In this document: positions 1-64,000 of the stretch, in pieces
Layout: every line of letters starts with the position of its first letter
Numbering within the stretch: position 1 is the stretch's first letter
From: an uncultured Fibrobacter sp.
Lineage (GTDB): Bacteria > Fibrobacterota > Fibrobacteria > Fibrobacterales > Fibrobacteraceae
DNA length: 64,000 nucleotides
Assembly (NCBI RefSeq): GCF_947305105.1
Contig: NZ_CAMZCS010000001.1
Span: forward strand, 124,001-188,000
Direction of reading: 5' to 3'
Notes under the pieces: model-generated
The model's input: the letters and a program-made list of their open reading frames with translations, nothing else
What the model was told of the DNA's origin: nothing
The model's database searches: none
Made by a program: the position numbers and the translations under genes

Positions 1-183
1 CCTGCACAAGAACCATGTGGGGAAGATTCGATTCCCTGCCCGTTTGTCGATGAATTGTGGGTGTTGCCGGACGGGAGTGTGCAGCATTGTCCGAATCCGG
101 AGCGCCGTTATGGTAATCCGGCATCTCCTGCGGCTCGGTGTTCTCAGTGCTTGATGCGTTGCGCTCCGCGGAGCAAGTTCTGA
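1..183 (+). CDS. C-terminal end of a Cys-rich protein, possibly SPASM-like (partial)
   Basis: An open frame enters from the left edge and stops at TGA 181-183, giving the last 60 residues of a protein. The fragment has five cysteines, in the contexts EPCGED, IPCPF, QHCPN and CSQCLMRC, and a segment reading LWVLPDGSV. A 'V.PDGSV..C' strand followed by CxxC is typical of C-terminal SPASM/twitch domains of radical SAM enzymes, which bind auxiliary Fe-S clusters. That assignment is inference, because no CxxxCxxC radical SAM motif is in view. The gene converges on the acyl-CoA synthetase with only 3 bases between stop codons. Confidence 0.6.
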   Translation, partial: PAQEPCGEDSIPCPFVDELWVLPDGSVQHCPNPERRYGNPASPAARCSQCLMRCAPRSKF

Positions 184-186
184 CGG

Positions 187-1983
187 CTAGCTTTGCGGCT
201 CCTGCTCGTGGGGCTGCCCGTACATTTCCTCGATTTGTTCTGCGTACCGGGTCTCGGTGGCTTTCCTGCGGATTTTCAAGGTGGGTGTCAGGAGTCCAGA
301 TTCTATGGTGAGTTCGTCACCGATGAGCGTCCACCTGCGAATCTGTTCCCAGTGGTTCAACTTCTTGTTGATTTTCCCGATATGGCGGTTGATGGCTTCG
401 CGGATGCGGTCGGATTGCATGGCCTTTTCGATTTCGAAATCTTCTTTGTGGACGCGAAGCAGGCGGCGAGCCCCTTCGGGGTTCAGGAATACCAGCGCCG
501 AGACGAACTTGCGGTCGTTCGCGATGACGAGGGCCTGTTCCACCACGGGGTGGCGGCTGATTTCCAGTTCGATGGGGTTCGGGCTCACGTATTTGCCCGT
601 ACTCGTTTTTAAAAGTTCCTTGAGGCGGCCTGTCAGGGAGAGGAATCCGTTGTCGTCGATAAATCCCTGGTCGCCGGTGCGGAAGTATCCATCTGGCGTG
701 AAGGCTTCGCTGTTCAGGTCAGGCCGGTTGTGGTACCCGGCAAAGACGCTGTCGCCTTTGACTAAAATTTCGTTGTTTTCCCCGATCTTGACGGAAAGGT
801 GGTCAAGCGGCTTGCCTACGGAACCGACTGACTGGTTATTTTCGCAGTTGGCGCTTACGACGGGCGAACATTCGGTAAGGCCGTATCCTTCGTAGACCGG
901 CAACCCGACGTTCAGCAAAAAGCGGCTGATACTCTTGTTGAGGGCGCTGCTGCCCGAAATAATCATCCTGAAATTGCCGCCGATGGCATCCCTCATCCTC
1001 TTGTACACGAGGCGGTCGTAGAAACGGCGCAACAGGCTCGGGCGCTTTTCGGGGTTCTCAATTTTGGCGATTTTCACGGCGCGCTTGATAATCCAGCTTT
1101 TGGGGCCGCGCGATTTGTCTGCTGCAATCGTGATGCTTTCGTAAACGCGTTCGAGGATTCTCGGTACGACAATCATGACCGTCGGCCGGATTTCTTTCAT
1201 CAGGACGGCCGCATTTTTGGGGCTGTCGGCGAAGTAGATGGGAATCCCGTTCAAGATATAGTAGTACACTGCCATTCGCTCGAAAACATGCGCGACCGGG
1301 AGAATGGTCAGTGCGACATCCTTCTTGCGGTTCAGCGGGAACAGCGGCAGAATGTTCTGGATTTGCGAGAGCATGTTCCTGTGCGTGAGTTCGACTCCCT
1401 TGGGCCGACCGGTGGAACCGCTCGTGTAGATGATGCTGAAAAGGTCGTCCGGCGCGATGGAGAACACCTGCGTCTTGATCCAGAGGGCAGATTCCGGCTT
1501 GTCGATAACTTTGAGCCCGTCCATGATCAGGGTGTCCCAGTAAACTCCGTTGGGCGGGAGTTCGGTGCCCGTATCTAGCTGGATGATGGCCTTGAAGCGG
1601 GGGAGCAGGGCCTGTAACGGGGCGTCAAGTTGAGCGATGTTCTCGATGATGAGAACCTGCACGTTGGCGTCGTCGCACTGGAACTGGAAATTTTCGGAAG
1701 AAATGTTCGGGAACAGCGGCACCACCATGGCGTGGTTAATCTGTGTCGCGATGTCGGCTAGGAGCCAGTATACGGAACTGGGCGCGATGATGCCGATGCT
1801 TTCGCCAGCAATGATTCCGCGGTCCCTGAGGGCGAGCGCGATGGCGGTTGCGTCACGCCTCAGTTTAGACCTGGAAAAGTGGACCCATTGGTCGCCATTT
1901 CTCTGGAACCAGCCGCCGAAATCCGAGCGGTCGCAGTTTGTGAAAAACATCGAAGCGAGAGATGTAAACTGAAGCGGTTCCAT
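187..1983 (-). CDS. AMP-forming long-chain acyl-CoA synthetase family protein
   Basis: The 598-residue product belongs to the ANL adenylate-forming superfamily and probably activates a fatty acid to acyl-AMP and then acyl-CoA at the inner face of the membrane. The phosphate-binding loop IYTSGSTGRPKG is at about residues 185-196. YEGYGLTECSP (adenine-binding), YFRTGDQG (ribose-binding Asp) and a C-terminal lid with the hinge GRLKELLKTSTGKYVSP follow in the usual order. Length fits the long-chain (FadD15/FAA-like) subgroup. No Shine-Dalgarno sequence is visible; a TATTTT hexamer sits 7 bases before the ATG, suggesting a leaderless transcript. The exact acyl substrate cannot be read from sequence. 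Confidence 0.9.
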   Translation of the reverse strand: MEPLQFTSLASMFFTNCDRSDFGGWFQRNGDQWVHFSRSKLRRDATAIALALRDRGIIAGESIGIIAPSSVYWLLADIATQINHAMVVPLFPNISSENFQFQCDDANVQVLIIENIAQLDAPLQALLPRFKAIIQLDTGTELPPNGVYWDTLIMDGLKVIDKPESALWIKTQVFSIAPDDLFSIIYTSGSTGRPKGVELTHRNMLSQIQNILPLFPLNRKKDVALTILPVAHVFERMAVYYYILNGIPIYFADSPKNAAVLMKEIRPTVMIVVPRILERVYESITIAADKSRGPKSWIIKRAVKIAKIENPEKRPSLLRRFYDRLVYKRMRDAIGGNFRMIISGSSALNKSISRFLLNVGLPVYEGYGLTECSPVVSANCENNQSVGSVGKPLDHLSVKIGENNEILVKGDSVFAGYHNRPDLNSEAFTPDGYFRTGDQGFIDDNGFLSLTGRLKELLKTSTGKYVSPNPIELEISRHPVVEQALVIANDRKFVSALVFLNPEGARRLLRVHKEDFEIEKAMQSDRIREAINRHIGKINKKLNHWEQIRRWTLIGDELTIESGLLTPTLKIRRKATETRYAEQIEEMYGQPHEQEPQS

Positions 1984-1988
1984 GTAAA

Positions 1989-1996
1989 TGAAAATA
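1989..1996 (-). promoter_or_regulatory. Candidate -10/-7 element for the acyl-CoA synthetase gene
   Basis: Read on the minus strand, TATTTTCA lies here and exactly 7 bases separate TATTTT from the ATG. This places the expected transcription start at or near the start codon. No clear upstream TTTG or TTGACA partner was found, so this is a motif-based guess. Confidence 0.35.
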
Positions 1997-2119
1997 ACAT
2001 TCTAAACGGCTCATGGAACGAAAAAAAAGGAAATTTTTTCTACAAAAAAGTCCCAAAATACGAATTTCTCAAAGAATCGCCCCCTGTTGGAGTAAACAGT
2101 AGACGGTAGAAAGTAAATC

Positions 2120-2280
2120 CTCACAACTGATAACTCATAACTGATAACTGATAACTCACAACTGACAACTCACAACTCATAACTGACAACTCATAACTCA
2201 CAACTGACAACTCACAACTGACAACTCACAACTCATAACTGATAACTGACAACTCACAACTGATAACTCACAACTGATAA
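2120..2280. repeat. Array of 23 perfect-length heptanucleotide repeats, CTSAYAA
   Basis: Exactly 161 bases form 23 consecutive 7-bp units with no insertion or deletion. Only two positions vary (C/G at position 3, T/C at position 5), giving four unit types: CTCACAA (8 copies), CTGATAA (6), CTCATAA (4) and CTGACAA (5). The array ends at base 2280, directly against the TAG stop of tgt (CTA on this strand at 2281-2283). It fills most of the 297-base gap between tgt and the acyl-CoA synthetase gene; nothing else was recognised there. It resembles the short tandemly repeated heptamers known from filamentous cyanobacteria. Confidence 0.97.
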
Positions 2281-3561
<1,281 letters not shown>

Positions 3562-3682
3562 TGTTGTCAATTTATCCATGAATATTGTCGGTTCGCACTA
3601 AAAGTGGTCTTTTTTTGGGGATAGTTTAATAGTGGTGTTTGTATGGGTCCGGGAAAAACCGAGTGAATGGAGATGTTGTTAT

Positions 3683-5842
3683 ATGAAAAGATGGGAAAAA
3701 ATGGCCCTTGCGGCTACTTTCGGGTTGGTAGCATCTGTTTTTGCAGACAACCCTATCTCAAATTATCACTTTCTGGCGGACCCGGCGGCGTTCGGCACAG
3801 ATGATGAGTTCTTTATCCTCACGGATACGGACGATGAATGCCCCAATACGGGCGAAAACGATTATACCATCCGAGCCCTTTACATCCTCAGTTCTAAGGA
3901 TATGAAGAACTGGACGGATCATGGTATGGTTCTCCGCTATAATCGTGAAGTCTCTTATATCCAGAACATTTGGGCTCCGGGTATTGCCGTTGACAGCGGC
4001 GTGTTCTACTTGATATACCCGAATGGCGGTAGTGGTGTGGGCATTGTGTCTTCCAAGAACGTGGCCGGCCCCTATATCGATCCGGTGGGTAAGCTCCTCG
4101 TGGGTAATGGTGGCGTTACGGACTGCGACGGCATCTCGTGGTGTTTTGACCCTGCCATTTTCATTGACTATGACGATGATGGGAACCGAAAGGCTTACAT
4201 GACTTTTGGCGGTGGTAGTGGCGGAAGCCGCGGTTACGGCAACAACTTCGACTTGATTGAATTCAGCAAACTTACGCACGAGAAGGTGGAACTGAATACC
4301 TCTACGAAGACGGCGCTCAAGGGGGCTGACAAGTCCTTCGAAGCTTCTTATTTGCACAAGAGGAATGGCATCTACTACCTGAGTTACAACGACCAGAGCC
4401 AGAACATCAGCTATGCGACTTCCAAGAACATCAAGGGCCCCTATACCTACCAGGGCGTCGTGATCGACAACCCCTCGAAGATTAACGGCAAGGGCGGCAA
4501 CAACCACCACGGCATTGCAAAGTTCAAGGACAAGTGGTATGCGGTTTATCATGACCGTCGCCTTGTGATGTCTTCTGAAAAGCCGAAGCTCACCAACGGG
4601 CAAGATGCTTCCACGACGGGTAACCACCGCAGCACGAGTATCGACGAATTGACTTGGAACGGCGACAAGATGAATACCGTGAAATTCACGGATGCGGGCC
4701 CGGCGCAGATTGCCGATTTCGACCCGTACCAGCCCTACAAGGCTATCACGAGTTCCAAGCAGCGTAACATCCGTAGCCGTACCGACTACACCAAGGGCCA
4801 GCCGGTGGTCCATGTGCTGACTCCGCTTGCCTCCAAGGAATCCTGGATTCGCGTGTCCGGTGTTGATTTCGGTGCGGGGGCCAAGTCTTTCCGCGTGACT
4901 GCCGCAAGCGTTGCTGACGGCAACAAGGTCGAAATCCATGCGGGTAGCGTTTCCGGTACGCTGGCTGGCACTTGCGAACTCAAGAATACAGGTGGCTGGA
5001 ATTCTTACGAAGACAATGAATGTGAAGTCACTGGACTTTCCGGCGTTGTCGACCAGTTGTTCCTCGTGTTCAAGGGCTCCAAGGATTCGACTATGGGCTT
5101 GATTGAATGGGAATTCGCTGGCGAGGGTGGCTCTTCTTCGACTACGCAGACACCTCATGGCGGTGTTGCTGCAAAGATTCCGGGCAAGATTGAAGTGGAA
5201 AATTACGATGACGGCGGTACCCGTCACGCATACAACGATGCCGATGCGGAAAACCAGGGTGATGCCAATGTCCGCACGGACGAGGGCGTGGACTTGGTGG
5301 CCGGTGGCACTGGCGTCGCAGTCGGTTATACCAAGGCCGATGAATGGATTGAATTCACCGTCAACGTTGAAGAAGATGGCGAATATCCGATTAAGGCTTA
5401 CGCTTCTTCCGGTGCCGAGAACTCCAGCTTCTGCTTCCTTGTGGATGGCAAGGCTGTGGGCGATACCGTGAAGATGCAGAAGACGGGCGAAGATTGGAGC
5501 GTTTACGAAGAAGTCTCTGCTGGCAAGGCTACGCTGACCAAGGGCCCGCACGAAATCCGCCTCGCCATTACGGGCGACAACGTGAACGTGGACTGGTTCT
5601 CCTTTGGCGAAGTCAAGGCGGAGCCGTCGGATCCGTTGAAAGTTGCTGGGCAGGCCAAGTTCCATTATAACGAACCGATGTCCTACCAGGTATTTAGTTT
5701 GACGGGAGCCATGCTTGGGACTGTTGATTTGACCCGCATGGATGCCCAGACTGCGCTTAAGGCTGCCGGGTTCAAGAAGGGCATCTACATGCTCAAGCAG
5801 GCTCAGGGTTCCAAGAAATTCCTGGTCAACACGACCAAGTAA
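3683..5842 (+). CDS. Secreted GH43 glycoside hydrolase with two CBM6 modules
   Basis: The 719-residue protein is probably a secreted arabinofuranosidase, xylosidase or related hemicellulase. A signal peptide covers about residues 1-21. The five-bladed GH43 domain follows, with the catalytic base in LADPAAF (Asp33), the pKa-modulating Asp in CFDPAIFID (about 155) and the general acid in FEASYLHKRNG (about 216). Two CBM6-type beta-sandwiches follow, at about 360-495 and 505-645, the second opening with the typical IPGKIEVENYDDGG. The last 55 residues (VFSLTGAML to KKFLVNTTK) resemble a C-terminal sorting or anchoring domain. The start ATG has GGAG 10 bases upstream; an earlier in-frame GTG at 3632 is less likely. 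The exact substrate is not determinable. Confidence 0.93.
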   Translation: MKRWEKMALAATFGLVASVFADNPISNYHFLADPAAFGTDDEFFILTDTDDECPNTGENDYTIRALYILSSKDMKNWTDHGMVLRYNREVSYIQNIWAPGIAVDSGVFYLIYPNGGSGVGIVSSKNVAGPYIDPVGKLLVGNGGVTDCDGISWCFDPAIFIDYDDDGNRKAYMTFGGGSGGSRGYGNNFDLIEFSKLTHEKVELNTSTKTALKGADKSFEASYLHKRNGIYYLSYNDQSQNISYATSKNIKGPYTYQGVVIDNPSKINGKGGNNHHGIAKFKDKWYAVYHDRRLVMSSEKPKLTNGQDASTTGNHRSTSIDELTWNGDKMNTVKFTDAGPAQIADFDPYQPYKAITSSKQRNIRSRTDYTKGQPVVHVLTPLASKESWIRVSGVDFGAGAKSFRVTAASVADGNKVEIHAGSVSGTLAGTCELKNTGGWNSYEDNECEVTGLSGVVDQLFLVFKGSKDSTMGLIEWEFAGEGGSSSTTQTPHGGVAAKIPGKIEVENYDDGGTRHAYNDADAENQGDANVRTDEGVDLVAGGTGVAVGYTKADEWIEFTVNVEEDGEYPIKAYASSGAENSSFCFLVDGKAVGDTVKMQKTGEDWSVYEEVSAGKATLTKGPHEIRLAITGDNVNVDWFSFGEVKAEPSDPLKVAGQAKFHYNEPMSYQVFSLTGAMLGTVDLTRMDAQTALKAAGFKKGIYMLKQAQGSKKFLVNTTK

Positions 5843-5866
5843 TCTTTACGTCCTTTTGTCTCCCCG

Positions 5867-5898
5867 CCCCGGACTCCGGTCCGGGGCTTTCCTGTTTT
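5867..5898 (+). terminator. Rho-independent terminator of the GH43 gene
   Basis: A perfect 8-bp stem, CCCCGGAC with GTCCGGGG, closes a TCCG loop 24 bases after the GH43 stop. It is followed by a T-rich stretch (CTTTCCTGTTTT). Confidence 0.85.
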
Positions 5899-5900
5899 GA

Positions 5901-5934
5901 GGGAAAAAGAAAACCCGGCTTTTCAGCCGGGTTT
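5901..5934 (-). terminator. Terminator of tRNA-Leu copy 1
   Basis: AAACCCGGCT and AGCCGGGTTT form a perfect 10-bp stem around TTTC. On the minus strand it is followed by a T-rich run and lies 4 bases beyond the tRNA 3' end. The shape could also stop plus-strand transcripts. Confidence 0.85.
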
Positions 5935-5938
5935 CTTC

Positions 5939-6022
5939 TGCGGTCGGACAGACTTGAACTGTCATGGGATCGCTCCCACTAGCACCTCAAGCTAGCGTGT
6001 CTACCAATTCCACCACGACCGC
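5939..6022 (-). tRNA. tRNA-Leu, anticodon GAG (copy 1)
   Basis: On the minus strand the sequence begins GCGGTCG and ends CGACCGC, forming the acceptor stem, with A as the discriminator base. The anticodon arm is CTAGC-TTGAGGT-GCTAG, so the anticodon is GAG and reads CUC and CUU. The long variable arm (TGGGAGCGATCCCA) is the class II feature expected for leucine. The T arm contains TTCAAGT. The 3' CCA is not encoded (GAA follows the discriminator). The 83 bases are identical to those of copy 2 at 7800-7883. Confidence 0.97.
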
Positions 6023-6044
6023 GTGGTCCTTAGCGGAACGGAGA

Positions 6045-6075
6045 CAAATTTAGTTTAAAAGGATGGCCTTGTAAA
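6045..6075 (-). promoter_or_regulatory. Promoter of tRNA-Leu copy 1
   Basis: On the minus strand TTTA is separated by 19 bases from TAAATTTG. This matches the Bacteroidota-type consensus TTTG-N19-21-TAnnTTTG except for one base. It also reads as TTTACA-N17-TAAATT. The expected start gives a leader of roughly 18 bases before the tRNA. The rest of 6023-6303 shows no gene. Confidence 0.55.
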
Positions 6076-6260
6076 GGGGAGGGGGGGAATTTTTTTTGAA
6101 AAAAACAGGAAAAACAAATATTTAAGGCTTATTTAGAAATGATGCGGGATGGGACGCTCCCATTCTAGAGACGTTATCCAGTTTTCATTATACCTAATCG
6201 GATATCTCGCTATATGTAAGGATTTGCTAGGCTGTTCTTGCTTGAAACTCAACGCTATCA

Positions 6261-6309
6261 GCTATGAGCAATGAGGTGTGTGTATTTACTCATGGCTCAT
6301 AGCTCACAG
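6261..6309. repeat. Heptanucleotide units at the 3' end of murD
   Basis: Two units (GCTATGA, GCAATGA) at 6261-6274 and three inverted units (CTCATGG, CTCATAG, CTCACAG) at 6289-6309 lie in opposite orientation. The third unit contains the TGA stop codon of murD (TCA on this strand, 6304-6306), and the next 7 bases, which encode the last residues, continue the period less exactly. Confidence 0.8.
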
Positions 6310-7656
6310 CTCGGCGACCAGCTTGTCGAACACCTGGCCACGGACTTTATAGTTCTTGAATAGGCCAAAGCTGGCGCAGGCGGGGCTCATGATGACCGTT
6401 CCGCCCTTGCCGATGGCAAGGCTGTCGGCAAACGCTTCTTCTAAAGTGGGGAAGATGTTCGCAGGAATCTGGAGCCCGGCCTGCTGGAGCGACTCAAGCA
6501 TGCGTTGCGCGGTCGCGCCGATGAGCGCAATGCGCTTGAGGTTCGGGCGGTCGTTCACGAGGATTTTCGAAAGCTCGGTGAAGTCGGCGTTCTTCTCGGA
6601 GCCGCCGAGGATGAGCGCGAAGGGGCGCTTCATGCTCGCCGTGGCGGCGATCGTCGCGTCGGGGCGGGTGGCGTAGCTGTCGTTGTAGAACTCGATGCCG
6701 TTCTTTTCGCCCTTGAATTCCATGCGGAAGGGGAGCGTCTCGTAGCTCTTGAGGGCTTCGAAAGCGTCGGCAACCTTGATGCCCAGCGCCTTCACGGCGA
6801 GGGTCGCCGCCGCCATGTTCTCGAGCTGGTAGATGCCGCGTACCTTGCAGTCTGCAAGGAATAGCTTTTCGTCGTCGATGGCGAGGGTGGCGCCGTCGAT
6901 AACGGCGTCTCCGTCGCCAAAGTTCGGCCCATCAGCGAGCGTGATGGCATACTTGGTCGTGGCCGGGCTCTCGGCGGCGATCTTCGCCGTCGGAGCTGCG
7001 TCTTTTAAAAAGACGCAGGTGCCGCTGCGTTTCTGCCAGCGCACAAGGTTCGCCTTTGCATCGCGGTACTCCTCGACACTCTTGTGCCAGTCCAGGTGTT
7101 CTGTCGAAACGCGCAGCACCACGGCCACGTCGGGCGACAGGGAAAGCGTCATCAGCTGGAAGCTCGAAAGCTCGAGGATGCTCACGCGGTCGTTCGGTTC
7201 GTTTTCTAGCAGATCAAGTGCCGGCACGCCGAAGTTGCCGCCAATCTCGTTGCTCACGCCGCATTTTGTAAGGATGTGGCTGATCATGCTCACGGTGGAA
7301 CCCTTGCCGAGCGTACCCGTAACGCCTACAACTTTCTTTGATTTAGTTTGTTCTAAAAACAATTGAATCTGGCTCGTCATGAGCCCGCCGTTCATCTGGA
7401 ACTTGAACAGTTCCTGGCTCATCGGGTACACGCCTGCCGAGCGTACCACGGTCACGCAGTCCTTGAGACCGTCCATGTAGTTGTCGCCGCTGAACGTCTT
7501 CACGTTTACGCCAGCGGGCACTTTCGGCAAACTGACCGGGTTCTTGTCCATCACGACAATGTCCTTGATTCCGTTACGGACAAGGTAGTTGAACGTGCTC
7601 TGGCCTTCGACGCCAAAGCCCAAAACGCCAACAGGGGCGACAATAGAATTCTGCAT
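6304..7656 (-). CDS. murD: UDP-N-acetylmuramoyl-L-alanine--D-glutamate ligase (divergent MurD)
   Basis: The 450-residue cytoplasmic enzyme adds D-Glu to UDP-MurNAc-L-Ala in peptidoglycan synthesis. The N-terminal Rossmann domain starts GVLGFGVEGQST. The central ATPase domain has VTGTLGKGSTVSMI and the C-terminal domain NDSYATRPDAT, LILGGSEKNADF and SPACASFGLFKNYKVRG. Two points are unusual: the P-loop has the one-residue-longer GxxGKGST form typical of folylpolyglutamate synthase, and the NDSKAT motif has Tyr instead of Lys. The start MQNSIV has GAGG 9 bases upstream; an in-frame start 10 codons earlier is rejected. The gene lies between two tRNA-Leu copies with heptad arrays at both ends. 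Confidence 0.88.
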   Translation of the reverse strand: MQNSIVAPVGVLGFGVEGQSTFNYLVRNGIKDIVVMDKNPVSLPKVPAGVNVKTFSGDNYMDGLKDCVTVVRSAGVYPMSQELFKFQMNGGLMTSQIQLFLEQTKSKKVVGVTGTLGKGSTVSMISHILTKCGVSNEIGGNFGVPALDLLENEPNDRVSILELSSFQLMTLSLSPDVAVVLRVSTEHLDWHKSVEEYRDAKANLVRWQKRSGTCVFLKDAAPTAKIAAESPATTKYAITLADGPNFGDGDAVIDGATLAIDDEKLFLADCKVRGIYQLENMAAATLAVKALGIKVADAFEALKSYETLPFRMEFKGEKNGIEFYNDSYATRPDATIAATASMKRPFALILGGSEKNADFTELSKILVNDRPNLKRIALIGATAQRMLESLQQAGLQIPANIFPTLEEAFADSLAIGKGGTVIMSPACASFGLFKNYKVRGQVFDKLVAEL

Positions 7657-7687
7657 GATAAAAAACCTCGGGGGATAATATAGCAAT

Positions 7688-7757
7688 GGGGCTCGAGGCT
7701 CGAGGCACGAGGCTCGGAGCCCTCTGCTAGCCTCTAGCCCCTAGATCCTAGCCTCTA
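7688..7757. repeat. Array of 10 heptanucleotides upstream of murD
   Basis: Ten contiguous 7-bp units change gradually from GGGGCTC/GAGGCTC/GAGGCAC types to GCCTCTA/GCCCCTA/GATCCTA types. The array lies between the murD start codon (7656) and the tRNA terminator. The CTAG-type units recur at 14496-14544 and 15464-15498. Confidence 0.9.
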
Positions 7758-7760
7758 AAC

Positions 7761-7791
7761 AAAAATCCACCCCGCTTATTAGCAGGGCGGA
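7761..7791 (-). terminator. Terminator of tRNA-Leu copy 2 and the tpiA-secG unit
   Basis: On the minus strand, TCCGCCCTGCT pairs with AAGCGGGGTGGA (11 pairs including two G-U) and is followed by TTTTTG. It begins 9 bases after the tRNA 3' end. Confidence 0.75.
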
Positions 7792-7799
7792 CTTCAATA

Positions 7800-7883
7800 T
7801 GCGGTCGGACAGACTTGAACTGTCATGGGATCGCTCCCACTAGCACCTCAAGCTAGCGTGTCTACCAATTCCACCACGACCGC
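7800..7883 (-). tRNA. tRNA-Leu, anticodon GAG (copy 2)
   Basis: The 83 bases from 7801 to 7883 are identical to copy 1, again with discriminator A and no encoded CCA (TTG follows). It starts 36 bases after the secG stop on the same strand with no obvious promoter between, so it is probably cut from a tpiA-secG-tRNA transcript. Confidence 0.97.
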
Positions 7884-7919
7884 AGAACTTATCCCAGCGA
7901 AAAAACTGGGATGAAAGTT

Positions 7920-8315
7920 TTACTTGGCTTCTCCGGCCGGGACTTCGGTTGCCGGTGCCGGAGCTTCAGCTGCCGGAGCGGTGAAGTTACCCGGGAGTGC
8001 CGGTGCCGGAGCGTTCTGCTGCTGGGCAGCAGATTCGCGAGTAGCCTTCTGCATGGCAGATTCTTCCACGGTGCGGTCCTGCTTGGCCGTGATGAGGCCG
8101 AGGGCGAAAACCACGAGGAAGAAAACCACGGCGACGCCACGAGTCAGCTTCTGGATGAAGGTCGCAGCACCTGCGGTGGAGAATGCAGATTGAGAAGTCA
8201 TGCCACCGAGACCTGCGAGGCCACCCATCTTGTCGTTCTGCATGAGAACGAGCAACATGAGGAACAAGCACAGGAAAACGTGAATGACGATCAGAATCCA
8301 AAAGAGAGTTGTCAT
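7920..8315 (-). CDS. secG: Preprotein translocase subunit SecG
   Basis: The 131-residue protein has two hydrophobic helices (about residues 3-23 and 57-76). They flank a loop containing LVLMQNDKMGGLAGLGG, which fits the SecG signature of the SecYEG channel. It should sit in the inner membrane and assist SecA-driven export. The last 45 residues are an Ala/Pro-rich tail (APAPALPG, PAPATEVP), longer than in E. coli SecG. AAGGA lies 9 bases before the ATG. It follows tpiA by 27 bases on the same strand, so the two genes probably form one transcript that also carries tRNA-Leu copy 2. Confidence 0.92.
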   Translation of the reverse strand: MTTLFWILIVIHVFLCLFLMLLVLMQNDKMGGLAGLGGMTSQSAFSTAGAATFIQKLTRGVAVVFFLVVFALGLITAKQDRTVEESAMQKATRESAAQQQNAPAPALPGNFTAPAAEAPAPATEVPAGEAK

Positions 8316-8342
8316 GGTGACGATTCCTTGGTTGGTTGAAAA

Positions 8343-9104
8343 TTACTTAGCTTCGGCAGCGTCGATGATTTCCTTGAAGGTGTTGGCCTTGAGACCTGCA
8401 CCGCCAATGAGACCGCCGTCGATGTCCTTCTGGGCGAGGAGGCCGGCAGCGTTGGCGCCCTTCATGGAGCCACCGTACTGGATGCGCATGCCTTCGGCAA
8501 CGGCTTCGCCGTAGATTTCCTTGACCACGGAGCGGACGTAGGCCTGAGTGTCCTGAGCCTGTTCGTCGGTGGCCGTCACGCCGGTACCGATAGCCCAGAC
8601 CGGTTCGTAGGCGAGCACGCACTTGGCAGCGTCTTCGGCAGAGACGTCCTTGAAGGCGCCCTTGACCTGGAGGCCGAGAACTTCCTTGAGGATGCCGCCG
8701 TTGCGCTGGTCAAGAGTTTCACCGATGCAGATGATCGGCTTCAGACCGGCCTCGAGGGTCTTCTTGACCTTGAGGTTCACGGTTTCTTCCGTTTCGTGGA
8801 AGTACTGGCGCTGTTCGGAGTGACCGATGATGATGTATTCGGCACCGATTTCCTTGACCATGTCGACAGAAACCTTACCAGTGTATGCGCCCTGGTCCTT
8901 CCAGTGGATGTCCTGGATGGCGAGCTTCACGTTGGTACCCTTGACGACGTCGGCAACCTTGGCAGCGGCGAGGTAGGTCGGGGCGATGACGACTTCGGTC
9001 TTCTTCACGTCCTTGGCGGCTTCCACGATATCCTTAGCGAGCTGAACGGATTCGCTAACGGTCTTATTCATCTTCCAGTTACCAGCAATGATGTACTGAC
9101 GCAT
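8343..9104 (-). CDS. tpiA: Triosephosphate isomerase
   Basis: The 253-residue cytoplasmic enzyme interconverts dihydroxyacetone phosphate and glyceraldehyde-3-phosphate in glycolysis. All catalytic landmarks are present: Asn/Lys in AGNWKMNK (residues 7-14), His in IIGHSEQRQYF, Glu in AYEPVWAIGTG and the phosphate-binding loop YGGSMKGANA. Length is normal. AAGGAG lies 6 bases before the ATG. It is the first gene of the tpiA-secG-tRNA-Leu unit. Confidence 0.98.
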   Translation of the reverse strand: MRQYIIAGNWKMNKTVSESVQLAKDIVEAAKDVKKTEVVIAPTYLAAAKVADVVKGTNVKLAIQDIHWKDQGAYTGKVSVDMVKEIGAEYIIIGHSEQRQYFHETEETVNLKVKKTLEAGLKPIICIGETLDQRNGGILKEVLGLQVKGAFKDVSAEDAAKCVLAYEPVWAIGTGVTATDEQAQDTQAYVRSVVKEIYGEAVAEGMRIQYGGSMKGANAAGLLAQKDIDGGLIGGAGLKANTFKEIIDAAEAK

Positions 9105-9141
9105 AATTGACTCCTTGAGAGGTTATAAAATTTAACGCGCG

Positions 9142-9172
9142 TAAATATAGAAAAAAAGGGCCCGCAATAAAA
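9142..9172 (-). promoter_or_regulatory. Possible promoter of tpiA
   Basis: On the minus strand TTTT is separated by 19 bases from TATATTTA, one mismatch in each half from TTTG-N19-21-TAnnTTTG. The predicted leader is about 35 bases. Confidence 0.3.
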
Positions 9173-9174
9173 GG

Positions 9175-9200
9175 AAAAAGAGCCCAGATGGGCTCTTTTT
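9175..9200 (-). terminator. Bidirectional-type terminator between tpiA and the lipoprotein gene
   Basis: AAAAAGAGCCC and GGGCTCTTTTT form an 11-bp perfect stem around AGAT. It lies just downstream of the lipoprotein gene stop (9245) and upstream of tpiA. Confidence 0.88.
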
Positions 9201-9244
9201 CTGAAATTCACTCTTTCATGGGGCCTAAAAGGGCCTATCTGAGT

Positions 9245-9688
9245 TTAGTTGTAGTTGCTAGAACGGTTGGAAGTCGGAGCAGGAGAACCGCCGTAGCGGT
9301 CGCCTTCAATCTTGTTAAGAATCCATTCGTTTTCGTAACCCTTCAGACGAGCCTGTTCGGGATGCTTCCAGATAAGGCGGGTGATGAGCTGTCCTTCGCG
9401 GGTGTAGTATTCCCACACGCAGCTGGTGTCGTTTTCCGTTTCGTGATCAGGAGGTCCCCAGAGCAGGTTCACCATGTCGTTGGTCATGCCTTCTTCGATA
9501 TAGCCCTGCTTGAACACGTCCTTGAGGCGCTTGTCGATGCCCATGCTTTCCTTAATGGCAAAGTATTCGCGTTCGTATTCGTTCTGGCCTACGCCGCGTT
9601 CAATAAGAATGGGGGATGAAGATCGGTTAGAGCATCCCCAGAGCAGCATGACGCCGAGGACGAGTAGGCAAAGATGAGACAATTTCAT
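9245..9688 (-). CDS. Small lipoprotein, possibly BamE/SmpA-like
   Basis: The 147-residue protein has a lipoprotein signal ending at LWGCSN (Cys19), so it is expected to be lipid-anchored in the envelope. The mature part contains EEGMTNDMVNLLWGPPDHE followed by a strand with CVWEYYTREG. 'G(M/L)T..dV..llG.P....w.Y' is the pattern of BamE/SmpA-type domains. That resemblance is suggestive only; no assembly partner is nearby. AAGGAG lies 5 bases before the ATG. It is transcribed alone, with a strong terminator behind it. Confidence 0.75.
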   Translation of the reverse strand: MKLSHLCLLVLGVMLLWGCSNRSSSPILIERGVGQNEYEREYFAIKESMGIDKRLKDVFKQGYIEEGMTNDMVNLLWGPPDHETENDTSCVWEYYTREGQLITRLIWKHPEQARLKGYENEWILNKIEGDRYGGSPAPTSNRSSNYN

Positions 9689-9790
9689 ATATGCTCCTTA
9701 GGTATTAGATGCACACAAAATAAGAATTTATAAGGCAAGTGGCTTAATATTTCGTAGATTTTACAAATTTTTTTATAATTTTACACTGAA

Positions 9791-10768
9791 ATGTCTAAAG
9801 CGCTGTCATCAACTCGAATTTTTTTCCTTAGTCTACTTTGTCTTGTGGGCTTTTCGTTGGGAGACGGTTTTGACCAGAGCGCGTTCTTCGGCTTCCGGTA
9901 CGGCCCCAATTTATCGTGGAACTTGATGGGCAATACTCCGTTTGTGTGGGGGCAATGGCTCCCTCAGCTTAATGGGAACGTCAACTACACATGGCTGGAA
10001 CCTGTCGGCAACTTGAACTATGGCGAGAGGATGGGGCAAATGCCGACATATCTCAAAATGCTCGCCTCCCTGGAAGTTTCTCCTTTTTATGGGGGGTACA
10101 AGGCCGGTCTGGGTTTTCGTCCGTTCAAGACCAATCCTCAATTGGAAGTTGATTTCGTCTACGAAAGTTACCTGTATTTCAAGTCGAACCTTGAAATGGT
10201 CAATGCCGATGTCGAGGGCGGCGGACGCATCGCAGATACCTGGAATGCGGATTACGTAGTCGATAACGTATGGACAGACGATGCCGCTGCCTACGATTAT
10301 GCGCAGTTGTTCGACATCAGCGCCGATTTGGCGTATTTCTTCCCGCATGGCTCTGTCCTCGGGGCCAATGTCCACTACATCCTATCGGATGTGGGTACAG
10401 ATTTTGAGGGGAAAAGCTACGACTACAAGCGCAATATTCCTGTTTTTTCAAGAGATTTCATTATCGAGCTAGCGACTTACGGTTGCTTGCCGTTGAACGA
10501 AAACTGGGCCGTCGTTTTCGAGACCACGTATTATAAAACGGGTTACCTGCGCAACGAATATACCGTGAAGAAGGAATCGCTATCTTATGGGCAGGTGATG
10601 CTTGGCCCCAACCTTTCGTGGTACGAAGGGTTGCGTAGCATTACGCTGGAAGTCGGTATGTGGAAACGCCCCAAGGACCGCTTTTATAACGGATCACTCT
10701 CTCAGCAGTTCCTGATTCAGCTTGAGTATCAGGGGTATTTCTCTTTTCCGTTTAACCGGAATCTTTAG
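9791..10768 (+). CDS. Predicted outer-membrane beta-barrel protein of unknown function
   Basis: The 325-residue product has a signal peptide (about residues 1-24, ending SLG). The remainder is rich in alternating aromatic and polar strands (GFRYGPNLSWNLMG, ALSSLEV-like amphipathic stretches, QFLIQLEYQGYFSFPF). The C-terminus ends near aromatic residues, as outer-membrane barrels often do. I do not recognise a named family. TATAAT lies 11 bases before the ATG and no clear ribosome binding site is visible. The last 75 bases overlap the convergent neighbour, so the two genes share 3' coding sequence. Confidence 0.7.
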   Translation: MSKALSSTRIFFLSLLCLVGFSLGDGFDQSAFFGFRYGPNLSWNLMGNTPFVWGQWLPQLNGNVNYTWLEPVGNLNYGERMGQMPTYLKMLASLEVSPFYGGYKAGLGFRPFKTNPQLEVDFVYESYLYFKSNLEMVNADVEGGGRIADTWNADYVVDNVWTDDAAAYDYAQLFDISADLAYFFPHGSVLGANVHYILSDVGTDFEGKSYDYKRNIPVFSRDFIIELATYGCLPLNENWAVVFETTYYKTGYLRNEYTVKKESLSYGQVMLGPNLSWYEGLRSITLEVGMWKRPKDRFYNGSLSQQFLIQLEYQGYFSFPFNRNL

Positions 10769-11458
10769 GAATAGTTCCGGAATCGGGCGCACCTTTTTGG
10801 CGTTCTTTTGTAGCGGGTCTGACTCCAGTGCCTGGATGGGGTAGGCCGAGCGTATCCAAATGCTTCCTTGGTAGTTCGGGCCGGAGAGCTCGACCAGTGT
10901 GGGGAGGAGTTCTCCCGAAAAGACCTTCCATTGCCCAATCGTGAAAATACGGGTTTCGCGGTTTGCTCCGCGCATGACGACTTTTTGCGGAGTCGGTAGC
11001 GTATCCGAAATGATGCTCCACCATGCCATGGAAAATGCCGTCCCGAGATTGTTCAATGTCGTGTCGGGAGGTTCCTTGCATACAAATTGGCCGTTGGCAA
11101 GCAATTCCATATCGTCCAGTTTGAGCGGAGTTTCGCCGATGGTTTCTTTCAGGTGGTGCGTGCCTAGTTGCCTCTTTATCTTGTTTTTTCCCAGCTCGAT
11201 ATGCCGTGAATTGCCTGTCGTAATGAACTTGAATTGTTCCCGGTCAGGCAAGTTGACAAAAAAGGTGTCGATGGCTTCTGGATGATGGCGCCATTCAACG
11301 TCCATGCTCACGCGGGAGTGCTTGACGTTGATGAACCGTCCTTCGATGTTGACGACCATCGGCGAAGAAACTAAGTAATGCGGGCACAAAGACTGAGCGC
11401 TGGCTACAGCGGCAAAAAAGGCGAAAAAAAGGAGCGCAAGGCGGAATGGGCGAAGCAT
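10694..11458 (-). CDS. Secreted protein of unknown function
   Basis: The 254-residue protein has a clear signal peptide (about 1-21, ending VASA). The mature part is mixed alpha/beta with segments such as VNIEGRFINVKHSRVSMDVEW and GSIWIRSAYPIQALESD, ending in a basic region PVKRKREIPLILKL. A lipid-transfer or LolA-like fold is conceivable but unsupported. TATCTT lies 6 bases before the ATG and no Shine-Dalgarno is visible, so the mRNA may be leaderless. Its final 25 codons overlap the end of the convergent barrel gene. Confidence 0.7.
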   Translation of the reverse strand: MLRPFRLALLFFAFFAAVASAQSLCPHYLVSSPMVVNIEGRFINVKHSRVSMDVEWRHHPEAIDTFFVNLPDREQFKFITTGNSRHIELGKNKIKRQLGTHHLKETIGETPLKLDDMELLANGQFVCKEPPDTTLNNLGTAFSMAWWSIISDTLPTPQKVVMRGANRETRIFTIGQWKVFSGELLPTLVELSGPNYQGSIWIRSAYPIQALESDPLQKNAKKVRPIPELFLKIPVKRKREIPLILKLNQELLRE

Positions 11459-11462
11459 GGGT

Positions 11463-11470
11463 ACAAGATA
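11463..11470 (-). promoter_or_regulatory. Candidate -10/-7 element
   Basis: TATCTTGT on the minus strand; the TATCTT hexamer ends 6 bases before the ATG of the secreted protein gene. No convincing upstream element was found at 19-21 bases. Confidence 0.3.
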
Positions 11471-11540
11471 ATTAATCTTATCGTCAAGAAGTGCCGCACT
11501 TCTAGGAAGTTATACAAAATCAGTGGATGCGTCGATGCAG

Positions 11541-11588
11541 AAAACCCCCGGCTGGGTCCCAATGGCTACAAAGGACACTGCCGGAGGT
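11541..11588 (-). terminator. Probable terminator of recA
   Basis: On the minus strand CCTCCGGC pairs with GCCGGGGG, extended inward by GTCC with GGAC, and is followed by TTTTCTG. It starts about 24 bases after the recA stop codon. Confidence 0.65.
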
Positions 11589-11611
11589 CGCTCTTTTTTA
11601 AGGAAGATTCG

Positions 11612-12706
11612 TTATGCTTCTTCGATGGCGGGAACTTCGCCGTCTTCGTCGGCAGAGACAGCATCCTGTTCGCTCAGCTTGAACAGCTCGACGTCCTTCA
11701 TGCTTTCGCGGATTCTCTGTTCGATTTCGTTGCAGAGCTCCGGATTGTCCTTGAGGAACAGGCGCGTGTTTTCGCGGCCCTGACCGATGCGTTCGTTGTT
11801 GTAGCTGAACCAGGAGCCGCTCTTCTGGATGATGTCCAGTTCGCTGGCGAGGTCGAGGATGGAGGCTTCGCGGGAGATGCCGCAGCCATAGAGAATGTCG
11901 AATTCGCACTGGGTGAACGGCGCTGCCACCTTGTTCTTCACGACCTTCACGCGGGTGCGGTTGCCGATAACCTCTTCGCCGTCCTTGATGGCTGCGATAC
12001 GGCGGATGTCGATACGCTGGGTGGCGTAGAACTTGAGTGCGTTACCGCCGGTAGTGGTTTCGGGGTTGCCGAACATCACGCCGATCTTCATGCGCAGCTG
12101 GTTGATGAACAGCATGCAGGTGTTGGACTTGGAGAGAATGCCGGTGAGCTTGCGGAGCGCCTGGCTCATGAGGCGGGCCTGCAGGCCAACATGGTTGTCG
12201 CCCATTTCGCCGTTGATTTCGGCTTGCGGCACGAGGGCTGCCACGGAGTCAATGACGATGATGTCGATAGCGCCGGAACGGACGAGAGTCTCGGCAATGT
12301 CGAGGGCCTGCTCGCCGGTGTCGGGCTGCGAGACGAGGAGCGACTCGATATCGACGCCCAGCTTGCGGGCGTACACGGCGTCGAAGGCGTGTTCGGCATC
12401 GATGAAGGCGGCTACGCCGCCAAGCTTCTGGGCTTCGGCAATAGCGTGCAGGGTAAGCGTCGTCTTGCCGGAGGATTCGGGGCCGTAAATCTCGATGATA
12501 CGACCGCGGGGGAAACCTCCCACGCCGAGTGCCATGTCGAGCTGGATGCACCCGGTCGGGATGACGGGAATGTCTTGGACAGGCTGGCTCCCAAGAGCCA
12601 TGATAGAACCTTTACCGTAGTTCTTTTCAATTTGGGCGATTGCGGCCTCGACGGCCTTGGCTTTATCGGCGGAAAGGTTGCTGGTAGAGTTTGTTTTTTT
12701 TGCCAT
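11612..12706 (-). CDS. recA: Recombinase RecA
   Basis: The 364-residue protein forms the ATP-dependent strand-exchange filament and, when active, triggers LexA self-cleavage. Walker A is [13 protein letters not shown] (about residues 70-82), Walker B is in [13 protein letters not shown], and the [23 protein letters not shown] stretch holds the DNA-binding loop 2 region; the C-terminal tail is acidic ([11 protein letters not shown]). The start at MAKKTNS has AGGA upstream. A 21-codon extension is open but not family-like. pncC lies 44 bases upstream on the same strand. recA also seems to have its own promoter inside the end of pncC, overlapped by a LexA-like site. Confidence 0.98.
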
Positions 12707-12738
12707 GATAGTTGTCCTGTTTGTTTTTGGTTCCTGTT

Positions 12739-12770
12739 TAAATATAACAATTAGTGTTCTTTTGTGCAAG
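12739..12770 (-). promoter_or_regulatory. Predicted recA promoter (Bacteroidota-like)
   Basis: On the minus strand CTTG is separated by exactly 20 bases from TATATTTA. This is one mismatch in each half from TTTG-N19-21-TAnnTTTG. The upstream half lies in the last codons of pncC. The leader would be about 25-30 bases. Confidence 0.55.
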
Positions 12771-13293
12771 TGCTTTTTTGGTTATTTAACTCAAAAAGTA
12801 ACTTGCCCAACACTGTATAGACGCTTTTTTCGCGGATTTTGTCCCGATTTCCTGAAAAAATTTCGCAAAAAGCGATTTTTTTACAATGGTTCGCGACGCA
12901 CATCCATACCGTACCGACCGGTTTTTCGGGGGTGCCGCCTCCGGGTCCTGCGATTCCAGAGGTAGAAACGGCCCATTGGCAATCGAATTGGCGGAGAGCT
13001 CCCTCGGCCATGGCCTCGACCGTCTCTGCGCTGACGGCTCCGTGTTCCATCAGCGTGGATTCGGGGACGCCCAACAACTTGGTCTTGACCTCGTTCTGGT
13101 AGGCGACGATGCCACCCTTCAGGATAGCGGAGGAGCCGGCCTCGTTGACGATGCTGCTCGCCACGAGCCCGCCGGTGCAAGACTCCGCCGTGGCCATCAT
13201 CTCGCCCCGCTCGATGAGGGCTGCCTTGATGGCAACGGCCAGGTCGTGAATCTCTGCCTGGAGGTTTTCGTGCGAATTTGTTGCGTCATTCAT
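12751..13293 (-). CDS. pncC: CinA C-terminal-type nicotinamide-nucleotide amidase
   Basis: The 180-residue protein corresponds to the stand-alone CinA C-terminal domain (PncC), which deamidates nicotinamide mononucleotide to nicotinate mononucleotide in NAD salvage. The signature [38 protein letters not shown] and [21 protein letters not shown] is complete. Two ATGs are available; the one at 13293 is chosen because AAGGA lies 7 bases before it, while the ATG at 13299 has almost no spacing. cinA-recA adjacency is widespread in bacteria, and here the genes are 44 bases apart on the same strand. Confidence 0.93.
12755..12768. promoter_or_regulatory. Candidate LexA (SOS) box upstream of recA
   Basis: TGTTCTTTTGTGCA differs by one base from TGCNCN4GTGCA, the LexA-binding motif reported for Fibrobacter succinogenes. 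It sits inside the spacer of the predicted recA promoter and touches its -33 element, where repressor binding would block polymerase. It is also inside the 3' end of pncC. Confidence 0.5.
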
Positions 13294-13322
13294 CTTCATG
13301 TCCTTAATTTAAAAAACAAACG

Positions 13323-13362
13323 CTGTCAAAAAATGACAAACGATAGGAACCTGTCAAAAAAT
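13323..13362. promoter_or_regulatory. Direct repeat CTGTCAAAAAAT (x2) upstream of pncC
   Basis: CTGTCAAAAAAT occurs at 13323-13334 and 13351-13362, 28 bases apart. The first copy is also part of an inverted repeat TGTCA-AAAAA-TGACA (13324-13338). The pair lies 30-70 bases upstream of the pncC start and could be a regulator-binding region. It does not match the LexA motif. Confidence 0.35.
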
Positions 13363-13406
13363 ATAGCAAGACCGGGCCTGGGCCTATCGTTTATGCCGAG
13401 TTTTTT

Positions 13407-13414
13407 TATATTTG
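13407..13414 (+). promoter_or_regulatory. Exact TAnnTTTG element before the PGxGQ-repeat gene
   Basis: TATATTTG fits the TAnnTTTG consensus exactly, and the ATG begins 6 bases after its last base (8 after TATATT). The transcript would be leaderless. No TTTG was found 19-21 bases upstream. Confidence 0.45.
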
Positions 13415-13420
13415 AACGCA

Positions 13421-14389
13421 ATGAAGCTTCGATTGATGCTCATATTCCTCTTTTTTGCAGCCTTCGCGTGCGTTCCCGCGCTTGCGGGCGATGTCTATGT
13501 GCAAAAGGGGAAGACGGGTATTCCAGAAATTGACACGCTCCCTGTGAACGAGTGGGACGTGCCGACGGAGCACAACTCGCTCCTCTATACGATGCTGCTC
13601 AGCGTTTTCCCAGGAGGCGGTCAATATTACACGGGGCATTATATCCGTGGTGGTTTTATCACCGGAATAGAGGCCCTTCTTGTGTACGAGGTTGTTTTCA
13701 ACAAGTCCTGGCAGCGTGACCGCATCTACGAGCAAGTGAGGCCGTTCCAAGATTCTGTGGCGTACTTCTCGCGACTGGTTGCGACGGCTCCGAACCGCGA
13801 CAGTATCAAGTATTATCAAGAACAGCGCATGGACTATGTGAACCGAGTCCGCACGCTGAGCGACAAGAAAATGGAGCAAGAAGACTTGAGGAAGGCTGAA
13901 ACCGCATGGCTATACGGTCTTCATTTGTATGGAATGTTTGATGCTTTTGGCATCTGGTACAACAACCACTATAGGAGTGTCGAACAGCGGAGCATGAAGA
14001 AGGCTTTGTTGCTTGCAATTATCCCTGGGTTTGGGCAGATGTACAACGGGGAGTTTGGTAAGGCGGGCCTCCTCTACATGAGTATTATCGGGGCTTCGAC
14101 GAGTATATGGACTTCGCAGAATATGGTGGAATACTATTTGGGGCGAAAGCACATTCTTGAACAGGAAGATGTTGAACCGGAAGATTTTGACAAGATTGCG
14201 GAACGTGTCACTTATTACCGCAAGAACCGCAACCAGTATATTTGGGCGATGGCTTTGCTTTACCTGTATTCCATGGCCGATGCCGTTGTCGACGCCCTGC
14301 TGAGCGATTTCGACAATCCTGTGCATTTGGCCCTGCTGCCCAATTTGGGGACCGGCGGCGCCCAAGCCGTGTTTACGTTTGATTTTTAG
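13421..14389 (+). CDS. Exported membrane-associated protein with two PGxGQ repeats (DUF5683-like)
   Basis: The 322-residue protein starts with a signal peptide (about 1-21, ending PALA). Two related segments follow: LLSVFPGGGQYYTGHYIRGGFITGIEALL near residue 50 and LLAIIPGFGQMYNGEFGKAGLLYMSIIGAS near residue 195. This 'PGxGQxYnG....AgLly' pair is characteristic of DUF5683-type proteins of the FCB group, whose function is unknown. Between the repeats is a charged, probably helical region. No ribosome binding site is present. The stop codon lies inside a 28-base stretch that recurs at 14561-14588. Confidence 0.75.
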   Translation: MKLRLMLIFLFFAAFACVPALAGDVYVQKGKTGIPEIDTLPVNEWDVPTEHNSLLYTMLLSVFPGGGQYYTGHYIRGGFITGIEALLVYEVVFNKSWQRDRIYEQVRPFQDSVAYFSRLVATAPNRDSIKYYQEQRMDYVNRVRTLSDKKMEQEDLRKAETAWLYGLHLYGMFDAFGIWYNNHYRSVEQRSMKKALLLAIIPGFGQMYNGEFGKAGLLYMSIIGASTSIWTSQNMVEYYLGRKHILEQEDVEPEDFDKIAERVTYYRKNRNQYIWAMALLYLYSMADAVVDALLSDFDNPVHLALLPNLGTGGAQAVFTFDF

Positions 14390-14544
14390 GCGCGGGGCTC
14401 GGGGCCCGAGAATAGAGACTAGAGATTAGAGGCTAGTGAAAAGAATCACGCACTTCGTGCGTCAATATAAGACGGCGTAGCCGTGATATTTTACCCTAGC
14501 CCCTAGCCCCTAGCCCCTAGATCCTAGATTCTAACCCCTAACGA
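14383..14544. repeat. Bipartite heptanucleotide element after the PGxGQ-repeat gene
   Basis: The left arm, 14394-14435, holds six heptads (GGGGCTC, GGGGCCC, GAGAATA, GAGACTA, GAGATTA, GAGGCTA). The right arm, 14496-14544, holds seven heptads of CTAGCCC/CTAGATC/CTAACCC type, which are complementary in character and so inverted. The 60-base core has the hairpins ACGCA-CTTCG-TGCGT and ACGGC-GTA-GCCGT. The stretch 14383-14410 is duplicated at 14561-14588 with one mismatch. Confidence 0.88.
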
Positions 14545-14560
14545 TCAATCAATGTTTACT

Positions 14561-14627
14561 TTTTTAGGCGCGAGGCTCGGGGCCCGAGCAATGAGCTATG
14601 AGCATTGAGCCATGAGCCGTGAGTTTT
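14561..14627. repeat. Second heptanucleotide array (GAGCNNT type) with duplicated 28-mer
   Basis: It begins with the near-copy of 14383-14410. Eight contiguous heptads follow from 14572: GAGGCTC, GGGGCCC, GAGCAAT, GAGCTAT, GAGCATT, GAGCCAT, GAGCCGT and GAGTTTT. Units of the GAGCYAT kind also occur at the murD 3' end. Confidence 0.9.
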
Positions 14628-14671
14628 CAGATGATTAGTAAGCAGTTAAAGGACAAACTCAAAATTCACCA

Positions 14672-14847
14672 CTTCCTACTGTCTACTGCCTACTTGTACT
14701 CTCGCTTCGCTCAAGTACCAAATGCTCGGCTCGGCCATGTTCAAGCAAGCTTGACCGCGGCACTCGCCTTACGCATTTGTCCTACTTCCTACTGTCTACT
14801 TCCTACTTCCTACTGCCTCTCGTCTTTCGTCTTTCGTCTTTCGTCTC
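14672..14847. repeat. Heptanucleotide arrays abutting the phosphatase stop codon
   Basis: Three units at 14672-14692 (CTTCCTA, CTGTCTA, CTGCCTA) are followed by about 90 bases with small hairpins, for example GTTCAAGC-AA-GCTTGACC. Nine contiguous units follow at 14785-14847, running from CTTCCTA/CTGTCTA/CTGCCTC to TCGTCTT. The last base of the array is the first base of the phosphatase stop (CTA on this strand). The whole 14390-14846 gap holds no credible gene. Confidence 0.9.
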
Positions 14848-15464
14848 TACTCCATCACCAACGGCGGCATCTGTATTCCGTCGTGGATTTTGGTGTATGC
14901 TCCTTTGTAGTGGCCTTCGCTGTCCCGCGTAAACTCGAACCGGGTGACCATGGTGTACGAGAACTCGCCTTCGACAAACCGGTTGTCGGGGAGTCCGCAC
15001 CGCGAGTGCATGATGGCCGCGATGACCCCGGCGTGGGTTACCCACAGGAATTCGCCATTGTCGGGGAGCGTGTCAAGGAAATTTCCGGCCCGCAGGTCCA
15101 CGTCGTAAAAAGATTCTCCGCACGGGAAACGGAACCCTCGGAGGTCTTTTTGCCAGGCGTACATCTCGCTCCTTGGTACTTCCGTCAGTTTTTGCCCTTC
15201 CCAATTGCCGAAGTTGATTTCCTGGATGGCGTCAATTTTCTCGATGGGGAGGTTTGTCGCCGCAGAAACCTTGTCGGCGAGGCGCATGCAGCGCAGGAGC
15301 GGGCTCGAATACAGTTTTGACGGCTTTGCTCCGGTTGCCAAAAACGCCTGGATGGCTCCATCGGATTCTTCCGGGAAGGTGGGGGATACGTCAAAGTCGA
15401 GCCTGCCGTAGCAGACATCTTTGGGGTTGTATGGCTTGCTGTGTCGGATGGTCCAGAGGAGCAT
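14847..15464 (-). CDS. Histidine phosphatase superfamily protein, alpha-ribazole phosphatase-like
   Basis: The 205-residue cytoplasmic protein carries the phosphoglycerate-mutase fold signatures: IRHSKPYNPKDVCYGRLDFDV at the N-terminus (phospho-acceptor His8), LYSSPLLRCMRLADKV, INFGNWEG, and VTHAGVIAAIM holding the second catalytic His. The N-terminal '(R)H.kP....vCYGRlD' form is closest to CobC-type alpha-ribazole-5'-phosphatases of cobalamin assembly, but no other cobalamin gene is in the window. Heptanucleotide arrays touch both its start and stop codons, and no ribosome binding site separates the 5' array from the ATG. The SRP RNA gene lies just upstream on the same strand with its own terminator. 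Confidence 0.85.
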   Translation of the reverse strand: MLLWTIRHSKPYNPKDVCYGRLDFDVSPTFPEESDGAIQAFLATGAKPSKLYSSPLLRCMRLADKVSAATNLPIEKIDAIQEINFGNWEGQKLTEVPRSEMYAWQKDLRGFRFPCGESFYDVDLRAGNFLDTLPDNGEFLWVTHAGVIAAIMHSRCGLPDNRFVEGEFSYTMVTRFEFTRDSEGHYKGAYTKIHDGIQMPPLVME

Positions 15465-15498
15465 AGAGAATAGGGGCTAGGATCTAGAGGCTGGTGGT
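15464..15498. repeat. Five heptanucleotides starting at the phosphatase start codon
   Basis: TAGAGAA, TAGGGGC, TAGGATC, TAGAGGC and TGGTGGT run from 15464 to 15498. The first base is the complement of the A of the phosphatase ATG, so the gene has no array-free 5' flank. Confidence 0.85.
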
Positions 15499-15503
15499 TG
15501 AAT

Positions 15504-15534
15504 AAAAAAAGCAACCCGTGGGTTGCAAAAAAAA
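15504..15534 (-). terminator. Terminator of the SRP RNA
   Basis: GCAACCC-GT-GGGTTGC forms a 7-bp stem between a 7-A and an 8-A run. On the minus strand this is a hairpin followed by seven T, immediately after the SRP RNA. Confidence 0.88.
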
Positions 15535-15628
15535 TCCTAGGCTACCTGAGCACATAAAAATTCGCAAGTCCGTTGCTGCTTTCGCCCTGGCGATTTGCCC
15601 GCAAATAGTCATTGCTCAGGGCCTAGGA
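15535..15628 (-). ncRNA. ffs: Small (4.5S-type) signal recognition particle RNA
   Basis: The 94-base minus-strand RNA folds into one rod. Its ends pair as TCCTAGGC with GCCTAGGA, and CCTGAGCA with TGCTCAGG. The apex reads CCAGGGC-GAAA-GCAGCAACGG, which carries the CAGG/AGCA internal loop that binds the Ffh M domain and a GNRA tetraloop. A strong promoter precedes it and a terminator follows directly. Compared with the usual CAGGxCC-GGAA-GGxAGCA apex, the stem between loop and tetraloop has two G-C pairs instead of three. It acts with Ffh and FtsY in co-translational membrane targeting. Confidence 0.9.
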
Positions 15629-15632
15629 ACAC

Positions 15633-15664
15633 CAAATATAGTTAGTTTTCCGCAAAAAATCAAA
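15633..15664 (-). promoter_or_regulatory. Promoter of the SRP RNA
   Basis: On the minus strand TTTG, 20 bases, then TATATTTG: an exact match to the Bacteroidota-type consensus. It can also be read as TTGATT-N17-TATATT. The expected start coincides with the first bases of the folded RNA. Confidence 0.8.
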
Positions 15665-15711
15665 TTTCTTGCGTTTTTTTGATGATAAAAATTACAATTT
15701 TATGATTATAT

Positions 15712-15743
15712 ATTGATGTGTAAAGAAATATAAACTATATTTG
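15712..15743 (+). promoter_or_regulatory. Promoter of the first giant surface-protein gene
   Basis: ATTG, 20 bases, then TATATTTG, which is exact for TAnnTTTG. The predicted leader is about 75 bases and ends with a GGAG ribosome binding site before the ATG at 15824. Confidence 0.6.
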
Positions 15744-15823
15744 TGTTAAGTTTATGGGAAAAAGGGGCTGACTCTTTTCGTTTTGAAATCTATCAGTGGA
15801 AGGACGGCTTCCGGGAGTTCTAC

Positions 15824-18800
15824 ATGGTTGGGCAAAAATATAGACCAGCATTTTTTAGTAAGGCATTGTTCATTCTATTTGCCTTTTTTGCAGCAAATTT
15901 AGCCTTTGCTTCGGAAATTAGTCCGTTCTATTTCACTCGTGTCGATAGTTCTGATGATGCCAAGCAGGAAGCTGAGTGGCAGAGGCTTATCAAGTACAAG
16001 CTCTGGGGTACTGGCACTCAGACTACAATTGAGTTTAATACTCGTAATATAAGTGTTATTGAAGGAGTTGGGTTTTATAACCAGCACATATTTATAGATG
16101 ACTCTGTTGGCTATTCCGGTAGTGCGACGGGTAGCTTTACGATGAGAAACATAGGCCATTCTATTGGCGGTCCTCTTGCTTTTAAAGGTGCGTACTATGG
16201 TCATAATGGAGAAGACACTATTTTGTCAGGGCCTAGCCATTTTGGAGATGTGATACACCTGAGCACAAATGGTGCTAGTAAGGTGGTTTGGCGAGGAACT
16301 GTTTGTAGCGACAAAGGTCAAAATGGATATGAACTCACGGGTGATGCTTTTTCAAAAGGCCATGCGACCATAAATTGCGACAGTTCTAGGATTCCTGCAA
16401 TTGATGAAACTTTGGATGTTCCTAAAGTTGACTGGAACTATAATTTTGATAAGGTCATTGACGGTGATTGGGTCTTTGACAAGAATACAAATGTGGATAC
16501 AACGAGAAGGGTATCCATTATCGATATTCCGTCGGGTACGGGTGAGTTCTACGATATTCTTGTCACGCGCAATTTGGAAGTGCATGATGGTTGCGATACT
16601 CTTTATGTTAATAACCCGCACAATCGCTATGTCCGTATTTTTGTTAAGGGATCCATGACAGTTCAAGGGGGTAAGCATAATCTTGTTATCCTTGACAAGA
16701 ATGGGCCTGTCACTAATGCGAACTATGGCGGAAATCTCTTGATATACAGCCCGAACGATATTGATTTTCCTGCTTCAGAATGCATTTACCAGGGAACGTT
16801 TATTTCCGGTGGCACAATCCATTTTTGGCAACATTATAGGTTCGCCGGACAACTATTGGCGGGGAAAAGGGTTAGTATTGACGCAGACTTCATGGCTGGC
16901 GACTTCCGCTATGTGCCGTTCTATCCGTCTGTAATCGACATAGATGCCAGGGCCTACGAAGACAACGAGGTGCGTGGCGATACCGTCAAGCTGGTTCTCT
17001 CCAAGGATCCTCCGACCCGCGTCACGTTCAATTACTGCTTCTCCCTCAAGGATGCAAACTCCTGTGATGGTTATAAGGACGACGAGTTCTGCGAAGATGC
17101 CAATGTGAACGATGTGGAGACGACTTCTTTTGCTAGCCTCCCGCTTTGCGGAAGGGATACGGCCTATGGCGAATTCGAGAAGGGCTCGAGGACAATGAAG
17201 AATCCCATCATTTTCCATGCCAAGGACGACCCGTACGAGGAAGATAATGAACGCGTTATCGTAAAAGTCTTTAATTTGACGGCTGCCATTACCCCGAACG
17301 GGGACCGCAATCCCGATGCTAGCTATTCGATGAAGTTCATCATCGTGGATAACGACAAGAAGCCGGTTTCCATGGATACGACGGTATCCTCCAAGGTGAA
17401 TGAGGTTTTGACGATTACCAGTTTCCCTGCATTTGGTCCTGATAGTGTTACTCCGATGAAGACTTATAACGTTGTCATCAAGAGCATCCCTTCTGTCGGG
17501 ACTTTGACGTATAATGGAACGGCCGTGGCTGTGGGCGATGTCATCAAGGCAACTCCGGGTACCTCTGACCCGGCTATTGGCCAGATTACCGGGCTCACGT
17601 TCACTCCGGTCAAGGATGCCTACGGTACGCCGTATGCGACGATTGAATTTGATTTGTGCAAGGTGGACGCTCCGAATATCTGCGACAAGGGCAAGAAAAT
17701 GTTCATCAATGTCGTGAACGTGGAGTTTACCATCAGGGAAAATGCTCCGATTGATACTCTTGTCGGGATGTTGGACGACATAAGAATCTCGGGCCCATTG
17801 ACCTGTACGATCATTTCTGGTGATGCCGGGACAACGTTTAAGTTTGATTCGACCTCCCTCATTTTGAATTCTGCGCTTGATTACGAGACCAAGCCGTCTT
17901 ATGGATTCTTTGCGAAGTGTTCCAACGGAACGGAGTATGACTCGACGGTCATCTCGGTTATCGTTGTTGACGAAAACGAGGCCCCGGAAGTCCGCGATAC
18001 GATTTTCCATGTCCTAGAAAACCAGCCGATTGGCACTGTCGTCGACACGTTGCCCGTGTTGGACGAAGACCGGAACCTGGATTTCCTCCATAACACGCTC
18101 AAGATTATTGCCGGTGATTCGGACAAGTACGCTATTGGCGACAGTACCGGAGTCATCACGACCAAAGTCGTGTTGGATTACGAAGCCGACAAGTTCGATA
18201 CATTGTTTGTGCAGGTCAAGGATTCTGACGGCAATGTGGATACCGCAAGGGTCATCATCGTTGTTGACAACGAAGTGGAAACGTCCACGATTGTCATTAC
18301 GAAGGCCGAAACTCAGGACACGACCTGGGAGTTCCCGAAGGATACCCTTTATATCAACAGGACCGAGATTAACCTCTCTTGGACTGCCGACGGTATCCCG
18401 CAACCGGACACGCTCGTGACCGATTTGCACGAAGGTTTCAATACGGTGACGCTTACGTATTACGACAAGACGAAGGACCATGGGACTGTTGCAACCATCG
18501 TCATCTTTGTCTGCACGCGTACACCGGAAGTGAAGGTTGCCGTGGATGTCAAACCGCCCGTGGCGGACAACATCTACACGATTGTGGAACAGGTCCCTGC
18601 TTCGGATACCTCTTATTATGTGAACAAGACTGAAAACGTCATTCTAGTTGAGGTCCGGGAACCCATTCTCGATGCGACTTACACGGATTCTACGTGCAAT
18701 TATTCCGAACAGAAAATGTCCATTACAGCCAAGTTGGACACTCTCGCTATTGGTGCAGACGTCTACAAGAAGATGAACGAAATTGCTAAAGCGAATATCC

Positions 18801-20266
18801 TGTTGGATATTACTCCTTCGGAACCGGCGACGAAGTCGAACGCCAACGATAGCCTTATCCTTGTGGAATATTTCACAAAGGCTGGAGGCGAAAAGGTGAA
18901 GGTCTCGTATTATACGGATTCTAAGGGAGATGTAATCAAGAATGCGGCCGGCATCGAGGTGATGACTGTTTCTTACGAGACGAAGGATAGCAAGGGCAAC
19001 AAGATTACGGTGTCTTACCAGGCTGATGCAATAACGGGTAAGTTGATTGAACAGTGGAATGGTGGCACCTATATTGTCACGTACCCCTATACGGATAAGG
19101 CCGGGAGAACGATTGACATCTCCTATTTTGTGAGCTCCAAGGGCAAGGTGATGAAGAATGAAGAAGGCAACCCCGGCTTCGAGGTCGCTTATGAATATAC
19201 CAACAAGCTGTTCGGCAATACGAGCCGTCGGTCGGTGTTTGTCGTTCTTGATACCATTAAGCCTGTTGTTAATATTGAAAGCCCTGCAGATGGCTCCAAG
19301 GTCCACACGAACTTCGTAAATGTCATTTGGACTGTGAACGACGTGAAGCAAGATACGTTGAACATGCAAGGCTTGGTTAAGGGTACGAACCCCATTATCC
19401 GTTACTATCGGGACAAGGCCGGAAATACGGATTCTGCGCTCGTCTTTGTGGTCTTGAAGAATCCGAAGGATTTGGATATCCATGTTGAAAAGCCGGTAAC
19501 GGTGGTGACTTCGGATAGAGTGGAAGAATATTATGCGGAAGCTGGGGCTCCGAAGAAAAACCAGACATTTGCCGTAAGCGTGTACAATAATTCAAAGGCG
19601 GCTGAAGAGGAAATCTTAATTGGCGGGAAAATGAAGACGACCAAAGGTTCCGGCGACGAACCTTATCCTGGCAAGGAAGATCACTTGGGCCCGACAGTAA
19701 CTATCGATGTGAAAATGCCTGTGGCTAGTTCCGTTGGCGGCCTCGCGACCTTTGACGACATTGTCTCGTCGGATGGACTGGTGTCTGTAGATGGCGTGGA
19801 TGCTCAGGGGGGCAAGAAAATGGCTCCGTCTCAGTATGTCGCCGAGTATTGTACAGAGGAATTCCAGGAATCCTTCAGTGGGGACTTGAGCCGGCTGAAT
19901 CTTTACAACACAAAACTGTCTGTGCATATTTGGGTTTATACAAATTTGGGCAATTTTGTTGATGACTACTCCTTTGATGTGGACTTGAACGATCCGGATT
20001 ACGTCAACAAAGGTGGCATGCTTTCTATGGCCTTTGAATTGAAACCGGACCTTGGGGGCTATGTCCATACGAAGAGCGGCAAGTTAATGGGTACAGGGGC
20101 ATACTTGTACAAGACCGAAGTGACTATGCGTACCACACTCCGCTGTACCTTGCCCCCGATTGCAGAAGGCATGCCGGCTGCAAACTTGAAGGGTGCAAAG
20201 CGTAAGGTGAGCGAGGACATGCTGCGTCCGTTCGGCTACAAGCGCCCGCCGATGAAGAAAAAGTGA
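15824..20266 (+). CDS. Giant secreted Calx-beta/cadherin-like surface protein, paralog 1
   Basis: The 1480-residue protein has a signal peptide (about 1-29, ending AFAS). An N-terminal domain of about 350 residues contains a QGTFISGGTIHFWQHYRFAGQLLAG stretch also found in the paralog. A Calx-beta-like segment (about 375-515) and two cadherin-like repeats (about 635-820, with the calcium motif DENEAP) follow. Next come an Ig-like part, a tandem VSY repeat region (about 1010-1130), another Ig-like domain (IESPADGSKVHTNFVNV) and a conserved C-terminal domain ending in FGYKRPPMKKK. It probably acts at the cell surface in adhesion. The ATG at 15824 has GGAG at good spacing; an earlier in-frame TTG at 15743 would spoil the signal peptide. 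Confidence 0.85.
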   Translation: MVGQKYRPAFFSKALFILFAFFAANLAFASEISPFYFTRVDSSDDAKQEAEWQRLIKYKLWGTGTQTTIEFNTRNISVIEGVGFYNQHIFIDDSVGYSGSATGSFTMRNIGHSIGGPLAFKGAYYGHNGEDTILSGPSHFGDVIHLSTNGASKVVWRGTVCSDKGQNGYELTGDAFSKGHATINCDSSRIPAIDETLDVPKVDWNYNFDKVIDGDWVFDKNTNVDTTRRVSIIDIPSGTGEFYDILVTRNLEVHDGCDTLYVNNPHNRYVRIFVKGSMTVQGGKHNLVILDKNGPVTNANYGGNLLIYSPNDIDFPASECIYQGTFISGGTIHFWQHYRFAGQLLAGKRVSIDADFMAGDFRYVPFYPSVIDIDARAYEDNEVRGDTVKLVLSKDPPTRVTFNYCFSLKDANSCDGYKDDEFCEDANVNDVETTSFASLPLCGRDTAYGEFEKGSRTMKNPIIFHAKDDPYEEDNERVIVKVFNLTAAITPNGDRNPDASYSMKFIIVDNDKKPVSMDTTVSSKVNEVLTITSFPAFGPDSVTPMKTYNVVIKSIPSVGTLTYNGTAVAVGDVIKATPGTSDPAIGQITGLTFTPVKDAYGTPYATIEFDLCKVDAPNICDKGKKMFINVVNVEFTIRENAPIDTLVGMLDDIRISGPLTCTIISGDAGTTFKFDSTSLILNSALDYETKPSYGFFAKCSNGTEYDSTVISVIVVDENEAPEVRDTIFHVLENQPIGTVVDTLPVLDEDRNLDFLHNTLKIIAGDSDKYAIGDSTGVITTKVVLDYEADKFDTLFVQVKDSDGNVDTARVIIVVDNEVETSTIVITKAETQDTTWEFPKDTLYINRTEINLSWTADGIPQPDTLVTDLHEGFNTVTLTYYDKTKDHGTVATIVIFVCTRTPEVKVAVDVKPPVADNIYTIVEQVPASDTSYYVNKTENVILVEVREPILDATYTDSTCNYSEQKMSITAKLDTLAIGADVYKKMNEIAKANILLDITPSEPATKSNANDSLILVEYFTKAGGEKVKVSYYTDSKGDVIKNAAGIEVMTVSYETKDSKGNKITVSYQADAITGKLIEQWNGGTYIVTYPYTDKAGRTIDISYFVSSKGKVMKNEEGNPGFEVAYEYTNKLFGNTSRRSVFVVLDTIKPVVNIESPADGSKVHTNFVNVIWTVNDVKQDTLNMQGLVKGTNPIIRYYRDKAGNTDSALVFVVLKNPKDLDIHVEKPVTVVTSDRVEEYYAEAGAPKKNQTFAVSVYNNSKAAEEEILIGGKMKTTKGSGDEPYPGKEDHLGPTVTIDVKMPVASSVGGLATFDDIVSSDGLVSVDGVDAQGGKKMAPSQYVAEYCTEEFQESFSGDLSRLNLYNTKLSVHIWVYTNLGNFVDDYSFDVDLNDPDYVNKGGMLSMAFELKPDLGGYVHTKSGKLMGTGAYLYKTEVTMRTTLRCTLPPIAEGMPAANLKGAKRKVSEDMLRPFGYKRPPMKKK

Positions 20267-20293
20267 TTCTGAACTGATTTTTGCTCCAAAATA

Positions 20294-20330
20294 GAACAGG
20301 ACCCATTTTCTGGGTCCTGTTCATTTTTGT
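20294..20330 (+). terminator. Strong terminator between the two paralogs
   Basis: GAACAGGACCCA and TGGGTCCTGTTC form a 12-bp perfect stem, followed by ATTTTTGTT. The two giant genes are therefore probably separate transcripts. Confidence 0.92.
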
Positions 20331-20476
20331 TGCATATAGCCCTTTTTATGAATGAAATGATGAAAATTTTTTTTAACTATCGAGATTGTAAAAAAAATTA
20401 GGCCGGAAAATCGTGATTTTTGTTTATAAAATTAAACGAAATGTAGATTTTTGTTCCGTTTAAGGGAAAAATTTTT

Positions 20477-20484
20477 TATTTTTG
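20477..20484 (+). promoter_or_regulatory. TAnnTTTG element upstream of paralog 2
   Basis: TATTTTTG is an exact TAnnTTTG. A TTTG lies 23 bases upstream (20450-20453), slightly wide of 19-21. The leader would be about 80 bases and contains the palindrome at 20516-20534. The rest of the 305-base gap is AT-rich with no gene. Confidence 0.45.
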
Positions 20485-20515
20485 CTATGGGACGTCTGGA
20501 AAATGTAAATTTTAT

Positions 20516-20534
20516 GTATTCCAATTTGGAATAC
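20516..20534. promoter_or_regulatory. Perfect palindrome in the leader of paralog 2
   Basis: GTATTCCA-ATT-TGGAATAC is a perfect 8-bp inverted repeat 38-56 bases before the ATG. It could be an operator or an mRNA hairpin. It is not followed by a T-run, so it is not a terminator. Confidence 0.5.
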
Positions 20535-20571
20535 GGAGTTAACCGAAACACAAATCCCTTAGAAGGTTATT

Positions 20572-23500
20572 ATGGGTAAGTGGAACAAAAAGATAGCGCT
20601 TGTTTTCGGCATCGTGATGTCGTGCTTGTTGGGCGAAGCCTTCGCTGTTTCTCCGGCGTATAATTTCTATCCCTTCTATTTTGTTAAGCAAGGTCTCGCT
20701 CAGGATGACTCCGCTAATCAGAAAATTGAGTGGGATTACTTGATGAAGTACAAGATTTTCGGCCAGACTGGAATTGACTTTATTGGGTCGAACATCAATA
20801 TCCCCGACAAGACTGGATGGTTCGGTACCGCGAACGGCGCTTGGACGATGAAGAATGATGGTCATCGCGTGGGTGGCCCTATTCTGATTGGAGGACGAAT
20901 TTATTTTGATACAGGTTCCGATACCTTGATTACGGGGCCGACTCGCGTTGTTGGCAATGTGGAGGGGAGCCAAAACTTCAAAGCCAATGGTGGAAAAAAC
21001 GTAATTAATGGGCATGTTTGCGTATCCGGTTCTGTTGTAGGGGCGCTTGACACTTTAGTTGATAGCACTCATGCCCATTTTGGCGGCAAATATGGTACAT
21101 GCCCCGGAGGAGATACCGTTCCCGCTGTAAAGACGGACCTTACTATCCCCGTGGTTATTGATAGCCTTTTACCTGCTGCTGGCTCGAACTTTCTCTATAC
21201 GCGAAAGAATAATACTGCTCGTCATATGAGTGACGTTAGCTTGGATAATGACTTTCTGTATATCGATGTTCCTCCAAGTTCTAAAGCTACCGAGGATGAA
21301 CGCGATGGCGATGTGTTCGATGTCCACTTGTCGTCGATTTCCTTTACGAATGATTGCGGAATAATTGTCCGTATGCCCTCTGGCGGCCGTCTTACGCGCA
21401 TTTTTGTTGATGGCTCAGTGAATTTCGGACCGCATCCGCGTATTCGTGTTATGTATATGGATGATACCGCGAAGTATGTTGATTCAACTCATCATTGGGT
21501 TGGTGCGTATAGGGGTATCCAGAATGACAAATATACGGGAAACCTTCTTATTTACATGAAACAAAGCCTCACCTGGGCTGCTATTAGTCAAACGGATTCT
21601 CTCCAAGGAACATTTATCTCTCAGGGAACAATTCATGTGCAGCAGCAGATGACCCTTGCCGGTCAGTTGATTGCGAATAAAATCATAATTGATGCAAACT
21701 TTGATGGTTCCGGCTTTATCTTCGTGCCGTTCAATCCACCAAAGATAGACCCGGGAGCGCTTGCCAGTGGAAAGTACGTGGAAAACGATAAATTAGTACC
21801 CATCGATGTCAAGCTGGACAAGATTCCGACAACGGATGTACGCTTCAATTATTGCTTCAAGACTCCTGGTGATTCGGCTGGGTACAATTTTGCAGAACCC
21901 GAAGACATCAAGGATGGTGTCCCCTCTGATATGCCGCGTTGTGGTGCATCGACTGGTTCGAAAACGGACAGTGTGTTAATCCATGCGGGTTCTGTTTCTC
22001 CGACGGACAGTATCTACAAGGCTTGGTTACGAGTTGCCAAGGATAGTACTGTCGAGGGAGATGAGTGGTTCTACATTTGTATTTCGAATTTGAGTGGTGC
22101 CATAATCAAGGGCAATTACCCGACAGATAGTGCTTTCGGCGCGTGTTTGCCGTTGTTGATTCAAGATGCCGACAACCATTCTCCAGTCTTGGTAGATAAC
22201 AATAATCTGATTGTTACCGAAAATGTGCTCGGTGATACTGCCGGGCAGATTTCTGCCTTGGACGAAGATGGAGATCCTCTTACGCTGCGAGTTGTTGGCG
22301 GTACAGGCAAGAATATTTTTGAAATTGATGGTGATGGCAACCTTTATCTCAAACCGGATACATCTGTTGACTACGAAACGAATACTTCCTTTACGGTGCA
22401 GATTTCTGTCACGGATGGTAAGATTCCTACACCGGTGAAAAAGACGTACACGGTTAATGTCGCTGATGTGAACGAAGCGCCCGATGCCAAGGATGGAGTG
22501 ATTTCTGTGAAGGAAAATACTCCGGGAGGTACGTGGATTGGCGATGTCGTCTGGGATGATCCGGACAAGGATTCTGAATACCGTAAGTACGACATGGCCG
22601 AAGCTGTGGAAGAAACAGGATCTGCAACAGACCTTTTTGAGGTGGATTCCGCCGGCTCCATTTATGTCAAGAGCGGTGCAATCCTTGACTACGAAGTCGA
22701 GAAAAAGCACACTCTCAAGGTGAAGGTCTATGATTCAAAGCAGCCTGAACTCTTTGATTATGCGACGATTACAATTAATGTTACCGACGAAGACGATGGC
22801 CCCAAGATTGTCATTCCGCCTGACCCGGGTAACGACACGACAAAGCATATCCTTGTGCTCCATAACGGCAATCAACCGGGCGTTAAAGAGAATAACGCTA
22901 AGGACGAACTGGCAGGGAAGGTCACCGCGACCTGCAGTGCAATTGATTGCATGAAGCATCTGACGTTCTCGATGCCCGAGGACACGAGCGGACTGTTCTC
23001 TATTTCGGCGACTACTGGCGAAATTACCGTGAATGACTCCATGGTCCTCGATTATGAGAAAGTGAACGTGTACGCAGTCAAGGTCGTGGTTTGCGATAAC
23101 AACCCCGCCGGTACTCAATATTACCAGTACGATACGGCTACGGTGATTATCAATGTCATTGACGTGGACGAAATGCCCTCGATTGTGCCGGGCACATTCT
23201 ATGTCGACGAGAACCTCCCGACGAATTCCTCGTTTGGCAAACTAGATTCGCTCACGAGCGACCTCGATACGGCCGCCCGGTTTATCCAACATAAGTTTGT
23301 CGCCATCGCGGGGGATACGGCCGAGTTCATTGTCAAGGAAGACGGAACTATCCAGACTCGCGTTGTCCTCAAGTACAATCAGGATTCCCTCTATTCCATC
23401 ACCGTGATGGTTATCGATAAGGCCGATACCTCGCTCAAGGACACGGCGACGATGGCTATCCATGTGAACGACGTAAACGACAATCCGTACTTCACTTCGG

Positions 23501-26001
23501 ATACTTTATACGAGTTCCCGGAAAACCCGAACAATGGCTATGTCATTGGGCAGTTGACCGCTACGGACGAAGACAAGAACGATTCTGTGTTCACCTTCAA
23601 GTTGAAATCTAAAGTGGATTATGTCACCGTTTCCGAAGATGGCGTGATGAAGGTGAAAGACAGCACTGCGTTTGATTACGAAAAGGCTCATACACTCTCG
23701 TTTGAAGTAACCGTGTTCGATGAACATGGCGGTTCGAGCGATACGCTGATAACGGTGAGAATTACCGATGTGAATGAACCTGTGACGCTCCCGCCGCAGA
23801 CGTTCACGGTCTCGGAAGATGAAAAGATTGGTACAACTATCGGTACCATCATTGCCAACGACCTGGATACGGCAAAGGCGTTTACCAAGCATACGTTCAA
23901 GCTGATTAGCAAGAGTGTCGGGTTCGAGGTGCTGACGGATGGAACGATCAAGCTCATTGATTCGCTGGATTATGAACTGGATTCCATCTATGTTCTCAAA
24001 GTCTCGGTGACCGATGGCGAATTTAGCGATACGAACGACATCACGATTAAGGTGAAGGATGTCGAGGAATGGTCGAAGGTTGTCATCACTCGTGGCGAAA
24101 CGCCTGATTCTGTGTGGCTGATGCCGGACACCATCTATACGAACCGTTACTCCATTGATCTTGAATGGACCGAAGACGGCACTCTTCGCTATGGTACTGA
24201 AGAACTGAAAGATGGCAAGAACATCATCATCAAGACGTTCAAGGACCCGAAGAAGAATCATAGCGGTGCCGATACGGTCATCGTTTACGTAAGTTCCGCT
24301 TCGCCGATAGTGTCTGTGTCGACAAAGGACAAAGACGTCAAGGCTTCCAACATATTCACGGTTGTCGAGGAAAAGGATGAAGGCGATACAGCCTACTACG
24401 TGAACGAGAAAAAGAACAAGGTGTTCGTTTCTGTCAAGGATCCGGGCTCGTCTAAACTGGATACCTTTACAGTGAACCTGGAACTGGATTCCTTGTACAT
24501 ATCTTCGGCCACGTTTACAAAGACGATGAACAAGATTGTCGATGCCGGGCTTACCTTGGACCGCAATGCCACCGAAGACAAGAAGGTGCTCCAGTTGAAT
24601 GGCGAGGTCTTGGAGGTGTCTTACACGGAACTCGTGAACGGTAACAAGGTCACGGTCACGTACCATACGAACTTCAAGGGTGAACTGGTCAAGGGCGAAA
24701 GCGGCAAGAAAGAAATTACCGTTTCTTATAAGATGAGCGTCGACGGAAAGGATGTGCTGATCTCTTACAAGGCGGACGCATCGACGGGTAAGCTGATCGA
24801 GGGTCGCGATGGGGCGACATATACGGTTTCGTACGATTACGTGGACTCCAACGACAATTCCATCAATGTGTCGTATGGTGTTGATTCGAAGGGTAAGTTT
24901 GCTAGGGACGATGAAGGTAATGCCGGATTCGACATTAGCTACACCTATACGAACAAGTACGGAAATACTTCGACCAAGTCTCTGTACATGGTGCTTGACA
25001 AGACACGCCCGAAGGTTGAGATTCTTTCTCCCGCCGATGGAACGGTACTCCGCTCCAACTTTGTCGACGTGAAGTGGACTGTAGATGGAGTTGTTCAGGA
25101 TACTCTTGTAACCCAGGGCCTCCAGAAGGGGACAAACCCCATCATCCGTTATTATCGCGACAAGGCGGGCAATACGGACTCTGCGGTCATCTTTGTGGTG
25201 GTCAAGGGTATCAAGGATGTGGAAATCTCTATTGAAAAGCCTGTAACCGTCATTGACGACGAAAAGGTTGCCAAGTACTACGGTTCAAAGGCTCCGAAGA
25301 ACGGCGAGACCTTTGCTGTGAGCCTCTACAATGTTCGTGAGGGAACCGAAAAGGTGATGCTTTCTGGCGGAAAGAATACCAAGCAGGTTTCCGGTGAAGA
25401 ACCTTATCCGGGACTCAAGGGACATCTTGGCCCGACAATTGCAATTGATGCCAAGCTCCCTGTAGTGAATGCGGTCCACGGCCTCGCAACACTGGACGAC
25501 CTGGTCAATGATGGTGTTGTTGCCTTGGATGGCGTTGATGCCAAGGACAGTAAGAAGATGTCGGTACAGGAATACGCCGAGAAGTATTGTACGGCGGAGT
25601 TCGTTCGCTCGCTTCCCAGTGATATCAGCAAGGCCAGTCTCTACCTGACGACGATGGTTGTCGATGTCTGGATTTACACGAACCTGGGCCAGTTTGTTGA
25701 CAAGTACACGTTCTCGCTGGAACTGGACGACCCGGACTATGTGGACGATGCCGGCATGCTCTCTATGTTCATGGAACTTAAGCCCGATGTGAATGGTGAC
25801 TTGAGGTCTACGAATGGTAAGCTTCTCGCTACAGGGGCTTACGTGTACAAGACGGATGTTACCATGCACAGCACGCTTCGTTGCTCGCTGCCTCCGATCG
25901 ATGGGGACGACAAGGCTGGCAAGATGGGTGCCAAGCGCCGTGTGACCGAAGAAATGCTGAAGCCGTTCGGTTACAAGCGCCCGATTACGAAAAAGAAATA
26001 G
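20572..26001 (+). CDS. Giant secreted Calx-beta/cadherin-like surface protein, paralog 2
   Basis: The 1809-residue protein shares architecture with the preceding gene: signal peptide (about 1-25), N-terminal domain with QGTFISQGTIHVQQQMTLAGQLIA, Calx-beta-like segment, VSY repeats (about 1346-1466), Ig-like part (ILSPADGTVLRSNFVDV) and C-terminal domain ending FGYKRPITKKK. Between about residues 530 and 1165 it has six cadherin-like repeats of about 105 residues, against two in paralog 1, with DEDGDP, DVNEAP, DVNDNP and DVNEP calcium-binding loops. Such proteins are usually extracellular, calcium-stiffened adhesins. AGAAGG precedes the ATG. Repeat expansion after gene duplication is the simplest history. 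Confidence 0.87.
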   Translation: MGKWNKKIALVFGIVMSCLLGEAFAVSPAYNFYPFYFVKQGLAQDDSANQKIEWDYLMKYKIFGQTGIDFIGSNINIPDKTGWFGTANGAWTMKNDGHRVGGPILIGGRIYFDTGSDTLITGPTRVVGNVEGSQNFKANGGKNVINGHVCVSGSVVGALDTLVDSTHAHFGGKYGTCPGGDTVPAVKTDLTIPVVIDSLLPAAGSNFLYTRKNNTARHMSDVSLDNDFLYIDVPPSSKATEDERDGDVFDVHLSSISFTNDCGIIVRMPSGGRLTRIFVDGSVNFGPHPRIRVMYMDDTAKYVDSTHHWVGAYRGIQNDKYTGNLLIYMKQSLTWAAISQTDSLQGTFISQGTIHVQQQMTLAGQLIANKIIIDANFDGSGFIFVPFNPPKIDPGALASGKYVENDKLVPIDVKLDKIPTTDVRFNYCFKTPGDSAGYNFAEPEDIKDGVPSDMPRCGASTGSKTDSVLIHAGSVSPTDSIYKAWLRVAKDSTVEGDEWFYICISNLSGAIIKGNYPTDSAFGACLPLLIQDADNHSPVLVDNNNLIVTENVLGDTAGQISALDEDGDPLTLRVVGGTGKNIFEIDGDGNLYLKPDTSVDYETNTSFTVQISVTDGKIPTPVKKTYTVNVADVNEAPDAKDGVISVKENTPGGTWIGDVVWDDPDKDSEYRKYDMAEAVEETGSATDLFEVDSAGSIYVKSGAILDYEVEKKHTLKVKVYDSKQPELFDYATITINVTDEDDGPKIVIPPDPGNDTTKHILVLHNGNQPGVKENNAKDELAGKVTATCSAIDCMKHLTFSMPEDTSGLFSISATTGEITVNDSMVLDYEKVNVYAVKVVVCDNNPAGTQYYQYDTATVIINVIDVDEMPSIVPGTFYVDENLPTNSSFGKLDSLTSDLDTAARFIQHKFVAIAGDTAEFIVKEDGTIQTRVVLKYNQDSLYSITVMVIDKADTSLKDTATMAIHVNDVNDNPYFTSDTLYEFPENPNNGYVIGQLTATDEDKNDSVFTFKLKSKVDYVTVSEDGVMKVKDSTAFDYEKAHTLSFEVTVFDEHGGSSDTLITVRITDVNEPVTLPPQTFTVSEDEKIGTTIGTIIANDLDTAKAFTKHTFKLISKSVGFEVLTDGTIKLIDSLDYELDSIYVLKVSVTDGEFSDTNDITIKVKDVEEWSKVVITRGETPDSVWLMPDTIYTNRYSIDLEWTEDGTLRYGTEELKDGKNIIIKTFKDPKKNHSGADTVIVYVSSASPIVSVSTKDKDVKASNIFTVVEEKDEGDTAYYVNEKKNKVFVSVKDPGSSKLDTFTVNLELDSLYISSATFTKTMNKIVDAGLTLDRNATEDKKVLQLNGEVLEVSYTELVNGNKVTVTYHTNFKGELVKGESGKKEITVSYKMSVDGKDVLISYKADASTGKLIEGRDGATYTVSYDYVDSNDNSINVSYGVDSKGKFARDDEGNAGFDISYTYTNKYGNTSTKSLYMVLDKTRPKVEILSPADGTVLRSNFVDVKWTVDGVVQDTLVTQGLQKGTNPIIRYYRDKAGNTDSAVIFVVVKGIKDVEISIEKPVTVIDDEKVAKYYGSKAPKNGETFAVSLYNVREGTEKVMLSGGKNTKQVSGEEPYPGLKGHLGPTIAIDAKLPVVNAVHGLATLDDLVNDGVVALDGVDAKDSKKMSVQEYAEKYCTAEFVRSLPSDISKASLYLTTMVVDVWIYTNLGQFVDKYTFSLELDDPDYVDDAGMLSMFMELKPDVNGDLRSTNGKLLATGAYVYKTDVTMHSTLRCSLPPIDGDDKAGKMGAKRRVTEEMLKPFGYKRPITKKK

Positions 26002-26014
26002 GATTCGGGATAGT

Positions 26015-26036
26015 CCCGATAGAATCGGGTTTTAAT
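26015..26036 (+). terminator. Terminator of paralog 2
   Basis: CCCGAT-AGA-ATCGGG followed by TTTTAATTT, 13 bases after the stop. It sits between two convergent genes whose stops are 30 bases apart. Confidence 0.7.
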
Positions 26037-28080
26037 TTGCCGGGGTGCGCAAGAATCGGACTGCGCTCCCCGGTTTTATTTGTACAGTCACATCGTCTTC
26101 GTTGAACCCTTTAGATTCAAAGTAGTTTACGATGTTGTCTGCTTGCACTTGATTGCTGCAGATTACAGTGAGCTTAAAATCAAAGCGCCGCATCAGGTAG
26201 ATGACATCGTTTAGTGCGGTGAAACTTGAATTCATGAGTCGAGTGCCACCGTCCGAAATGAACAGAACTCTCTTCGATATGGCTTCGAGGCTGTACTTGC
26301 TGTTTGTCGGGCATCCGGAGCCGTCCACTTTGATGCCAGGGAATGTGCCGGGGCATTTGTCCAGGTAATCAGGAATGTGGTCTTGGTCGGTGTCCCGGTT
26401 ACATCCTGTGGAGTCGACCGGAATGTTCGGTTGGGTGTTGGGGCACTTGTCCAGGTAGTCCGGTACGCCATCGCGGTCGCGGTCGGACGGGCAACCGTTG
26501 ATGCCCACAAGCATCCCGCTGGGGGTTTCCGGGCACTGGTCCTTGGAGTCCGGAACGCCGTCTTGGTCTGTGTCCATCGGGCAACCGTTCTCGTCGATAA
26601 TTTCGCCTTCGACACTGTTGGGGCAGTTGTCCTCGCTATCGGGAATTCCGTCGTGGTCGAAATCTAGCGGGCAGCCGGTACGGTCGACGACCAGGCCTTT
26701 CGGTGTCCCGGGGCAGTTGTCTTCCGCGTTGAGCACGCCGTCGTGGTCTTCGTCCAGCGGACAGCCTTCCTTGTCGACTCTTTCGCCAGGAATCGATTTG
26801 GGGCACTTGTCGGCATTGTCGTTGACTCCATCGCCGTCGGAATCGAGTGTGCAGCCTTTCTTGTTCACGGCAGTGCCTTCGGGCGTGTTGTCGCACATAT
26901 CGAGGTAGTCGGGCACTCCGTCCTGGTCGCTGTCGATGGGGCAGCCCTTGTAGTCCACGTAGACTCCGCTTGGCGTGTTGGGGCAATCGTCAACGATGTT
27001 CAGTACACCATCCCTGTCTTCGTCGACGGGGCAGCCGCGCTGGTTCACGGCGACGCCTAACGAAGATCCTGGGCAGAGGTCCATGCGGTCGATAATGCCG
27101 TCGTGGTCAGAATCCTTCCAGCTGAAGTCAAATGTCTTGTTTAAGCTGACGGTCACGCCAATTTTGGGTTGCCCGGCTATGCGGTATTCTATTGTCTGGT
27201 CGTCGGTTTCCCGCGTGACGGGCAAACCGCGCCTTTCCTTGATTTTCTTCACGAATCCAAAGCCCATGTCGACACCCACGGAGAGGTCTGTCTGGCGGGG
27301 GAGGTGTAGGCGGATTCCTGGGGTGAACCGCAGCGGGTCGTAAAGCGGGGCCAGGGGGATATCCTTGCTGGCAAGCCTTGTTTCTCCAGAAAGTTCAAGG
27401 GAGGGGCTCAGGATTTTATTCGGGAAAAAGTATAGGCCAGTACCCCAGAGCATCGTGATATTCTTGTTGCTCATGCTCTTGAGAAAGCCGATGTAGTTGT
27501 TCCAGTGGACGAGGCTGAAGTTGTACAGCGTCGCATAAAAAGTCACGGCCATCGACCAGGAACTGGCCGTATAGGCGTAAGATTCTTTATCGCCTTGAAT
27601 GTACCAGACGTGCCTTGGCCTAAACCCAGTGGATTCGCTGCCGCTGGGGGCGTATAGCTCGAGAGAACCCCCAAGTTGTACAGGAAAGGCCGTCGGGAGG
27701 CTCCCTTTTACATAGAACTGGATGTCGCCGAGGGCGGTCCCTTCGAGTTTTGTTTCGCCGACATCGCCATCGTAGTGGACGGGAACGAACATCCCGAGTT
27801 CCAGATAATCTAGCGCTCCATAGGAGATAAATGCCGAAAAAGACGACGAGGCGGCGCTGTTGTCGATGCTGACCTTTTTCCCGGATTCGTCGGTGTAGTA
27901 CCCGCCAAGGGCCAGCGGTTCGCCATCGCTGACGGTCTCGAATCCGATAGAGGTGTATAGAATGCCCTGACCCAAGGTGAATGCCGAAGGCACCCTTACC
28001 CCCTCCGCACTCTTAGATATTCCAGTCTGTGCAAACAGGGAAATTGCGGAAGAAAATAGGGCCAGGAGCGTTTTTTTCAT
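26032..28080 (-). CDS. Outer-membrane protein with nine thrombospondin type-3 repeats
   Basis: The 682-residue protein has a signal peptide (about 1-17). A beta-barrel-like domain of about 310 residues follows, then nine calcium-binding TSP3 repeats (about 325-570), each of the form DxDxDGxxDxxDxCP followed by a GCP. The C-terminal 100 residues (SKRVLFISDGGTRLMNSSFTALNDVIYLMRRF to VRFLRTPAN) resemble an OmpA-like domain in layout but lack a clear NxxLSxxRA peptidoglycan-binding motif. TSP3 linkers of this type connect OmpF/OmpA barrels to periplasmic domains in FCB bacteria. The ninth repeat has DQDHIPD in place of DxDGxPD. A weak GGTG lies before the ATG. Confidence 0.88.
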   Translation of the reverse strand: MKKTLLALFSSAISLFAQTGISKSAEGVRVPSAFTLGQGILYTSIGFETVSDGEPLALGGYYTDESGKKVSIDNSAASSSFSAFISYGALDYLELGMFVPVHYDGDVGETKLEGTALGDIQFYVKGSLPTAFPVQLGGSLELYAPSGSESTGFRPRHVWYIQGDKESYAYTASSWSMAVTFYATLYNFSLVHWNNYIGFLKSMSNKNITMLWGTGLYFFPNKILSPSLELSGETRLASKDIPLAPLYDPLRFTPGIRLHLPRQTDLSVGVDMGFGFVKKIKERRGLPVTRETDDQTIEYRIAGQPKIGVTVSLNKTFDFSWKDSDHDGIIDRMDLCPGSSLGVAVNQRGCPVDEDRDGVLNIVDDCPNTPSGVYVDYKGCPIDSDQDGVPDYLDMCDNTPEGTAVNKKGCTLDSDGDGVNDNADKCPKSIPGERVDKEGCPLDEDHDGVLNAEDNCPGTPKGLVVDRTGCPLDFDHDGIPDSEDNCPNSVEGEIIDENGCPMDTDQDGVPDSKDQCPETPSGMLVGINGCPSDRDRDGVPDYLDKCPNTQPNIPVDSTGCNRDTDQDHIPDYLDKCPGTFPGIKVDGSGCPTNSKYSLEAISKRVLFISDGGTRLMNSSFTALNDVIYLMRRFDFKLTVICSNQVQADNIVNYFESKGFNEDDVTVQIKPGSAVRFLRTPAN

Positions 28081-28140
28081 AAATCACCATAGAAATTAAA
28101 AATATTTTTGCCAAACCACTTGTTTTTTTCAGATTATGTG

Positions 28141-28148
28141 TATATTTC
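28141..28148 (+). promoter_or_regulatory. Candidate -10/-7 element before the 52-residue membrane protein gene
   Basis: TATATTTC (TAnnTTTG with one mismatch); TATATT ends 8 bases before the GTG start. A TTG lies 18 bases upstream of the element. This spacing supports the GTG at 28155 as a leaderless start. Confidence 0.4.
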
Positions 28149-28154
28149 CATTTC

Positions 28155-28313
28155 GTGGTAAGAGAACGATATTCCAATACCGGTCGTCCTGCTTGGCACA
28201 GGAAGTCCCAAAAGGCCTACAAAATCAACAATTGGTTGATTCTATTGCAGGTCGTGGCTGCTTTTGCTCTGTGCGGGGTTATTTGGTTTGGTATTGAACG
28301 AGTTTTGCATTAA
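28155..28313 (+). CDS. Small single-pass membrane protein (52 aa), unknown
   Basis: A GTG-initiated frame encodes 52 residues: a basic N-terminus (RERYSNTGRPAWHRKSQKAYK), then one hydrophobic helix (WLILLQVVAAFALCGVIWFGI) and a short RVLH end. The positive-inside rule places the N-terminus in the cytoplasm. No Shine-Dalgarno is visible, but a promoter-like TATATT ends 8 bases before the GTG, as at several other genes here. It lies 21 bases upstream of the acidic small protein and MltD-like gene, on the same strand, suggesting one operon. No family is recognised. Confidence 0.5.
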   Translation: MVRERYSNTGRPAWHRKSQKAYKINNWLILLQVVAAFALCGVIWFGIERVLH

Positions 28314-28334
28314 CACAAAGGAAGGGAAAACTAC

Positions 28335-28535
28335 ATGAGTTTTGCTTACTATTGCGGTCGACGTCCGAAGGGAGATGGCTTTGATGCCACCGTCCCGTTC
28401 CCGAATGAAGAAGAAACCGAGGAAGAGGAAGAAGAAGAAGAAGAACTCGACGAAGAGGTCGACTTTGACCAGCCTTCTTTCAAGAGGGACCAGATCTGGT
28501 CTGACTATGCCGAGGATCTGGACTACGACCAGTGA
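28335..28535 (+). CDS. Small highly acidic protein (66 aa), unknown
   Basis: The product has an aromatic N-terminus (MSFAYYCGRRPKGDGF), an uninterrupted acidic core with nine consecutive Glu, and a second acidic segment ending DLDYDQ. There is no signal peptide or membrane helix. AAAGGAAGGG lies 8 bases before the ATG, a strong ribosome binding site. The TGA overlaps the GTG of the next gene (GTGA, 28532-28535), so translation is probably coupled to the transglycosylase. No homologous family is recognised. Confidence 0.75.
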   Translation: MSFAYYCGRRPKGDGFDATVPFPNEEETEEEEEEEEELDEEVDFDQPSFKRDQIWSDYAEDLDYDQ

Positions 28536-30805
28536 TTTCCTGGTCTCGCTTTCTTGATTTGGTAGTCGTAGCCGTTCTGGCTACGCTAGTTGTCGCCTGC
28601 TCTCCTCGCCAAGCCGCATCCTCCATGGGTGAGGTGAATGGTTCGGAGACGGATCCAAAGTCTTTTGCCGAGCTTGCCTTGAGGGAGAAGGTCTCGGATT
28701 CGCTCGCGATTCGCCCGTCGTGGCAGTATTACCAGTATGGCCTGCAAGCCATGGAAAACCAGGAATGGAGCCTTGCCCGGCATTATTTTGAGGAATCGCT
28801 CAACCAACTGGTTGCCGAAAAGCTGGATACCCAGTACATGAACGTTTCCGAGGTCGAGGACTCCCTTTACCGGTCCAAGATGCCCGAGCGGATTTTGAAA
28901 GCCATGGACGAGGTGTACCCCAACCTTGGCGAATCGGACAAAAAGGAAGAAACGTACCTCAAAAACGAGGTGGCTATCGAGGGTATCGACGATTTGGACG
29001 AAAATGCCGCCGACAGCGCTTCGTTGCAGGTCATTGAAAATTTCCTCGATACTTTGGACGTTCGGCAGTTTACGCTCCCCATTGAATTTAACGAACGCGT
29101 GCAGCAGGAAATCTTCTACATGACGACGTCCGCCCGTGCGTTCACGGAGGGCTCGCTGAACCGCAAGACGGCCTATGATTCCCTGATCAGTGTCGCTTTG
29201 TCCGAAAACGGTTTGCCCAAGGACCTGGTTTACTTGGCCCTTGTGGAATCTGGATTCAAGGTGAAGGCGTACAGCCGTGCGAAGGCATCGGGCATGTGGC
29301 AGTTTATCCCCGAGACAGGTAAACGTTATGGCCTGGATGTCAATTTTTGGGTGGACATGCGCCGTAACCCTGTGCTTGCGACCGCTGCTGCCGCAAAATA
29401 CCTTTCCCGGTTGTACGACGAGTTCGGGGACTGGTTGCTGGCGATGGCTGCCTATAACTGTGGTGAAGGCCGTGTGAGGCGCCTGATTGCCGAGATGAAG
29501 GCCGATACGACCCGTGATACCAGCCAGGCAATTACCTACTGGGATTTGGCGCTCCCCAAGGAGACCATGCGCTATGTGCCGCGCATTTTGGCCGCTATGG
29601 TCATTGGGCATTTCCCGGAACATTACGAGATGACCATTACGCAGCAGCACCTGCCGGAATACGATACCGTGACGGTTTTTGATTCCTTCTCGCTGGAGCA
29701 GGTGGCCAAGGCGATCAAGGTTCCCGAGGATACGCTGCGCGACTTGAACATGGAACTGGTGATGTGGTGTACGCCGCCGGACAAAAGTTCCTACGTGCTG
29801 CGCCTGCCTGTGGGTAAACGCCCCGCCTTTGTCGACAATTACGACAAGATGGAAAAGAACAACTTCTCCAGCTGGGCCCACCACAAGGTGCGCCGGGGCG
29901 AGAACTTGGGGATGATTGCCCGGAAGTACGGGATTTCGGTTTCCGAAATCAAGCAGGCGAACAACATGAAGAACTCGAGAATCCGCGTGGGGCGCAACCT
30001 CCTGATTCCTGTCAAGGTCAAGCCGAGGAAGTCTTCGGGCAAGAAACCGGTCAAGGTGAAAATCTACGTGGCAAAGCTTGGGGACAATCTCGCTTCCGTT
30101 GCCCGTATGTACGGCGTTTCACAAGAGTCTCTGCGTACATGGAATTCGATGAGTGCAAGCGCGATGATCAAGTCGGGCGATACGTTGTTCGTTTCGAAGC
30201 CGGATATGAAACCCTCTGTAGTCACTCCGACCAAGGTCCCGCTCAAGAACAAGTATGTGGTTGAATCCGGAGACACCTATGCTTCGATTGCAAAACTGTT
30301 CGGAATTCCGGTGGTGTCGCTGCTCTATGCAAATGATGGTTTCTCGAAGCGTCTCCATGTCGGTGATACTTTGGCGGTCCCGAGCCTTTCCCAGATAAAG
30401 AAGAAGGCAAGCAAGGCCGAAAAGAAACAGAAGGTTTCTGTTACTGTGCCTAGTGCTGCTCCTAGTGCAGACGGTATGTACACGGTACGTGCTGGCGATA
30501 ACCTGTATAGCATTGCGAAGCGATTCTCCACGACGACCGACATGATCCGCCGTCTGAACAACATGGGTACATCCAACGCCATCCATCCGGGGCAGGTTAT
30601 CCGGGTTCAGGGGGAAATCGACGATGAAGGAAGCTCCGTTCCGGTGAACCCCGGGGAGGTTATCCATACCGTGAAGAAGGGCGAGGGCCTTTGGGACATT
30701 GCCCGTCAGTACAAGGTAACGATAGAGGAAATCGTGCGTTGGAACGGTTTGAACGATACAAAGGTCAAGCCTGGGGAACGCCTGAAAATCGTCAAGAAAC
30801 GGTAA
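28532..30805 (+). CDS. mltD: MltD-like lytic transglycosylase lipoprotein with five LysM domains
   Basis: The 757-residue protein starts with a lipoprotein-type signal ending LVVAC. The SLT domain (about 225-330) has the catalytic Glu in LALVESGF (about 239), SGMWQFIPETGKRYGL and MAAYNCGEGRV. Five LysM domains follow between about 450 and 757 (openings VRRGENL, AKLGDNL, VESGDTY, VRAGDNL, VKKGEGL). It should cleave the MurNAc-GlcNAc bond of peptidoglycan from the periplasmic side, with LysM binding the glycan. E. coli MltD has only two or three LysM domains, so five is a long version. Start is GTG, overlapping the stop of the acidic small protein gene. Confidence 0.92.
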   Translation: MISWSRFLDLVVVAVLATLVVACSPRQAASSMGEVNGSETDPKSFAELALREKVSDSLAIRPSWQYYQYGLQAMENQEWSLARHYFEESLNQLVAEKLDTQYMNVSEVEDSLYRSKMPERILKAMDEVYPNLGESDKKEETYLKNEVAIEGIDDLDENAADSASLQVIENFLDTLDVRQFTLPIEFNERVQQEIFYMTTSARAFTEGSLNRKTAYDSLISVALSENGLPKDLVYLALVESGFKVKAYSRAKASGMWQFIPETGKRYGLDVNFWVDMRRNPVLATAAAAKYLSRLYDEFGDWLLAMAAYNCGEGRVRRLIAEMKADTTRDTSQAITYWDLALPKETMRYVPRILAAMVIGHFPEHYEMTITQQHLPEYDTVTVFDSFSLEQVAKAIKVPEDTLRDLNMELVMWCTPPDKSSYVLRLPVGKRPAFVDNYDKMEKNNFSSWAHHKVRRGENLGMIARKYGISVSEIKQANNMKNSRIRVGRNLLIPVKVKPRKSSGKKPVKVKIYVAKLGDNLASVARMYGVSQESLRTWNSMSASAMIKSGDTLFVSKPDMKPSVVTPTKVPLKNKYVVESGDTYASIAKLFGIPVVSLLYANDGFSKRLHVGDTLAVPSLSQIKKKASKAEKKQKVSVTVPSAAPSADGMYTVRAGDNLYSIAKRFSTTTDMIRRLNNMGTSNAIHPGQVIRVQGEIDDEGSSVPVNPGEVIHTVKKGEGLWDIARQYKVTIEEIVRWNGLNDTKVKPGERLKIVKKR

Positions 30806-30953
30806 ATTTTTGTAAACAAAGCGGTTTGCGGGTGATTCCGATAGAGTCGGGAAAAAGGAATTTGGTGTAAATTGTTTTTTTTCTGTACGATTTCCCTAAA
30901 AAAAAGTGTAGTTTTAGCATTAGATTTATAACAACCCTTCTTCTGGAGCTGAA

Positions 30954-31691
30954 ATGATGAAGAAAAAAATATTTGGCATGTGCGCTTTGAGCTTGTTGCT
31001 CGCGATGACCGCTTGCGATGATAAAATGGACCCGAATAATCCGCAATCTGTACGTAAGGAACTGACCAAGAGGAAAATTCCTTTTACGCCGAACCAGTTC
31101 GTGTCTTATGCTGCAAATGGCGATACTGCCAAGATGACATTGTTCCTCCAGGCCTCGTTTGAAATTGACGCCGCCGCCGATAACGGCAACAATGCCGTGG
31201 CTATCGCAGCCAACAAGGGCAACATCATGTCGCTCAATTACCTGTTCGCTCACGGTGCAAAGGCCGATGTCCGCAACAGCAATGGCGAATCGGTTGTCGA
31301 CAACGCCGTGATGATGGGCAACAAGGAAGTGGTCACGATTCTTCTTGAACAGCTGAAGAAGGAAGGTGCCGACCCGGCTGGCCTGAGTAGCGCCGTGCTG
31401 ATTGCCGCTAAGCGTGGCAATGTCGATGTGCTCGAAATGCTCGCCGATGCTGGTGCTCCGCTCGATGTCCGTGGCCCGGACGGTTATCTGCCCATCCACT
31501 GGACTGTCAAGAGTGGCAACTTCGATGCGATGGTGTTCCTGATTAACAAGGGTGCCGACGTGAACGCCAAGTGCGGCCAGGGCTATTCTGTGCTCGACTG
31601 GGCGACCAACGAAGGCTATCCGCGCCTGATCAAGGAACTCAAGAAGCATGGTGCCAAGAATACTCCGAAGTATTTCAAGGATTCCAAGTAA
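30954..31691 (+). CDS. Ankyrin-repeat lipoprotein
   Basis: The 245-residue protein has a lipoprotein signal ending LAMTAC, so it is predicted to be lipid-anchored in the envelope. About five ankyrin repeats follow (GDTAKMTLFLQAS, GNIMSLNYLFAHGAKADVRN, GNKEVVTILLEQ, GNVDVLEMLADAGAPLDVRG, GNFDAMVFLINKGADVNAK). Ankyrin stacks bind other proteins; the partner is unknown. GGAG lies 5 bases before the first ATG and 8 before the second (30957), so either may be used. A terminator follows, separating it from the TonB-type operon. The 148-base gap before it has no gene. Confidence 0.85.
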   Translation: MMKKKIFGMCALSLLLAMTACDDKMDPNNPQSVRKELTKRKIPFTPNQFVSYAANGDTAKMTLFLQASFEIDAAADNGNNAVAIAANKGNIMSLNYLFAHGAKADVRNSNGESVVDNAVMMGNKEVVTILLEQLKKEGADPAGLSSAVLIAAKRGNVDVLEMLADAGAPLDVRGPDGYLPIHWTVKSGNFDAMVFLINKGADVNAKCGQGYSVLDWATNEGYPRLIKELKKHGAKNTPKYFKDSK

Positions 31692-31731
31692 TCTTTTGCT
31701 TTATTTGCAAAGATAACGTTGCATTTTTTTT

Positions 31732-31769
31732 GACCTCGGCTTTTTTGGCCGAGGTTCTTTTTGTATTTT
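31732..31769 (+). terminator. Terminator of the ankyrin gene, overlapping the next promoter element
   Basis: ACCTCGGC and GCCGAGGT pair around a T-rich loop, followed by TTCTTTTTGTATTTTT. The TATTTT at 31764-31769 at the end of the T-run is also 7 bases before the ATG of the next gene. Confidence 0.8.
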
Positions 31770-31776
31770 TCGCACT

Positions 31777-32571
31777 ATGAAATTTCATACCGTCCAAAAA
31801 CTGTTTCTCTGCTTGTGCCTAAGCAGCATTTTTGCTTTTGCGCAGGAAACCGTAGAACTTGTCCGCCGGCAGATAAAAGCTGTCGAGCTGGAAACATCCC
31901 GCGAAAAGTCTCTCCATGATGCCGAAAAGAAGCGTCATGCGGAATTCATCGAGGTTGGCCGCAAGAAGGTTCAAGCGCTCTCCGCCCAGAACAAGGCTTT
32001 GCTTGCCGAAATCGATTCGCTTAAGGCCGAAATCAAGAACTTGGATGACGCTCGCCAAAAGACAACCGGGACTATCCATTGGTACGAAAGCCGCAAGCAG
32101 AAGTATCAGGAGTCTCTGGCCAAGGTCATCGACTCGCTCGCTCCCGCATTCGAAGCCGACTTCCCGTACAAGAACGAAGAAGTGGTCAAGAGCCTCCACG
32201 AGATTGCCGAACAGCTTGCCAAGGGCTTTGTGAATGCCGACGACGCTATCAACCGCACTCTTGAAATCTACTATGACCGTATCCGCCTGGGTTACACGAC
32301 CGAGGTTTACAAAGGGTTCCTCCAGGTGAACGCCCGCAACGTGCCGGGGACGTTCCTGCGCTATGGCGCTGTCGCTTCGGTGTTCGTGAGCAACGACGGC
32401 AACGATGTGCTGTGGTTACAGAGGACTGCGGACGGCGGTTTTGTCTGGAACAATGTTTCGGAAGACTTCGCTATGAGAACGGCCCTCAAGGACGTGATGA
32501 AGGTGGCCGAAGGCAAGACCGCTCCGCGCCTTGTCTCCATCCCGGTCTCCATTCCTAAGGAGGGATTATAA
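31777..32571 (+). CDS. DUF3450-like periplasmic coiled-coil protein of a TonB2/Ttp-type system
   Basis: The 264-residue protein has a signal peptide (about 1-22, ending AFAQ). A long coiled coil follows (about 25-105, LEIDSLKAEIKNLDDAR) and then a globular domain with LEIYYDRIRLGYTTEVYKGFLQ, LRYGAVASVFVSNDG and LWLQR. Order and size fit DUF3450, which in several Gram-negative bacteria is encoded directly upstream of a TtpC-ExbB-ExbD-TonB set. It is the first gene of a six-gene operon and overlaps the next gene by one base. There is no Shine-Dalgarno; TATTTT ends 7 bases before the ATG. Confidence 0.82.
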   Translation: MKFHTVQKLFLCLCLSSIFAFAQETVELVRRQIKAVELETSREKSLHDAEKKRHAEFIEVGRKKVQALSAQNKALLAEIDSLKAEIKNLDDARQKTTGTIHWYESRKQKYQESLAKVIDSLAPAFEADFPYKNEEVVKSLHEIAEQLAKGFVNADDAINRTLEIYYDRIRLGYTTEVYKGFLQVNARNVPGTFLRYGAVASVFVSNDGNDVLWLQRTADGGFVWNNVSEDFAMRTALKDVMKVAEGKTAPRLVSIPVSIPKEGL

Positions 32572-34106
32572 TGTCTCTCGTCTCTCGCTTAAACTCTCTT
32601 TGTACTACTCGAACCCCGAGCCTCGCACCTCGCGCCTCTCTCGTCTTGGCAACTCTTCTTTGCCTTGCTCCGCTTTCTTTTGCGCAACAGAAAAACGATA
32701 TTGACGCGGTCAAGAAGCGTGCCGAACTGAACAGCGCGAAGGCCGACCTCGAAGAAGCCCGCAAGAAGCGCGACATGGCTGTTGCTGCCCGCTGGAAGGA
32801 CAGGGAAGCTGCCAACCAGGAACGCGAACTGTTCAATGAACGCTATCAGGAAAGCAAGGAAAAGGTGGACGCCCTGATGTCGGAACGCGCCCGCTTGTTC
32901 GAAGATGTGCGCGTTGCCCGCGAAGACTTGGCGCAAATCAAGCAGCAGGCCGAAACGGCCCGCTCGGAATTCCTCTCCTTGGCGGTGGGGCCCGAACGTT
33001 TGGAAACGCTTGCCAAGTTCCAGGAACAGGGCGTGCCCTTCAAGCTGCCGGAACGCACCGAAGCGATGAACAAGGTCAAGAAGGAAATGGGCCTGTACCG
33101 CGATGATCCGCTCCGCATTGCCCGCTCCGTGTTTGCCGTGGCTCAGTCCGAACTCAATTTTACACGTGAAGTCCGCTACGAAAAGGCCGAACTCCTGTTC
33201 GGTACTGCCGTTGCCGAAGGCGACCGCATGCGCATTGGTGGCCTTTATGCGATGCAGATGGCAAGCGTTATGGATATTAACGGGTATCATCCCTCGGCAT
33301 TGATGCTCCCTGTTGCAGGGGAAAAGAACCGCACTTACAGTTGGCAGGAAAATCTCGGTACGGATGTCAAGGGCCAAGTGGCCAAGGCGTTTGCGGCTAC
33401 CGCGGATTCTGCCTACGTGATGGCTCCTGTGGACGTGCTCCTGAGTACTGAACTTTCTTCCGAGATTGCTAGCCACCAGGAAAAGAGCTGGAAAGAAGAC
33501 CTGGTCCAGTTCTTCAAGGATGGCGGTATCTTGATGTACCCGATTGTCGCGATCCTTGTGCTGGGTGTGCTGATTGTGCTGTGGCGCCTCGTTGTGCTTT
33601 TGATTTTGGGCTTTGGCGGAATGTCGGCACGTCGTGCCCTCAAGGCGCTTGCGGCTGGTGATGTGGACGAAGCTCGCAAGCAGGCGAAGTCGGCGAGGGG
33701 TGCTGTGGGCAAGGTGCTTCGTACGGCACTGCTTAAGAATTATCCGAGCCGAGCCAGTGCCGAAAAGGGCCTCGAGGAACTCTTTGCGGGCGAAGTCCCG
33801 AAAATCGAGAAAGCTCTCTCTTGGATTTCTGTGTTTGCGGCGACCGCTCCGTTGCTCGGTCTTTTGGGTACCGTGATGGGTATGATCGAACTCTTCGACG
33901 TGATTACGATGCACGGCACGAGCGACCCGAAACTTTTGGCTGGCGGTATCTCCATCGCCTTGGTGACGACGGAAGCTGGCCTTATCGTGGCTATCCCGCT
34001 GCAACTGCTGCATACGTTCTTGGTGAACCGTGCCGATGCGCTGCGTGGCCGCATGGAAAAGGCCGGCCTTGCCGTGTTGAACGCCATCTGGATTAGGGAA
34101 CGCTGA
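32571..34106 (+). CDS. TtpC-like MotA/TolQ/ExbB proton-channel protein
   Basis: The 511-residue inner-membrane protein has a signal sequence (to about residue 39, LSFAQ), a periplasmic coiled coil (about 45-130) and a transmembrane helix (GGILMYPIVAILVLGVLIVLWRL, about 315-340). The MotA/TolQ/ExbB domain follows, with the two conserved helices around APLLGLLGTVMGMIELFD and GGISIALVTTEAGLIVAIPLQLL. This long form matches TtpC of TonB2 systems, which helps couple the proton gradient to TonB. AAGGAGG precedes the ATG. Bases 32574-32643, directly after the start codon, are ten 7-bp repeat units, so the first 24 residues are repeat-encoded. Confidence 0.85.
   Translation: MSLVSRLNSLCTTRTPSLAPRASLVLATLLCLAPLSFAQQKNDIDAVKKRAELNSAKADLEEARKKRDMAVAARWKDREAANQERELFNERYQESKEKVDALMSERARLFEDVRVAREDLAQIKQQAETARSEFLSLAVGPERLETLAKFQEQGVPFKLPERTEAMNKVKKEMGLYRDDPLRIARSVFAVAQSELNFTREVRYEKAELLFGTAVAEGDRMRIGGLYAMQMASVMDINGYHPSALMLPVAGEKNRTYSWQENLGTDVKGQVAKAFAATADSAYVMAPVDVLLSTELSSEIASHQEKSWKEDLVQFFKDGGILMYPIVAILVLGVLIVLWRLVVLLILGFGGMSARRALKALAAGDVDEARKQAKSARGAVGKVLRTALLKNYPSRASAEKGLEELFAGEVPKIEKALSWISVFAATAPLLGLLGTVMGMIELFDVITMHGTSDPKLLAGGISIALVTTEAGLIVAIPLQLLHTFLVNRADALRGRMEKAGLAVLNAIWIRER
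32574..32643 (+). repeat. Ten heptanucleotides inside the signal-peptide coding region
   Basis: Contiguous 7-bp units start at the second codon: TCTCTCG twice, four degenerate units, then CCGAGCC, TCGCACC, TCGCGCC and TCTCTCG. They match in style the intergenic TCGTCTT and GAGGCTC arrays, but here they are translated (residues 2-24). Confidence 0.75.
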
Positions 34107-34765
34107 TGACCGAATATTCTGTCATCGAGACAGCCTTGGGAACCGTCACCCGTGGTGGCTGGGTCCTCGCCCCGATATTCCTGTTGGGGTGGTTCGGCTG
34201 GTTTATGATGATTGAACGCTACGGCTTTTACTTTATGCTGAAGGGGAGGTCTTCGTCGGCTTTCTGGAAGGACCTCGAAAAGGTGGGCGAGGACGAGGCC
34301 GTCAAGCGCTTGAGCAAACGCCGTTTCGGCTACTTCCTTGCCCTTGTCGAGGATATCCGCAAGCATCGTAGCGAAGGGCCTGTCGCCGTGCGCAATGCCA
34401 TGGATGCGACCCGCCACGATATTTCGCTACGGTTGTCCCGTTCGCTCAAGACGATTTCTACATGTGCCGCCATCGCACCGATGCTTGGGCTTTTGGGAAC
34501 GGTTTCGGGCATGGTGCATACTTTCGAGACTATCCAGCTTTTCGGATTTGGAAACCCGGTGCTTTTGGCCGATGGCATTTCCGAGGCGCTGCTGACGACC
34601 CAGGCGGGATTGCTAGTCGCTTTCCCGTTGATGCTCGCGTACAATTTTTTGATGAACAAGGTGGAAAAGGTCGAGGACCATGCATGGAGCGAAGCGCTTC
34701 GCTTTGAATCCTGGTCTTTCGAACCTGCCGAGGTGCCCGAAGACGGCACTAGGGAGGACCAATGA
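34106..34765 (+). CDS. exbB: ExbB-type proton-channel protein
   Basis: The 219-residue protein has three predicted inner-membrane helices (near residues 17-37, 110-130 and 155-178). The core ExbB segments are CAAIAPMLGLLGTVSGMVHTFE and ADGISEALLTTQAGLLVAFPLMLAYNFL. It should form the stator channel with ExbD and power TonB. It starts within the stop of the TtpC-like gene (TGATG) and overlaps exbD by ATGA, so the genes are translationally coupled. Confidence 0.92.
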   Translation: MTEYSVIETALGTVTRGGWVLAPIFLLGWFGWFMMIERYGFYFMLKGRSSSAFWKDLEKVGEDEAVKRLSKRRFGYFLALVEDIRKHRSEGPVAVRNAMDATRHDISLRLSRSLKTISTCAAIAPMLGLLGTVSGMVHTFETIQLFGFGNPVLLADGISEALLTTQAGLLVAFPLMLAYNFLMNKVEKVEDHAWSEALRFESWSFEPAEVPEDGTREDQ

Positions 34766-35166
34766 GTTTTATTCGTAAAAGGAACAGGGATGCTGGCGGG
34801 ATTGATGTGTCCCCGATGCTGGACATGGTGTTCATCCTGCTCATCTTCTTCGTCGTCACTTCGACGTTTACCCGCGAGACCGGCGTGGACGTGACCAAGC
34901 CGAAGGCGAGTTCCGCGAAGGATCTCGCCAAGGAAAGTATCTTGATAGGGATTACCCGTCAAGGGACAATCCATATTAACGAGACGCAGGTTAACCTTTC
35001 CACGCTGCAGACAGTCCTTCGCCAGATGACGGCGGAGGCGCCTGACCGCCCTGTGATTATCGTGTCTGACCGCGATGCCCCCTCGGGCCGCGTGGTGGAT
35101 GTTCTGGACGAATGCAATTTGGCGAAGGTCCGCAAGGTTTCTATTTCGGCGAATAAGGAAGAATAA
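34762..35166 (+). CDS. exbD: ExbD-type energy transducer
   Basis: The 134-residue protein has a short cytoplasmic N-terminus, one membrane helix with the proton-conducting Asp (DVSPMLDMVFILLIFFVVTS, about residues 15-34) and a periplasmic domain with the TVLRQMTAEAPDRPVIIVSDRDAPSGRVVDVLDECN signature. It is the partner of ExbB. It overlaps exbB by 4 bases and tonB begins at the base after its stop. Confidence 0.94.
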   Translation: MSFIRKRNRDAGGIDVSPMLDMVFILLIFFVVTSTFTRETGVDVTKPKASSAKDLAKESILIGITRQGTIHINETQVNLSTLQTVLRQMTAEAPDRPVIIVSDRDAPSGRVVDVLDECNLAKVRKVSISANKEE

Positions 35167-35820
35167 ATGCGCTTTTCCCCCACGGATTTCTTGGCTAGGT
35201 ACTTCCGCTACCCGATAGCGGTAGTCCTTTCCTTCGTGGTCAGCGGGGTGTTCTTCTTGGCCATTCCCGTTATTAACGCATTGTTCTTTGACAAGGGTGT
35301 CAAGACGGAAAAGCCGCTTGAGGTGTTGACCGAAGTCGAGGTCCTGGTGAACGAGAAGAAACCCGAAGTCAAGCAGAAGATTATACGTACGGTCGTGAAT
35401 CCGAACCCGTTCCGCATTTCGAGCCATCCGGGACTGAGCCGCAGCCAGAATTTCCAGATGGACCTTTCCCTCGCGCGTGGCAATGCCGGCGACGGAGCCG
35501 TCGTGGATGCGGGCTCCATGGAAAACGTGGTGTACGAGGCGGGCGAGGTGGACGAACAGGCCCAGGTGCTCCGCGAAATCCAGCCCAAGTTCCCCGAGAA
35601 GGCAAAGAAGATGGGCGTGTCCGGTTACGTGAAGGTGCTCTTGGTTATCGACGTGTATGGCGATGTCGTGCAGACCCAGGTGATGACGCTGGATCCGCCG
35701 GGTTATGGTTTCGAGGTTGAAGCGTTGAAGGCGGTTCGCCAGTGGAAGTTCAGTCCCGCCCAGCTTGGCGGATATCCCGTGGCGCAGAAGGCCACAAAGG
35801 AGTTCCGCTTTGTTAAGTAA
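35167..35820 (+). CDS. tonB: TonB family protein
   Basis: The 217-residue protein has an N-terminal membrane anchor (about 16-38, IAVVLSFVVSGVFFLAIPVIN) and a Lys/Glu/Pro-containing linker. The TonB C-terminal domain (about 130-217) contains REIQPKFPEKAKKMGVSGYVKVLLVIDVYGDV and ALKAVRQWKFSPAQLGGYPV. It should span the periplasm and energise outer-membrane receptors. The linker is short and lacks long EP/KP repeats, as in TonB2-type proteins. It overlaps the start of the TPR gene by 11 bases. Confidence 0.92.
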   Translation: MRFSPTDFLARYFRYPIAVVLSFVVSGVFFLAIPVINALFFDKGVKTEKPLEVLTEVEVLVNEKKPEVKQKIIRTVVNPNPFRISSHPGLSRSQNFQMDLSLARGNAGDGAVVDAGSMENVVYEAGEVDEQAQVLREIQPKFPEKAKKMGVSGYVKVLLVIDVYGDVVQTQVMTLDPPGYGFEVEALKAVRQWKFSPAQLGGYPVAQKATKEFRFVK

Positions 35821-36802
35821 GGTAAGAGGCTCGAGGCTCGCGTTCTCATTGCTATTGCTACTCTGCGTGGCTCCGCTTTTTGCTGCGGAGGACTATTTCT
35901 TCCGTGCGAACGAACTTTACGACCAGGGCAAGTACAAGGAAAGCGTTCCCCTTTACAGGGCGGCGATTGACGAGGGCCGCTATGAGCCCTTTGCCTGGTT
36001 CAACTTGGGCAACGCCCTGGTACAACTGGGGCGCAAGGAAGTGGCGTTGGTCGCGTACAAGCGTACGGTCGAATTGTTGCCGAAGTTCGTGAAGGCGTGG
36101 CTTTTGATGGGCGATATCTACTACCTGGCCGGCGATCCGGGCGAGGCGATTGCCGCCTACAAGCGCGCACTGGAACTGGGAGAAGAAAACGACCATGTCC
36201 ACTTTGCCTTGGCCGAGTGCTACATGAAGGGGCGCGACTGGACACTGGCGCAAAAGCATTTTGAACGGGCGTTGAGCCTGAACCCGGACCGCATGGATGC
36301 CTGGTATGGCTTGGCCGAGGTCTACGAGAAACTGGGGGACTACGAATACGCGATAAAGACGTTGCGTAACGCCTTGCAGATGACGGCCACTGCCGGGGCC
36401 GATGTCCACTTTACGATGGCGTACTATTACCGCAGCATGGATTCCACGCGGCAGTCCCTCAACGAGATGGAAAACGGTATTTTGATGGAACCGGAAAATG
36501 TTTCCGCCCGCAGGTACTTGGCCCAGATGTACTTGAAAGAAGGCTCCCCCTGGATGGCCATTTTCACCTTGGAAGAGGGCCTACGCCACAAGAAGGGGCT
36601 TGGCGATTTGAATGTCGACCTCGGACAGATCTATTTCACGCAAAAACGCTATGACGAGGCTTTGGACTGTTATATGAAGGCCTGGCTTGCCGGGAATTCC
36701 CAGGGCCGCATCGGTGCCGAAAACGTCGGCCACGTGTATTCCAACGCCGGGGACGACGAAAAGGCCGAGGCCATATACAAGCGTATCCGCGAAAAGCGCT
36801 AG
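35810..36802 (+). CDS. Exported TPR protein of the TonB2/Ttp-type operon
   Basis: The 330-residue protein has a signal peptide and about eight tetratricopeptide repeats (for example DYFFRANELYDQGKYKESVPLYRAAI, AWLLMGDIYYLAGDPGEAIAAYKRALEL). TPR proteins end many TonB2/Ttp operons and may tie the complex to other envelope proteins. The start is taken as TTG at 35810 because AAGGAG lies 8 bases upstream and the frame then begins MLSKVRGSRLAFSLLLLLCV, a normal signal peptide. A TTG at 35765 would add 15 unsuitable residues. Codons 9-13 include two GAGGCTC heptads. Confidence 0.85.
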   Translation: MLSKVRGSRLAFSLLLLLCVAPLFAAEDYFFRANELYDQGKYKESVPLYRAAIDEGRYEPFAWFNLGNALVQLGRKEVALVAYKRTVELLPKFVKAWLLMGDIYYLAGDPGEAIAAYKRALELGEENDHVHFALAECYMKGRDWTLAQKHFERALSLNPDRMDAWYGLAEVYEKLGDYEYAIKTLRNALQMTATAGADVHFTMAYYYRSMDSTRQSLNEMENGILMEPENVSARRYLAQMYLKEGSPWMAIFTLEEGLRHKKGLGDLNVDLGQIYFTQKRYDEALDCYMKAWLAGNSQGRIGAENVGHVYSNAGDDEKAEAIYKRIREKR

Positions 36803-36947
36803 GCGCTCGCCTTGTCGCCCAAGAAGCCTGCAAACACCCCGAAAAATTTTCTTAACGTAGCCATTTTATGGCCTTTGCTGTGGATAATGGGCAAAACTTA
36901 ATATATATTGGTATCATAGATAACATGGTTCTTTTTTGGTGGTAAGT

Positions 36948-38387
36948 ATGAATCTAAAAAAATGGTTTGTTTTGGTAGTGGCCGCCTTGGCGCTGGCTGC
37001 ATGCGGTGATGATAGTTCTACAGGAGGCGGCGGTGGCGGTTCCGGCGACTCTAACAATCCTGAAAATCCGGGTTCTAGCGGGAGCAATGATCCGAGCAAT
37101 CCGACTTCGTCGGATATTGATTGGGTTTTACCTAACGATCCGTCCAACTTGTGGAAAGGTGCGGGTACAGAGGCTAGTCCGTATGAATTGAATAACGAAC
37201 AAGATCTGCTGACCTTGATGGACGAGGTGAATGCGAAGTCTGCGAACTATAACGGGATTGCATTCAAGTTGACTGCAGATATTAAACTTACCAAGAAATG
37301 GACTCCGATTGGATGCGTCAAGGGACAGAGCAATCGTACGTTCGGTGGCACGTTCGATGGGGGAGACCATGTCATCAAGGACCTCTCTATCGACGATACG
37401 GCCTCTTACTCGGGCTTGTTCGGCTACGTCAAGGATGCAGTTATCAAGAATGTCAAGCTGGAAGGCGTTTCCATCAAGGCCGGTTCCTATGCGGGTATGC
37501 TTTTCGGTAAGGCCGAAAACACGACAATCAAGGACGTTTCCGTTTCGGGAAACATGACGGGTAACGACTTTGTTGGCGGTCTTGGCGGTAGCATCAGTGG
37601 CGGCAGCGCCGTCGAGAATGCAACTGTGTCTGGTACGGTCAATGGAAACGGCACTGTTGGCGGTGTTATCGCGACGGCTATTTCTTCGACGGTCAAGAGT
37701 GCAATCAATTCGGCTGCGGTCGCTGGGAAGACGGCTGTGGCGGGTATCGTGTCTACCTTGTCGATGAACGGCGTTGTGGAACTGTGCGTGAACAAGGGCA
37801 CTGTTGCTGGCGCGATGGATGTGGCTGGCGTTGTGGCCAAGGCTGCGAAGGTCGAGGTGAAACAGTCCGGTAACGAAGGTGCTGTGACCGGTGAAGATAA
37901 CAGCATGAGTTCTGTCGGTGGCGTTGTCGCTGTCGCTTCGAATTCCGCTGTACTGAACCAGGTCTACAATGTGGGGGCTGTTACGGCCAAGTCCGCCCTC
38001 GGTGTGGGTGGCATTGCCGGAAAGTTCGTGACCGAAGCTTCCATGACGAGCGCTTTCAACCAAGGGCAGATTACGGCGGAAGGCACTACCAATGTTGGCG
38101 GCCTTATCGGCAAGGCGGAAACCTGCAAGGTGACCGGTGCTTATAACGCGGGTGTGGTTTCTCCAATCGCTAATGCTGCATCTGTTGCCGGTGCCCACAT
38201 GTCCACCTCGGAAATGGTCTCGGTTTACTACGATGCTGCGACGAAGGTCGCTCCGACAGAAGTGGGCGAAGCCTCTGAAGCCATGAAGACTGCAGACTTC
38301 CTCGCTGCTCTCAATGCGGTCGAGAATGTGTGGACGATGGCTGGCGATAAGTATGCCGGCTTCCCGTTCTTTACCTGGATTAAATAG
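36948..38387 (+). CDS. GLUG-motif surface lipoprotein
   Basis: The 479-residue protein has a lipoprotein signal ending ALAAC, then a Gly/Ser/Asn/Pro-rich linker (TGGGGGGSGDSNNPENPGSSG). A long repetitive beta-rich part follows with GLUG-like units (FVGGLGGSISG, VGGVIATAISS, AGMLFGKAENT, VGGIAGKFV, VGGLIGKAETC), usually part of a right-handed beta-helix. Such proteins are usually exposed on the surface or involved in adhesion; the ligand is unknown. The start at MNLKKW is preferred over the TTG at 36936. A GGTGG motif lies just upstream. A strong terminator follows at 38417. Confidence 0.85.
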   Translation: MNLKKWFVLVVAALALAACGDDSSTGGGGGGSGDSNNPENPGSSGSNDPSNPTSSDIDWVLPNDPSNLWKGAGTEASPYELNNEQDLLTLMDEVNAKSANYNGIAFKLTADIKLTKKWTPIGCVKGQSNRTFGGTFDGGDHVIKDLSIDDTASYSGLFGYVKDAVIKNVKLEGVSIKAGSYAGMLFGKAENTTIKDVSVSGNMTGNDFVGGLGGSISGGSAVENATVSGTVNGNGTVGGVIATAISSTVKSAINSAAVAGKTAVAGIVSTLSMNGVVELCVNKGTVAGAMDVAGVVAKAAKVEVKQSGNEGAVTGEDNSMSSVGGVVAVASNSAVLNQVYNVGAVTAKSALGVGGIAGKFVTEASMTSAFNQGQITAEGTTNVGGLIGKAETCKVTGAYNAGVVSPIANAASVAGAHMSTSEMVSVYYDAATKVAPTEVGEASEAMKTADFLAALNAVENVWTMAGDKYAGFPFFTWIK

Positions 38388-38416
38388 TCTTCGAAAGATA
38401 GTCAAAAACGTTTACT

Positions 38417-38445
38417 CGCGCCCCATTGTTGGGGCGCGAATTTTC
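38417..38445 (+). terminator. Terminator of the GLUG lipoprotein gene
   Basis: CGCGCCCCA and TGGGGCGCG form a perfect 9-bp stem around TTGT, followed by AATTTTC. It ends one base before the TAGTAT element of the next gene. Confidence 0.9.
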
Positions 38446-38453
38446 TAGTATTG
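38446..38453 (+). promoter_or_regulatory. Candidate -10/-7 element
   Basis: TAGTATTG, with TAGTAT ending 7 bases before the ATG at 38459. It sits immediately behind the preceding terminator. Confidence 0.35.
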
Positions 38454-38458
38454 GGTTT

Positions 38459-39577
38459 ATGGCTAAAAAGAAAAAAGTTTGGAAATCTCCTGCCAATGAT
38501 GGTGCCTTCCGTGGGAAGGAAGATAAAATCCGCCAGATGCTCTGCGACATCGTGAACGGCCGTAGCCGCCTGCTTGGGCGCCCTGCAGATTTGTTCGACT
38601 CGATTGCCGCTGCGATTGACGATATCGAAAGGTTTGGCGAAAACCCGAAACTCCAGCTGGAACTCCTGGCGTGGACGCTTCGCTGCGATTTTATCTGCTC
38701 GCGTATCGATGACGACGAGCCTGAACTTTGGGATGGCCTCTTTTACGATGCGGGCACGTTCTTTGTCGAACTGGCCAAACAGTACGAAGACAAGAAATAT
38801 GTGTCCGACCTTGTACACGATTTGGCGATTCGCCACGTGGGCGAGGAAGGGCGCTCCTATGTGTTCCTCTCGGTATCGGAAATTCTCCCGCCCGATGCGA
38901 TCAAGGCACTCCTGGACGAATTGATGAATGCCGTGGAGACCAATGAATTGCCTAACCGCGATGATATCCTGGATGCCATTTCGGACATGGCAGACGATAT
39001 CGGCGATGCCGCCGAGTTTGCGAAGGCCGCCCTGATGCGCGACCCCCAGAAGAGCAATGCCACGATAATCGACATTGCGAACTCCTATTTTGTCGCGGGC
39101 GATATCGAAATGGCCAAGCAATGGCTGCGCGATGTGGAAAATCCGGGGGCCGAAGACGAAGAAGCCTGCCTGGATTTGCAGGCCGGCATAGCAGACCGTG
39201 AAGGCCGGAAGTCCGATTGTGCGAAGATTGCCGAAAGCCTGTACGAGAAATACCCGAAGGTCATCAACTTGGCTAGGCTCTGCCAGGTCGTGGATTCTAC
39301 CCGTGCACGAAAGTTGCTGGAAGACCATATCCGCTACCGCAATGGCGGCACGGCGAATATCGAGTTCATGCAGCTCTTGCAGAGCATGAAGGCATACGAC
39401 TTGCTGGAAGGCTACGTGACGACGTTCGAAAAGGAATTGCCCGGCATGGATGCCGATACCTTGAGGGGCATGGCCGACGAACTGGAAAAGGACGGTCAGG
39501 TGGATTTGGCCGAGCATATCCGCAAGTGGATTGTGGACGAGCCCGAAGAGGCACAGGCCTTTGACGATGCCGATTGA
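38459..39577 (+). CDS. Cytoplasmic helical-repeat (TPR-like) protein, unknown
   Basis: The 372-residue protein starts MAKKKKVWKS, with no signal peptide, and appears almost entirely alpha-helical. It has TPR-like pairs such as IDIANSYFVAGDIEMAKQWLRDVENP and LDLQAGIADREGRKSDCAKIAESLYEKYP, and ends in an acidic tail (EPEEAQAFDDAD). I do not recognise a named family. The ATG at 38459 has no Shine-Dalgarno but has TAGTAT 7 bases upstream; an open extension of 11 codons runs through the terminator and is rejected. The first glycosyltransferase gene starts 15 bases after its stop. Confidence 0.75.
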   Translation: MAKKKKVWKSPANDGAFRGKEDKIRQMLCDIVNGRSRLLGRPADLFDSIAAAIDDIERFGENPKLQLELLAWTLRCDFICSRIDDDEPELWDGLFYDAGTFFVELAKQYEDKKYVSDLVHDLAIRHVGEEGRSYVFLSVSEILPPDAIKALLDELMNAVETNELPNRDDILDAISDMADDIGDAAEFAKAALMRDPQKSNATIIDIANSYFVAGDIEMAKQWLRDVENPGAEDEEACLDLQAGIADREGRKSDCAKIAESLYEKYPKVINLARLCQVVDSTRARKLLEDHIRYRNGGTANIEFMQLLQSMKAYDLLEGYVTTFEKELPGMDADTLRGMADELEKDGQVDLAEHIRKWIVDEPEEAQAFDDAD

Positions 39578-39592
39578 TTAGGAAACTAGGCG

Positions 39593-40555
39593 ATGAAGTT
39601 CCTGTACGTACTGGTCAGCGAAGAAAAGGATATCTATTACGAGCAGACGCTTGCCTCGGTGCTTTCCTTGCGCCATTATAACCCCGATGCTTCTGTATCG
39701 CTATTGGTTGACGACAAGACAGACAAAAATCTGGTCGGGAACTTCAGGGCGCAAATCAAGAATTTGGTGAACGAGTACAAGGTTGTCCCGTTTGACGAAA
39801 AAATGTCGAACATGGTTCGTTCTAGATATTTAAAGACGAACATGCGCAATCATATTGACGGCGATTTCCTGTTTATTGATGGCGATACGGCTATTGTCGA
39901 TAAATTGGAACTGAAGTCGATCGATCCCAAGGGCAGTGTTTTTGCCGTTGTCGATATGCATGGTGGAGAAAACGACAAGTACCAAGTTAAGCATAAGAAA
40001 AATAATGCTGACAAGGAAACGATGAATTTTTCGCTCTCCTTCCACGACAAGTATTTCAATAGTGGGGTTATTTTTGCAAGGGATGACAAGCCTGCACGGG
40101 AATTCTTTTCTAAGTGGCATGCGTTATACCAGCAATGCGCGCAAAAAGGTATTTTTACGGACCAGATATCTTTTAACGAGACGAATCATATTTTGAATCA
40201 CTCTATCGTAGAGATGCCTGGAGAATGGAACTGCCAAGTTCGTGAAGCGTATAATCACCTGTACCGCGTGAAGACCATCTATCCGATTCTTTGCCGGTCC
40301 AAGATTCTCCACTTTTTCAGCACCGGAATAGATGGGAAAAAGGAACCGCATCCGCTGATGAGAAAGGATTTCTTTGTAAAAATGAAAGAGTTGCAGTCTG
40401 TAGACGAGTCCATGCTGCAAGTCATCCGCAATGCAAGGCAATGCTTTTGGGGCGCACCCAGTGTATTGAACGAAAAAGCGTCATTCCCGCTTTTCTTCCT
40501 GTATCGCCAATTTCCAAGGTTTAGCAGACTGCTGAAATGGTTGGGTGTTGTTTAA
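39593..40555 (+). CDS. GT8-like glycosyltransferase (copy 1)
   Basis: The 320-residue cytoplasmic protein has a GT-A fold pattern: N-terminal strand FLYVLVSEEKDIYYEQT, the metal-binding DxD in FLFIDGDTAIV (Asp95/Asp97), FNSGVIFARDD and, near the C-terminus, SKILHFFS. This order resembles GT8-type glycosyltransferases that add hexoses to surface glycans. It is paralogous to the protein encoded at 43161-44186, with the same length before the DxD and shared RSRYLKT.MRN..DGD. The donor sugar is unknown. It heads a plus-strand run of five glycan genes. Confidence 0.82.
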   Translation: MKFLYVLVSEEKDIYYEQTLASVLSLRHYNPDASVSLLVDDKTDKNLVGNFRAQIKNLVNEYKVVPFDEKMSNMVRSRYLKTNMRNHIDGDFLFIDGDTAIVDKLELKSIDPKGSVFAVVDMHGGENDKYQVKHKKNNADKETMNFSLSFHDKYFNSGVIFARDDKPAREFFSKWHALYQQCAQKGIFTDQISFNETNHILNHSIVEMPGEWNCQVREAYNHLYRVKTIYPILCRSKILHFFSTGIDGKKEPHPLMRKDFFVKMKELQSVDESMLQVIRNARQCFWGAPSVLNEKASFPLFFLYRQFPRFSRLLKWLGVV

Positions 40556-40576
40556 AATTTTTATGTGGTAAACGGT

Positions 40577-42055
40577 ATGGCCGATAATTCCATTCAAGCA
40601 GATCAAAAATTTTTGATGAAGGGTACCTTTTTTACGTTCTTGGGAATTATTCTCAAGGTGCTCGCCCCTATATTTACGATTGTTATCGCCCGTGTTTTTG
40701 GCAAGGAAATTTTTGGAATCTACGTTTCTACGCAATTGCTCGTGCTGACATTGTGCCGTGTGTCTGTTTTTGGTTTCGATTATGGCCTGCACCGTTATCT
40801 GCCGCAAAATAAAGTATGCAATCGGCCGGAACATGACGGTATTATCGGTTCGCTGCGGATTACCGCGTCGGTTGCGGTCCTGATAACGGTTATCATCTGT
40901 GTCGGTTCCTATTTCGGTTTGCATCGCCTGTCTTCGGGGCTTGAAATGTTGTCCCCGGTAGAAATTTCTTTGTACGCGCTTTCAATCCTTCCTTATTCTT
41001 TGCTTGTCCTTTTTGGTGGGGCCTCGGAAGGGAATCGTCGCCCGCAATACAAGATATTCATAAACGAATTTGCGTTGTCGGCCTTGGCTCCCATAATTGC
41101 ATTGGGGCTCCATTTTCTCCATTTTGAAGATCGGCTTTCGCTCCCGTTGGGGCTGTTTGTCGCTAATTTGCTGGGGCTCATGGTTTATATATTCCTCATG
41201 AACCATCAGTTCCCTAAATTGAAATGGTTCGTGAAAGATAAAATCCCTCAGGAACTGCTTCGCTTCTCGTTGCCGATTGGTTTTTCGGAAATTGTCGGAG
41301 CGTTCTTGCTGCGTGTGGATTTGTGGATGGTCCTTGCTTTGATTGGGCCGGAGGCGGCTGGTGTTTATGCTGTCATGGTGACAATCTCGAATGGCCTGAA
41401 AGTCATTCGTCGTAGCTACCAGCCTATTTTGACTCCGGTCGTAGCCGGAATGTCCAAGGAACGCCTGGATACGGACCTGAAGCCAGTGTATTCGTATTGC
41501 GTCTCGATGGTGACGTTGATTCAACTTGGGATTGGCTTCTTTATCGTCCTGTTTCCGGAACAGGTGATGATGATTGCCGGTAAATCGTTTGTCAGCGAAG
41601 AGAGCCCGGTCGCCGTATTGGGAATCTTGATGATCGGTAACCTGATCAACGGACTTTTTGGCTTGTCCGGTTCTGTTATCAATGGCCTAGGAAAAAGCAG
41701 TTTCCTCTTCTTCTTGAATGTTGTATCCTTGGTCGTTGCTGTCGTGCTGAATTACATTTGTATCCCTCGCATGGGGATTGCCGGCGCTGCGTTGTCTTCG
41801 ATGTTGTATCAAGTGATGCAATGTGTGTGGATGAACATCTATCTAAAGAGAATGGGATATTGGCCCTATGAAAAATATCTGATTGTTCAGGGCATTTGGA
41901 TTGTTGGCTTGACCGTCCTCTATATTGTCGTGAATACGGTTTGCTCGCTGAATATTGTTGAAAAGGTTGTCATTTTTGCGACTGCTCTGCTTTTCATTTT
42001 GTTAACTTTCTGGAAGCAAGGCCTTTCGCAAAAAAATTATCGTAAGAAAAAATGA
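40577..42055 (+). CDS. Polysaccharide flippase (Wzx/MATE-like)
   Basis: The 492-residue protein has about 14 predicted membrane helices and the look of a MOP-superfamily exporter: FLMKGTFFTFLGIILKVLAPIFTIVIARVFG at the N-terminus, and LRVDLWMVLALIGPEAAGVYAVMVTISNG mid-protein. It should flip lipid-linked oligosaccharide to the periplasmic side. The ATG at 40577 is used; a GTG at 40565 is also possible and has TAAAAT ending 6 bases before it, which would fit a leaderless start. It overlaps the following GT4 gene by ATGA. Confidence 0.85.
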   Translation: MADNSIQADQKFLMKGTFFTFLGIILKVLAPIFTIVIARVFGKEIFGIYVSTQLLVLTLCRVSVFGFDYGLHRYLPQNKVCNRPEHDGIIGSLRITASVAVLITVIICVGSYFGLHRLSSGLEMLSPVEISLYALSILPYSLLVLFGGASEGNRRPQYKIFINEFALSALAPIIALGLHFLHFEDRLSLPLGLFVANLLGLMVYIFLMNHQFPKLKWFVKDKIPQELLRFSLPIGFSEIVGAFLLRVDLWMVLALIGPEAAGVYAVMVTISNGLKVIRRSYQPILTPVVAGMSKERLDTDLKPVYSYCVSMVTLIQLGIGFFIVLFPEQVMMIAGKSFVSEESPVAVLGILMIGNLINGLFGLSGSVINGLGKSSFLFFLNVVSLVVAVVLNYICIPRMGIAGAALSSMLYQVMQCVWMNIYLKRMGYWPYEKYLIVQGIWIVGLTVLYIVVNTVCSLNIVEKVVIFATALLFILLTFWKQGLSQKNYRKKK

Positions 42056-43113
42056 AAAAAGAATCTAAAGTGAGGGTGTGCTTTTTTCCTGAGTTGGAAA
42101 ATAGTACAAATCTGTTTTTAGCAAATCTCGTCCGATTGCTTGAACGGACGGGAGATTATGAATGCAGCGGATTTTATGATCTTGTCAAAAAGCATTTGTC
42201 TCCTTATCGCTGTGATGTTTTTCATTTTAACTGGTTTGACCAGTGCGAAAATTTTTCGTCTTTCATTTATCGCCTTTTTGTTTTACTTCGAGTCATTGTT
42301 TCTGGAAAAAGAATTGTATGGACCGTCCACAATATAGAATCTCATGAGGTGCGGGCTCCATATAATCGTATTTTGCGCTTTTTGCTGCTTCACTATTCGC
42401 ATGTCATTCATGTAATGAGCGAAAAGAGTTTCGATATCCCTTATTTGCGAAAACACCTGCATAAGGTGATGTTGATCCCGCATGGGGATTACTTTGAATC
42501 GTATCCGAAATCCAGCCTCGATGTACGCGCAAGGTTTAAGATTGCTGAGAACGCTCCGATTGCATTGTTCTTGGGTGCCGTCCGTTATTACAAGAATGTG
42601 GATGTATTAATAGATGCGTTTGCTCAAATCCGAAAGACGAAGTTCCCTGAGGCGGTGTTGCTCATTTGCGGGAAGGCGAGCCCTAAGGATTACCAGAATG
42701 CGTTGCAGGCTAAAATATCAACACAGGAAGGTGTCTATTTCTTTCCGGAATTTGTTCCGAACGAAGATGTTTATGCCTATTTGAAGAGTGCGGCTTTTTT
42801 GGTGACTCCCTATTCTTATCGTTCGGCATTGAATTCTGGGACAGCGCTGATGGCCTGTTCTTATGAGAAAACAGTCGTGACTCCTGATATCGCCAATGTC
42901 GTGGATATCCAGAAGCAGTCGGATTGCTTGTATGTTTACCACTATGAGTCAAATGAAGACCATGAAAACGCACTGATTCAGGCGATGGAACATGCGTTTG
43001 AAGATTATTATTCCGGGAAGATACGGGAGAAAGAGCTTGCCGCAATGAACTATATGAAAAACAATTCTTGGAGTGCGCATTCCGATGAATGGATTTCCCT
43101 CTATAGGGCATAA
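42052..43113 (+). CDS. GT4-like glycosyltransferase
   Basis: The 353-residue protein has a GT-B layout. The N-terminal domain includes CDVFHFNWFDQ and IVWTVHNIESHE. The C-terminal domain holds IALFLGAVRYYKNVDVLIDAFAQI (donor-binding start of domain 2), EFVPNEDVYAYLKSAAFLVTPY and ALNSGTALMACSYEKTVVTPDI. The usual EX7E motif is weak, so it is a divergent member. It should transfer a nucleotide-activated sugar during oligosaccharide assembly at the inner membrane. Its ATG overlaps the flippase stop by 4 bases. Confidence 0.8.
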   Translation: MKKESKVRVCFFPELENSTNLFLANLVRLLERTGDYECSGFYDLVKKHLSPYRCDVFHFNWFDQCENFSSFIYRLFVLLRVIVSGKRIVWTVHNIESHEVRAPYNRILRFLLLHYSHVIHVMSEKSFDIPYLRKHLHKVMLIPHGDYFESYPKSSLDVRARFKIAENAPIALFLGAVRYYKNVDVLIDAFAQIRKTKFPEAVLLICGKASPKDYQNALQAKISTQEGVYFFPEFVPNEDVYAYLKSAAFLVTPYSYRSALNSGTALMACSYEKTVVTPDIANVVDIQKQSDCLYVYHYESNEDHENALIQAMEHAFEDYYSGKIREKELAAMNYMKNNSWSAHSDEWISLYRA

Positions 43114-43148
43114 TTAAAAATCAAACGCTTATCATTTGAACAATTTTA

Positions 43149-43156
43149 TATATTAG
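43149..43156 (+). promoter_or_regulatory. Candidate -10/-7 element
   Basis: TATATTAG, with TATATT ending 6 bases before the ATG at 43161. No upstream element fits at 19-21 bases. The gene has no Shine-Dalgarno. Confidence 0.35.
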
Positions 43157-43160
43157 ACGT

Positions 43161-44186
43161 ATGACCAAATACCTTTTTGTTCTGACGAGTTCTCCGAAGG
43201 ATTTCTTTTGCGAACAGACGCTTGTGGCCATTGCCTCTTTGCGTGTGCATAATCCGGGTGCCTTCGTGACGCTCCTGACCGACGACAAGACCGCAGAAAC
43301 ACTCACTAGAAACCGTGCCGCGCTCAAGGATGCTGTAGACGAACTCAAGGTGCTGACACTTGATGAAAAGTTTACGCCGATGCTTCGCTCCCGTTACCTC
43401 AAGACGGTTATGCGCAACGTGGTTGACGGCGACATTCTCTATATGGATTCCGACATCGCGATTGTGGGTGACCTCTCGATTCCCGAAGAATGGAAGGGCG
43501 GCATTTACGCAGTGCTCGATTTCCACACGAATCTTTCGAAGGCCATCAACCGCAAGAAGGTCTTGAACAACGCGAAGATGATGGGCTTTTCGCCGATTCT
43601 GAACGACGAGATTTTCAATGGGGGAGTGATGTATGCCGCAGATACTCCCGAAGCCCGCAAGTTCTTTGAAACTTGGCACGAACTTTGGCTCTATTGCGTG
43701 TCGAAGAATTTCCCTTACGACATGGCGAGCTTAGCCGAGACGAATTTCAAGTTCGGCTATATCACTCAGAAGATGCCTGGCGGCTGGAACTGCCAACTTG
43801 CCTACGGCAACCGCTTTTTGCCGACGGCGAAGGTGCTGCACTTCTTTGGCTCGCGCATTGTCGATACTCGTGGTCACAAGGTCCCCGAGAGCATGAACCT
43901 CTTCTTGCCGAAAATCCTGCGCAAGGATTTCTACACGAACCTGAAGAACCTCCCGGTGACGGTGAATGCCGACAAGTCCATTCATATCGACGAATACTAC
44001 GACGACGTGATTGCGCATGCGAAGGAAGCGTTCGAATTCCAGACACGTAAAGTGGGGGCTGCCGGTGCCTATATCATCCGCAGCTATGCCTTCGCGAAAT
44101 CGCTCGCCTGGATTTATAAGAAGATGCCGGTTCTTCTTTACCCGCTGAGAGTCTTGGGGACTCTTCTCGGGAAGGACAAACGTTAA
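43161..44186 (+). CDS. GT8-like glycosyltransferase (copy 2)
   Basis: The 341-residue protein is a paralog of the protein encoded at 39593-40555. Shared points are the start FVLTSSPKDFFCEQTLVAIASLR, RSRYLKTVMRNVVDGD, the DxD in YMDSDIAIVGDL (Asp95/Asp97), IFNGGVMYAADTPEARKFFETWHELW, PGGWNCQ and KVLHFFGS. It differs in its C-terminal 80 residues. Probably it adds a second hexose in the same glycan. It is followed 16 bases later by the phosphoglycerol-transferase-like gene. Confidence 0.83.
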   Translation: MTKYLFVLTSSPKDFFCEQTLVAIASLRVHNPGAFVTLLTDDKTAETLTRNRAALKDAVDELKVLTLDEKFTPMLRSRYLKTVMRNVVDGDILYMDSDIAIVGDLSIPEEWKGGIYAVLDFHTNLSKAINRKKVLNNAKMMGFSPILNDEIFNGGVMYAADTPEARKFFETWHELWLYCVSKNFPYDMASLAETNFKFGYITQKMPGGWNCQLAYGNRFLPTAKVLHFFGSRIVDTRGHKVPESMNLFLPKILRKDFYTNLKNLPVTVNADKSIHIDEYYDDVIAHAKEAFEFQTRKVGAAGAYIIRSYAFAKSLAWIYKKMPVLLYPLRVLGTLLGKDKR

Positions 44187-44202
44187 TATTGATGGAGTCA
44201 TT

Positions 44203-46188
44203 GTGCGTTTGCTGAAAAATCCCTACCTTGTGATGGCGATTGTCGCCCTGCTGGTGCAGAGCGTGTTGCTGGCGTTTTTCTACAGCCTGCCGGATCCTCT
44301 TGGGTTGTCCATGTCCGAAATGTTCGAGGGCAAGACCCTTTGGCAGATTTTCATGGCATTCGGTGCGATTCTCGTGATGGCGGCTTTGTTCGGCTTTGCG
44401 CGTGCGCCTCGCGGGCTTGCTGTTTTCTATGCGCTCTATTTCTTTGTGGCGATTGTCGACTACGACGTATTCCGTTTTTCGCACCAACGTCTTTCTTTTT
44501 CTTTCTTGCGCACGTATTTCCATATTTCGAACATTACCGATGCCACTACGGTTTCGACGTTGGGTGGCGACTTGCTCGGGACGGTTCTCTGGGTGTCGAT
44601 GGCTGCGCTCTGCTTTGTAGGAGCGATTGCTTTTATTGTTGTCTATACGCTTCGGTTGCGTAAACTTCGCCGTTCGCACGCCCTCGACAATCGGAAACCG
44701 GTGTCCAGAAAAATTCCTTGGATCATGTTCGCGGTTGGCATGGCGTTGTCGCTGACACCGTTGGTGTTGTTCCTTACGGGGGCTCGCGGGTGGATAGAAA
44801 TTCCGCTGATTCACACGAAGGTGGAAATGCGTTTCACTTTGGGCAAGCATACGCTTACAGCTCCGATACTCCATATAGCGGCTGTGGAAACTTTTGAGTT
44901 CATCCACGATAATACTAAAATCACCGATGAACTGGTTGGCGATTTGGACGCCTTCTTGTCTAAGGATTTTGTTGCAGGTCGCAGTAATGCCTTGGAACTT
45001 CCCATGTACCGCAGTGCTCCGACGCATGAATACAAGGCGAAAAGGCCTTACAACATCGTGTTCATCATGGGCGAATCGTTCAAGGGGCGTGTTTTCAACA
45101 AGATGCTCGACGGTGATACGGCCATTGCCCCTAATATTTTGAAACTGGCAAAAGGCGGTTATTATCCCAAGGATTCTACAGGAGAAATTCTCGGTGGCGG
45201 ACTTTGGTTCAAGAACGCCTTTAGCGGAGGCTACCCGACAGTGCGCGGCACTATGGCGACCTATATGGGGTTCCCCTCGCATCCGAACCGCGATGTTCCC
45301 AGTTTTTATGCGGCAAACAAGTTCAAGGGCTGGCCGGAATTCCTGACAAATTATCAAAAAAAGTACATGACGGTATCGAACCCGATTTTTGACCACACGT
45401 TACCCTTTATCGAAAAGTTCTTTGGCAAGAACTGGTTTTTGCCTCAAGAGGTGACGCTTGCTGGCACTGTCGATAGCTTGGGCGTGAACAAGGCACTGGA
45501 ATTGCTGAATACACAGCCGACGGATAGTTCGTGGCTTCTTGTTTTCAATACGATTTCGTCCCACATTCCTTTCTACAACTATCCGGATAGTTTTGCGGAA
45601 AAGCCTGACGATGCCATGGTGCGGTACCGTAATGCGGTTCGCTACACCGACAAACAGCTGGGCCGCTTCTTTGAGGCTCTTTCTGCTCGCCCTGATTTTG
45701 ATAAAACGGTGGTGTTTGTCTTGGGAGACCACGATACTCCGGTAGATTCGGTGGATTACCTGGTCCCGCAGCCGCTGGGCCTTTCGGCTTCCCAGATTTT
45801 TGTCGGGATTTTCTCGGCCGATACGGCTCTCTTTAACGGGCTTACCGTTCGCGAAGATGTGGCCTCGCAGCTAGATCTGGGGCCGACGATTTTTGACCTG
45901 GCGCAGGTTCGCGAACCGAACCATTTCTGGGGATACGACTTGCTCACTCAGGAACGCCCCGCGGAACAGCCTTCGGTGTTCTTCTCCCAGAACTCCTACT
46001 ACCTGGGTTTCCGTGACCACGTGCTTGCGGGTGGCCTTGAAAACGAAGATGTTTACCGAGCCGCATCCGGTGGCGAAAGCCCTTATGCGCTTACGACTGA
46101 ATCGGCCGACCTTGAATGGAAAAAGAGGGCTGTGGGGGCTGCGAAAGCCGTACGCTCCGTACTCCGCAACGACATCATGATGCCGTAA
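44203..46188 (+). CDS. LTA-synthase-like membrane phosphoglycerol transferase (copy 1)
   Basis: The 661-residue protein has five N-terminal membrane helices (to about residue 205) and a periplasmic alkaline-phosphatase-superfamily (sulfatase) domain. Metal and nucleophile sites fit the LtaS/OpgB group: Glu in IMGESFKG (about 289), the nucleophile Thr in SGGYPTVRGTMATY (about 344), and GDHDTPVD (about 507). Members transfer phosphoglycerol or phosphoethanolamine from lipids to glycans. In a Gram-negative-type cell the target is probably a surface or periplasmic glycan. Start is GTG with GGAG upstream. It converges with the next gene, with only 6 bases between stops. Confidence 0.85.
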   Translation: MRLLKNPYLVMAIVALLVQSVLLAFFYSLPDPLGLSMSEMFEGKTLWQIFMAFGAILVMAALFGFARAPRGLAVFYALYFFVAIVDYDVFRFSHQRLSFSFLRTYFHISNITDATTVSTLGGDLLGTVLWVSMAALCFVGAIAFIVVYTLRLRKLRRSHALDNRKPVSRKIPWIMFAVGMALSLTPLVLFLTGARGWIEIPLIHTKVEMRFTLGKHTLTAPILHIAAVETFEFIHDNTKITDELVGDLDAFLSKDFVAGRSNALELPMYRSAPTHEYKAKRPYNIVFIMGESFKGRVFNKMLDGDTAIAPNILKLAKGGYYPKDSTGEILGGGLWFKNAFSGGYPTVRGTMATYMGFPSHPNRDVPSFYAANKFKGWPEFLTNYQKKYMTVSNPIFDHTLPFIEKFFGKNWFLPQEVTLAGTVDSLGVNKALELLNTQPTDSSWLLVFNTISSHIPFYNYPDSFAEKPDDAMVRYRNAVRYTDKQLGRFFEALSARPDFDKTVVFVLGDHDTPVDSVDYLVPQPLGLSASQIFVGIFSADTALFNGLTVREDVASQLDLGPTIFDLAQVREPNHFWGYDLLTQERPAEQPSVFFSQNSYYLGFRDHVLAGGLENEDVYRAASGGESPYALTTESADLEWKKRAVGAAKAVRSVLRNDIMMP

Positions 46189-46194
46189 CAGGAA

Positions 46195-47079
46195 CTATCC
46201 TTTTACGAACAATCGCCTAAAGAAGTTGATAATGCCGGCGGCTACCCTGTAACGGTATCCACGGCAATCCATAACCATTACGCCCTTGTACATGTTGAAT
46301 GTATGGAACGCCACTTTCATTGTAGGGTGTGGCGAAGTCTTTCTCCACAGTTCCTTAAATTGAAGCCCTTCCGGGGATTCTTCAATTTGCTGGAAGGATA
46401 TGCCATGACCATATTCTACATTGCTTTCTTGGGCTGGGCGATATTTCTTTCCCTTGTACTCGAACCAGTCGCCTGCGTTTCTTGCGATTTTCTCAGGAAA
46501 GTTATATTCCTTCACTTTGACATACTTTCCTGTTTCATCCATTTCGTAAACGCCCAAGATGGACCCGTTGGGATTGGGAATTTCCGTAGAATAAATCTGT
46601 TTTTTGCCAAATAATTCTGTATAGATGGCATCCGTAAGGAGCGCGTCGCTAATCGATTGCCCATTGACCAAGGCAGGTTTTTCCAGATCCAATTCGTATA
46701 GCTTTAATCCGCCACCCTTGAAATTTTCGGGATAAACCAGGATTTTGCCATCCCTACGGATAATCGCCGGAAAACTGAGATGCGAATCGAGCTCCAGAAT
46801 CGTATCCGCTTTGAGTAGCTTGTTGCTGGCCTTGTCGATGGTGAGCATCGCAAGGCGCCCTCGCTTATGAGGATAATAGTATTCTTCGACTAAGACATAG
46901 ATCTTGTCATCTGTAACATCGAGAATGAAGGGGTCTGCAAACCAGCGGTCTTTGCATTCGTGATTCAACCACTTGATTTTCAAGGGCTCGCCGTTAATGA
47001 CTCCGTCCAAGGTGTTCTCGACAAAGCCGATATTCCAAACACCTTGCATGATGCTACGGTATAGCTCTATGGGTTTCAC
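46195..47079 (-). CDS. GINT1-N-like five-bladed beta-propeller protein
   Basis: The 294-residue protein has KDRWFADPFILDVTDDKIYVLVEEYYYPHKRGRLAML, then SHLSFPAIIRRDGKILVYPEN and LKLYELDLE. This 'WfADPFi..y.l.Ee...G.i...SYPf...dG.iymiPE' pattern matches the N-terminal domain family of glucosamine inositolphosphorylceramide transferase 1, found in bacterial glycan loci, with a GH43-like propeller fold. It has no signal peptide, so a cytoplasmic role as transferase or accessory is more likely than hydrolysis outside. Start is GTG with AAGGA 8 bases upstream. The RND exporter gene ends 4 bases upstream of it. Confidence 0.7.
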   Translation of the reverse strand: MKPIELYRSIMQGVWNIGFVENTLDGVINGEPLKIKWLNHECKDRWFADPFILDVTDDKIYVLVEEYYYPHKRGRLAMLTIDKASNKLLKADTILELDSHLSFPAIIRRDGKILVYPENFKGGGLKLYELDLEKPALVNGQSISDALLTDAIYTELFGKKQIYSTEIPNPNGSILGVYEMDETGKYVKVKEYNFPEKIARNAGDWFEYKGKKYRPAQESNVEYGHGISFQQIEESPEGLQFKELWRKTSPHPTMKVAFHTFNMYKGVMVMDCRGYRYRVAAGIINFFRRLFVKG

Positions 47080-47083
47080 GCAA

Positions 47084-49669
47084 CTATTCCTTTTTTAGGA
47101 TCTTGCCGCACAGGAACATAGAGAAGACAACGCTTGCTAAAAGGAACATGAATATACTCATACAAGCAAGGTCGCCAATACCCTTCAATCCTTTATGTGT
47201 CGTAAAGAGGAATCCCACGAAACCCGCAATAGTCGTCAAGGAACTGGCCATCACGTTTCGTGCTGTTGTATCCATCAACCTGCGAAGCGTCATGGTCTTA
47301 TCGGAATTCCAGGCCGTCACGAGGTGAATCGTGGCGTCAATGCCGATACCCAATGCCATCGGAATCACAATCACGTTGTAAATACTTATCTTGCCGTAGT
47401 CAAATGTCCCGTTGAGGAAGCCTAGCAATCCTAAAGTAAGGAGTACTCCCATGCCAAAGGGAATGCAACCCACAAGGAAAATTTTGGGTTTTCGGAACGA
47501 TATGAGGAGCGTTCCGAAAATAACGAGGATGATTACGATTGCCAAGTTGAAACTGTCTTCTTTCACGGAAGAAATCACATCGGAAAGAATGAACTGCGAG
47601 GAGAATGTACGGAGCTTTTCGCCGTCAAAATTCCAGTGCCCGTAGCGTTCCTGGAAACGGTGTAATGCTTTTGCGTCCCAACTGGGGAAATCGCCATAGA
47701 TAAAGCCGATCTTGCCGTAGGAACCGTCCTTTTCGCGGACAATATCCAGAATCCAACTGGGAAGATCCTCGGGAGCGAAGGTCTTCTCGACCATTGCCAG
47801 TTTCCTTAAATTGGCGATGTTGACGGAATCTTCCCCTTCGGCGCGGTCAAATATGCGAGCCTCTACCAAATCGCGAATTTCCTCGATGATTTCGAGACGT
47901 GCTTCCTGTGAATCCTTAGGTGGAATGAAACTCTTGAGCGTTATAAAACTGCCCAGCATGGAATCCTTTTCTACGTTGAGACGGTACATCAGCGTATCGT
48001 AGAGGCGGTCAAGCTGCGACGTCTTCGAGCCCATGACCGCTGCCGGCGTGGAGGTCTTGGCCTTGTAACTTGCTCGGGTCACTTTTGTGGAAATCTTGTT
48101 GTGCTGGACCGTCTTTACCGTGGAAGCGCGACGAAGGTTTTTAAGGTCGTGTTCAAAATCCACCTGCGGGGCAAAGTAGAGGGATATTGCTCCCAGAACA
48201 AATCCGACGATGGCGGCTGTTTTGAAGAACTTAAGGATTTTGGCTTCTGTCCAGGCTTTCGGGAAGAAACTGTTGTCCGGAGCCTTGGGAATGCCACCCA
48301 TGCACTTGATGAATACCGGGAGAACCAAAATGGATGTGAGCATGCTGAAGAAAACACCTGCAGATGCAACGACACCAAATTCATAGAAACCCTTGAAGTG
48401 CGCCGCAAGCAAGGTGAGGAACGCGGCGATGGTGGTAAAGCTTGCCAAGATAAACGGTTTTAGCATGCGCTTTTGGGCTTCTTCGAGAACTTCTTCCAAG
48501 GATGCTTTTTCGCGCAGTAACTTTTGCGCGGTTCCCAGCATGTGGATGGAGTAGTCAATACCTATCCCCAGGATGATGGATGCGACAAAAACCGTAAACG
48601 GATTCAGTTTTCCGTAGAAGAGGGCGGTAAAGGCGAATGTCGGAATGCAGGCGTATAGCACGGAGCCGGTTACAAGAATCGGTCCCTTGATTCCTCTAAA
48701 GAAATACGAGGTAAGAAGTATGATCAGAACCAAACTGATGCCAAAGGAGAAAATACTGTCGTTGGCAACTTCGTCAACTTCCTTGAGGCCTTCGTATGTT
48801 CCATCCACAGTAAAGCGGGTGGGAACGGCGAAGGTCTTTCCGTTGAAATGCTGAAGGAGGGTGTCCGTACGCGCAAGAATGTGGGTGACGAATTCGTAAT
48901 CCGTAGACGGCTTGATGAGTTTAGCGTTCACGACACCGTTAAACAATATCTTTCCCGTACTGTCGGGATGCGGGCAACCGATGAGGCGTGATTTCAGGTG
49001 GTCCGGTACAGGATCTTTCGGATGCCATTCATCTTTTTGGTCCTGGGCGGAACCAAGCTTGGCCTTTTTAATGAATGAAGCGAACGCGCCAATGGCTTCG
49101 TCCGGAAGGCCGAGCTCCTGCGGCAAATTTTCATCAAACCAAATGCGTTCTTTTTTTTCAGTAGTTTCGGCAGGGGCTTCGCCTAACAAGTCCACGACAA
49201 GAGGACCATTCTTCCTGCCGATTTCCAACTGAAGGTCTTCCAAATTGTTGCGGATGCGTTCCAAATGGAATATGGGCAGATAAAGAAGGGCGTTGTCCTT
49301 GAAAAATTGGTTGTCTTCGTCTTTTTGCGTTGACACGAAATCGCCTTGCCAACGGCTATGGATGTACTGCTCTATGGAATCCTGCATCGCGGCCACAATT
49401 TCGGCATCTTCGCTCTGAATGGCAATCGTGAAGCGGTCCGTGCTGCCAAAGCGCTGGTATGATTCTTGCAGAGCAAGGACGCTGGGGGTGTCATCGGGAA
49501 GCAAATGAGAAAGATCTGCATCCAGTCGAAGACCGGGTTTAACGAAAATGGGGAATGCGCATAGTACGGCAAGCAGGAAATAGAAAGCCAATGCCTTGAA
49601 TTGATGCTTACAAATCAGCGGAATGTACCACGCTGAAAATTTTTCTTGCAAGGATTTCTTTGTAGTCAT
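47084..49669 (-). CDS. RND/MMPL-family exporter
   Basis: The 861-residue inner-membrane protein has 12 predicted helices in two halves, each with a large periplasmic domain after the first helix. Typical segments are ILGIGIDYSIHMLGTAQKLL and ALGIGIDATIHLVTAWNSD, the two matched GxGxDxxxH motifs of MMPL/HpnN-type lipid exporters. Such proteins move lipids or lipid-linked products using the proton gradient, so it may export a product of the neighbouring glycan genes or an outer-membrane lipid. The start at MTTKKS has TATATT ending 6 bases upstream and no Shine-Dalgarno; an extension of 9 codons is unlikely. It is divergent from the GT4 gene at 49726. Confidence 0.88.
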   Translation of the reverse strand: MTTKKSLQEKFSAWYIPLICKHQFKALAFYFLLAVLCAFPIFVKPGLRLDADLSHLLPDDTPSVLALQESYQRFGSTDRFTIAIQSEDAEIVAAMQDSIEQYIHSRWQGDFVSTQKDEDNQFFKDNALLYLPIFHLERIRNNLEDLQLEIGRKNGPLVVDLLGEAPAETTEKKERIWFDENLPQELGLPDEAIGAFASFIKKAKLGSAQDQKDEWHPKDPVPDHLKSRLIGCPHPDSTGKILFNGVVNAKLIKPSTDYEFVTHILARTDTLLQHFNGKTFAVPTRFTVDGTYEGLKEVDEVANDSIFSFGISLVLIILLTSYFFRGIKGPILVTGSVLYACIPTFAFTALFYGKLNPFTVFVASIILGIGIDYSIHMLGTAQKLLREKASLEEVLEEAQKRMLKPFILASFTTIAAFLTLLAAHFKGFYEFGVVASAGVFFSMLTSILVLPVFIKCMGGIPKAPDNSFFPKAWTEAKILKFFKTAAIVGFVLGAISLYFAPQVDFEHDLKNLRRASTVKTVQHNKISTKVTRASYKAKTSTPAAVMGSKTSQLDRLYDTLMYRLNVEKDSMLGSFITLKSFIPPKDSQEARLEIIEEIRDLVEARIFDRAEGEDSVNIANLRKLAMVEKTFAPEDLPSWILDIVREKDGSYGKIGFIYGDFPSWDAKALHRFQERYGHWNFDGEKLRTFSSQFILSDVISSVKEDSFNLAIVIILVIFGTLLISFRKPKIFLVGCIPFGMGVLLTLGLLGFLNGTFDYGKISIYNVIVIPMALGIGIDATIHLVTAWNSDKTMTLRRLMDTTARNVMASSLTTIAGFVGFLFTTHKGLKGIGDLACMSIFMFLLASVVFSMFLCGKILKKE

Positions 49670-49673
49670 AGGC

Positions 49674-49681
49674 AAAATATA
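49674..49681 (-). promoter_or_regulatory. Candidate -10/-7 element of the RND exporter gene
   Basis: TATATTTT on the minus strand, with TATATT ending 6 bases before the ATG. The divergent promoter for the GT4 gene begins 9 bases away. Confidence 0.4.
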
Positions 49682-49689
49682 TAAAAAAG

Positions 49690-49720
49690 TTTGCATGGAC
49701 TTCCGTTTTTACTAGATTTA
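49690..49720 (+). promoter_or_regulatory. Promoter of the GT4 gene at 49726
   Basis: TTTG, 19 bases, then TAGATTTA (one mismatch to TAnnTTTG). The ATG starts 5 bases after the element, so the mRNA is predicted to be leaderless. Confidence 0.55.
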
Positions 49721-49725
49721 CATTT

Positions 49726-50814
49726 ATGAAAATCATGATTGTCCTTAACCGAATCGCCCGTGGTGGCGGGGAAAATGTGGCTGTTCAACTTGCCAATCAA
49801 TTTTCCCGAATGGGACACGAGATTTTTTTCGTAAGCAACAAAGATCGAAACAACATCTCTGATTTTTATCCCATTGAGGAAAAGGTTCATATCTTCCCCT
49901 GTTTTCGTCATTTTTTCCCTTTTAAAATTTTTAGCCTTCGGCGTGCCATAAAAAAAGAGAATCCTGACATCATCATCGGGATTATGCCGGATTCTACTTT
50001 TTATACCTACTTGGCTGCTTTAGGTCTCCACAAGATAATCATTTCGTCGGACCACAGTTCGTTTGAAAAAAATCCTTATTCTCAAAGGCATCTATTCCCT
50101 TACCTCCTCAAATTCTACTTCAATGCCGTTTACGACTGCGTTACCGTTTTGACAAAAACAGACTATAATCTTGTCGTAAAGAAGTTCCGGAAAACAGTGG
50201 TGATGCCAAACCCTCTTTCTATGCCGCCAGCAAAAAGCATTTGCCCGAATAAGAAAAAGCGGATTCTTGCTGCCGGGCGACTGAATATTTGGCAATGCAA
50301 AGGGTTCGATATACTCATCAGGGCTTGGGCTCGAATCCATGAAAAATATCCTGACTGGGTCGTAGAAATTGCTGGTGAAGGTGAAACTGGACGTGAGTAT
50401 TTGGAAGGCCTTATTGCCGAAAACCATTTGGAAAATCAAGTTGTTCTTTCGGGATTCCACTTGAATATCAAAGATTTCTTCAGTGACTCCGAAATATTTG
50501 TTCTCAGTAGTCGTTATGAAGGATTCGGTATGGTTCTCATCGAAGCCATGTCGCAAGGTGCGGCCTGCATCGCTTGTGATTATAAGGGCCGCCAGAGGGA
50601 AATCATCCAGGACGATTCTCAAGGTTTATGCGTAGAATGTGAAAACGAGGAAGCCTTGGCAAATGCCCTTTCGAGAATGATTGACGACGAAAATTACCGT
50701 AAGCAAGTCCAAGAAAATGGATGGAAGCGTTCCCAGGACTTCACTCCAGATAAGATTGGAGAGAACTGGATGCGCCTCCTTGAAGAATTGCTGGAGCGCC
50801 GGTCACGCACTTAA
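49726..50814 (+). CDS. GT4-family glycosyltransferase
   Basis: The 362-residue protein shows a full GT4 pattern: the Gly-rich loop MIVLNRIARGGGENVAVQLANQF at the N-terminus, ILAAGRLNIWQCKGFDILIRAWARI opening domain 2, VVLSGFHLNIKDFFSDSEIFVLSSRYEGFGMVLIEAM with the EX7E-type motif (Glu in RYEGFG and IEAM), and DYKGRQREII. It is closest in look to N-acetylgalactosaminyl- or galactosyl-transferases of the PglH/PglJ kind, but the donor is uncertain. It stands alone on the plus strand between two minus-strand units and ends 3 bases from the stop of the second LTA-synthase-like gene. Confidence 0.88.
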   Translation: MKIMIVLNRIARGGGENVAVQLANQFSRMGHEIFFVSNKDRNNISDFYPIEEKVHIFPCFRHFFPFKIFSLRRAIKKENPDIIIGIMPDSTFYTYLAALGLHKIIISSDHSSFEKNPYSQRHLFPYLLKFYFNAVYDCVTVLTKTDYNLVVKKFRKTVVMPNPLSMPPAKSICPNKKKRILAAGRLNIWQCKGFDILIRAWARIHEKYPDWVVEIAGEGETGREYLEGLIAENHLENQVVLSGFHLNIKDFFSDSEIFVLSSRYEGFGMVLIEAMSQGAACIACDYKGRQREIIQDDSQGLCVECENEEALANALSRMIDDENYRKQVQENGWKRSQDFTPDKIGENWMRLLEELLERRSRT

Positions 50815-50817
50815 GAT

Positions 50818-52878
50818 TTAAAGCCCGTGTTCGAGCGAGTAGTCCGAAATTTTGAGCAAAGTGTCGAGGGTCGCAGACAAGCGACCTTCTTCGTTTTGTA
50901 ATTTCCCGGTGAGCTCGTTTTCTTGGCGCAGGTCGCTGTCGGCAAAGATATGCGTTTCGTCTTGAGAGGGGTACTTCGCGATAAAGCGGTAACCGTCAAG
51001 GCCGATGGCTGCATAGCCCGAGTATGCCCCGAGGGAAAGCCCTGCCAGTTCGTGCGGCTCCGGAACGCTTGCGGAATCAGTCGAGTCTGTCGGTGTACTT
51101 GCCAAACCGCCCCTTAACAAGTTGTGCCCCATGAAGATATTGGGCACCGCGAAACCGGCAAGTTCAAGCACGGTGGGCGCAATGTCGATCTGCGATGCGG
51201 GCGTGGTGTCGCGAACGGCGTCAAGGCCTTTGCCGTGGATAAAGAAGGGTATCCAGGTGATGTTCGAGAATCCGCCGCCGCTTATGGTGGAAACGCCGTT
51301 TTCGCCTAGGGGGAATCCGTGGTCGGCCATGATAATCACGTAGGTGTTCTTGTACCATTCCTCGTTTTCGATGGAGTGGATAAAGCGGGCGATTTGCCTG
51401 TCGGCGTAACCCATAGTCACGTTGATGCGTTCCTGCAAAGGCAGATTCTTTTGCTCATCGGTCATGCCGGCCGCGAAGTTGAACGGGTAATGGTTGGAGC
51501 GTGTCATGAGGGTCGCGAGGAAGGGCTTGCCTTCTTTTGCGAGGGTGTCGCGCACGTATTCGATGGCGTTGTCTATGAAGGTGGAGTCGTCTTCCCGGTT
51601 GCGGTTGTAATGCTGTGCCGTGTACCACTTTGCCATCCACACGCCTAGATTATCCCAGGCGGGGTCTGCGGCCGACATATAATGTGTGCTGTAGCCGTTT
51701 TCGGTGAGGGTCGAGACAAAACTTGGGATGGTGACGTGCGCGAGGTCGGTGGCCTGTGCAAGGCGGGAATGGTGGGGGATGCCAAGATGTGTCGAAAGGA
51801 CGCCGCCCGTGGTGGGGACCCCGCTTGTGTGCATGCGCATCCAAACATGGGAATGTGCGGCGAGCGAATCCATGAAGGGCGTTGGGGTGGGCTGGATTTG
51901 TGGGTTCATGTAACCCGTATTTCGGCCACGTTGTGATTCCATGAGCACCAGGACGAAGTTCGGTTTCATCTCGCGCTGGGCCTTGAGCTTTTCGCTGTTC
52001 AGGAGTCCTGCGTTGGGAATGCGGTAGAGCGGGAGCCCATTGCCTTCCTTCGCGTCGGAGAATGTCCAATCGGAATCGCTCTCAATTTTTTGCCACAGGT
52101 TCTGGTAAGCGCTGCGGTACACTCCCAAGTCGGTTTCTGCTAGGCCTTCGACCTTCTTTGCAACAAACAGGTCGTTGTAAACCAGCGATACCACTGGACG
52201 GAGCTTTGTCATGCGGGAGTTGCCGGTCCAGATAACGTAAATGAACAGGTACGAGGCGATGTAGAAAATGATCATCGCAATGACGGATTTTTTTACATAG
52301 AAGCCTTCGCATGGACGGTACCCCTTGCAAAGCAACCTGTAAATTCCGTAAGTCGCCGGGAGCATCAGTGCGAGCACGACGAATTGCAAATAGGGTACGG
52401 AAAGGTCGTTTGCCACGTAATCGTAGAACATGGCGATGGAGGAGGTATCCTTGTATGTGTCGACGAGGCCAAAACTCAGGTGCCCACCTAGAAAGCGCTG
52501 CACTTCGTTATCGAGGAGCGTGAAGGGGAGAATGACCGCATGGAAAGTGGCATAAAGGATAGTCGTGACTTTTGCCACGATTGCGGCGCGGGCCGCCTTG
52601 TTCGATTGCCCGCCGATGATTTTTGCGAGGAGTGCGCCTACGACCACAAAGACGACAAGTGCATTGCAAATCCACAGGAAATCGAGGCAGACCGCATGGA
52701 AAATGAACCAGTCTGGCTTAGATACAAACGGGAATCCGTAGGGGTTGTTGCGGAACAGGAGCATCACGCGGAGCAGAATGTGCATGGCCCATGCTGCAAG
52801 AGAAATCAGCACGAGGTTTTGGAAGGGCGCTAAACTGGCTACCGTTTTTTTCAACAAATTTAAAATAGACGGTTTCAT
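50818..52878 (-). CDS. LTA-synthase-like membrane phosphoglycerol transferase (copy 2)
   Basis: The 686-residue protein has about five N-terminal membrane helices (to about 245) and a periplasmic sulfatase-type domain. Expected active-site parts are VLVLMESQRGRN (Glu, about 310), SGVPTTGGVLSTHLG (nucleophile Thr, about 348) and IIMADHGFPLGENG (metal Asp-His, about 515). It shares architecture with copy 1 but is not a close paralog. The ATG at 52878 has AGGA 7 bases upstream and follows the stop of the GT4 gene by 2 bases. Likely role: adding a phosphoglycerol-type group to a lipid-anchored glycan made by the adjacent GT4. Confidence 0.85.
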   Translation of the reverse strand: MKPSILNLLKKTVASLAPFQNLVLISLAAWAMHILLRVMLLFRNNPYGFPFVSKPDWFIFHAVCLDFLWICNALVVFVVVGALLAKIIGGQSNKAARAAIVAKVTTILYATFHAVILPFTLLDNEVQRFLGGHLSFGLVDTYKDTSSIAMFYDYVANDLSVPYLQFVVLALMLPATYGIYRLLCKGYRPCEGFYVKKSVIAMIIFYIASYLFIYVIWTGNSRMTKLRPVVSLVYNDLFVAKKVEGLAETDLGVYRSAYQNLWQKIESDSDWTFSDAKEGNGLPLYRIPNAGLLNSEKLKAQREMKPNFVLVLMESQRGRNTGYMNPQIQPTPTPFMDSLAAHSHVWMRMHTSGVPTTGGVLSTHLGIPHHSRLAQATDLAHVTIPSFVSTLTENGYSTHYMSAADPAWDNLGVWMAKWYTAQHYNRNREDDSTFIDNAIEYVRDTLAKEGKPFLATLMTRSNHYPFNFAAGMTDEQKNLPLQERINVTMGYADRQIARFIHSIENEEWYKNTYVIIMADHGFPLGENGVSTISGGGFSNITWIPFFIHGKGLDAVRDTTPASQIDIAPTVLELAGFAVPNIFMGHNLLRGGLASTPTDSTDSASVPEPHELAGLSLGAYSGYAAIGLDGYRFIAKYPSQDETHIFADSDLRQENELTGKLQNEEGRLSATLDTLLKISDYSLEHGL

Positions 52879-52880
52879 TC

Positions 52881-54074
52881 TCAATTCCTGTTGCAAATTT
52901 GTCTGTACAGTTCCAGCTGGCGCTTGAAACAGTCGTTCCAGCTGAACTTCTCGGCGTAGGCGCGGGCCTTTTGCTTCATGCTTTGCATGTCGGAACGGTA
53001 AAGTTCCACAATGGCTTCGGCGAGGGATTCGGGGGTGCGCTCCTTGAGGATGGTGCCTGCACCCGATTCGGTCACGTGCTCGAATGCTGCGCCTGCAGCG
53101 GCACCGATCTGGGCGTTTCCGCTGGCCATGCTCTCTAAAATCGAGAGGCCGAAGGTTTCCCAGCCCGACAGGGCGAGCCCCAGGTCTACGCTGGCGTAGT
53201 AGCGGGCCATTTCGTCAACGGAGTTTACAAACCCGATGTAGCGGATATGCTCGTGCTTCTGGACGGCTTCTTGTACCAATGGGAGGCTAGGGCCTGTGCC
53301 TGCGAATACAATGGCAGGCTCGTGGCCGAGTTTTTGCGTGAGGATGTCGTAGGCTCCCAGAACGAGGTCAATCCCCTTTTCCTTGCAGTGCCTGTGCGGG
53401 AAGAACATGGTGAGCCGTTCGGGGTTGCCGGCCTTGAGTTCGGTTACGAGCGATTCATCGCGCTTGCTGGGCGAGAACATCTCGATGTCGCAACCCAGCG
53501 GGATCCAGCGTGGGTCGGGCAGTCCGTTCTTGCGGAGGCGTGCCATGGCCTCCTTGGACGATGCCTGGATGCAGTCAAAGCCTTTGAATTCCTTGCGGGC
53601 GTACCAGAAAGCCTCCTTGCGGGCGAACGTGCCTGCACCGACACCAAGTTTTTTTGCAACGGGGCGACCCACATAGGTCACGGGGAAGTCCGCATGCCAA
53701 AAGCCGACCAATTTGGATTCGGGGCTCACGTGCTTTGCGGCGCGGCGGACAACCGTCGGCAAAATATAGGGGGAACCCACTTCGATGATGTCGGGCTTGT
53801 ACTTGGCAAGTACGGGTTCCACTTGCGAGAGTTTCCATATAAAGCGGTATTCCCAGTTGCCCGGGAACTTGAACGCCTTCACATGTTCAATGACGAGGCT
53901 TTCGCTCTTGACTTCGGTGAATGTCTTGGAATCGGGCATTATGAAGACAGAAAGCGTGCCTTTGTTGCCGTCTTGCTCACAAAGTTTTTCGTAGAAAGCC
54001 ATCTTCTGCAGGTGGTAGCGACGAACGCCGCCACCCGATGGGCTCCAGAAGTTATTTATGTCGACTATGGTCAT
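52881..54074 (-). CDS. GT4-family glycosyltransferase
   Basis: The 397-residue protein starts with NNFWSPSGGGVRRYHLQKM, a typical GT4 donor-loop segment. Domain 2 has FFPHRHCKEKGIDLVLGAYDIL, IGFVNSVDEMARYYASVDLGLALSGWETFGLSILESMASGNAQIG (the EX7E motif runs from WETFG to LESM) and ILKERTPESLAEAIVELY. It should act at the inner membrane on a lipid acceptor. It lies in a three-gene minus-strand run: its ATG overlaps the stop of the primase-helicase-like gene by one base (TAATG), and the phosphoglycerol-transferase-like gene follows after 2 bases. Confidence 0.88.
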   Translation of the reverse strand: MTIVDINNFWSPSGGGVRRYHLQKMAFYEKLCEQDGNKGTLSVFIMPDSKTFTEVKSESLVIEHVKAFKFPGNWEYRFIWKLSQVEPVLAKYKPDIIEVGSPYILPTVVRRAAKHVSPESKLVGFWHADFPVTYVGRPVAKKLGVGAGTFARKEAFWYARKEFKGFDCIQASSKEAMARLRKNGLPDPRWIPLGCDIEMFSPSKRDESLVTELKAGNPERLTMFFPHRHCKEKGIDLVLGAYDILTQKLGHEPAIVFAGTGPSLPLVQEAVQKHEHIRYIGFVNSVDEMARYYASVDLGLALSGWETFGLSILESMASGNAQIGAAAGAAFEHVTESGAGTILKERTPESLAEAIVELYRSDMQSMKQKARAYAEKFSWNDCFKRQLELYRQICNRN

Positions 54075-55960
54075 TATTGGACTTCTTGCATCTTGTTAGA
54101 AAGCTGATCCATTTCCAGGTAGCCTTCGTAGATGTGGTTTGCTCCGAGTCGCTTGGAATTGACGGAGAGGAAGAGGTTCCCGCCCTTGGATTCCAGCCAG
54201 TAGATAGCATCGGAATCGCGCAGATAGGGCCTAGGACCTTCGAGCCCTTGTTCTGCCTGCACCAGTTCACCGCCGAGGAACAGCGGAATGTCGAGCGCTT
54301 TGTAGAGGTCAAGCATGACCGAAGAACGCCGTTCGTGGATGTCGGCAATATCCGGACGGTCGCCGATTTTCATGTGGTCGATGCCGTCGATGATGACGAC
54401 CAGGTCGGGGTGTTCCTTTTGCTCGTCTTTCAAGACAGAGAGCATTTCCGTGTTGTCGAACGAGGGTTGGTCTTCCCAAATTTCCAGGCGGTTGTTGCGG
54501 ACGTAGGAGATGAGTTCTTTCGTTGCGTCCAAGATATTGTGGTTCACCTGCTCGTCGGTATTCTGCTTTCTTACGGTGAGCACGGATTCGCCAATCATCA
54601 TCGCAACGAGCCTGTCAAAGATTTGGCGGCGAGGTGTTTCCAGTGCGATATAGATGAGTTTGAGTTTGGGGTTGCTCTTGATGAGGTCGAGAGCGAGGCT
54701 CGACAAGAACGTCGTCTTGAGGCCGAACGGTTCTGCGGATACATAGAAACAGCCGGATTGGACGCCGTCGATTTCTTTTGCGAGCCGTGGGAATGACGAA
54801 AGCGTGTAGCCCACGTTCACGTCGGGCGGGCAACCCATGGCCGTGTCAAAGTTTTCCTTGATGTCTTGGAGGAGCATCGAACGGCGGTGGGTGTGAATGG
54901 TGTCTTCTTCGGTATGCGCAATGAGGGAGAGCAGTTCATCTGCTCCGTTCTTGCGCACGACCTGGTCCACGGTCTCGTCTTTGGGGAGGATGATGGACTT
55001 GAACCGGAGCCCGATTTCTTCGGCCATCTTGAGGTAGCGCTGGACGCGGTATTCCTGTGTGCGGCGGTTCGGTTCGCGGCGGAGGATCAGTGTGACAATT
55101 TCGGCACCGCAGGCCTTGAGCTTGAGCAGGTGGCTCTGCGTGACTTCTTGGTACATCGTCGAGACGACTCCGGGAATACCGGCGAGGTCTGCGGTGAGAG
55201 CGTCAAAAAAGCCTTCTACGATGATGGGTTTCTCGTTTTCGGGCTGGATGTTGAAGGGTATGTCGCATGGGCCAGACGCATAAGATACGTAGGCATGGCT
55301 GTGCATGTTGTCGTCGATGAGCCTACCGAAAACGGAATGAATGAGCCCCTTGGAATTGCGTGCGGGGATGGTGATGCGCGGTTCGTGGTAGGCTTCCAAA
55401 TTGTCGAGGTAGAACCGGATCTGGTGGCGCTCGACTCCCGAAAGCAGGCAGTAGCTGGCGAACGGCTCCGGGTCGCCACTGTAGTAGCCGATGCCGTAAA
55501 GTTGAGCCTGGCCAATGTTCCAGCCGCGCTTGGCGAGGTATTCTGCCGAGGACGGGCTTTTGCATGCCGCCCAGTGGCAATAGCGGACAAAGCATTCCAG
55601 AACCTTGGACTTTTCACCGCCGACTTCGCGAATCCAGGGGTGTTCGTCCTGGAACGTGTCGGCCTGTTCCTGTTCTTGCGTCCCGAGGAAATCAATTGCC
55701 TCGGCGCGGGCTGCCGGTTCTTCGAGGCCGTTGAAACGGCTACGCATCACGAATTCGATAAGGTCGCCCTCGCTGCCGCATTGCAGGCAACGGTAGCGCC
55801 AGTAGCCGAGCGCATCGTAGAAGAACAGCGATGTCTCTTCGGGGGCATGGAACGGGCAACAAGCAATCAGGTTGCGGCCCCAGCGGCTCAGTGGGATTCC
55901 CAACTGGCGCGGGTGCGTCTTGGCTTTTATCAGTCCAGCGTGTTCTTGGTCTAGGAGCAT
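54074..55960 (-). CDS. CHC2/TOPRIM/DnaB-like primase-helicase protein with degenerate motifs
   Basis: The 628-residue protein has a DnaG-type zinc finger (Cys35, His38, Cys58, Cys61). A TOPRIM-like domain follows with the first motif intact (IIVEGFFDALTADL, Glu about 245), but the DxD position reads LILRREPNRR, with no acidic pair. The C-terminal RecA-type ATPase resembles DnaB or T7 gp4 helicase. Its Walker A is AEPFGLKT in place of GxxxxGKT (Lys and Thr kept); Walker B is VVIIDGIDHM (about 522). Primer synthesis is therefore doubtful, and the helicase may be altered. The ATG at 55960 has GAGG 7 bases upstream; an extension of 16 codons is unlikely. It is divergent from ruvC. Confidence 0.8.
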   Translation of the reverse strand: MLLDQEHAGLIKAKTHPRQLGIPLSRWGRNLIACCPFHAPEETSLFFYDALGYWRYRCLQCGSEGDLIEFVMRSRFNGLEEPAARAEAIDFLGTQEQEQADTFQDEHPWIREVGGEKSKVLECFVRYCHWAACKSPSSAEYLAKRGWNIGQAQLYGIGYYSGDPEPFASYCLLSGVERHQIRFYLDNLEAYHEPRITIPARNSKGLIHSVFGRLIDDNMHSHAYVSYASGPCDIPFNIQPENEKPIIVEGFFDALTADLAGIPGVVSTMYQEVTQSHLLKLKACGAEIVTLILRREPNRRTQEYRVQRYLKMAEEIGLRFKSIILPKDETVDQVVRKNGADELLSLIAHTEEDTIHTHRRSMLLQDIKENFDTAMGCPPDVNVGYTLSSFPRLAKEIDGVQSGCFYVSAEPFGLKTTFLSSLALDLIKSNPKLKLIYIALETPRRQIFDRLVAMMIGESVLTVRKQNTDEQVNHNILDATKELISYVRNNRLEIWEDQPSFDNTEMLSVLKDEQKEHPDLVVIIDGIDHMKIGDRPDIADIHERRSSVMLDLYKALDIPLFLGGELVQAEQGLEGPRPYLRDSDAIYWLESKGGNLFLSVNSKRLGANHIYEGYLEMDQLSNKMQEVQ

Positions 55961-56066
55961 AAAGAACCTCGTTCCATCGTTAGAAAAACAGAGATGTCCT
56001 ATGAACAATTTAATAATTATTAGTTTTGAGGGTATAGTTGTAAATTATTTATGAGAAGGTAAGTGC

Positions 56067-56636
56067 ATGGTTGTTCTTGGGATCGATCCTGGCTCCGTGA
56101 ATACGGGTTACGCCTTTGTCGACGCCTGTGGCTCGAAATTGCAGGTTCTGGAATATGGTGCGCTTCATGCCCCCAAAAACAAGTCCTTCGAAGACCGCCT
56201 TCTGCATATAGTTTCTTCCTTAGAAGAACTCATGGACAAGTACAAGCCCGAAATGCTGGGCATGGAAAGTGCTTTCGTGGCCGTCAACGCCCATAGCGCT
56301 CTTGTTTTGGGCCATGTCCGCGGGGCTATTCTTGTCGCCTGTAAAAAGAGAGGCATGTCTTTTTCGGAGTTCCCGCCATCCACGGTCAAGCAGGCCGTTA
56401 CGGGCAAGGGAAATGCGTCCAAGGAACAGGTGGCCAACATGATTTATGCGAGGTTGGGAATTGCTCCTGAAAAGGTCCTCCTCGATGCGACTGATGCGCT
56501 TGCTATCGCCTGGACCTCCGTTAACCCGAATCCGCTTTCTGAGTTGCTTCATTCAAAGCGCGGGTCCAAAAAACGCCGTGCGACTGTGAATGAATGGAAA
56601 AGCCTGATAGAAAAGATGGGAGGGACATGTCCATGA
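56067..56636 (+). CDS. ruvC: Holliday junction resolvase RuvC
   Basis: The 189-residue endonuclease cuts four-way DNA junctions symmetrically. The four acidic metal ligands are present: Asp7 in LGIDPGS, Glu67 in GMESAF, and Asp140 and Asp143 in LLDATDALA. The C-terminal tail (SKRGSKKRRATVNEW) is basic. AGAAGG lies upstream of the ATG. It overlaps the next gene by ATGA, heading an operon of ruvC, an M15 peptidase and mpaA. ruvA and ruvB are not in the window. Confidence 0.97.
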   Translation: MVVLGIDPGSVNTGYAFVDACGSKLQVLEYGALHAPKNKSFEDRLLHIVSSLEELMDKYKPEMLGMESAFVAVNAHSALVLGHVRGAILVACKKRGMSFSEFPPSTVKQAVTGKGNASKEQVANMIYARLGIAPEKVLLDATDALAIAWTSVNPNPLSELLHSKRGSKKRRATVNEWKSLIEKMGGTCP

Positions 56637-57316
56637 ATCTATCGTCTGCTGACTATTTGCCTTATGGCCTCGGAACACCGGACTTTGCCGATGTTGGCGA
56701 GTACAAAGTTCACCGCGATGTCGTGCCGTACTTGGAAAAGCTCTCCGCCTTGGTGGCCTCGCATGGCTATTCTCTGAGGATTGAATCGGCGTACCGTTCG
56801 TTCGAACGCCAGCTCTCCATCTGGAACCGTAAAGCCAGCGGTAAATTGCCGTTGCTCTCGGCAGAAGGGGTGCCGATGCCAGTCCCGAGCGACGAAGAAG
56901 AGCTGATGTATGCGATTCTCACTTGGTCGGCATTGCCGGGGGCGAGCCGCCATCATCTAGGTACCGACTTGGATGTTGTCGATGCGAATGCCTGCCCCGA
57001 GAATTACGAAGTGCAACTCACGCCTGCCGAATGTGACGGGATGTTCGCTCCGTTCCACTCGTTCTTGGACGAAGTCTTTGGCTCCGGGGAAGAATCCTCG
57101 TTCGGCTTCAATCGAGTGTTTGTCCCGGGCCGTGGGAAAATCCGCCCGGAACGCTGGCACATCGCGCACCTGCCTACGTCGCGCCAATTGCTGGACAACT
57201 TCTCGCTCGACACGCTGCGCCATATTTACGAGAACACGGAAATCGCTTGCAAGCAAGTCATCCTTGCCCGGCTGGATTCTCTCGCCGAAGACTACATCTA
57301 CCCTTACTTTATATGA
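56633..57316 (+). CDS. Cytoplasmic M15-family (VanY/LdcB-like) peptidase
   Basis: The 227-residue protein carries M15B zinc-carboxypeptidase motifs: ESAYRSFERQLSIWN, GASRHHLGTDLDVVD (the SxHxxGxAxD zinc motif with Thr for Ala) and ERWHIAHLP (catalytic region). There is no signal peptide, so it is predicted to act in the cytoplasm. Members trim D-Ala from peptidoglycan stem peptides. The ATG at 56633 is chosen because AGGG lies 8 bases upstream and it forms an ATGA overlap with ruvC. It overlaps mpaA by ATGA too. Together with MpaA it could process recycled tetrapeptides. Confidence 0.85.
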   Translation: MNLSSADYLPYGLGTPDFADVGEYKVHRDVVPYLEKLSALVASHGYSLRIESAYRSFERQLSIWNRKASGKLPLLSAEGVPMPVPSDEEELMYAILTWSALPGASRHHLGTDLDVVDANACPENYEVQLTPAECDGMFAPFHSFLDEVFGSGEESSFGFNRVFVPGRGKIRPERWHIAHLPTSRQLLDNFSLDTLRHIYENTEIACKQVILARLDSLAEDYIYPYFI

Positions 57317-58020
57317 TGACGCTTGACTTTTCTCCTGAGAACCGGGGCATGATTCGCCTGAAGTCCGAGACGTATGGCCGGTCTGTGCTCGGGGCACCCT
57401 TGCTGTATTTCCCGTCTTCGGAGCGTACGGATTTGCTTGTTATAGCCGGAATCCATGGGGAAGAGCCTGAGACGACGTTCCTCCTGAGTCGGGCTTTGCG
57501 CCATTTGCCACAGGCCTTGGAGCATACCGCAGTCGTGCTGTGTGCCAATCCGGACGGAGTGGTTCTCGGAACGCGAGGCAATGTAGCGGGTGTCGACCTC
57601 AACCGGAATTTTCCGACATCGAACTGGAAGCAGGGGTGTATCGGGTCGCGTTCTGTTCTGGAACGTGCTCGCGATACGGAACTTTCTACCGGGACGTGTC
57701 CTGCAAGCGAACCGGAAACCAAATTTTTGCTGGAACTCATCAAGAACTTGCGTCCCAAGTCTATCCTCTCGATCCATGCTCCCCTTGGCTGCCTAGATGC
57801 CCGTGAAAAGACTCCGCTGGTCATTGCCTTGCAGGGGGTGTTTGGGCTACCGTGGGTTCCAGACGTCGGCTATGAGACCCCTGGTAGCCTGGGAACGTGG
57901 TGCAACGAAAACGGCACCGAATGCGTTACCCTTGAATTGCCCAGGATGTCTTTGGAATTGCTGTACGACCGCTATGGGGAAGCCTTCGCGAGATTCCTCG
58001 CAGGCCCCGTTCCGCACTAG
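57313..58020 (+). CDS. mpaA: Murein tripeptide amidase-like M14 peptidase (MpaA-like)
   Basis: The 235-residue protein has M14 zinc-peptidase features: IAGIHGEEPET (HxxE zinc ligands), CANPDGVVLGTRGNVAGVDLNRNFP (substrate-binding DLNRNFP), LSIHAPLG (third zinc ligand) and CVTLELPRM (catalytic Glu). This set fits MpaA, which hydrolyses the gamma-D-Glu to diaminopimelate bond of recycled murein tripeptide in the cytoplasm. There is no signal peptide. It overlaps the M15 gene by ATGA and ends 4 bases inside the convergent pssA. Confidence 0.88.
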   Translation: MMTLDFSPENRGMIRLKSETYGRSVLGAPLLYFPSSERTDLLVIAGIHGEEPETTFLLSRALRHLPQALEHTAVVLCANPDGVVLGTRGNVAGVDLNRNFPTSNWKQGCIGSRSVLERARDTELSTGTCPASEPETKFLLELIKNLRPKSILSIHAPLGCLDAREKTPLVIALQGVFGLPWVPDVGYETPGSLGTWCNENGTECVTLELPRMSLELLYDRYGEAFARFLAGPVPH

Positions 58021-58829
58021 GCCGCTTTTTCTTTTTCTGCCTTGGCTTCGGCGATAATCTTCTTGCGGTTGATAAGACCGATGGCAAGGCCAATGACGAG
58101 ATAGCCGCCAACGAGGAGCAGCAGGTATTCGTACAAGAACGGAATGGTATCTGTGACAAAGAAGAATGCGCAGAAGTAGGTAATGACGATAAGTACCGCT
58201 TGTGCCGTATTGAACAGCTTGTTCTTGCGCGGCTGGAGCTTTGGCAGGAACAAGGGGCTTACCATCAGAATGCCCGTGACAAACAGGATGGCGACGGGGA
58301 GGTACAGCGCAGCGGATTCCGCTCCGTCAAACAGGCCACGGGACTTGAAGAACACGATGGTGATGGCGTTGATGGCTCCGGCGAATGTCGACGGAACGCC
58401 AGAAAAATGGTGGTGGTAGGTATCCGAGTCCATCGCGTTGTACTTGGCGAGGCGCATGGCTGCACAGAGTACGTAGATGCTGAACACGACGATCAGGAGT
58501 GCAAAGTGGGACTGGAACCAGTTGGGCGCGAAACCGCGGTAGGTGTAGAAAATGCAGAATGCGGGAGCAATGCCGAAGGCAATCAGGTCGGCAAGGCTGT
58601 CGAATTGAGCCCCGAACTCGGAGCTGGCGTTGACCAGGCGTGCGGCGAAACCGTCGAGTTTGTCAAAGAGAACGCAGAGCAAAATGAAATAAGCGCTCAT
58701 ACGTATGTAGTCCGTTCCCGGTGCCGTAATGGTATCGAAGGATCCCGTTGCCCAGCAAATGGCAAAAACGCCGAGCATGAAGTTAAGACTTGTAAATGCG
58801 TTCGGGAAAATATAGCGTAACTTGTTCAC
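58017..58829 (-). CDS. pssA: CDP-diacylglycerol--serine O-phosphatidyltransferase
   Basis: The 270-residue inner-membrane enzyme makes phosphatidylserine, the precursor of phosphatidylethanolamine. The CDP-alcohol phosphotransferase motif DxxDGxxARx8GxxxDxxxD is complete, running from FDKLDGFAARLVN to FDSLADLIAFG. Several membrane helices follow and the C-terminus is charged (KKIIAEAKAEKEKAA). The start is taken as GTG 58829 with AAGGAG upstream; an ATG 18 codons earlier is less likely. Its 3' end overlaps mpaA by 4 bases. Confidence 0.92.
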   Translation of the reverse strand: MNKLRYIFPNAFTSLNFMLGVFAICWATGSFDTITAPGTDYIRMSAYFILLCVLFDKLDGFAARLVNASSEFGAQFDSLADLIAFGIAPAFCIFYTYRGFAPNWFQSHFALLIVVFSIYVLCAAMRLAKYNAMDSDTYHHHFSGVPSTFAGAINAITIVFFKSRGLFDGAESAALYLPVAILFVTGILMVSPLFLPKLQPRKNKLFNTAQAVLIVITYFCAFFFVTDTIPFLYEYLLLLVGGYLVIGLAIGLINRKKIIAEAKAEKEKAA

Positions 58830-58881
58830 GGGGTCTCCTTTGTAGGACTGCTTCAAAAATATAAAAAAAATTGGACAGAAC

Positions 58882-58912
58882 AAAAAAAAGGCATCCGAGT
58901 GGATGTCTTTTT
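58882..58912 (-). terminator. Terminator of the solute-binding protein gene
   Basis: On the minus strand GACATCC-ACTC-GGATGCC with flanking A and T runs (one A-C mismatch), followed by eight T. It lies 29 bases after the stop at 58941. Confidence 0.8.
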
Positions 58913-58940
58913 GAAGAAAAATTAATAGGAAACTCTGCTC

Positions 58941-60704
58941 TTATTTTACAGGCTTTATGCTCCACAGGGCGTTGACACCTGCAGCGACAATCAGGTGCTG
59001 CGGCGGTGCGTAGGGATTCTCTTCGGTCGGGAAGTTTGTCCAGTGCTTGGTGGAGAACTGGTAGTACTGCGTGGGCCTGTAGAGGATCGGCATAACAGGA
59101 ACCGTTTCCATGAAAATCTTGTTAAGCTCACGATAATCGGCGATGAGCTTTTCTTCGTCGGTCTCGGCCGGAATCCGGGCAAGGAGCTCGTCAGCCTGTT
59201 CGTTCTGGTAACGGCCCTGGTTTGCGAAGGCGTCTTCGCCGGCGGGCTTGTAAGACACAGAACCCATGACCTGGTCGAAACGGGTCCAAGGGGTCGCTGC
59301 GGAAAGTTCGGCGGTCTGCGTCTTCATGGAGAAGTCGAAGGTCCCGAGGCGGAGGTCCTTGTCCCATACGCCGTAGTCTACGAACTTTTGCTCGGCGGTG
59401 ATACCGATTTCCTTGAAGGATTCCGAGATGACCTTGATGGCGTCTTCCCAGTCGGTCCAGCCTTGCGGGCATTCAATAGTGAAAGAGCGGACGGGCTGTT
59501 GGTTCGGGTCGATGAGTTTTCCCTTGTCGTCCCAGCTGTAGCCGGCTTCGGCGAGAATGGCTTTTGCCTTGTCGGTATTGTAGCTATACCCGTAGTTGGC
59601 CGCGTCGTCCTTGTTGAAGAACTTGGATTCGGAACCGAACGGGAGGATGAAGCCGGGCTGCATTGCCGGAGTGTAGTTGGAAACTGCGCGAGCCTTGATT
59701 TTCTCGAAGTTGATGGAGTGCATCATGGCGCGGCGGAGGACAACATCGTTAAGCGGGGGATTGTTGTGCGCCACAATGAGCGTCGTGATGGATCCGGGCT
59801 GGTGGAAGGGCTCTTCGCGGCTCCAGGCACGGATGCTGTCTTTTGCCTTTTCCCAAATGCGCGGCAAGAAGATGGACGAAATGTCGAGGTTGCCCCTGGT
59901 CATGGCGCTGTTGAAATGGTTGTTGCCATTGTACAGGGAGTGGATGATGAACTTGGGGGCGGGCTTCTTGCCGTCGTGCTTCACGTTACCCCAGTAGTTG
60001 TCGTTCCTTTCAAGGACAATCTTGTCGGGGGAGTAGGTCTTGAGGTTGTACGGGCCTGAGACAACAGGGTGGTTGTCGTTCTTGAATTCCGTAACCTTGG
60101 CCATGTCGTAGGTGTCGCCTTTCTTAGCCGCATTGATAATGGGCTCGAAAATGGCCTTGGGGAGTATGGACGTTTCGGCAATGGCGTTCAACAGGATGAG
60201 GGGATTCTTGTTTTCGGAGAAATTGAACGTGACGACTTTGCCGTTGGTGGTGATGCTCGAAATGTAGTTCCAGTTGTCATGGCGTGGAGTCGGCAGCAGG
60301 GAATCTATGCGGAAACTGTAGATGACATCATCCACGGTCACCGGTTTGCCGTCGCTCCATTTTGCTCTGGAATCCAGTGTGACGCTGATGGAGTTCTCGT
60401 TCTGGGAGAAACTTTCCGCGAGCATCGGTTCCAATTTTCCAGTGAGTTGGTTGTAGGTGACCAACGTCTCGTACATGACGCGGACATTCCCGTCGATGGG
60501 GAAGTTCGGGTCGTAGTCCAACGGGTTGAATGTAGTCGGTGGTGCCCAGTCAAAACCACCGATGTACAATGTCTCATTGCGGGGGTATTCTGAATCACCT
60601 GCGGTAACGGTTTCCTTTTCTTCTTGGCATGCGACAAGTGCCACTACGGACGCGACCGCGGCCGTCTTGAACAAAAAATTGCGGACTATAATTGACTGGC
60701 TCAT
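58941..60704 (-). CDS. Periplasmic oligopeptide/nickel-type substrate-binding lipoprotein (SBP family 5)
   Basis: The 587-residue protein has a lipoprotein signal ending ALVACQ. The SBP_bac_5 fold follows: LAESFSQNENSISVTLDSRAKWSDGKPVTVDDVIYSF near residue 110, with YNNNHF, LRRAMMHSINFEKI and YSYNTDKAKAILAEAGY further on. Such proteins bind peptides, murein peptides or metal chelates and deliver them to ABC permeases. No permease or ATPase gene is in the window. GGGGA lies before the ATG at 60704; the next upstream ATG, 8 codons earlier, is less likely. Confidence 0.9.
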   Translation of the reverse strand: MSQSIIVRNFLFKTAAVASVVALVACQEEKETVTAGDSEYPRNETLYIGGFDWAPPTTFNPLDYDPNFPIDGNVRVMYETLVTYNQLTGKLEPMLAESFSQNENSISVTLDSRAKWSDGKPVTVDDVIYSFRIDSLLPTPRHDNWNYISSITTNGKVVTFNFSENKNPLILLNAIAETSILPKAIFEPIINAAKKGDTYDMAKVTEFKNDNHPVVSGPYNLKTYSPDKIVLERNDNYWGNVKHDGKKPAPKFIIHSLYNGNNHFNSAMTRGNLDISSIFLPRIWEKAKDSIRAWSREEPFHQPGSITTLIVAHNNPPLNDVVLRRAMMHSINFEKIKARAVSNYTPAMQPGFILPFGSESKFFNKDDAANYGYSYNTDKAKAILAEAGYSWDDKGKLIDPNQQPVRSFTIECPQGWTDWEDAIKVISESFKEIGITAEQKFVDYGVWDKDLRLGTFDFSMKTQTAELSAATPWTRFDQVMGSVSYKPAGEDAFANQGRYQNEQADELLARIPAETDEEKLIADYRELNKIFMETVPVMPILYRPTQYYQFSTKHWTNFPTEENPYAPPQHLIVAAGVNALWSIKPVK

Positions 60705-60877
60705 AAAATCCCCAAATATTATTTCCATAAAGATAGTGATATTTTTAAGAAAAATACAATAAATTTTTATTAACAGGCCATATAAGGTGCTTGTTTTGCC
60801 CGTTTTTAACCAAAAGTATATTTTTGTTTGGAATGTTTTACTTTGGATGCACCAAGTTGTGGCTTAAATGGGCTCTG

Positions 60878-63403
60878 TTAGAGACTGAATCCGTAGAGAA
60901 TTCGCTTGGGGGATGCGCTGAATAACGTGTGGTTCGTTATATAGGGAGAACCTGCTCCTCCAGGTGTACTGAATGTCTTTTTCTCTTTCCCGTCTTTGAG
61001 TGAAATTCCGATAACTTCGTTACCTTGGTCTATCCAGACGATGTCATCGAATACTGTGGGCAAGGTGAATATGGAACTGTGACCTTGGTATTTCCAAAGG
61101 GGTGTCCCGGATTCACTATAAAGGAGAATGTTCTGGTTCGAAAGCCCGAGGAGTAGCATGTTTTCGCCTTGGTACTTTATCGCCTGCAATGTAGAAATGG
61201 GGGATTCGAGCAATATCTGGATGGGGTCTTTACGAGGATTCTTTATGTTGTATATGTGGAGTCGGTTGTTGCCCGTGGCAATGATGAGCGAGGAGTCGCT
61301 TGCAACCAGGTGCGTGACAGAGCCTTGGAGCCTTGGGCCGTTTTCTTTTGCCTGCCCGGAGCCGTCGCCGAGCCGGATGACTTCGCCTTCAAGACTGGAA
61401 AGGTGGAGCGTGTTGCCGCTACGCGCAAAGAGGAACGGGACGGAGTAAATCTTGCGGGACCATGCCAGCCTGTTGTCGTTTCTCAAATATTTTAGGAGGA
61501 ATCCGTTCCAAGTAGAAACGTAGATGGCGTCGTTCTCTATCTTGATGTCGAATGCTTTCCCTGGGAGCTGGAGTCTTGTAGAAGCCGCTTCTTTGTTAAG
61601 GTCGTAAATAGAGAGGTTGAACCCGTTGGCGAGGGCGAGCGTATTTTCGTCGGTACTCATGACCGGGCTGTTGTCCATCTTGCTGAGGGGCTTTGTCCAG
61701 CGGATTTCGCCGTTTTCGGGATTGATGCAGAGGAGCCGTTCGGCTGCGGGGTCTATTGTGTAGAGATTCTTTTTGTTGCCGAAGAACCTTGGGTATCGGG
61801 TTTTCGGGGAAATGTTCAGGAGGCTTACGAACTTTGCGTTGATTGCCTTGCTGTAGTGGTTGAGAATGAGTTGAGTCACCTGCGGATTACTGGCCGAAAG
61901 GCGGACCGCTTCGGCCCATGCGTTTTGGCGATCTTTCTCGTTACCTTTGTTGCTTTCGAGCAGGAGCGCCTTGAAAAACCAGGCTTCTGCATTGCCCGGT
62001 TCCAGTTTGAAAAGCGTATCGAGGGTCGGGGCCAGCTCGTCCCATTGTTTTTCTTCGGTGAGTGTCGCCGCCTTGTACACATACTGGTCAGAAAGCAGTG
62101 GCCTGAATCCGTAGTAGTTCGGGGCTATGCCTTGCAGATGGTTGTCGTCGAATATGAGGTATATGTTGCCGTCGGTGTGGACTGGATCGTAGAGGATGGG
62201 CTTTGAAAAATTGAAGTGCCAAAGCGGGCGCAACAACGTGTCGACGACACTCAGGGAACCTTCGTTGGAAAACAGTCCCAGCGTCCCTTGCGAGAGGGGG
62301 GCAATCGACGAAGCGTCGCTGCGGACCGTTGCTTTTTGTATTCCGCGATCCTCGTCAACTAGCGATACTTTGCCCGAGGCTTCGAGTACAGCTATGTTGT
62401 CTTCAAAGGCGCAAATCTCATCAACGTTGTTGTACGGGAGTTTCCAGAGAGGAGAAAATTGCATTTTGGGCTGGTAGCAGAACAGCGTATTTCCCGACAC
62501 GAGGTAAATGTTCTTTTTGATAATGAGCACGTGGGCGATGGCATCGAAAAGCGAAATGCTGTATGTCTCGCTGCCGTCCGTTGGCGAGATGAAATGGAGT
62601 GCGTTGTCCGGGCAGTTGAGCACGTAGTGGCCTGTCGTTCCGTAAAAGCCCTCAATCTTGCAGTTGTTGTATTTTTCCGTAACTTCGGCACGGATACCCT
62701 TCTTGTTCAATATGGTCAAGGTGCGTGCGCTCATGGCCACCGCTTCGCTGTTGTGCATGAACAGGCTTTTCGTTCCTTCGACCTTGAACGATGTTAGCGG
62801 GGTTTTCGGGTGTATCGGCTTGAAAAAAAGGCTGTCTCTTTCGGGTCTTTGGTACCAGATGCCCTGGGAATTGATTGTCAGAATCTCGGCTTGGACGGGG
62901 AGGGGAACCTTTATCTCGATAAGGGAATCGTTCTCGATTTTATAGATGCTGTTGTTCTGTAGCAGAATGTGCGTGGTCGGTCCATAATAAATCTTTTTTA
63001 TGGGGAACCGGACTCGCAGGGATTTTTTCAGCAGGGCCTCGGGCGATTCGCTTGTCGATGCAGCTCTTGCCGCTAGCCAGTAAGATTTGCCGGTTTCTTT
63101 TGTTTTGCGCAGGCTTTGCCGGTAGTAGTAATTGGCGCTATTCTTGCTGCTCGACAGTTCGTAGATTTTTCCGAGGAAGAAGTTCGCTTCGCGCTGGTCG
63201 TCTTTATCGCCCTGTCTGGAAACTTTTTCGAGAATGCGGACAGCTTCGTTGACGTTGCCCTTCATTTCGAAATTGTAAATCGCTTCTTGAATGTCGGAAG
63301 CCATCCTATCGGCAAAAACGCTTGCACTGCATAGCGCAAGGAACGCAACCGCGGTAAAAGCGGTATGCACGATTGCCGATAGATTTTGGCTTGTTTTAGG
63401 CAT
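60878..63403 (-). CDS. Exported TPR plus PQQ-like beta-propeller protein, unknown
   Basis: The 841-residue protein has a signal peptide (about 1-31, ending SVFA). A TPR-like helical start follows (about 35-115, NVNEAVRILEKVSRQGDKDDQREANFFLGKIYE). The long remainder has repeated beta-blades (ENGEIRWTKPL, NRLAWSRKIY, GTPLWKYQGHSSIF) like a PQQ/WD-type propeller. A second TPR-like stretch at about 475-550 interrupts the blades. The start at MPKTSQ overlaps the regulator gene by 8 bases; a 114-codon upstream extension is antisense noise. Being translationally coupled to a response regulator, it may be its target or sensor partner. Confidence 0.8.
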   Translation of the reverse strand: MPKTSQNLSAIVHTAFTAVAFLALCSASVFADRMASDIQEAIYNFEMKGNVNEAVRILEKVSRQGDKDDQREANFFLGKIYELSSSKNSANYYYRQSLRKTKETGKSYWLAARAASTSESPEALLKKSLRVRFPIKKIYYGPTTHILLQNNSIYKIENDSLIEIKVPLPVQAEILTINSQGIWYQRPERDSLFFKPIHPKTPLTSFKVEGTKSLFMHNSEAVAMSARTLTILNKKGIRAEVTEKYNNCKIEGFYGTTGHYVLNCPDNALHFISPTDGSETYSISLFDAIAHVLIIKKNIYLVSGNTLFCYQPKMQFSPLWKLPYNNVDEICAFEDNIAVLEASGKVSLVDEDRGIQKATVRSDASSIAPLSQGTLGLFSNEGSLSVVDTLLRPLWHFNFSKPILYDPVHTDGNIYLIFDDNHLQGIAPNYYGFRPLLSDQYVYKAATLTEEKQWDELAPTLDTLFKLEPGNAEAWFFKALLLESNKGNEKDRQNAWAEAVRLSASNPQVTQLILNHYSKAINAKFVSLLNISPKTRYPRFFGNKKNLYTIDPAAERLLCINPENGEIRWTKPLSKMDNSPVMSTDENTLALANGFNLSIYDLNKEAASTRLQLPGKAFDIKIENDAIYVSTWNGFLLKYLRNDNRLAWSRKIYSVPFLFARSGNTLHLSSLEGEVIRLGDGSGQAKENGPRLQGSVTHLVASDSSLIIATGNNRLHIYNIKNPRKDPIQILLESPISTLQAIKYQGENMLLLGLSNQNILLYSESGTPLWKYQGHSSIFTLPTVFDDIVWIDQGNEVIGISLKDGKEKKTFSTPGGAGSPYITNHTLFSASPKRILYGFSL

Positions 63404-64000
63404 CGAACTTGTAACCTGCTCCACGAATGGAAAGGATGATTTTCGGATTGGCTTGGTCGTCTTCCAGTTTTTTGCGCAGGTTGACGATGTGGTTGTCAAT
63501 GGTGCGTGTCGACGGCATGTTGTCGGGGGTGTAGCCCCAGATGTCTTGCAGGAGGTCTTCGCGCAGGACAACTTCTCCGCGGTGTTGCCAGAAGTACTTG
63601 AGAATCTGGAATTCGCGTGCCGACATCTCGAGGGTTTCGCCGTTCTTGGTCGCTTCGTATTTCTTGAAGTCAAGATGAATGCCAGAAAAGTCGATAGAAT
63701 CCTGTGTGGCGGCGGTTTCGGTTGCCTTGGATGCTGTATCGGCACGACGGAGGAACGCCTTGACGCGGGCGAGGAGTTCCAAAATGGAGAACGGCTTGGT
63801 CACATAGTCATCGGCACCCATTTCGAGGCCTGCAACCTTGCTTGTTTCTTCGGTTTTTGCCGTGAGCATGATGATGAAGCATTCCGGGTGCTTCTTGCGG
63901 ATGACTCGGCACACTTCGAAGCCGCTTTTTTTAGGAATCATCAGGTCAAGGATGACCAAGTGCGGCAAGAAAGAGTCCGCCTTGGCGATGGCTTCTTCAC
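63396..64000 (-). CDS. OmpR/PhoB-family response regulator (5' end outside window)
   Basis: The frame continues past the right edge, so only about 201 C-terminal residues are seen. The receiver domain has the phospho-acceptor Asp in LVILDLMIPKKSG, Thr in IIMLTAKT and Lys in YVTKPFSILELLARV. A winged-helix DNA-binding domain follows, with MSAREFQILKYFWQHRGEVVLREDLLQDIWGY and RTIDNHIVNLRKKLE. It should be a phosphorylation-controlled transcription factor. No histidine kinase is in view; it could lie upstream outside the window. The stop overlaps the start of the propeller gene. Confidence 0.93.
   Translation of the reverse strand, partial: EEAIAKADSFLPHLVILDLMIPKKSGFEVCRVIRKKHPECFIIMLTAKTEETSKVAGLEMGADDYVTKPFSILELLARVKAFLRRADTASKATETAATQDSIDFSGIHLDFKKYEATKNGETLEMSAREFQILKYFWQHRGEVVLREDLLQDIWGYTPDNMPSTRTIDNHIVNLRKKLEDDQANPKIILSIRGAGYKFDA

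Follow-up and report, generated by a model that had tools for sequence, protein, structure and literature searches.

A predicted primase-helicase-like pseudoenzyme with an invariant zinc finger in the family Fibrobacteraceae

We describe a 628-amino-acid protein of an uncultured Fibrobacter sp., encoded in a 64,000-nucleotide stretch of DNA that was analyzed as a whole (here called the window). With slightly better than even confidence, we regard it as a vertically inherited, doubly inactivated pseudoenzyme of the gp4/Twinkle type, which is kept as a nonenzymatic, zinc-finger-led scaffold for nucleic acid binding. At both active sites, the residues found argue strongly for a loss of catalysis. 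Automatic annotation would name the protein a DNA primase or a DnaB-like helicase, and it is very probably neither; it deserves the label "primase-helicase-like pseudoenzyme," not "DNA primase."

Results

The open reading frame lies on the minus strand (54074 to 55960, with the ATG at 55960 and a TAA stop ending at 54074) and is backed by Pfam matches and orthologues. Its domains, all on the same strand, are a CHC2 zinc-binding domain (residues 21 to 80; 55721 to 55900), a DnaG-type RNAP N-terminal subdomain assigned by family profile and structure alignment (residues 117 to 243; 55232 to 55612), a TOPRIM-like domain (residues 244 to 352; 54905 to 55231), a strongly conserved linker that includes HTHRRSMLLQDIKEN (residues 353 to 386; 54803 to 54904; dN/dS, 0.03), and a DnaB/gp4-type RecA-fold domain (residues 387 to 628; 54077 to 54802). 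The single chain thus unites a zinc finger, an RNAP/TOPRIM region, and a RecA-type ATPase, as in gp4 and Twinkle. Pfam detected Zn_ribbon_DnaG (2.1e-9) and DnaB_C (1.8e-6), and the TOPRIM match was only subthreshold. The protein fell below the NCBIfam cutoff of the dnaG equivalog model (87.7 bits versus 283.6; best stretch, residues 22 to 218) and below that of the DnaB equivalog model (24.3 bits versus 385). An assembly error or frameshift as the source of the frame is ruled out by 85 distinct intact relatives, one of which is in a one-contig genome (G070).

Residues were mapped by aligning a 32-member profile to solved structures. Residues 23 to 351 aligned with Aquifex DnaG (6.9e-11) and residues 388 to 588 with Vibrio cholerae DnaB (6.9e-6); hhalign gave no usable alignment with the DnaB proteins of the phylum, and an HMM alignment to PDB DnaB was taken instead. 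The segment LMFDGDFAG of Staphylococcus aureus DnaG aligned with LILRREPNR of the window protein (LILRREPNRR spans residues 291 to 300), which places R294, R295, and E296 at the first Asp, the glycine, and the second Asp of the DxD metal site (i.e., RRE at 294 to 296). A first-pass annotation had proposed that the acidic pair was lost here. That proposal holds for the first Asp, which is a clear loss; the second is usually replaced conservatively by Glu. The DPD motif reads TVD (T330 to D332), while EGFFD is kept at residues 249 to 253 (i.e., E249 and D253). The DnaB segment AARPSMGKT aligned with SAEPFGLKT, so that Walker A is AEPFGLKT (residues 409 to 416), with A409 and L414 in place of the glycines and with K415 and T416 retained, and the Walker B Asp is D525. 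The readings of Walker A and Walker B in the first-pass annotation were therefore correct, as was that of an intact zinc finger (C35, H38, C58, and C61). The degradation of the ATPase, judged by these motifs, goes beyond the loss of primase function that it had emphasized and makes the protein a predicted double pseudoenzyme.

The same state recurs in the 85 distinct relatives surveyed, which extend down to 34% identity. Every relative (85/85) has the full set of four zinc ligands, and none (0/85) has an intact DxD. The TOPRIM Glu, described in the first-pass annotation as kept, is so in the window protein and in 73/85 relatives, but it is replaced in the other 12 (Gln in 10, Ser in 1, and Pro in 1); the metal site expected of DnaG, consisting of this Glu and DxD, is thus not conserved. 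An intact Walker A motif (GxxxxGK[T/S]), as expected of a helicase, was likewise found in 0/85 relatives, and neither glycine of the pair is present in any of them. L119 and L120, the members that diverge most (41% and 34% identity, respectively), carry the same altered sites. Relatives with standard motifs, which would count against inactivation, were not found in this set.

An active enzyme with nonstandard sites, in which E249, D253, E296, and D332 would bind metal and a variant P-loop would bind nucleotide, is improbable in our judgment. Such an enzyme would fit the near-constant retention of D253 (85/85), K415 (84/85; Ser in one), and D525 (85/85) and of Glu or Asp at residue 296 (80/85). 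However, the first DxD Asp is Arg in 82/85 relatives, E249 is among the residues replaced, and the residue preceding the Walker A Lys is Leu, Phe, Tyr, His, or Asp and never Gly. In addition, the catalytic Glu of the ATPase is replaced in some lineages (Asp in 7 relatives and Lys in 1), as is the arginine finger (Asn or Ile in 9). Such lineage-dependent variation at catalytic positions is as expected if catalysis were not under selection. Because the Walker A Lys, the Walker B Asp, and D253 are retained, some binding of nucleotide or metal may persist.

Within the RNAP N-terminal subdomain, R201, N202, and K204 are invariant among the 32 aligned members, and the positions of the Lys (residue 223) and Asn of the DnaG KYxN motif are not conserved. 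The net charge is -1 for the zinc domain and -11 for the ATPase domain. Because the zinc domain carries no net positive charge, the ATPase is acidic, and the KYxN positions vary, nucleic acid binding may be weakened or lost.

An AlphaFold2 model built from the family alignment had a mean pLDDT of 80.5 and a pTM of 0.63, and the zinc-finger stretch was modeled less confidently (about 53 to 69 per block; residues 11 to 60). The top Foldseek matches in the PDB were human Twinkle (2.9e-15) and T7 gp4 (4.5e-15), followed by Aquifex DnaG (1.1e-13) and DnaB (about 1e-11), in agreement with the architecture proposed in the first-pass annotation. Full-length TM-scores were modest (0.3 to 0.4) and rmsd values were large, as would be expected when a chain has several domains whose placement is uncertain; the fold was assigned domain by domain.

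A full-length member was found in 72/72 Fibrobacter genomes and in 15 genomes from other Fibrobacteraceae genera. None was found in genus g20 (10 genomes), in the single g24 genome (73% complete), in one g16 genome (71% complete), or in two sampled genomes from another family of the order. Elsewhere in the phylum, only short matches to the DnaG region were detected. In the rpoB tree, g20 is sister to the remaining Fibrobacteraceae genera with moderate support (83/79) and long branches; a single gain after the g20 split and a single early loss in g20 both fit this distribution. No relevant publication on a primase-like protein specific to Fibrobacter turned up in a literature search.

The gene is functional and under strong purifying selection: the overall dN/dS is about 0.085, and internal stops are absent. 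By part, dN/dS is 0.029 for the zinc domain, 0.032 for the linker, 0.069 for the RNAP N-terminal subdomain, 0.10 for TOPRIM, and 0.106 for the ATPase (medians over 25 pairs; with dS near 1, these are only rough as absolute values). Constraint is therefore strongest in the zinc finger and linker. Since the frame and its motif state are conserved in 85 distinct relatives under such selection, they are not due to chance. The pseudoenzyme is also more conserved than the neighboring ruvC in nearly all loci.

Its fold resembles that of phage primase-helicases, which would suit a functionless phage replication gene that was once integrated and is now decaying. We regard such a relic as highly improbable, given the low dN/dS, the uninterrupted frame, and the essentially single-copy occurrence of the gene in the same syntenic position throughout the family. 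The neighborhood is a core chromosomal one with no phage genes alongside, as the first-pass annotation had observed. Among phages and plasmids, only matches to the DnaG region were found, none of the records reached 80% query coverage, and a scan of viral contigs gave no match. A prophage remnant is ruled out by this conserved core synteny and by the lack of full-length relatives in phages, plasmids, and viral contigs.

The host genome encodes a canonical DnaG (VEGYFD, FDGD, and DPD), a canonical DnaB (ARPGVGKT, SLEM, IDYLQ, and KHRNG), and the loader DciA. Replication catalysis is thus independent of the pseudoenzyme, and its service as a substitute for DnaG or DnaB is ruled out. DciA was detected in 14 of the 15 genomes tested, irrespective of the presence of the pseudoenzyme, so that the filling of a gap left by a missing loader is not supported either. 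Of the roles suggested in the first-pass annotation (sensor, loader, or regulator), all of them hypothetical, that of a loader is not needed by default. A search with the loader model PF01695 returned many weak AAA+ matches. The genome also encodes a third CHC2 protein (372 amino acids; primase-like; locus L003, 661 to 1779, minus strand; contig C16 of genome G000), in which the TOPRIM motifs are apparently intact (CEGVVD and LDKDDAG) and which adjoins an Ogt-like methyltransferase gene.

Pseudosubunits commonly regulate active paralogues, and the folds of the pseudoenzyme are common to both host DnaG and host DnaB. It could accordingly be a replisome adaptor that coassembles or competes with these two proteins and tunes priming or helicase activity. 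The divergent neighbor ruvC (56067 to 56636, plus strand), which is context and not necessarily a partner, is found in 64/64 loci of the genome collection and fits such a role. However, the two most divergent members have lost the adjacency to ruvC, the pseudoenzyme gene is unlinked to dnaG, dnaB, and dciA in the host (i.e., on separate contigs or at a distance of about 90 kb), and the standard loader occurs with or without it; we consider an adaptor unlikely. In the window, ruvC belongs to a block beside the pseudoenzyme (56067 to 60728) that also includes VanY-like carboxypeptidase, MpaA-like amidase, PssA-like, and OppA-like genes and that is kept in nearly all Fibrobacter loci.

The strongest context clue is the linkage to a group-1 glycosyltransferase gene (52881 to 54074, minus strand), which lies directly downstream in every locus examined, including those of the two most divergent members (64/64 loci of the genome collection and 14/14 loci of other genera, the latter partly repeating contigs of the former). 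It is the sole invariant gene partner and is not a nucleic acid gene, which counts against a nucleic acid scaffold. In the window, the pseudoenzyme stop and the glycosyltransferase ATG overlap as TAATG. Among curated entries, the glycosyltransferase matches N-acetylglucosaminyl-phosphatidylglycerol synthase best, with a score of 185.7 bits that does not reach the cutoff of 480. Together with an order that is kept while all else moves, these features would suit a partner or regulator of the glycosyltransferase, and hence of a pathway for envelope glycolipids or glycans, with the fold reused as a scaffold only. This role is doubtful, somewhat more so than that of a replisome adaptor: g20 lacks the pseudoenzyme yet has the glycosyltransferase, and the glycosyltransferase seems to have been exchanged between lineages while the pseudoenzyme was not (91% versus 76% identity; L058 and L061). 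In g20, an RNase H1 gene precedes the glycosyltransferase; no diverged pseudoenzyme copy was found upstream. The RNase H1 of these loci (L137 to L142) carries a Cauli_VI/RNase H1 N-terminal domain.

The glycosyltransferase gene is followed in the window by a sulfatase/LTA-synthase-like gene (cassette, 50818 to 54074); only some of the loci have the sulfatase gene in this adjacent position. The cassette looks swapped between lineages in L058, L061, and L046, with sulfatase identities of 83 to 84%.

Discussion

The favored reading (i.e., a nonenzymatic scaffold) would begin with a primase-helicase like T7 gp4 or Twinkle, or with a comparable fusion of DnaG-N and DnaB-C, gained once in Fibrobacteraceae. 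Primer synthesis and ATP-driven unwinding would both have been lost, and from the motifs we infer that primase and helicase activities are absent. Single-stranded DNA or RNA may be contacted by the CHC2 finger and by the DnaG-type N-terminal subdomain; binding through the zinc finger is predicted on the model of DnaG and of human Twinkle, whose N-terminal domain binds DNA although it is primase-dead. The dead RecA domain could provide a surface for oligomerization or protein docking, and the pseudoenzyme is presumed to oligomerize. A combined role, as a family-wide, core nonreplicative nucleic acid sensor or scaffold functionally tied to envelope glycolipid synthesis through the next gene, seems to us improbable.

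So clear a case of a replication-machinery pseudoenzyme is rare in bacteria, i.e., single copy, syntenic, under purifying selection, and altered at both sites, with an invariant zinc finger and with intact DnaG and DnaB alongside. This protein uncouples primer synthesis from whatever else the zinc finger and primase fold do, and it offers a defined knockout target in important cellulose-degrading gut bacteria.

Among known systems, bacterial DnaG is alignable over residues 23 to 351 and shares the CHC2 ligands, whereas the Fibrobacter protein has altered DxD and DPD motifs and a DnaB_C-like domain in place of the helicase-binding C terminus. Compared with the replicative helicase DnaB, alignable over residues 388 to 588, it lacks the N-terminal domain and, in all members, the Walker A glycines. 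T7 gp4 has the same domain order (i.e., CHC2 zinc finger, RNAP/TOPRIM, linker, and RecA-type ATPase) but is active in both halves, and the identity in the fold alignment is about 15%. The closest PDB fold is metazoan mitochondrial Twinkle (human TWNK), which likewise combines a gp4-like architecture with an inactivated primase domain. In Twinkle, both the zinc-binding domain and the metal site are mutated, and the primase-dead N-terminal domain has DNA-binding activity (PMC9860392). In contrast, the zinc finger of the Fibrobacter family is invariant, and while Twinkle is a working ring helicase, the ATPase of the Fibrobacter protein is degraded as well.
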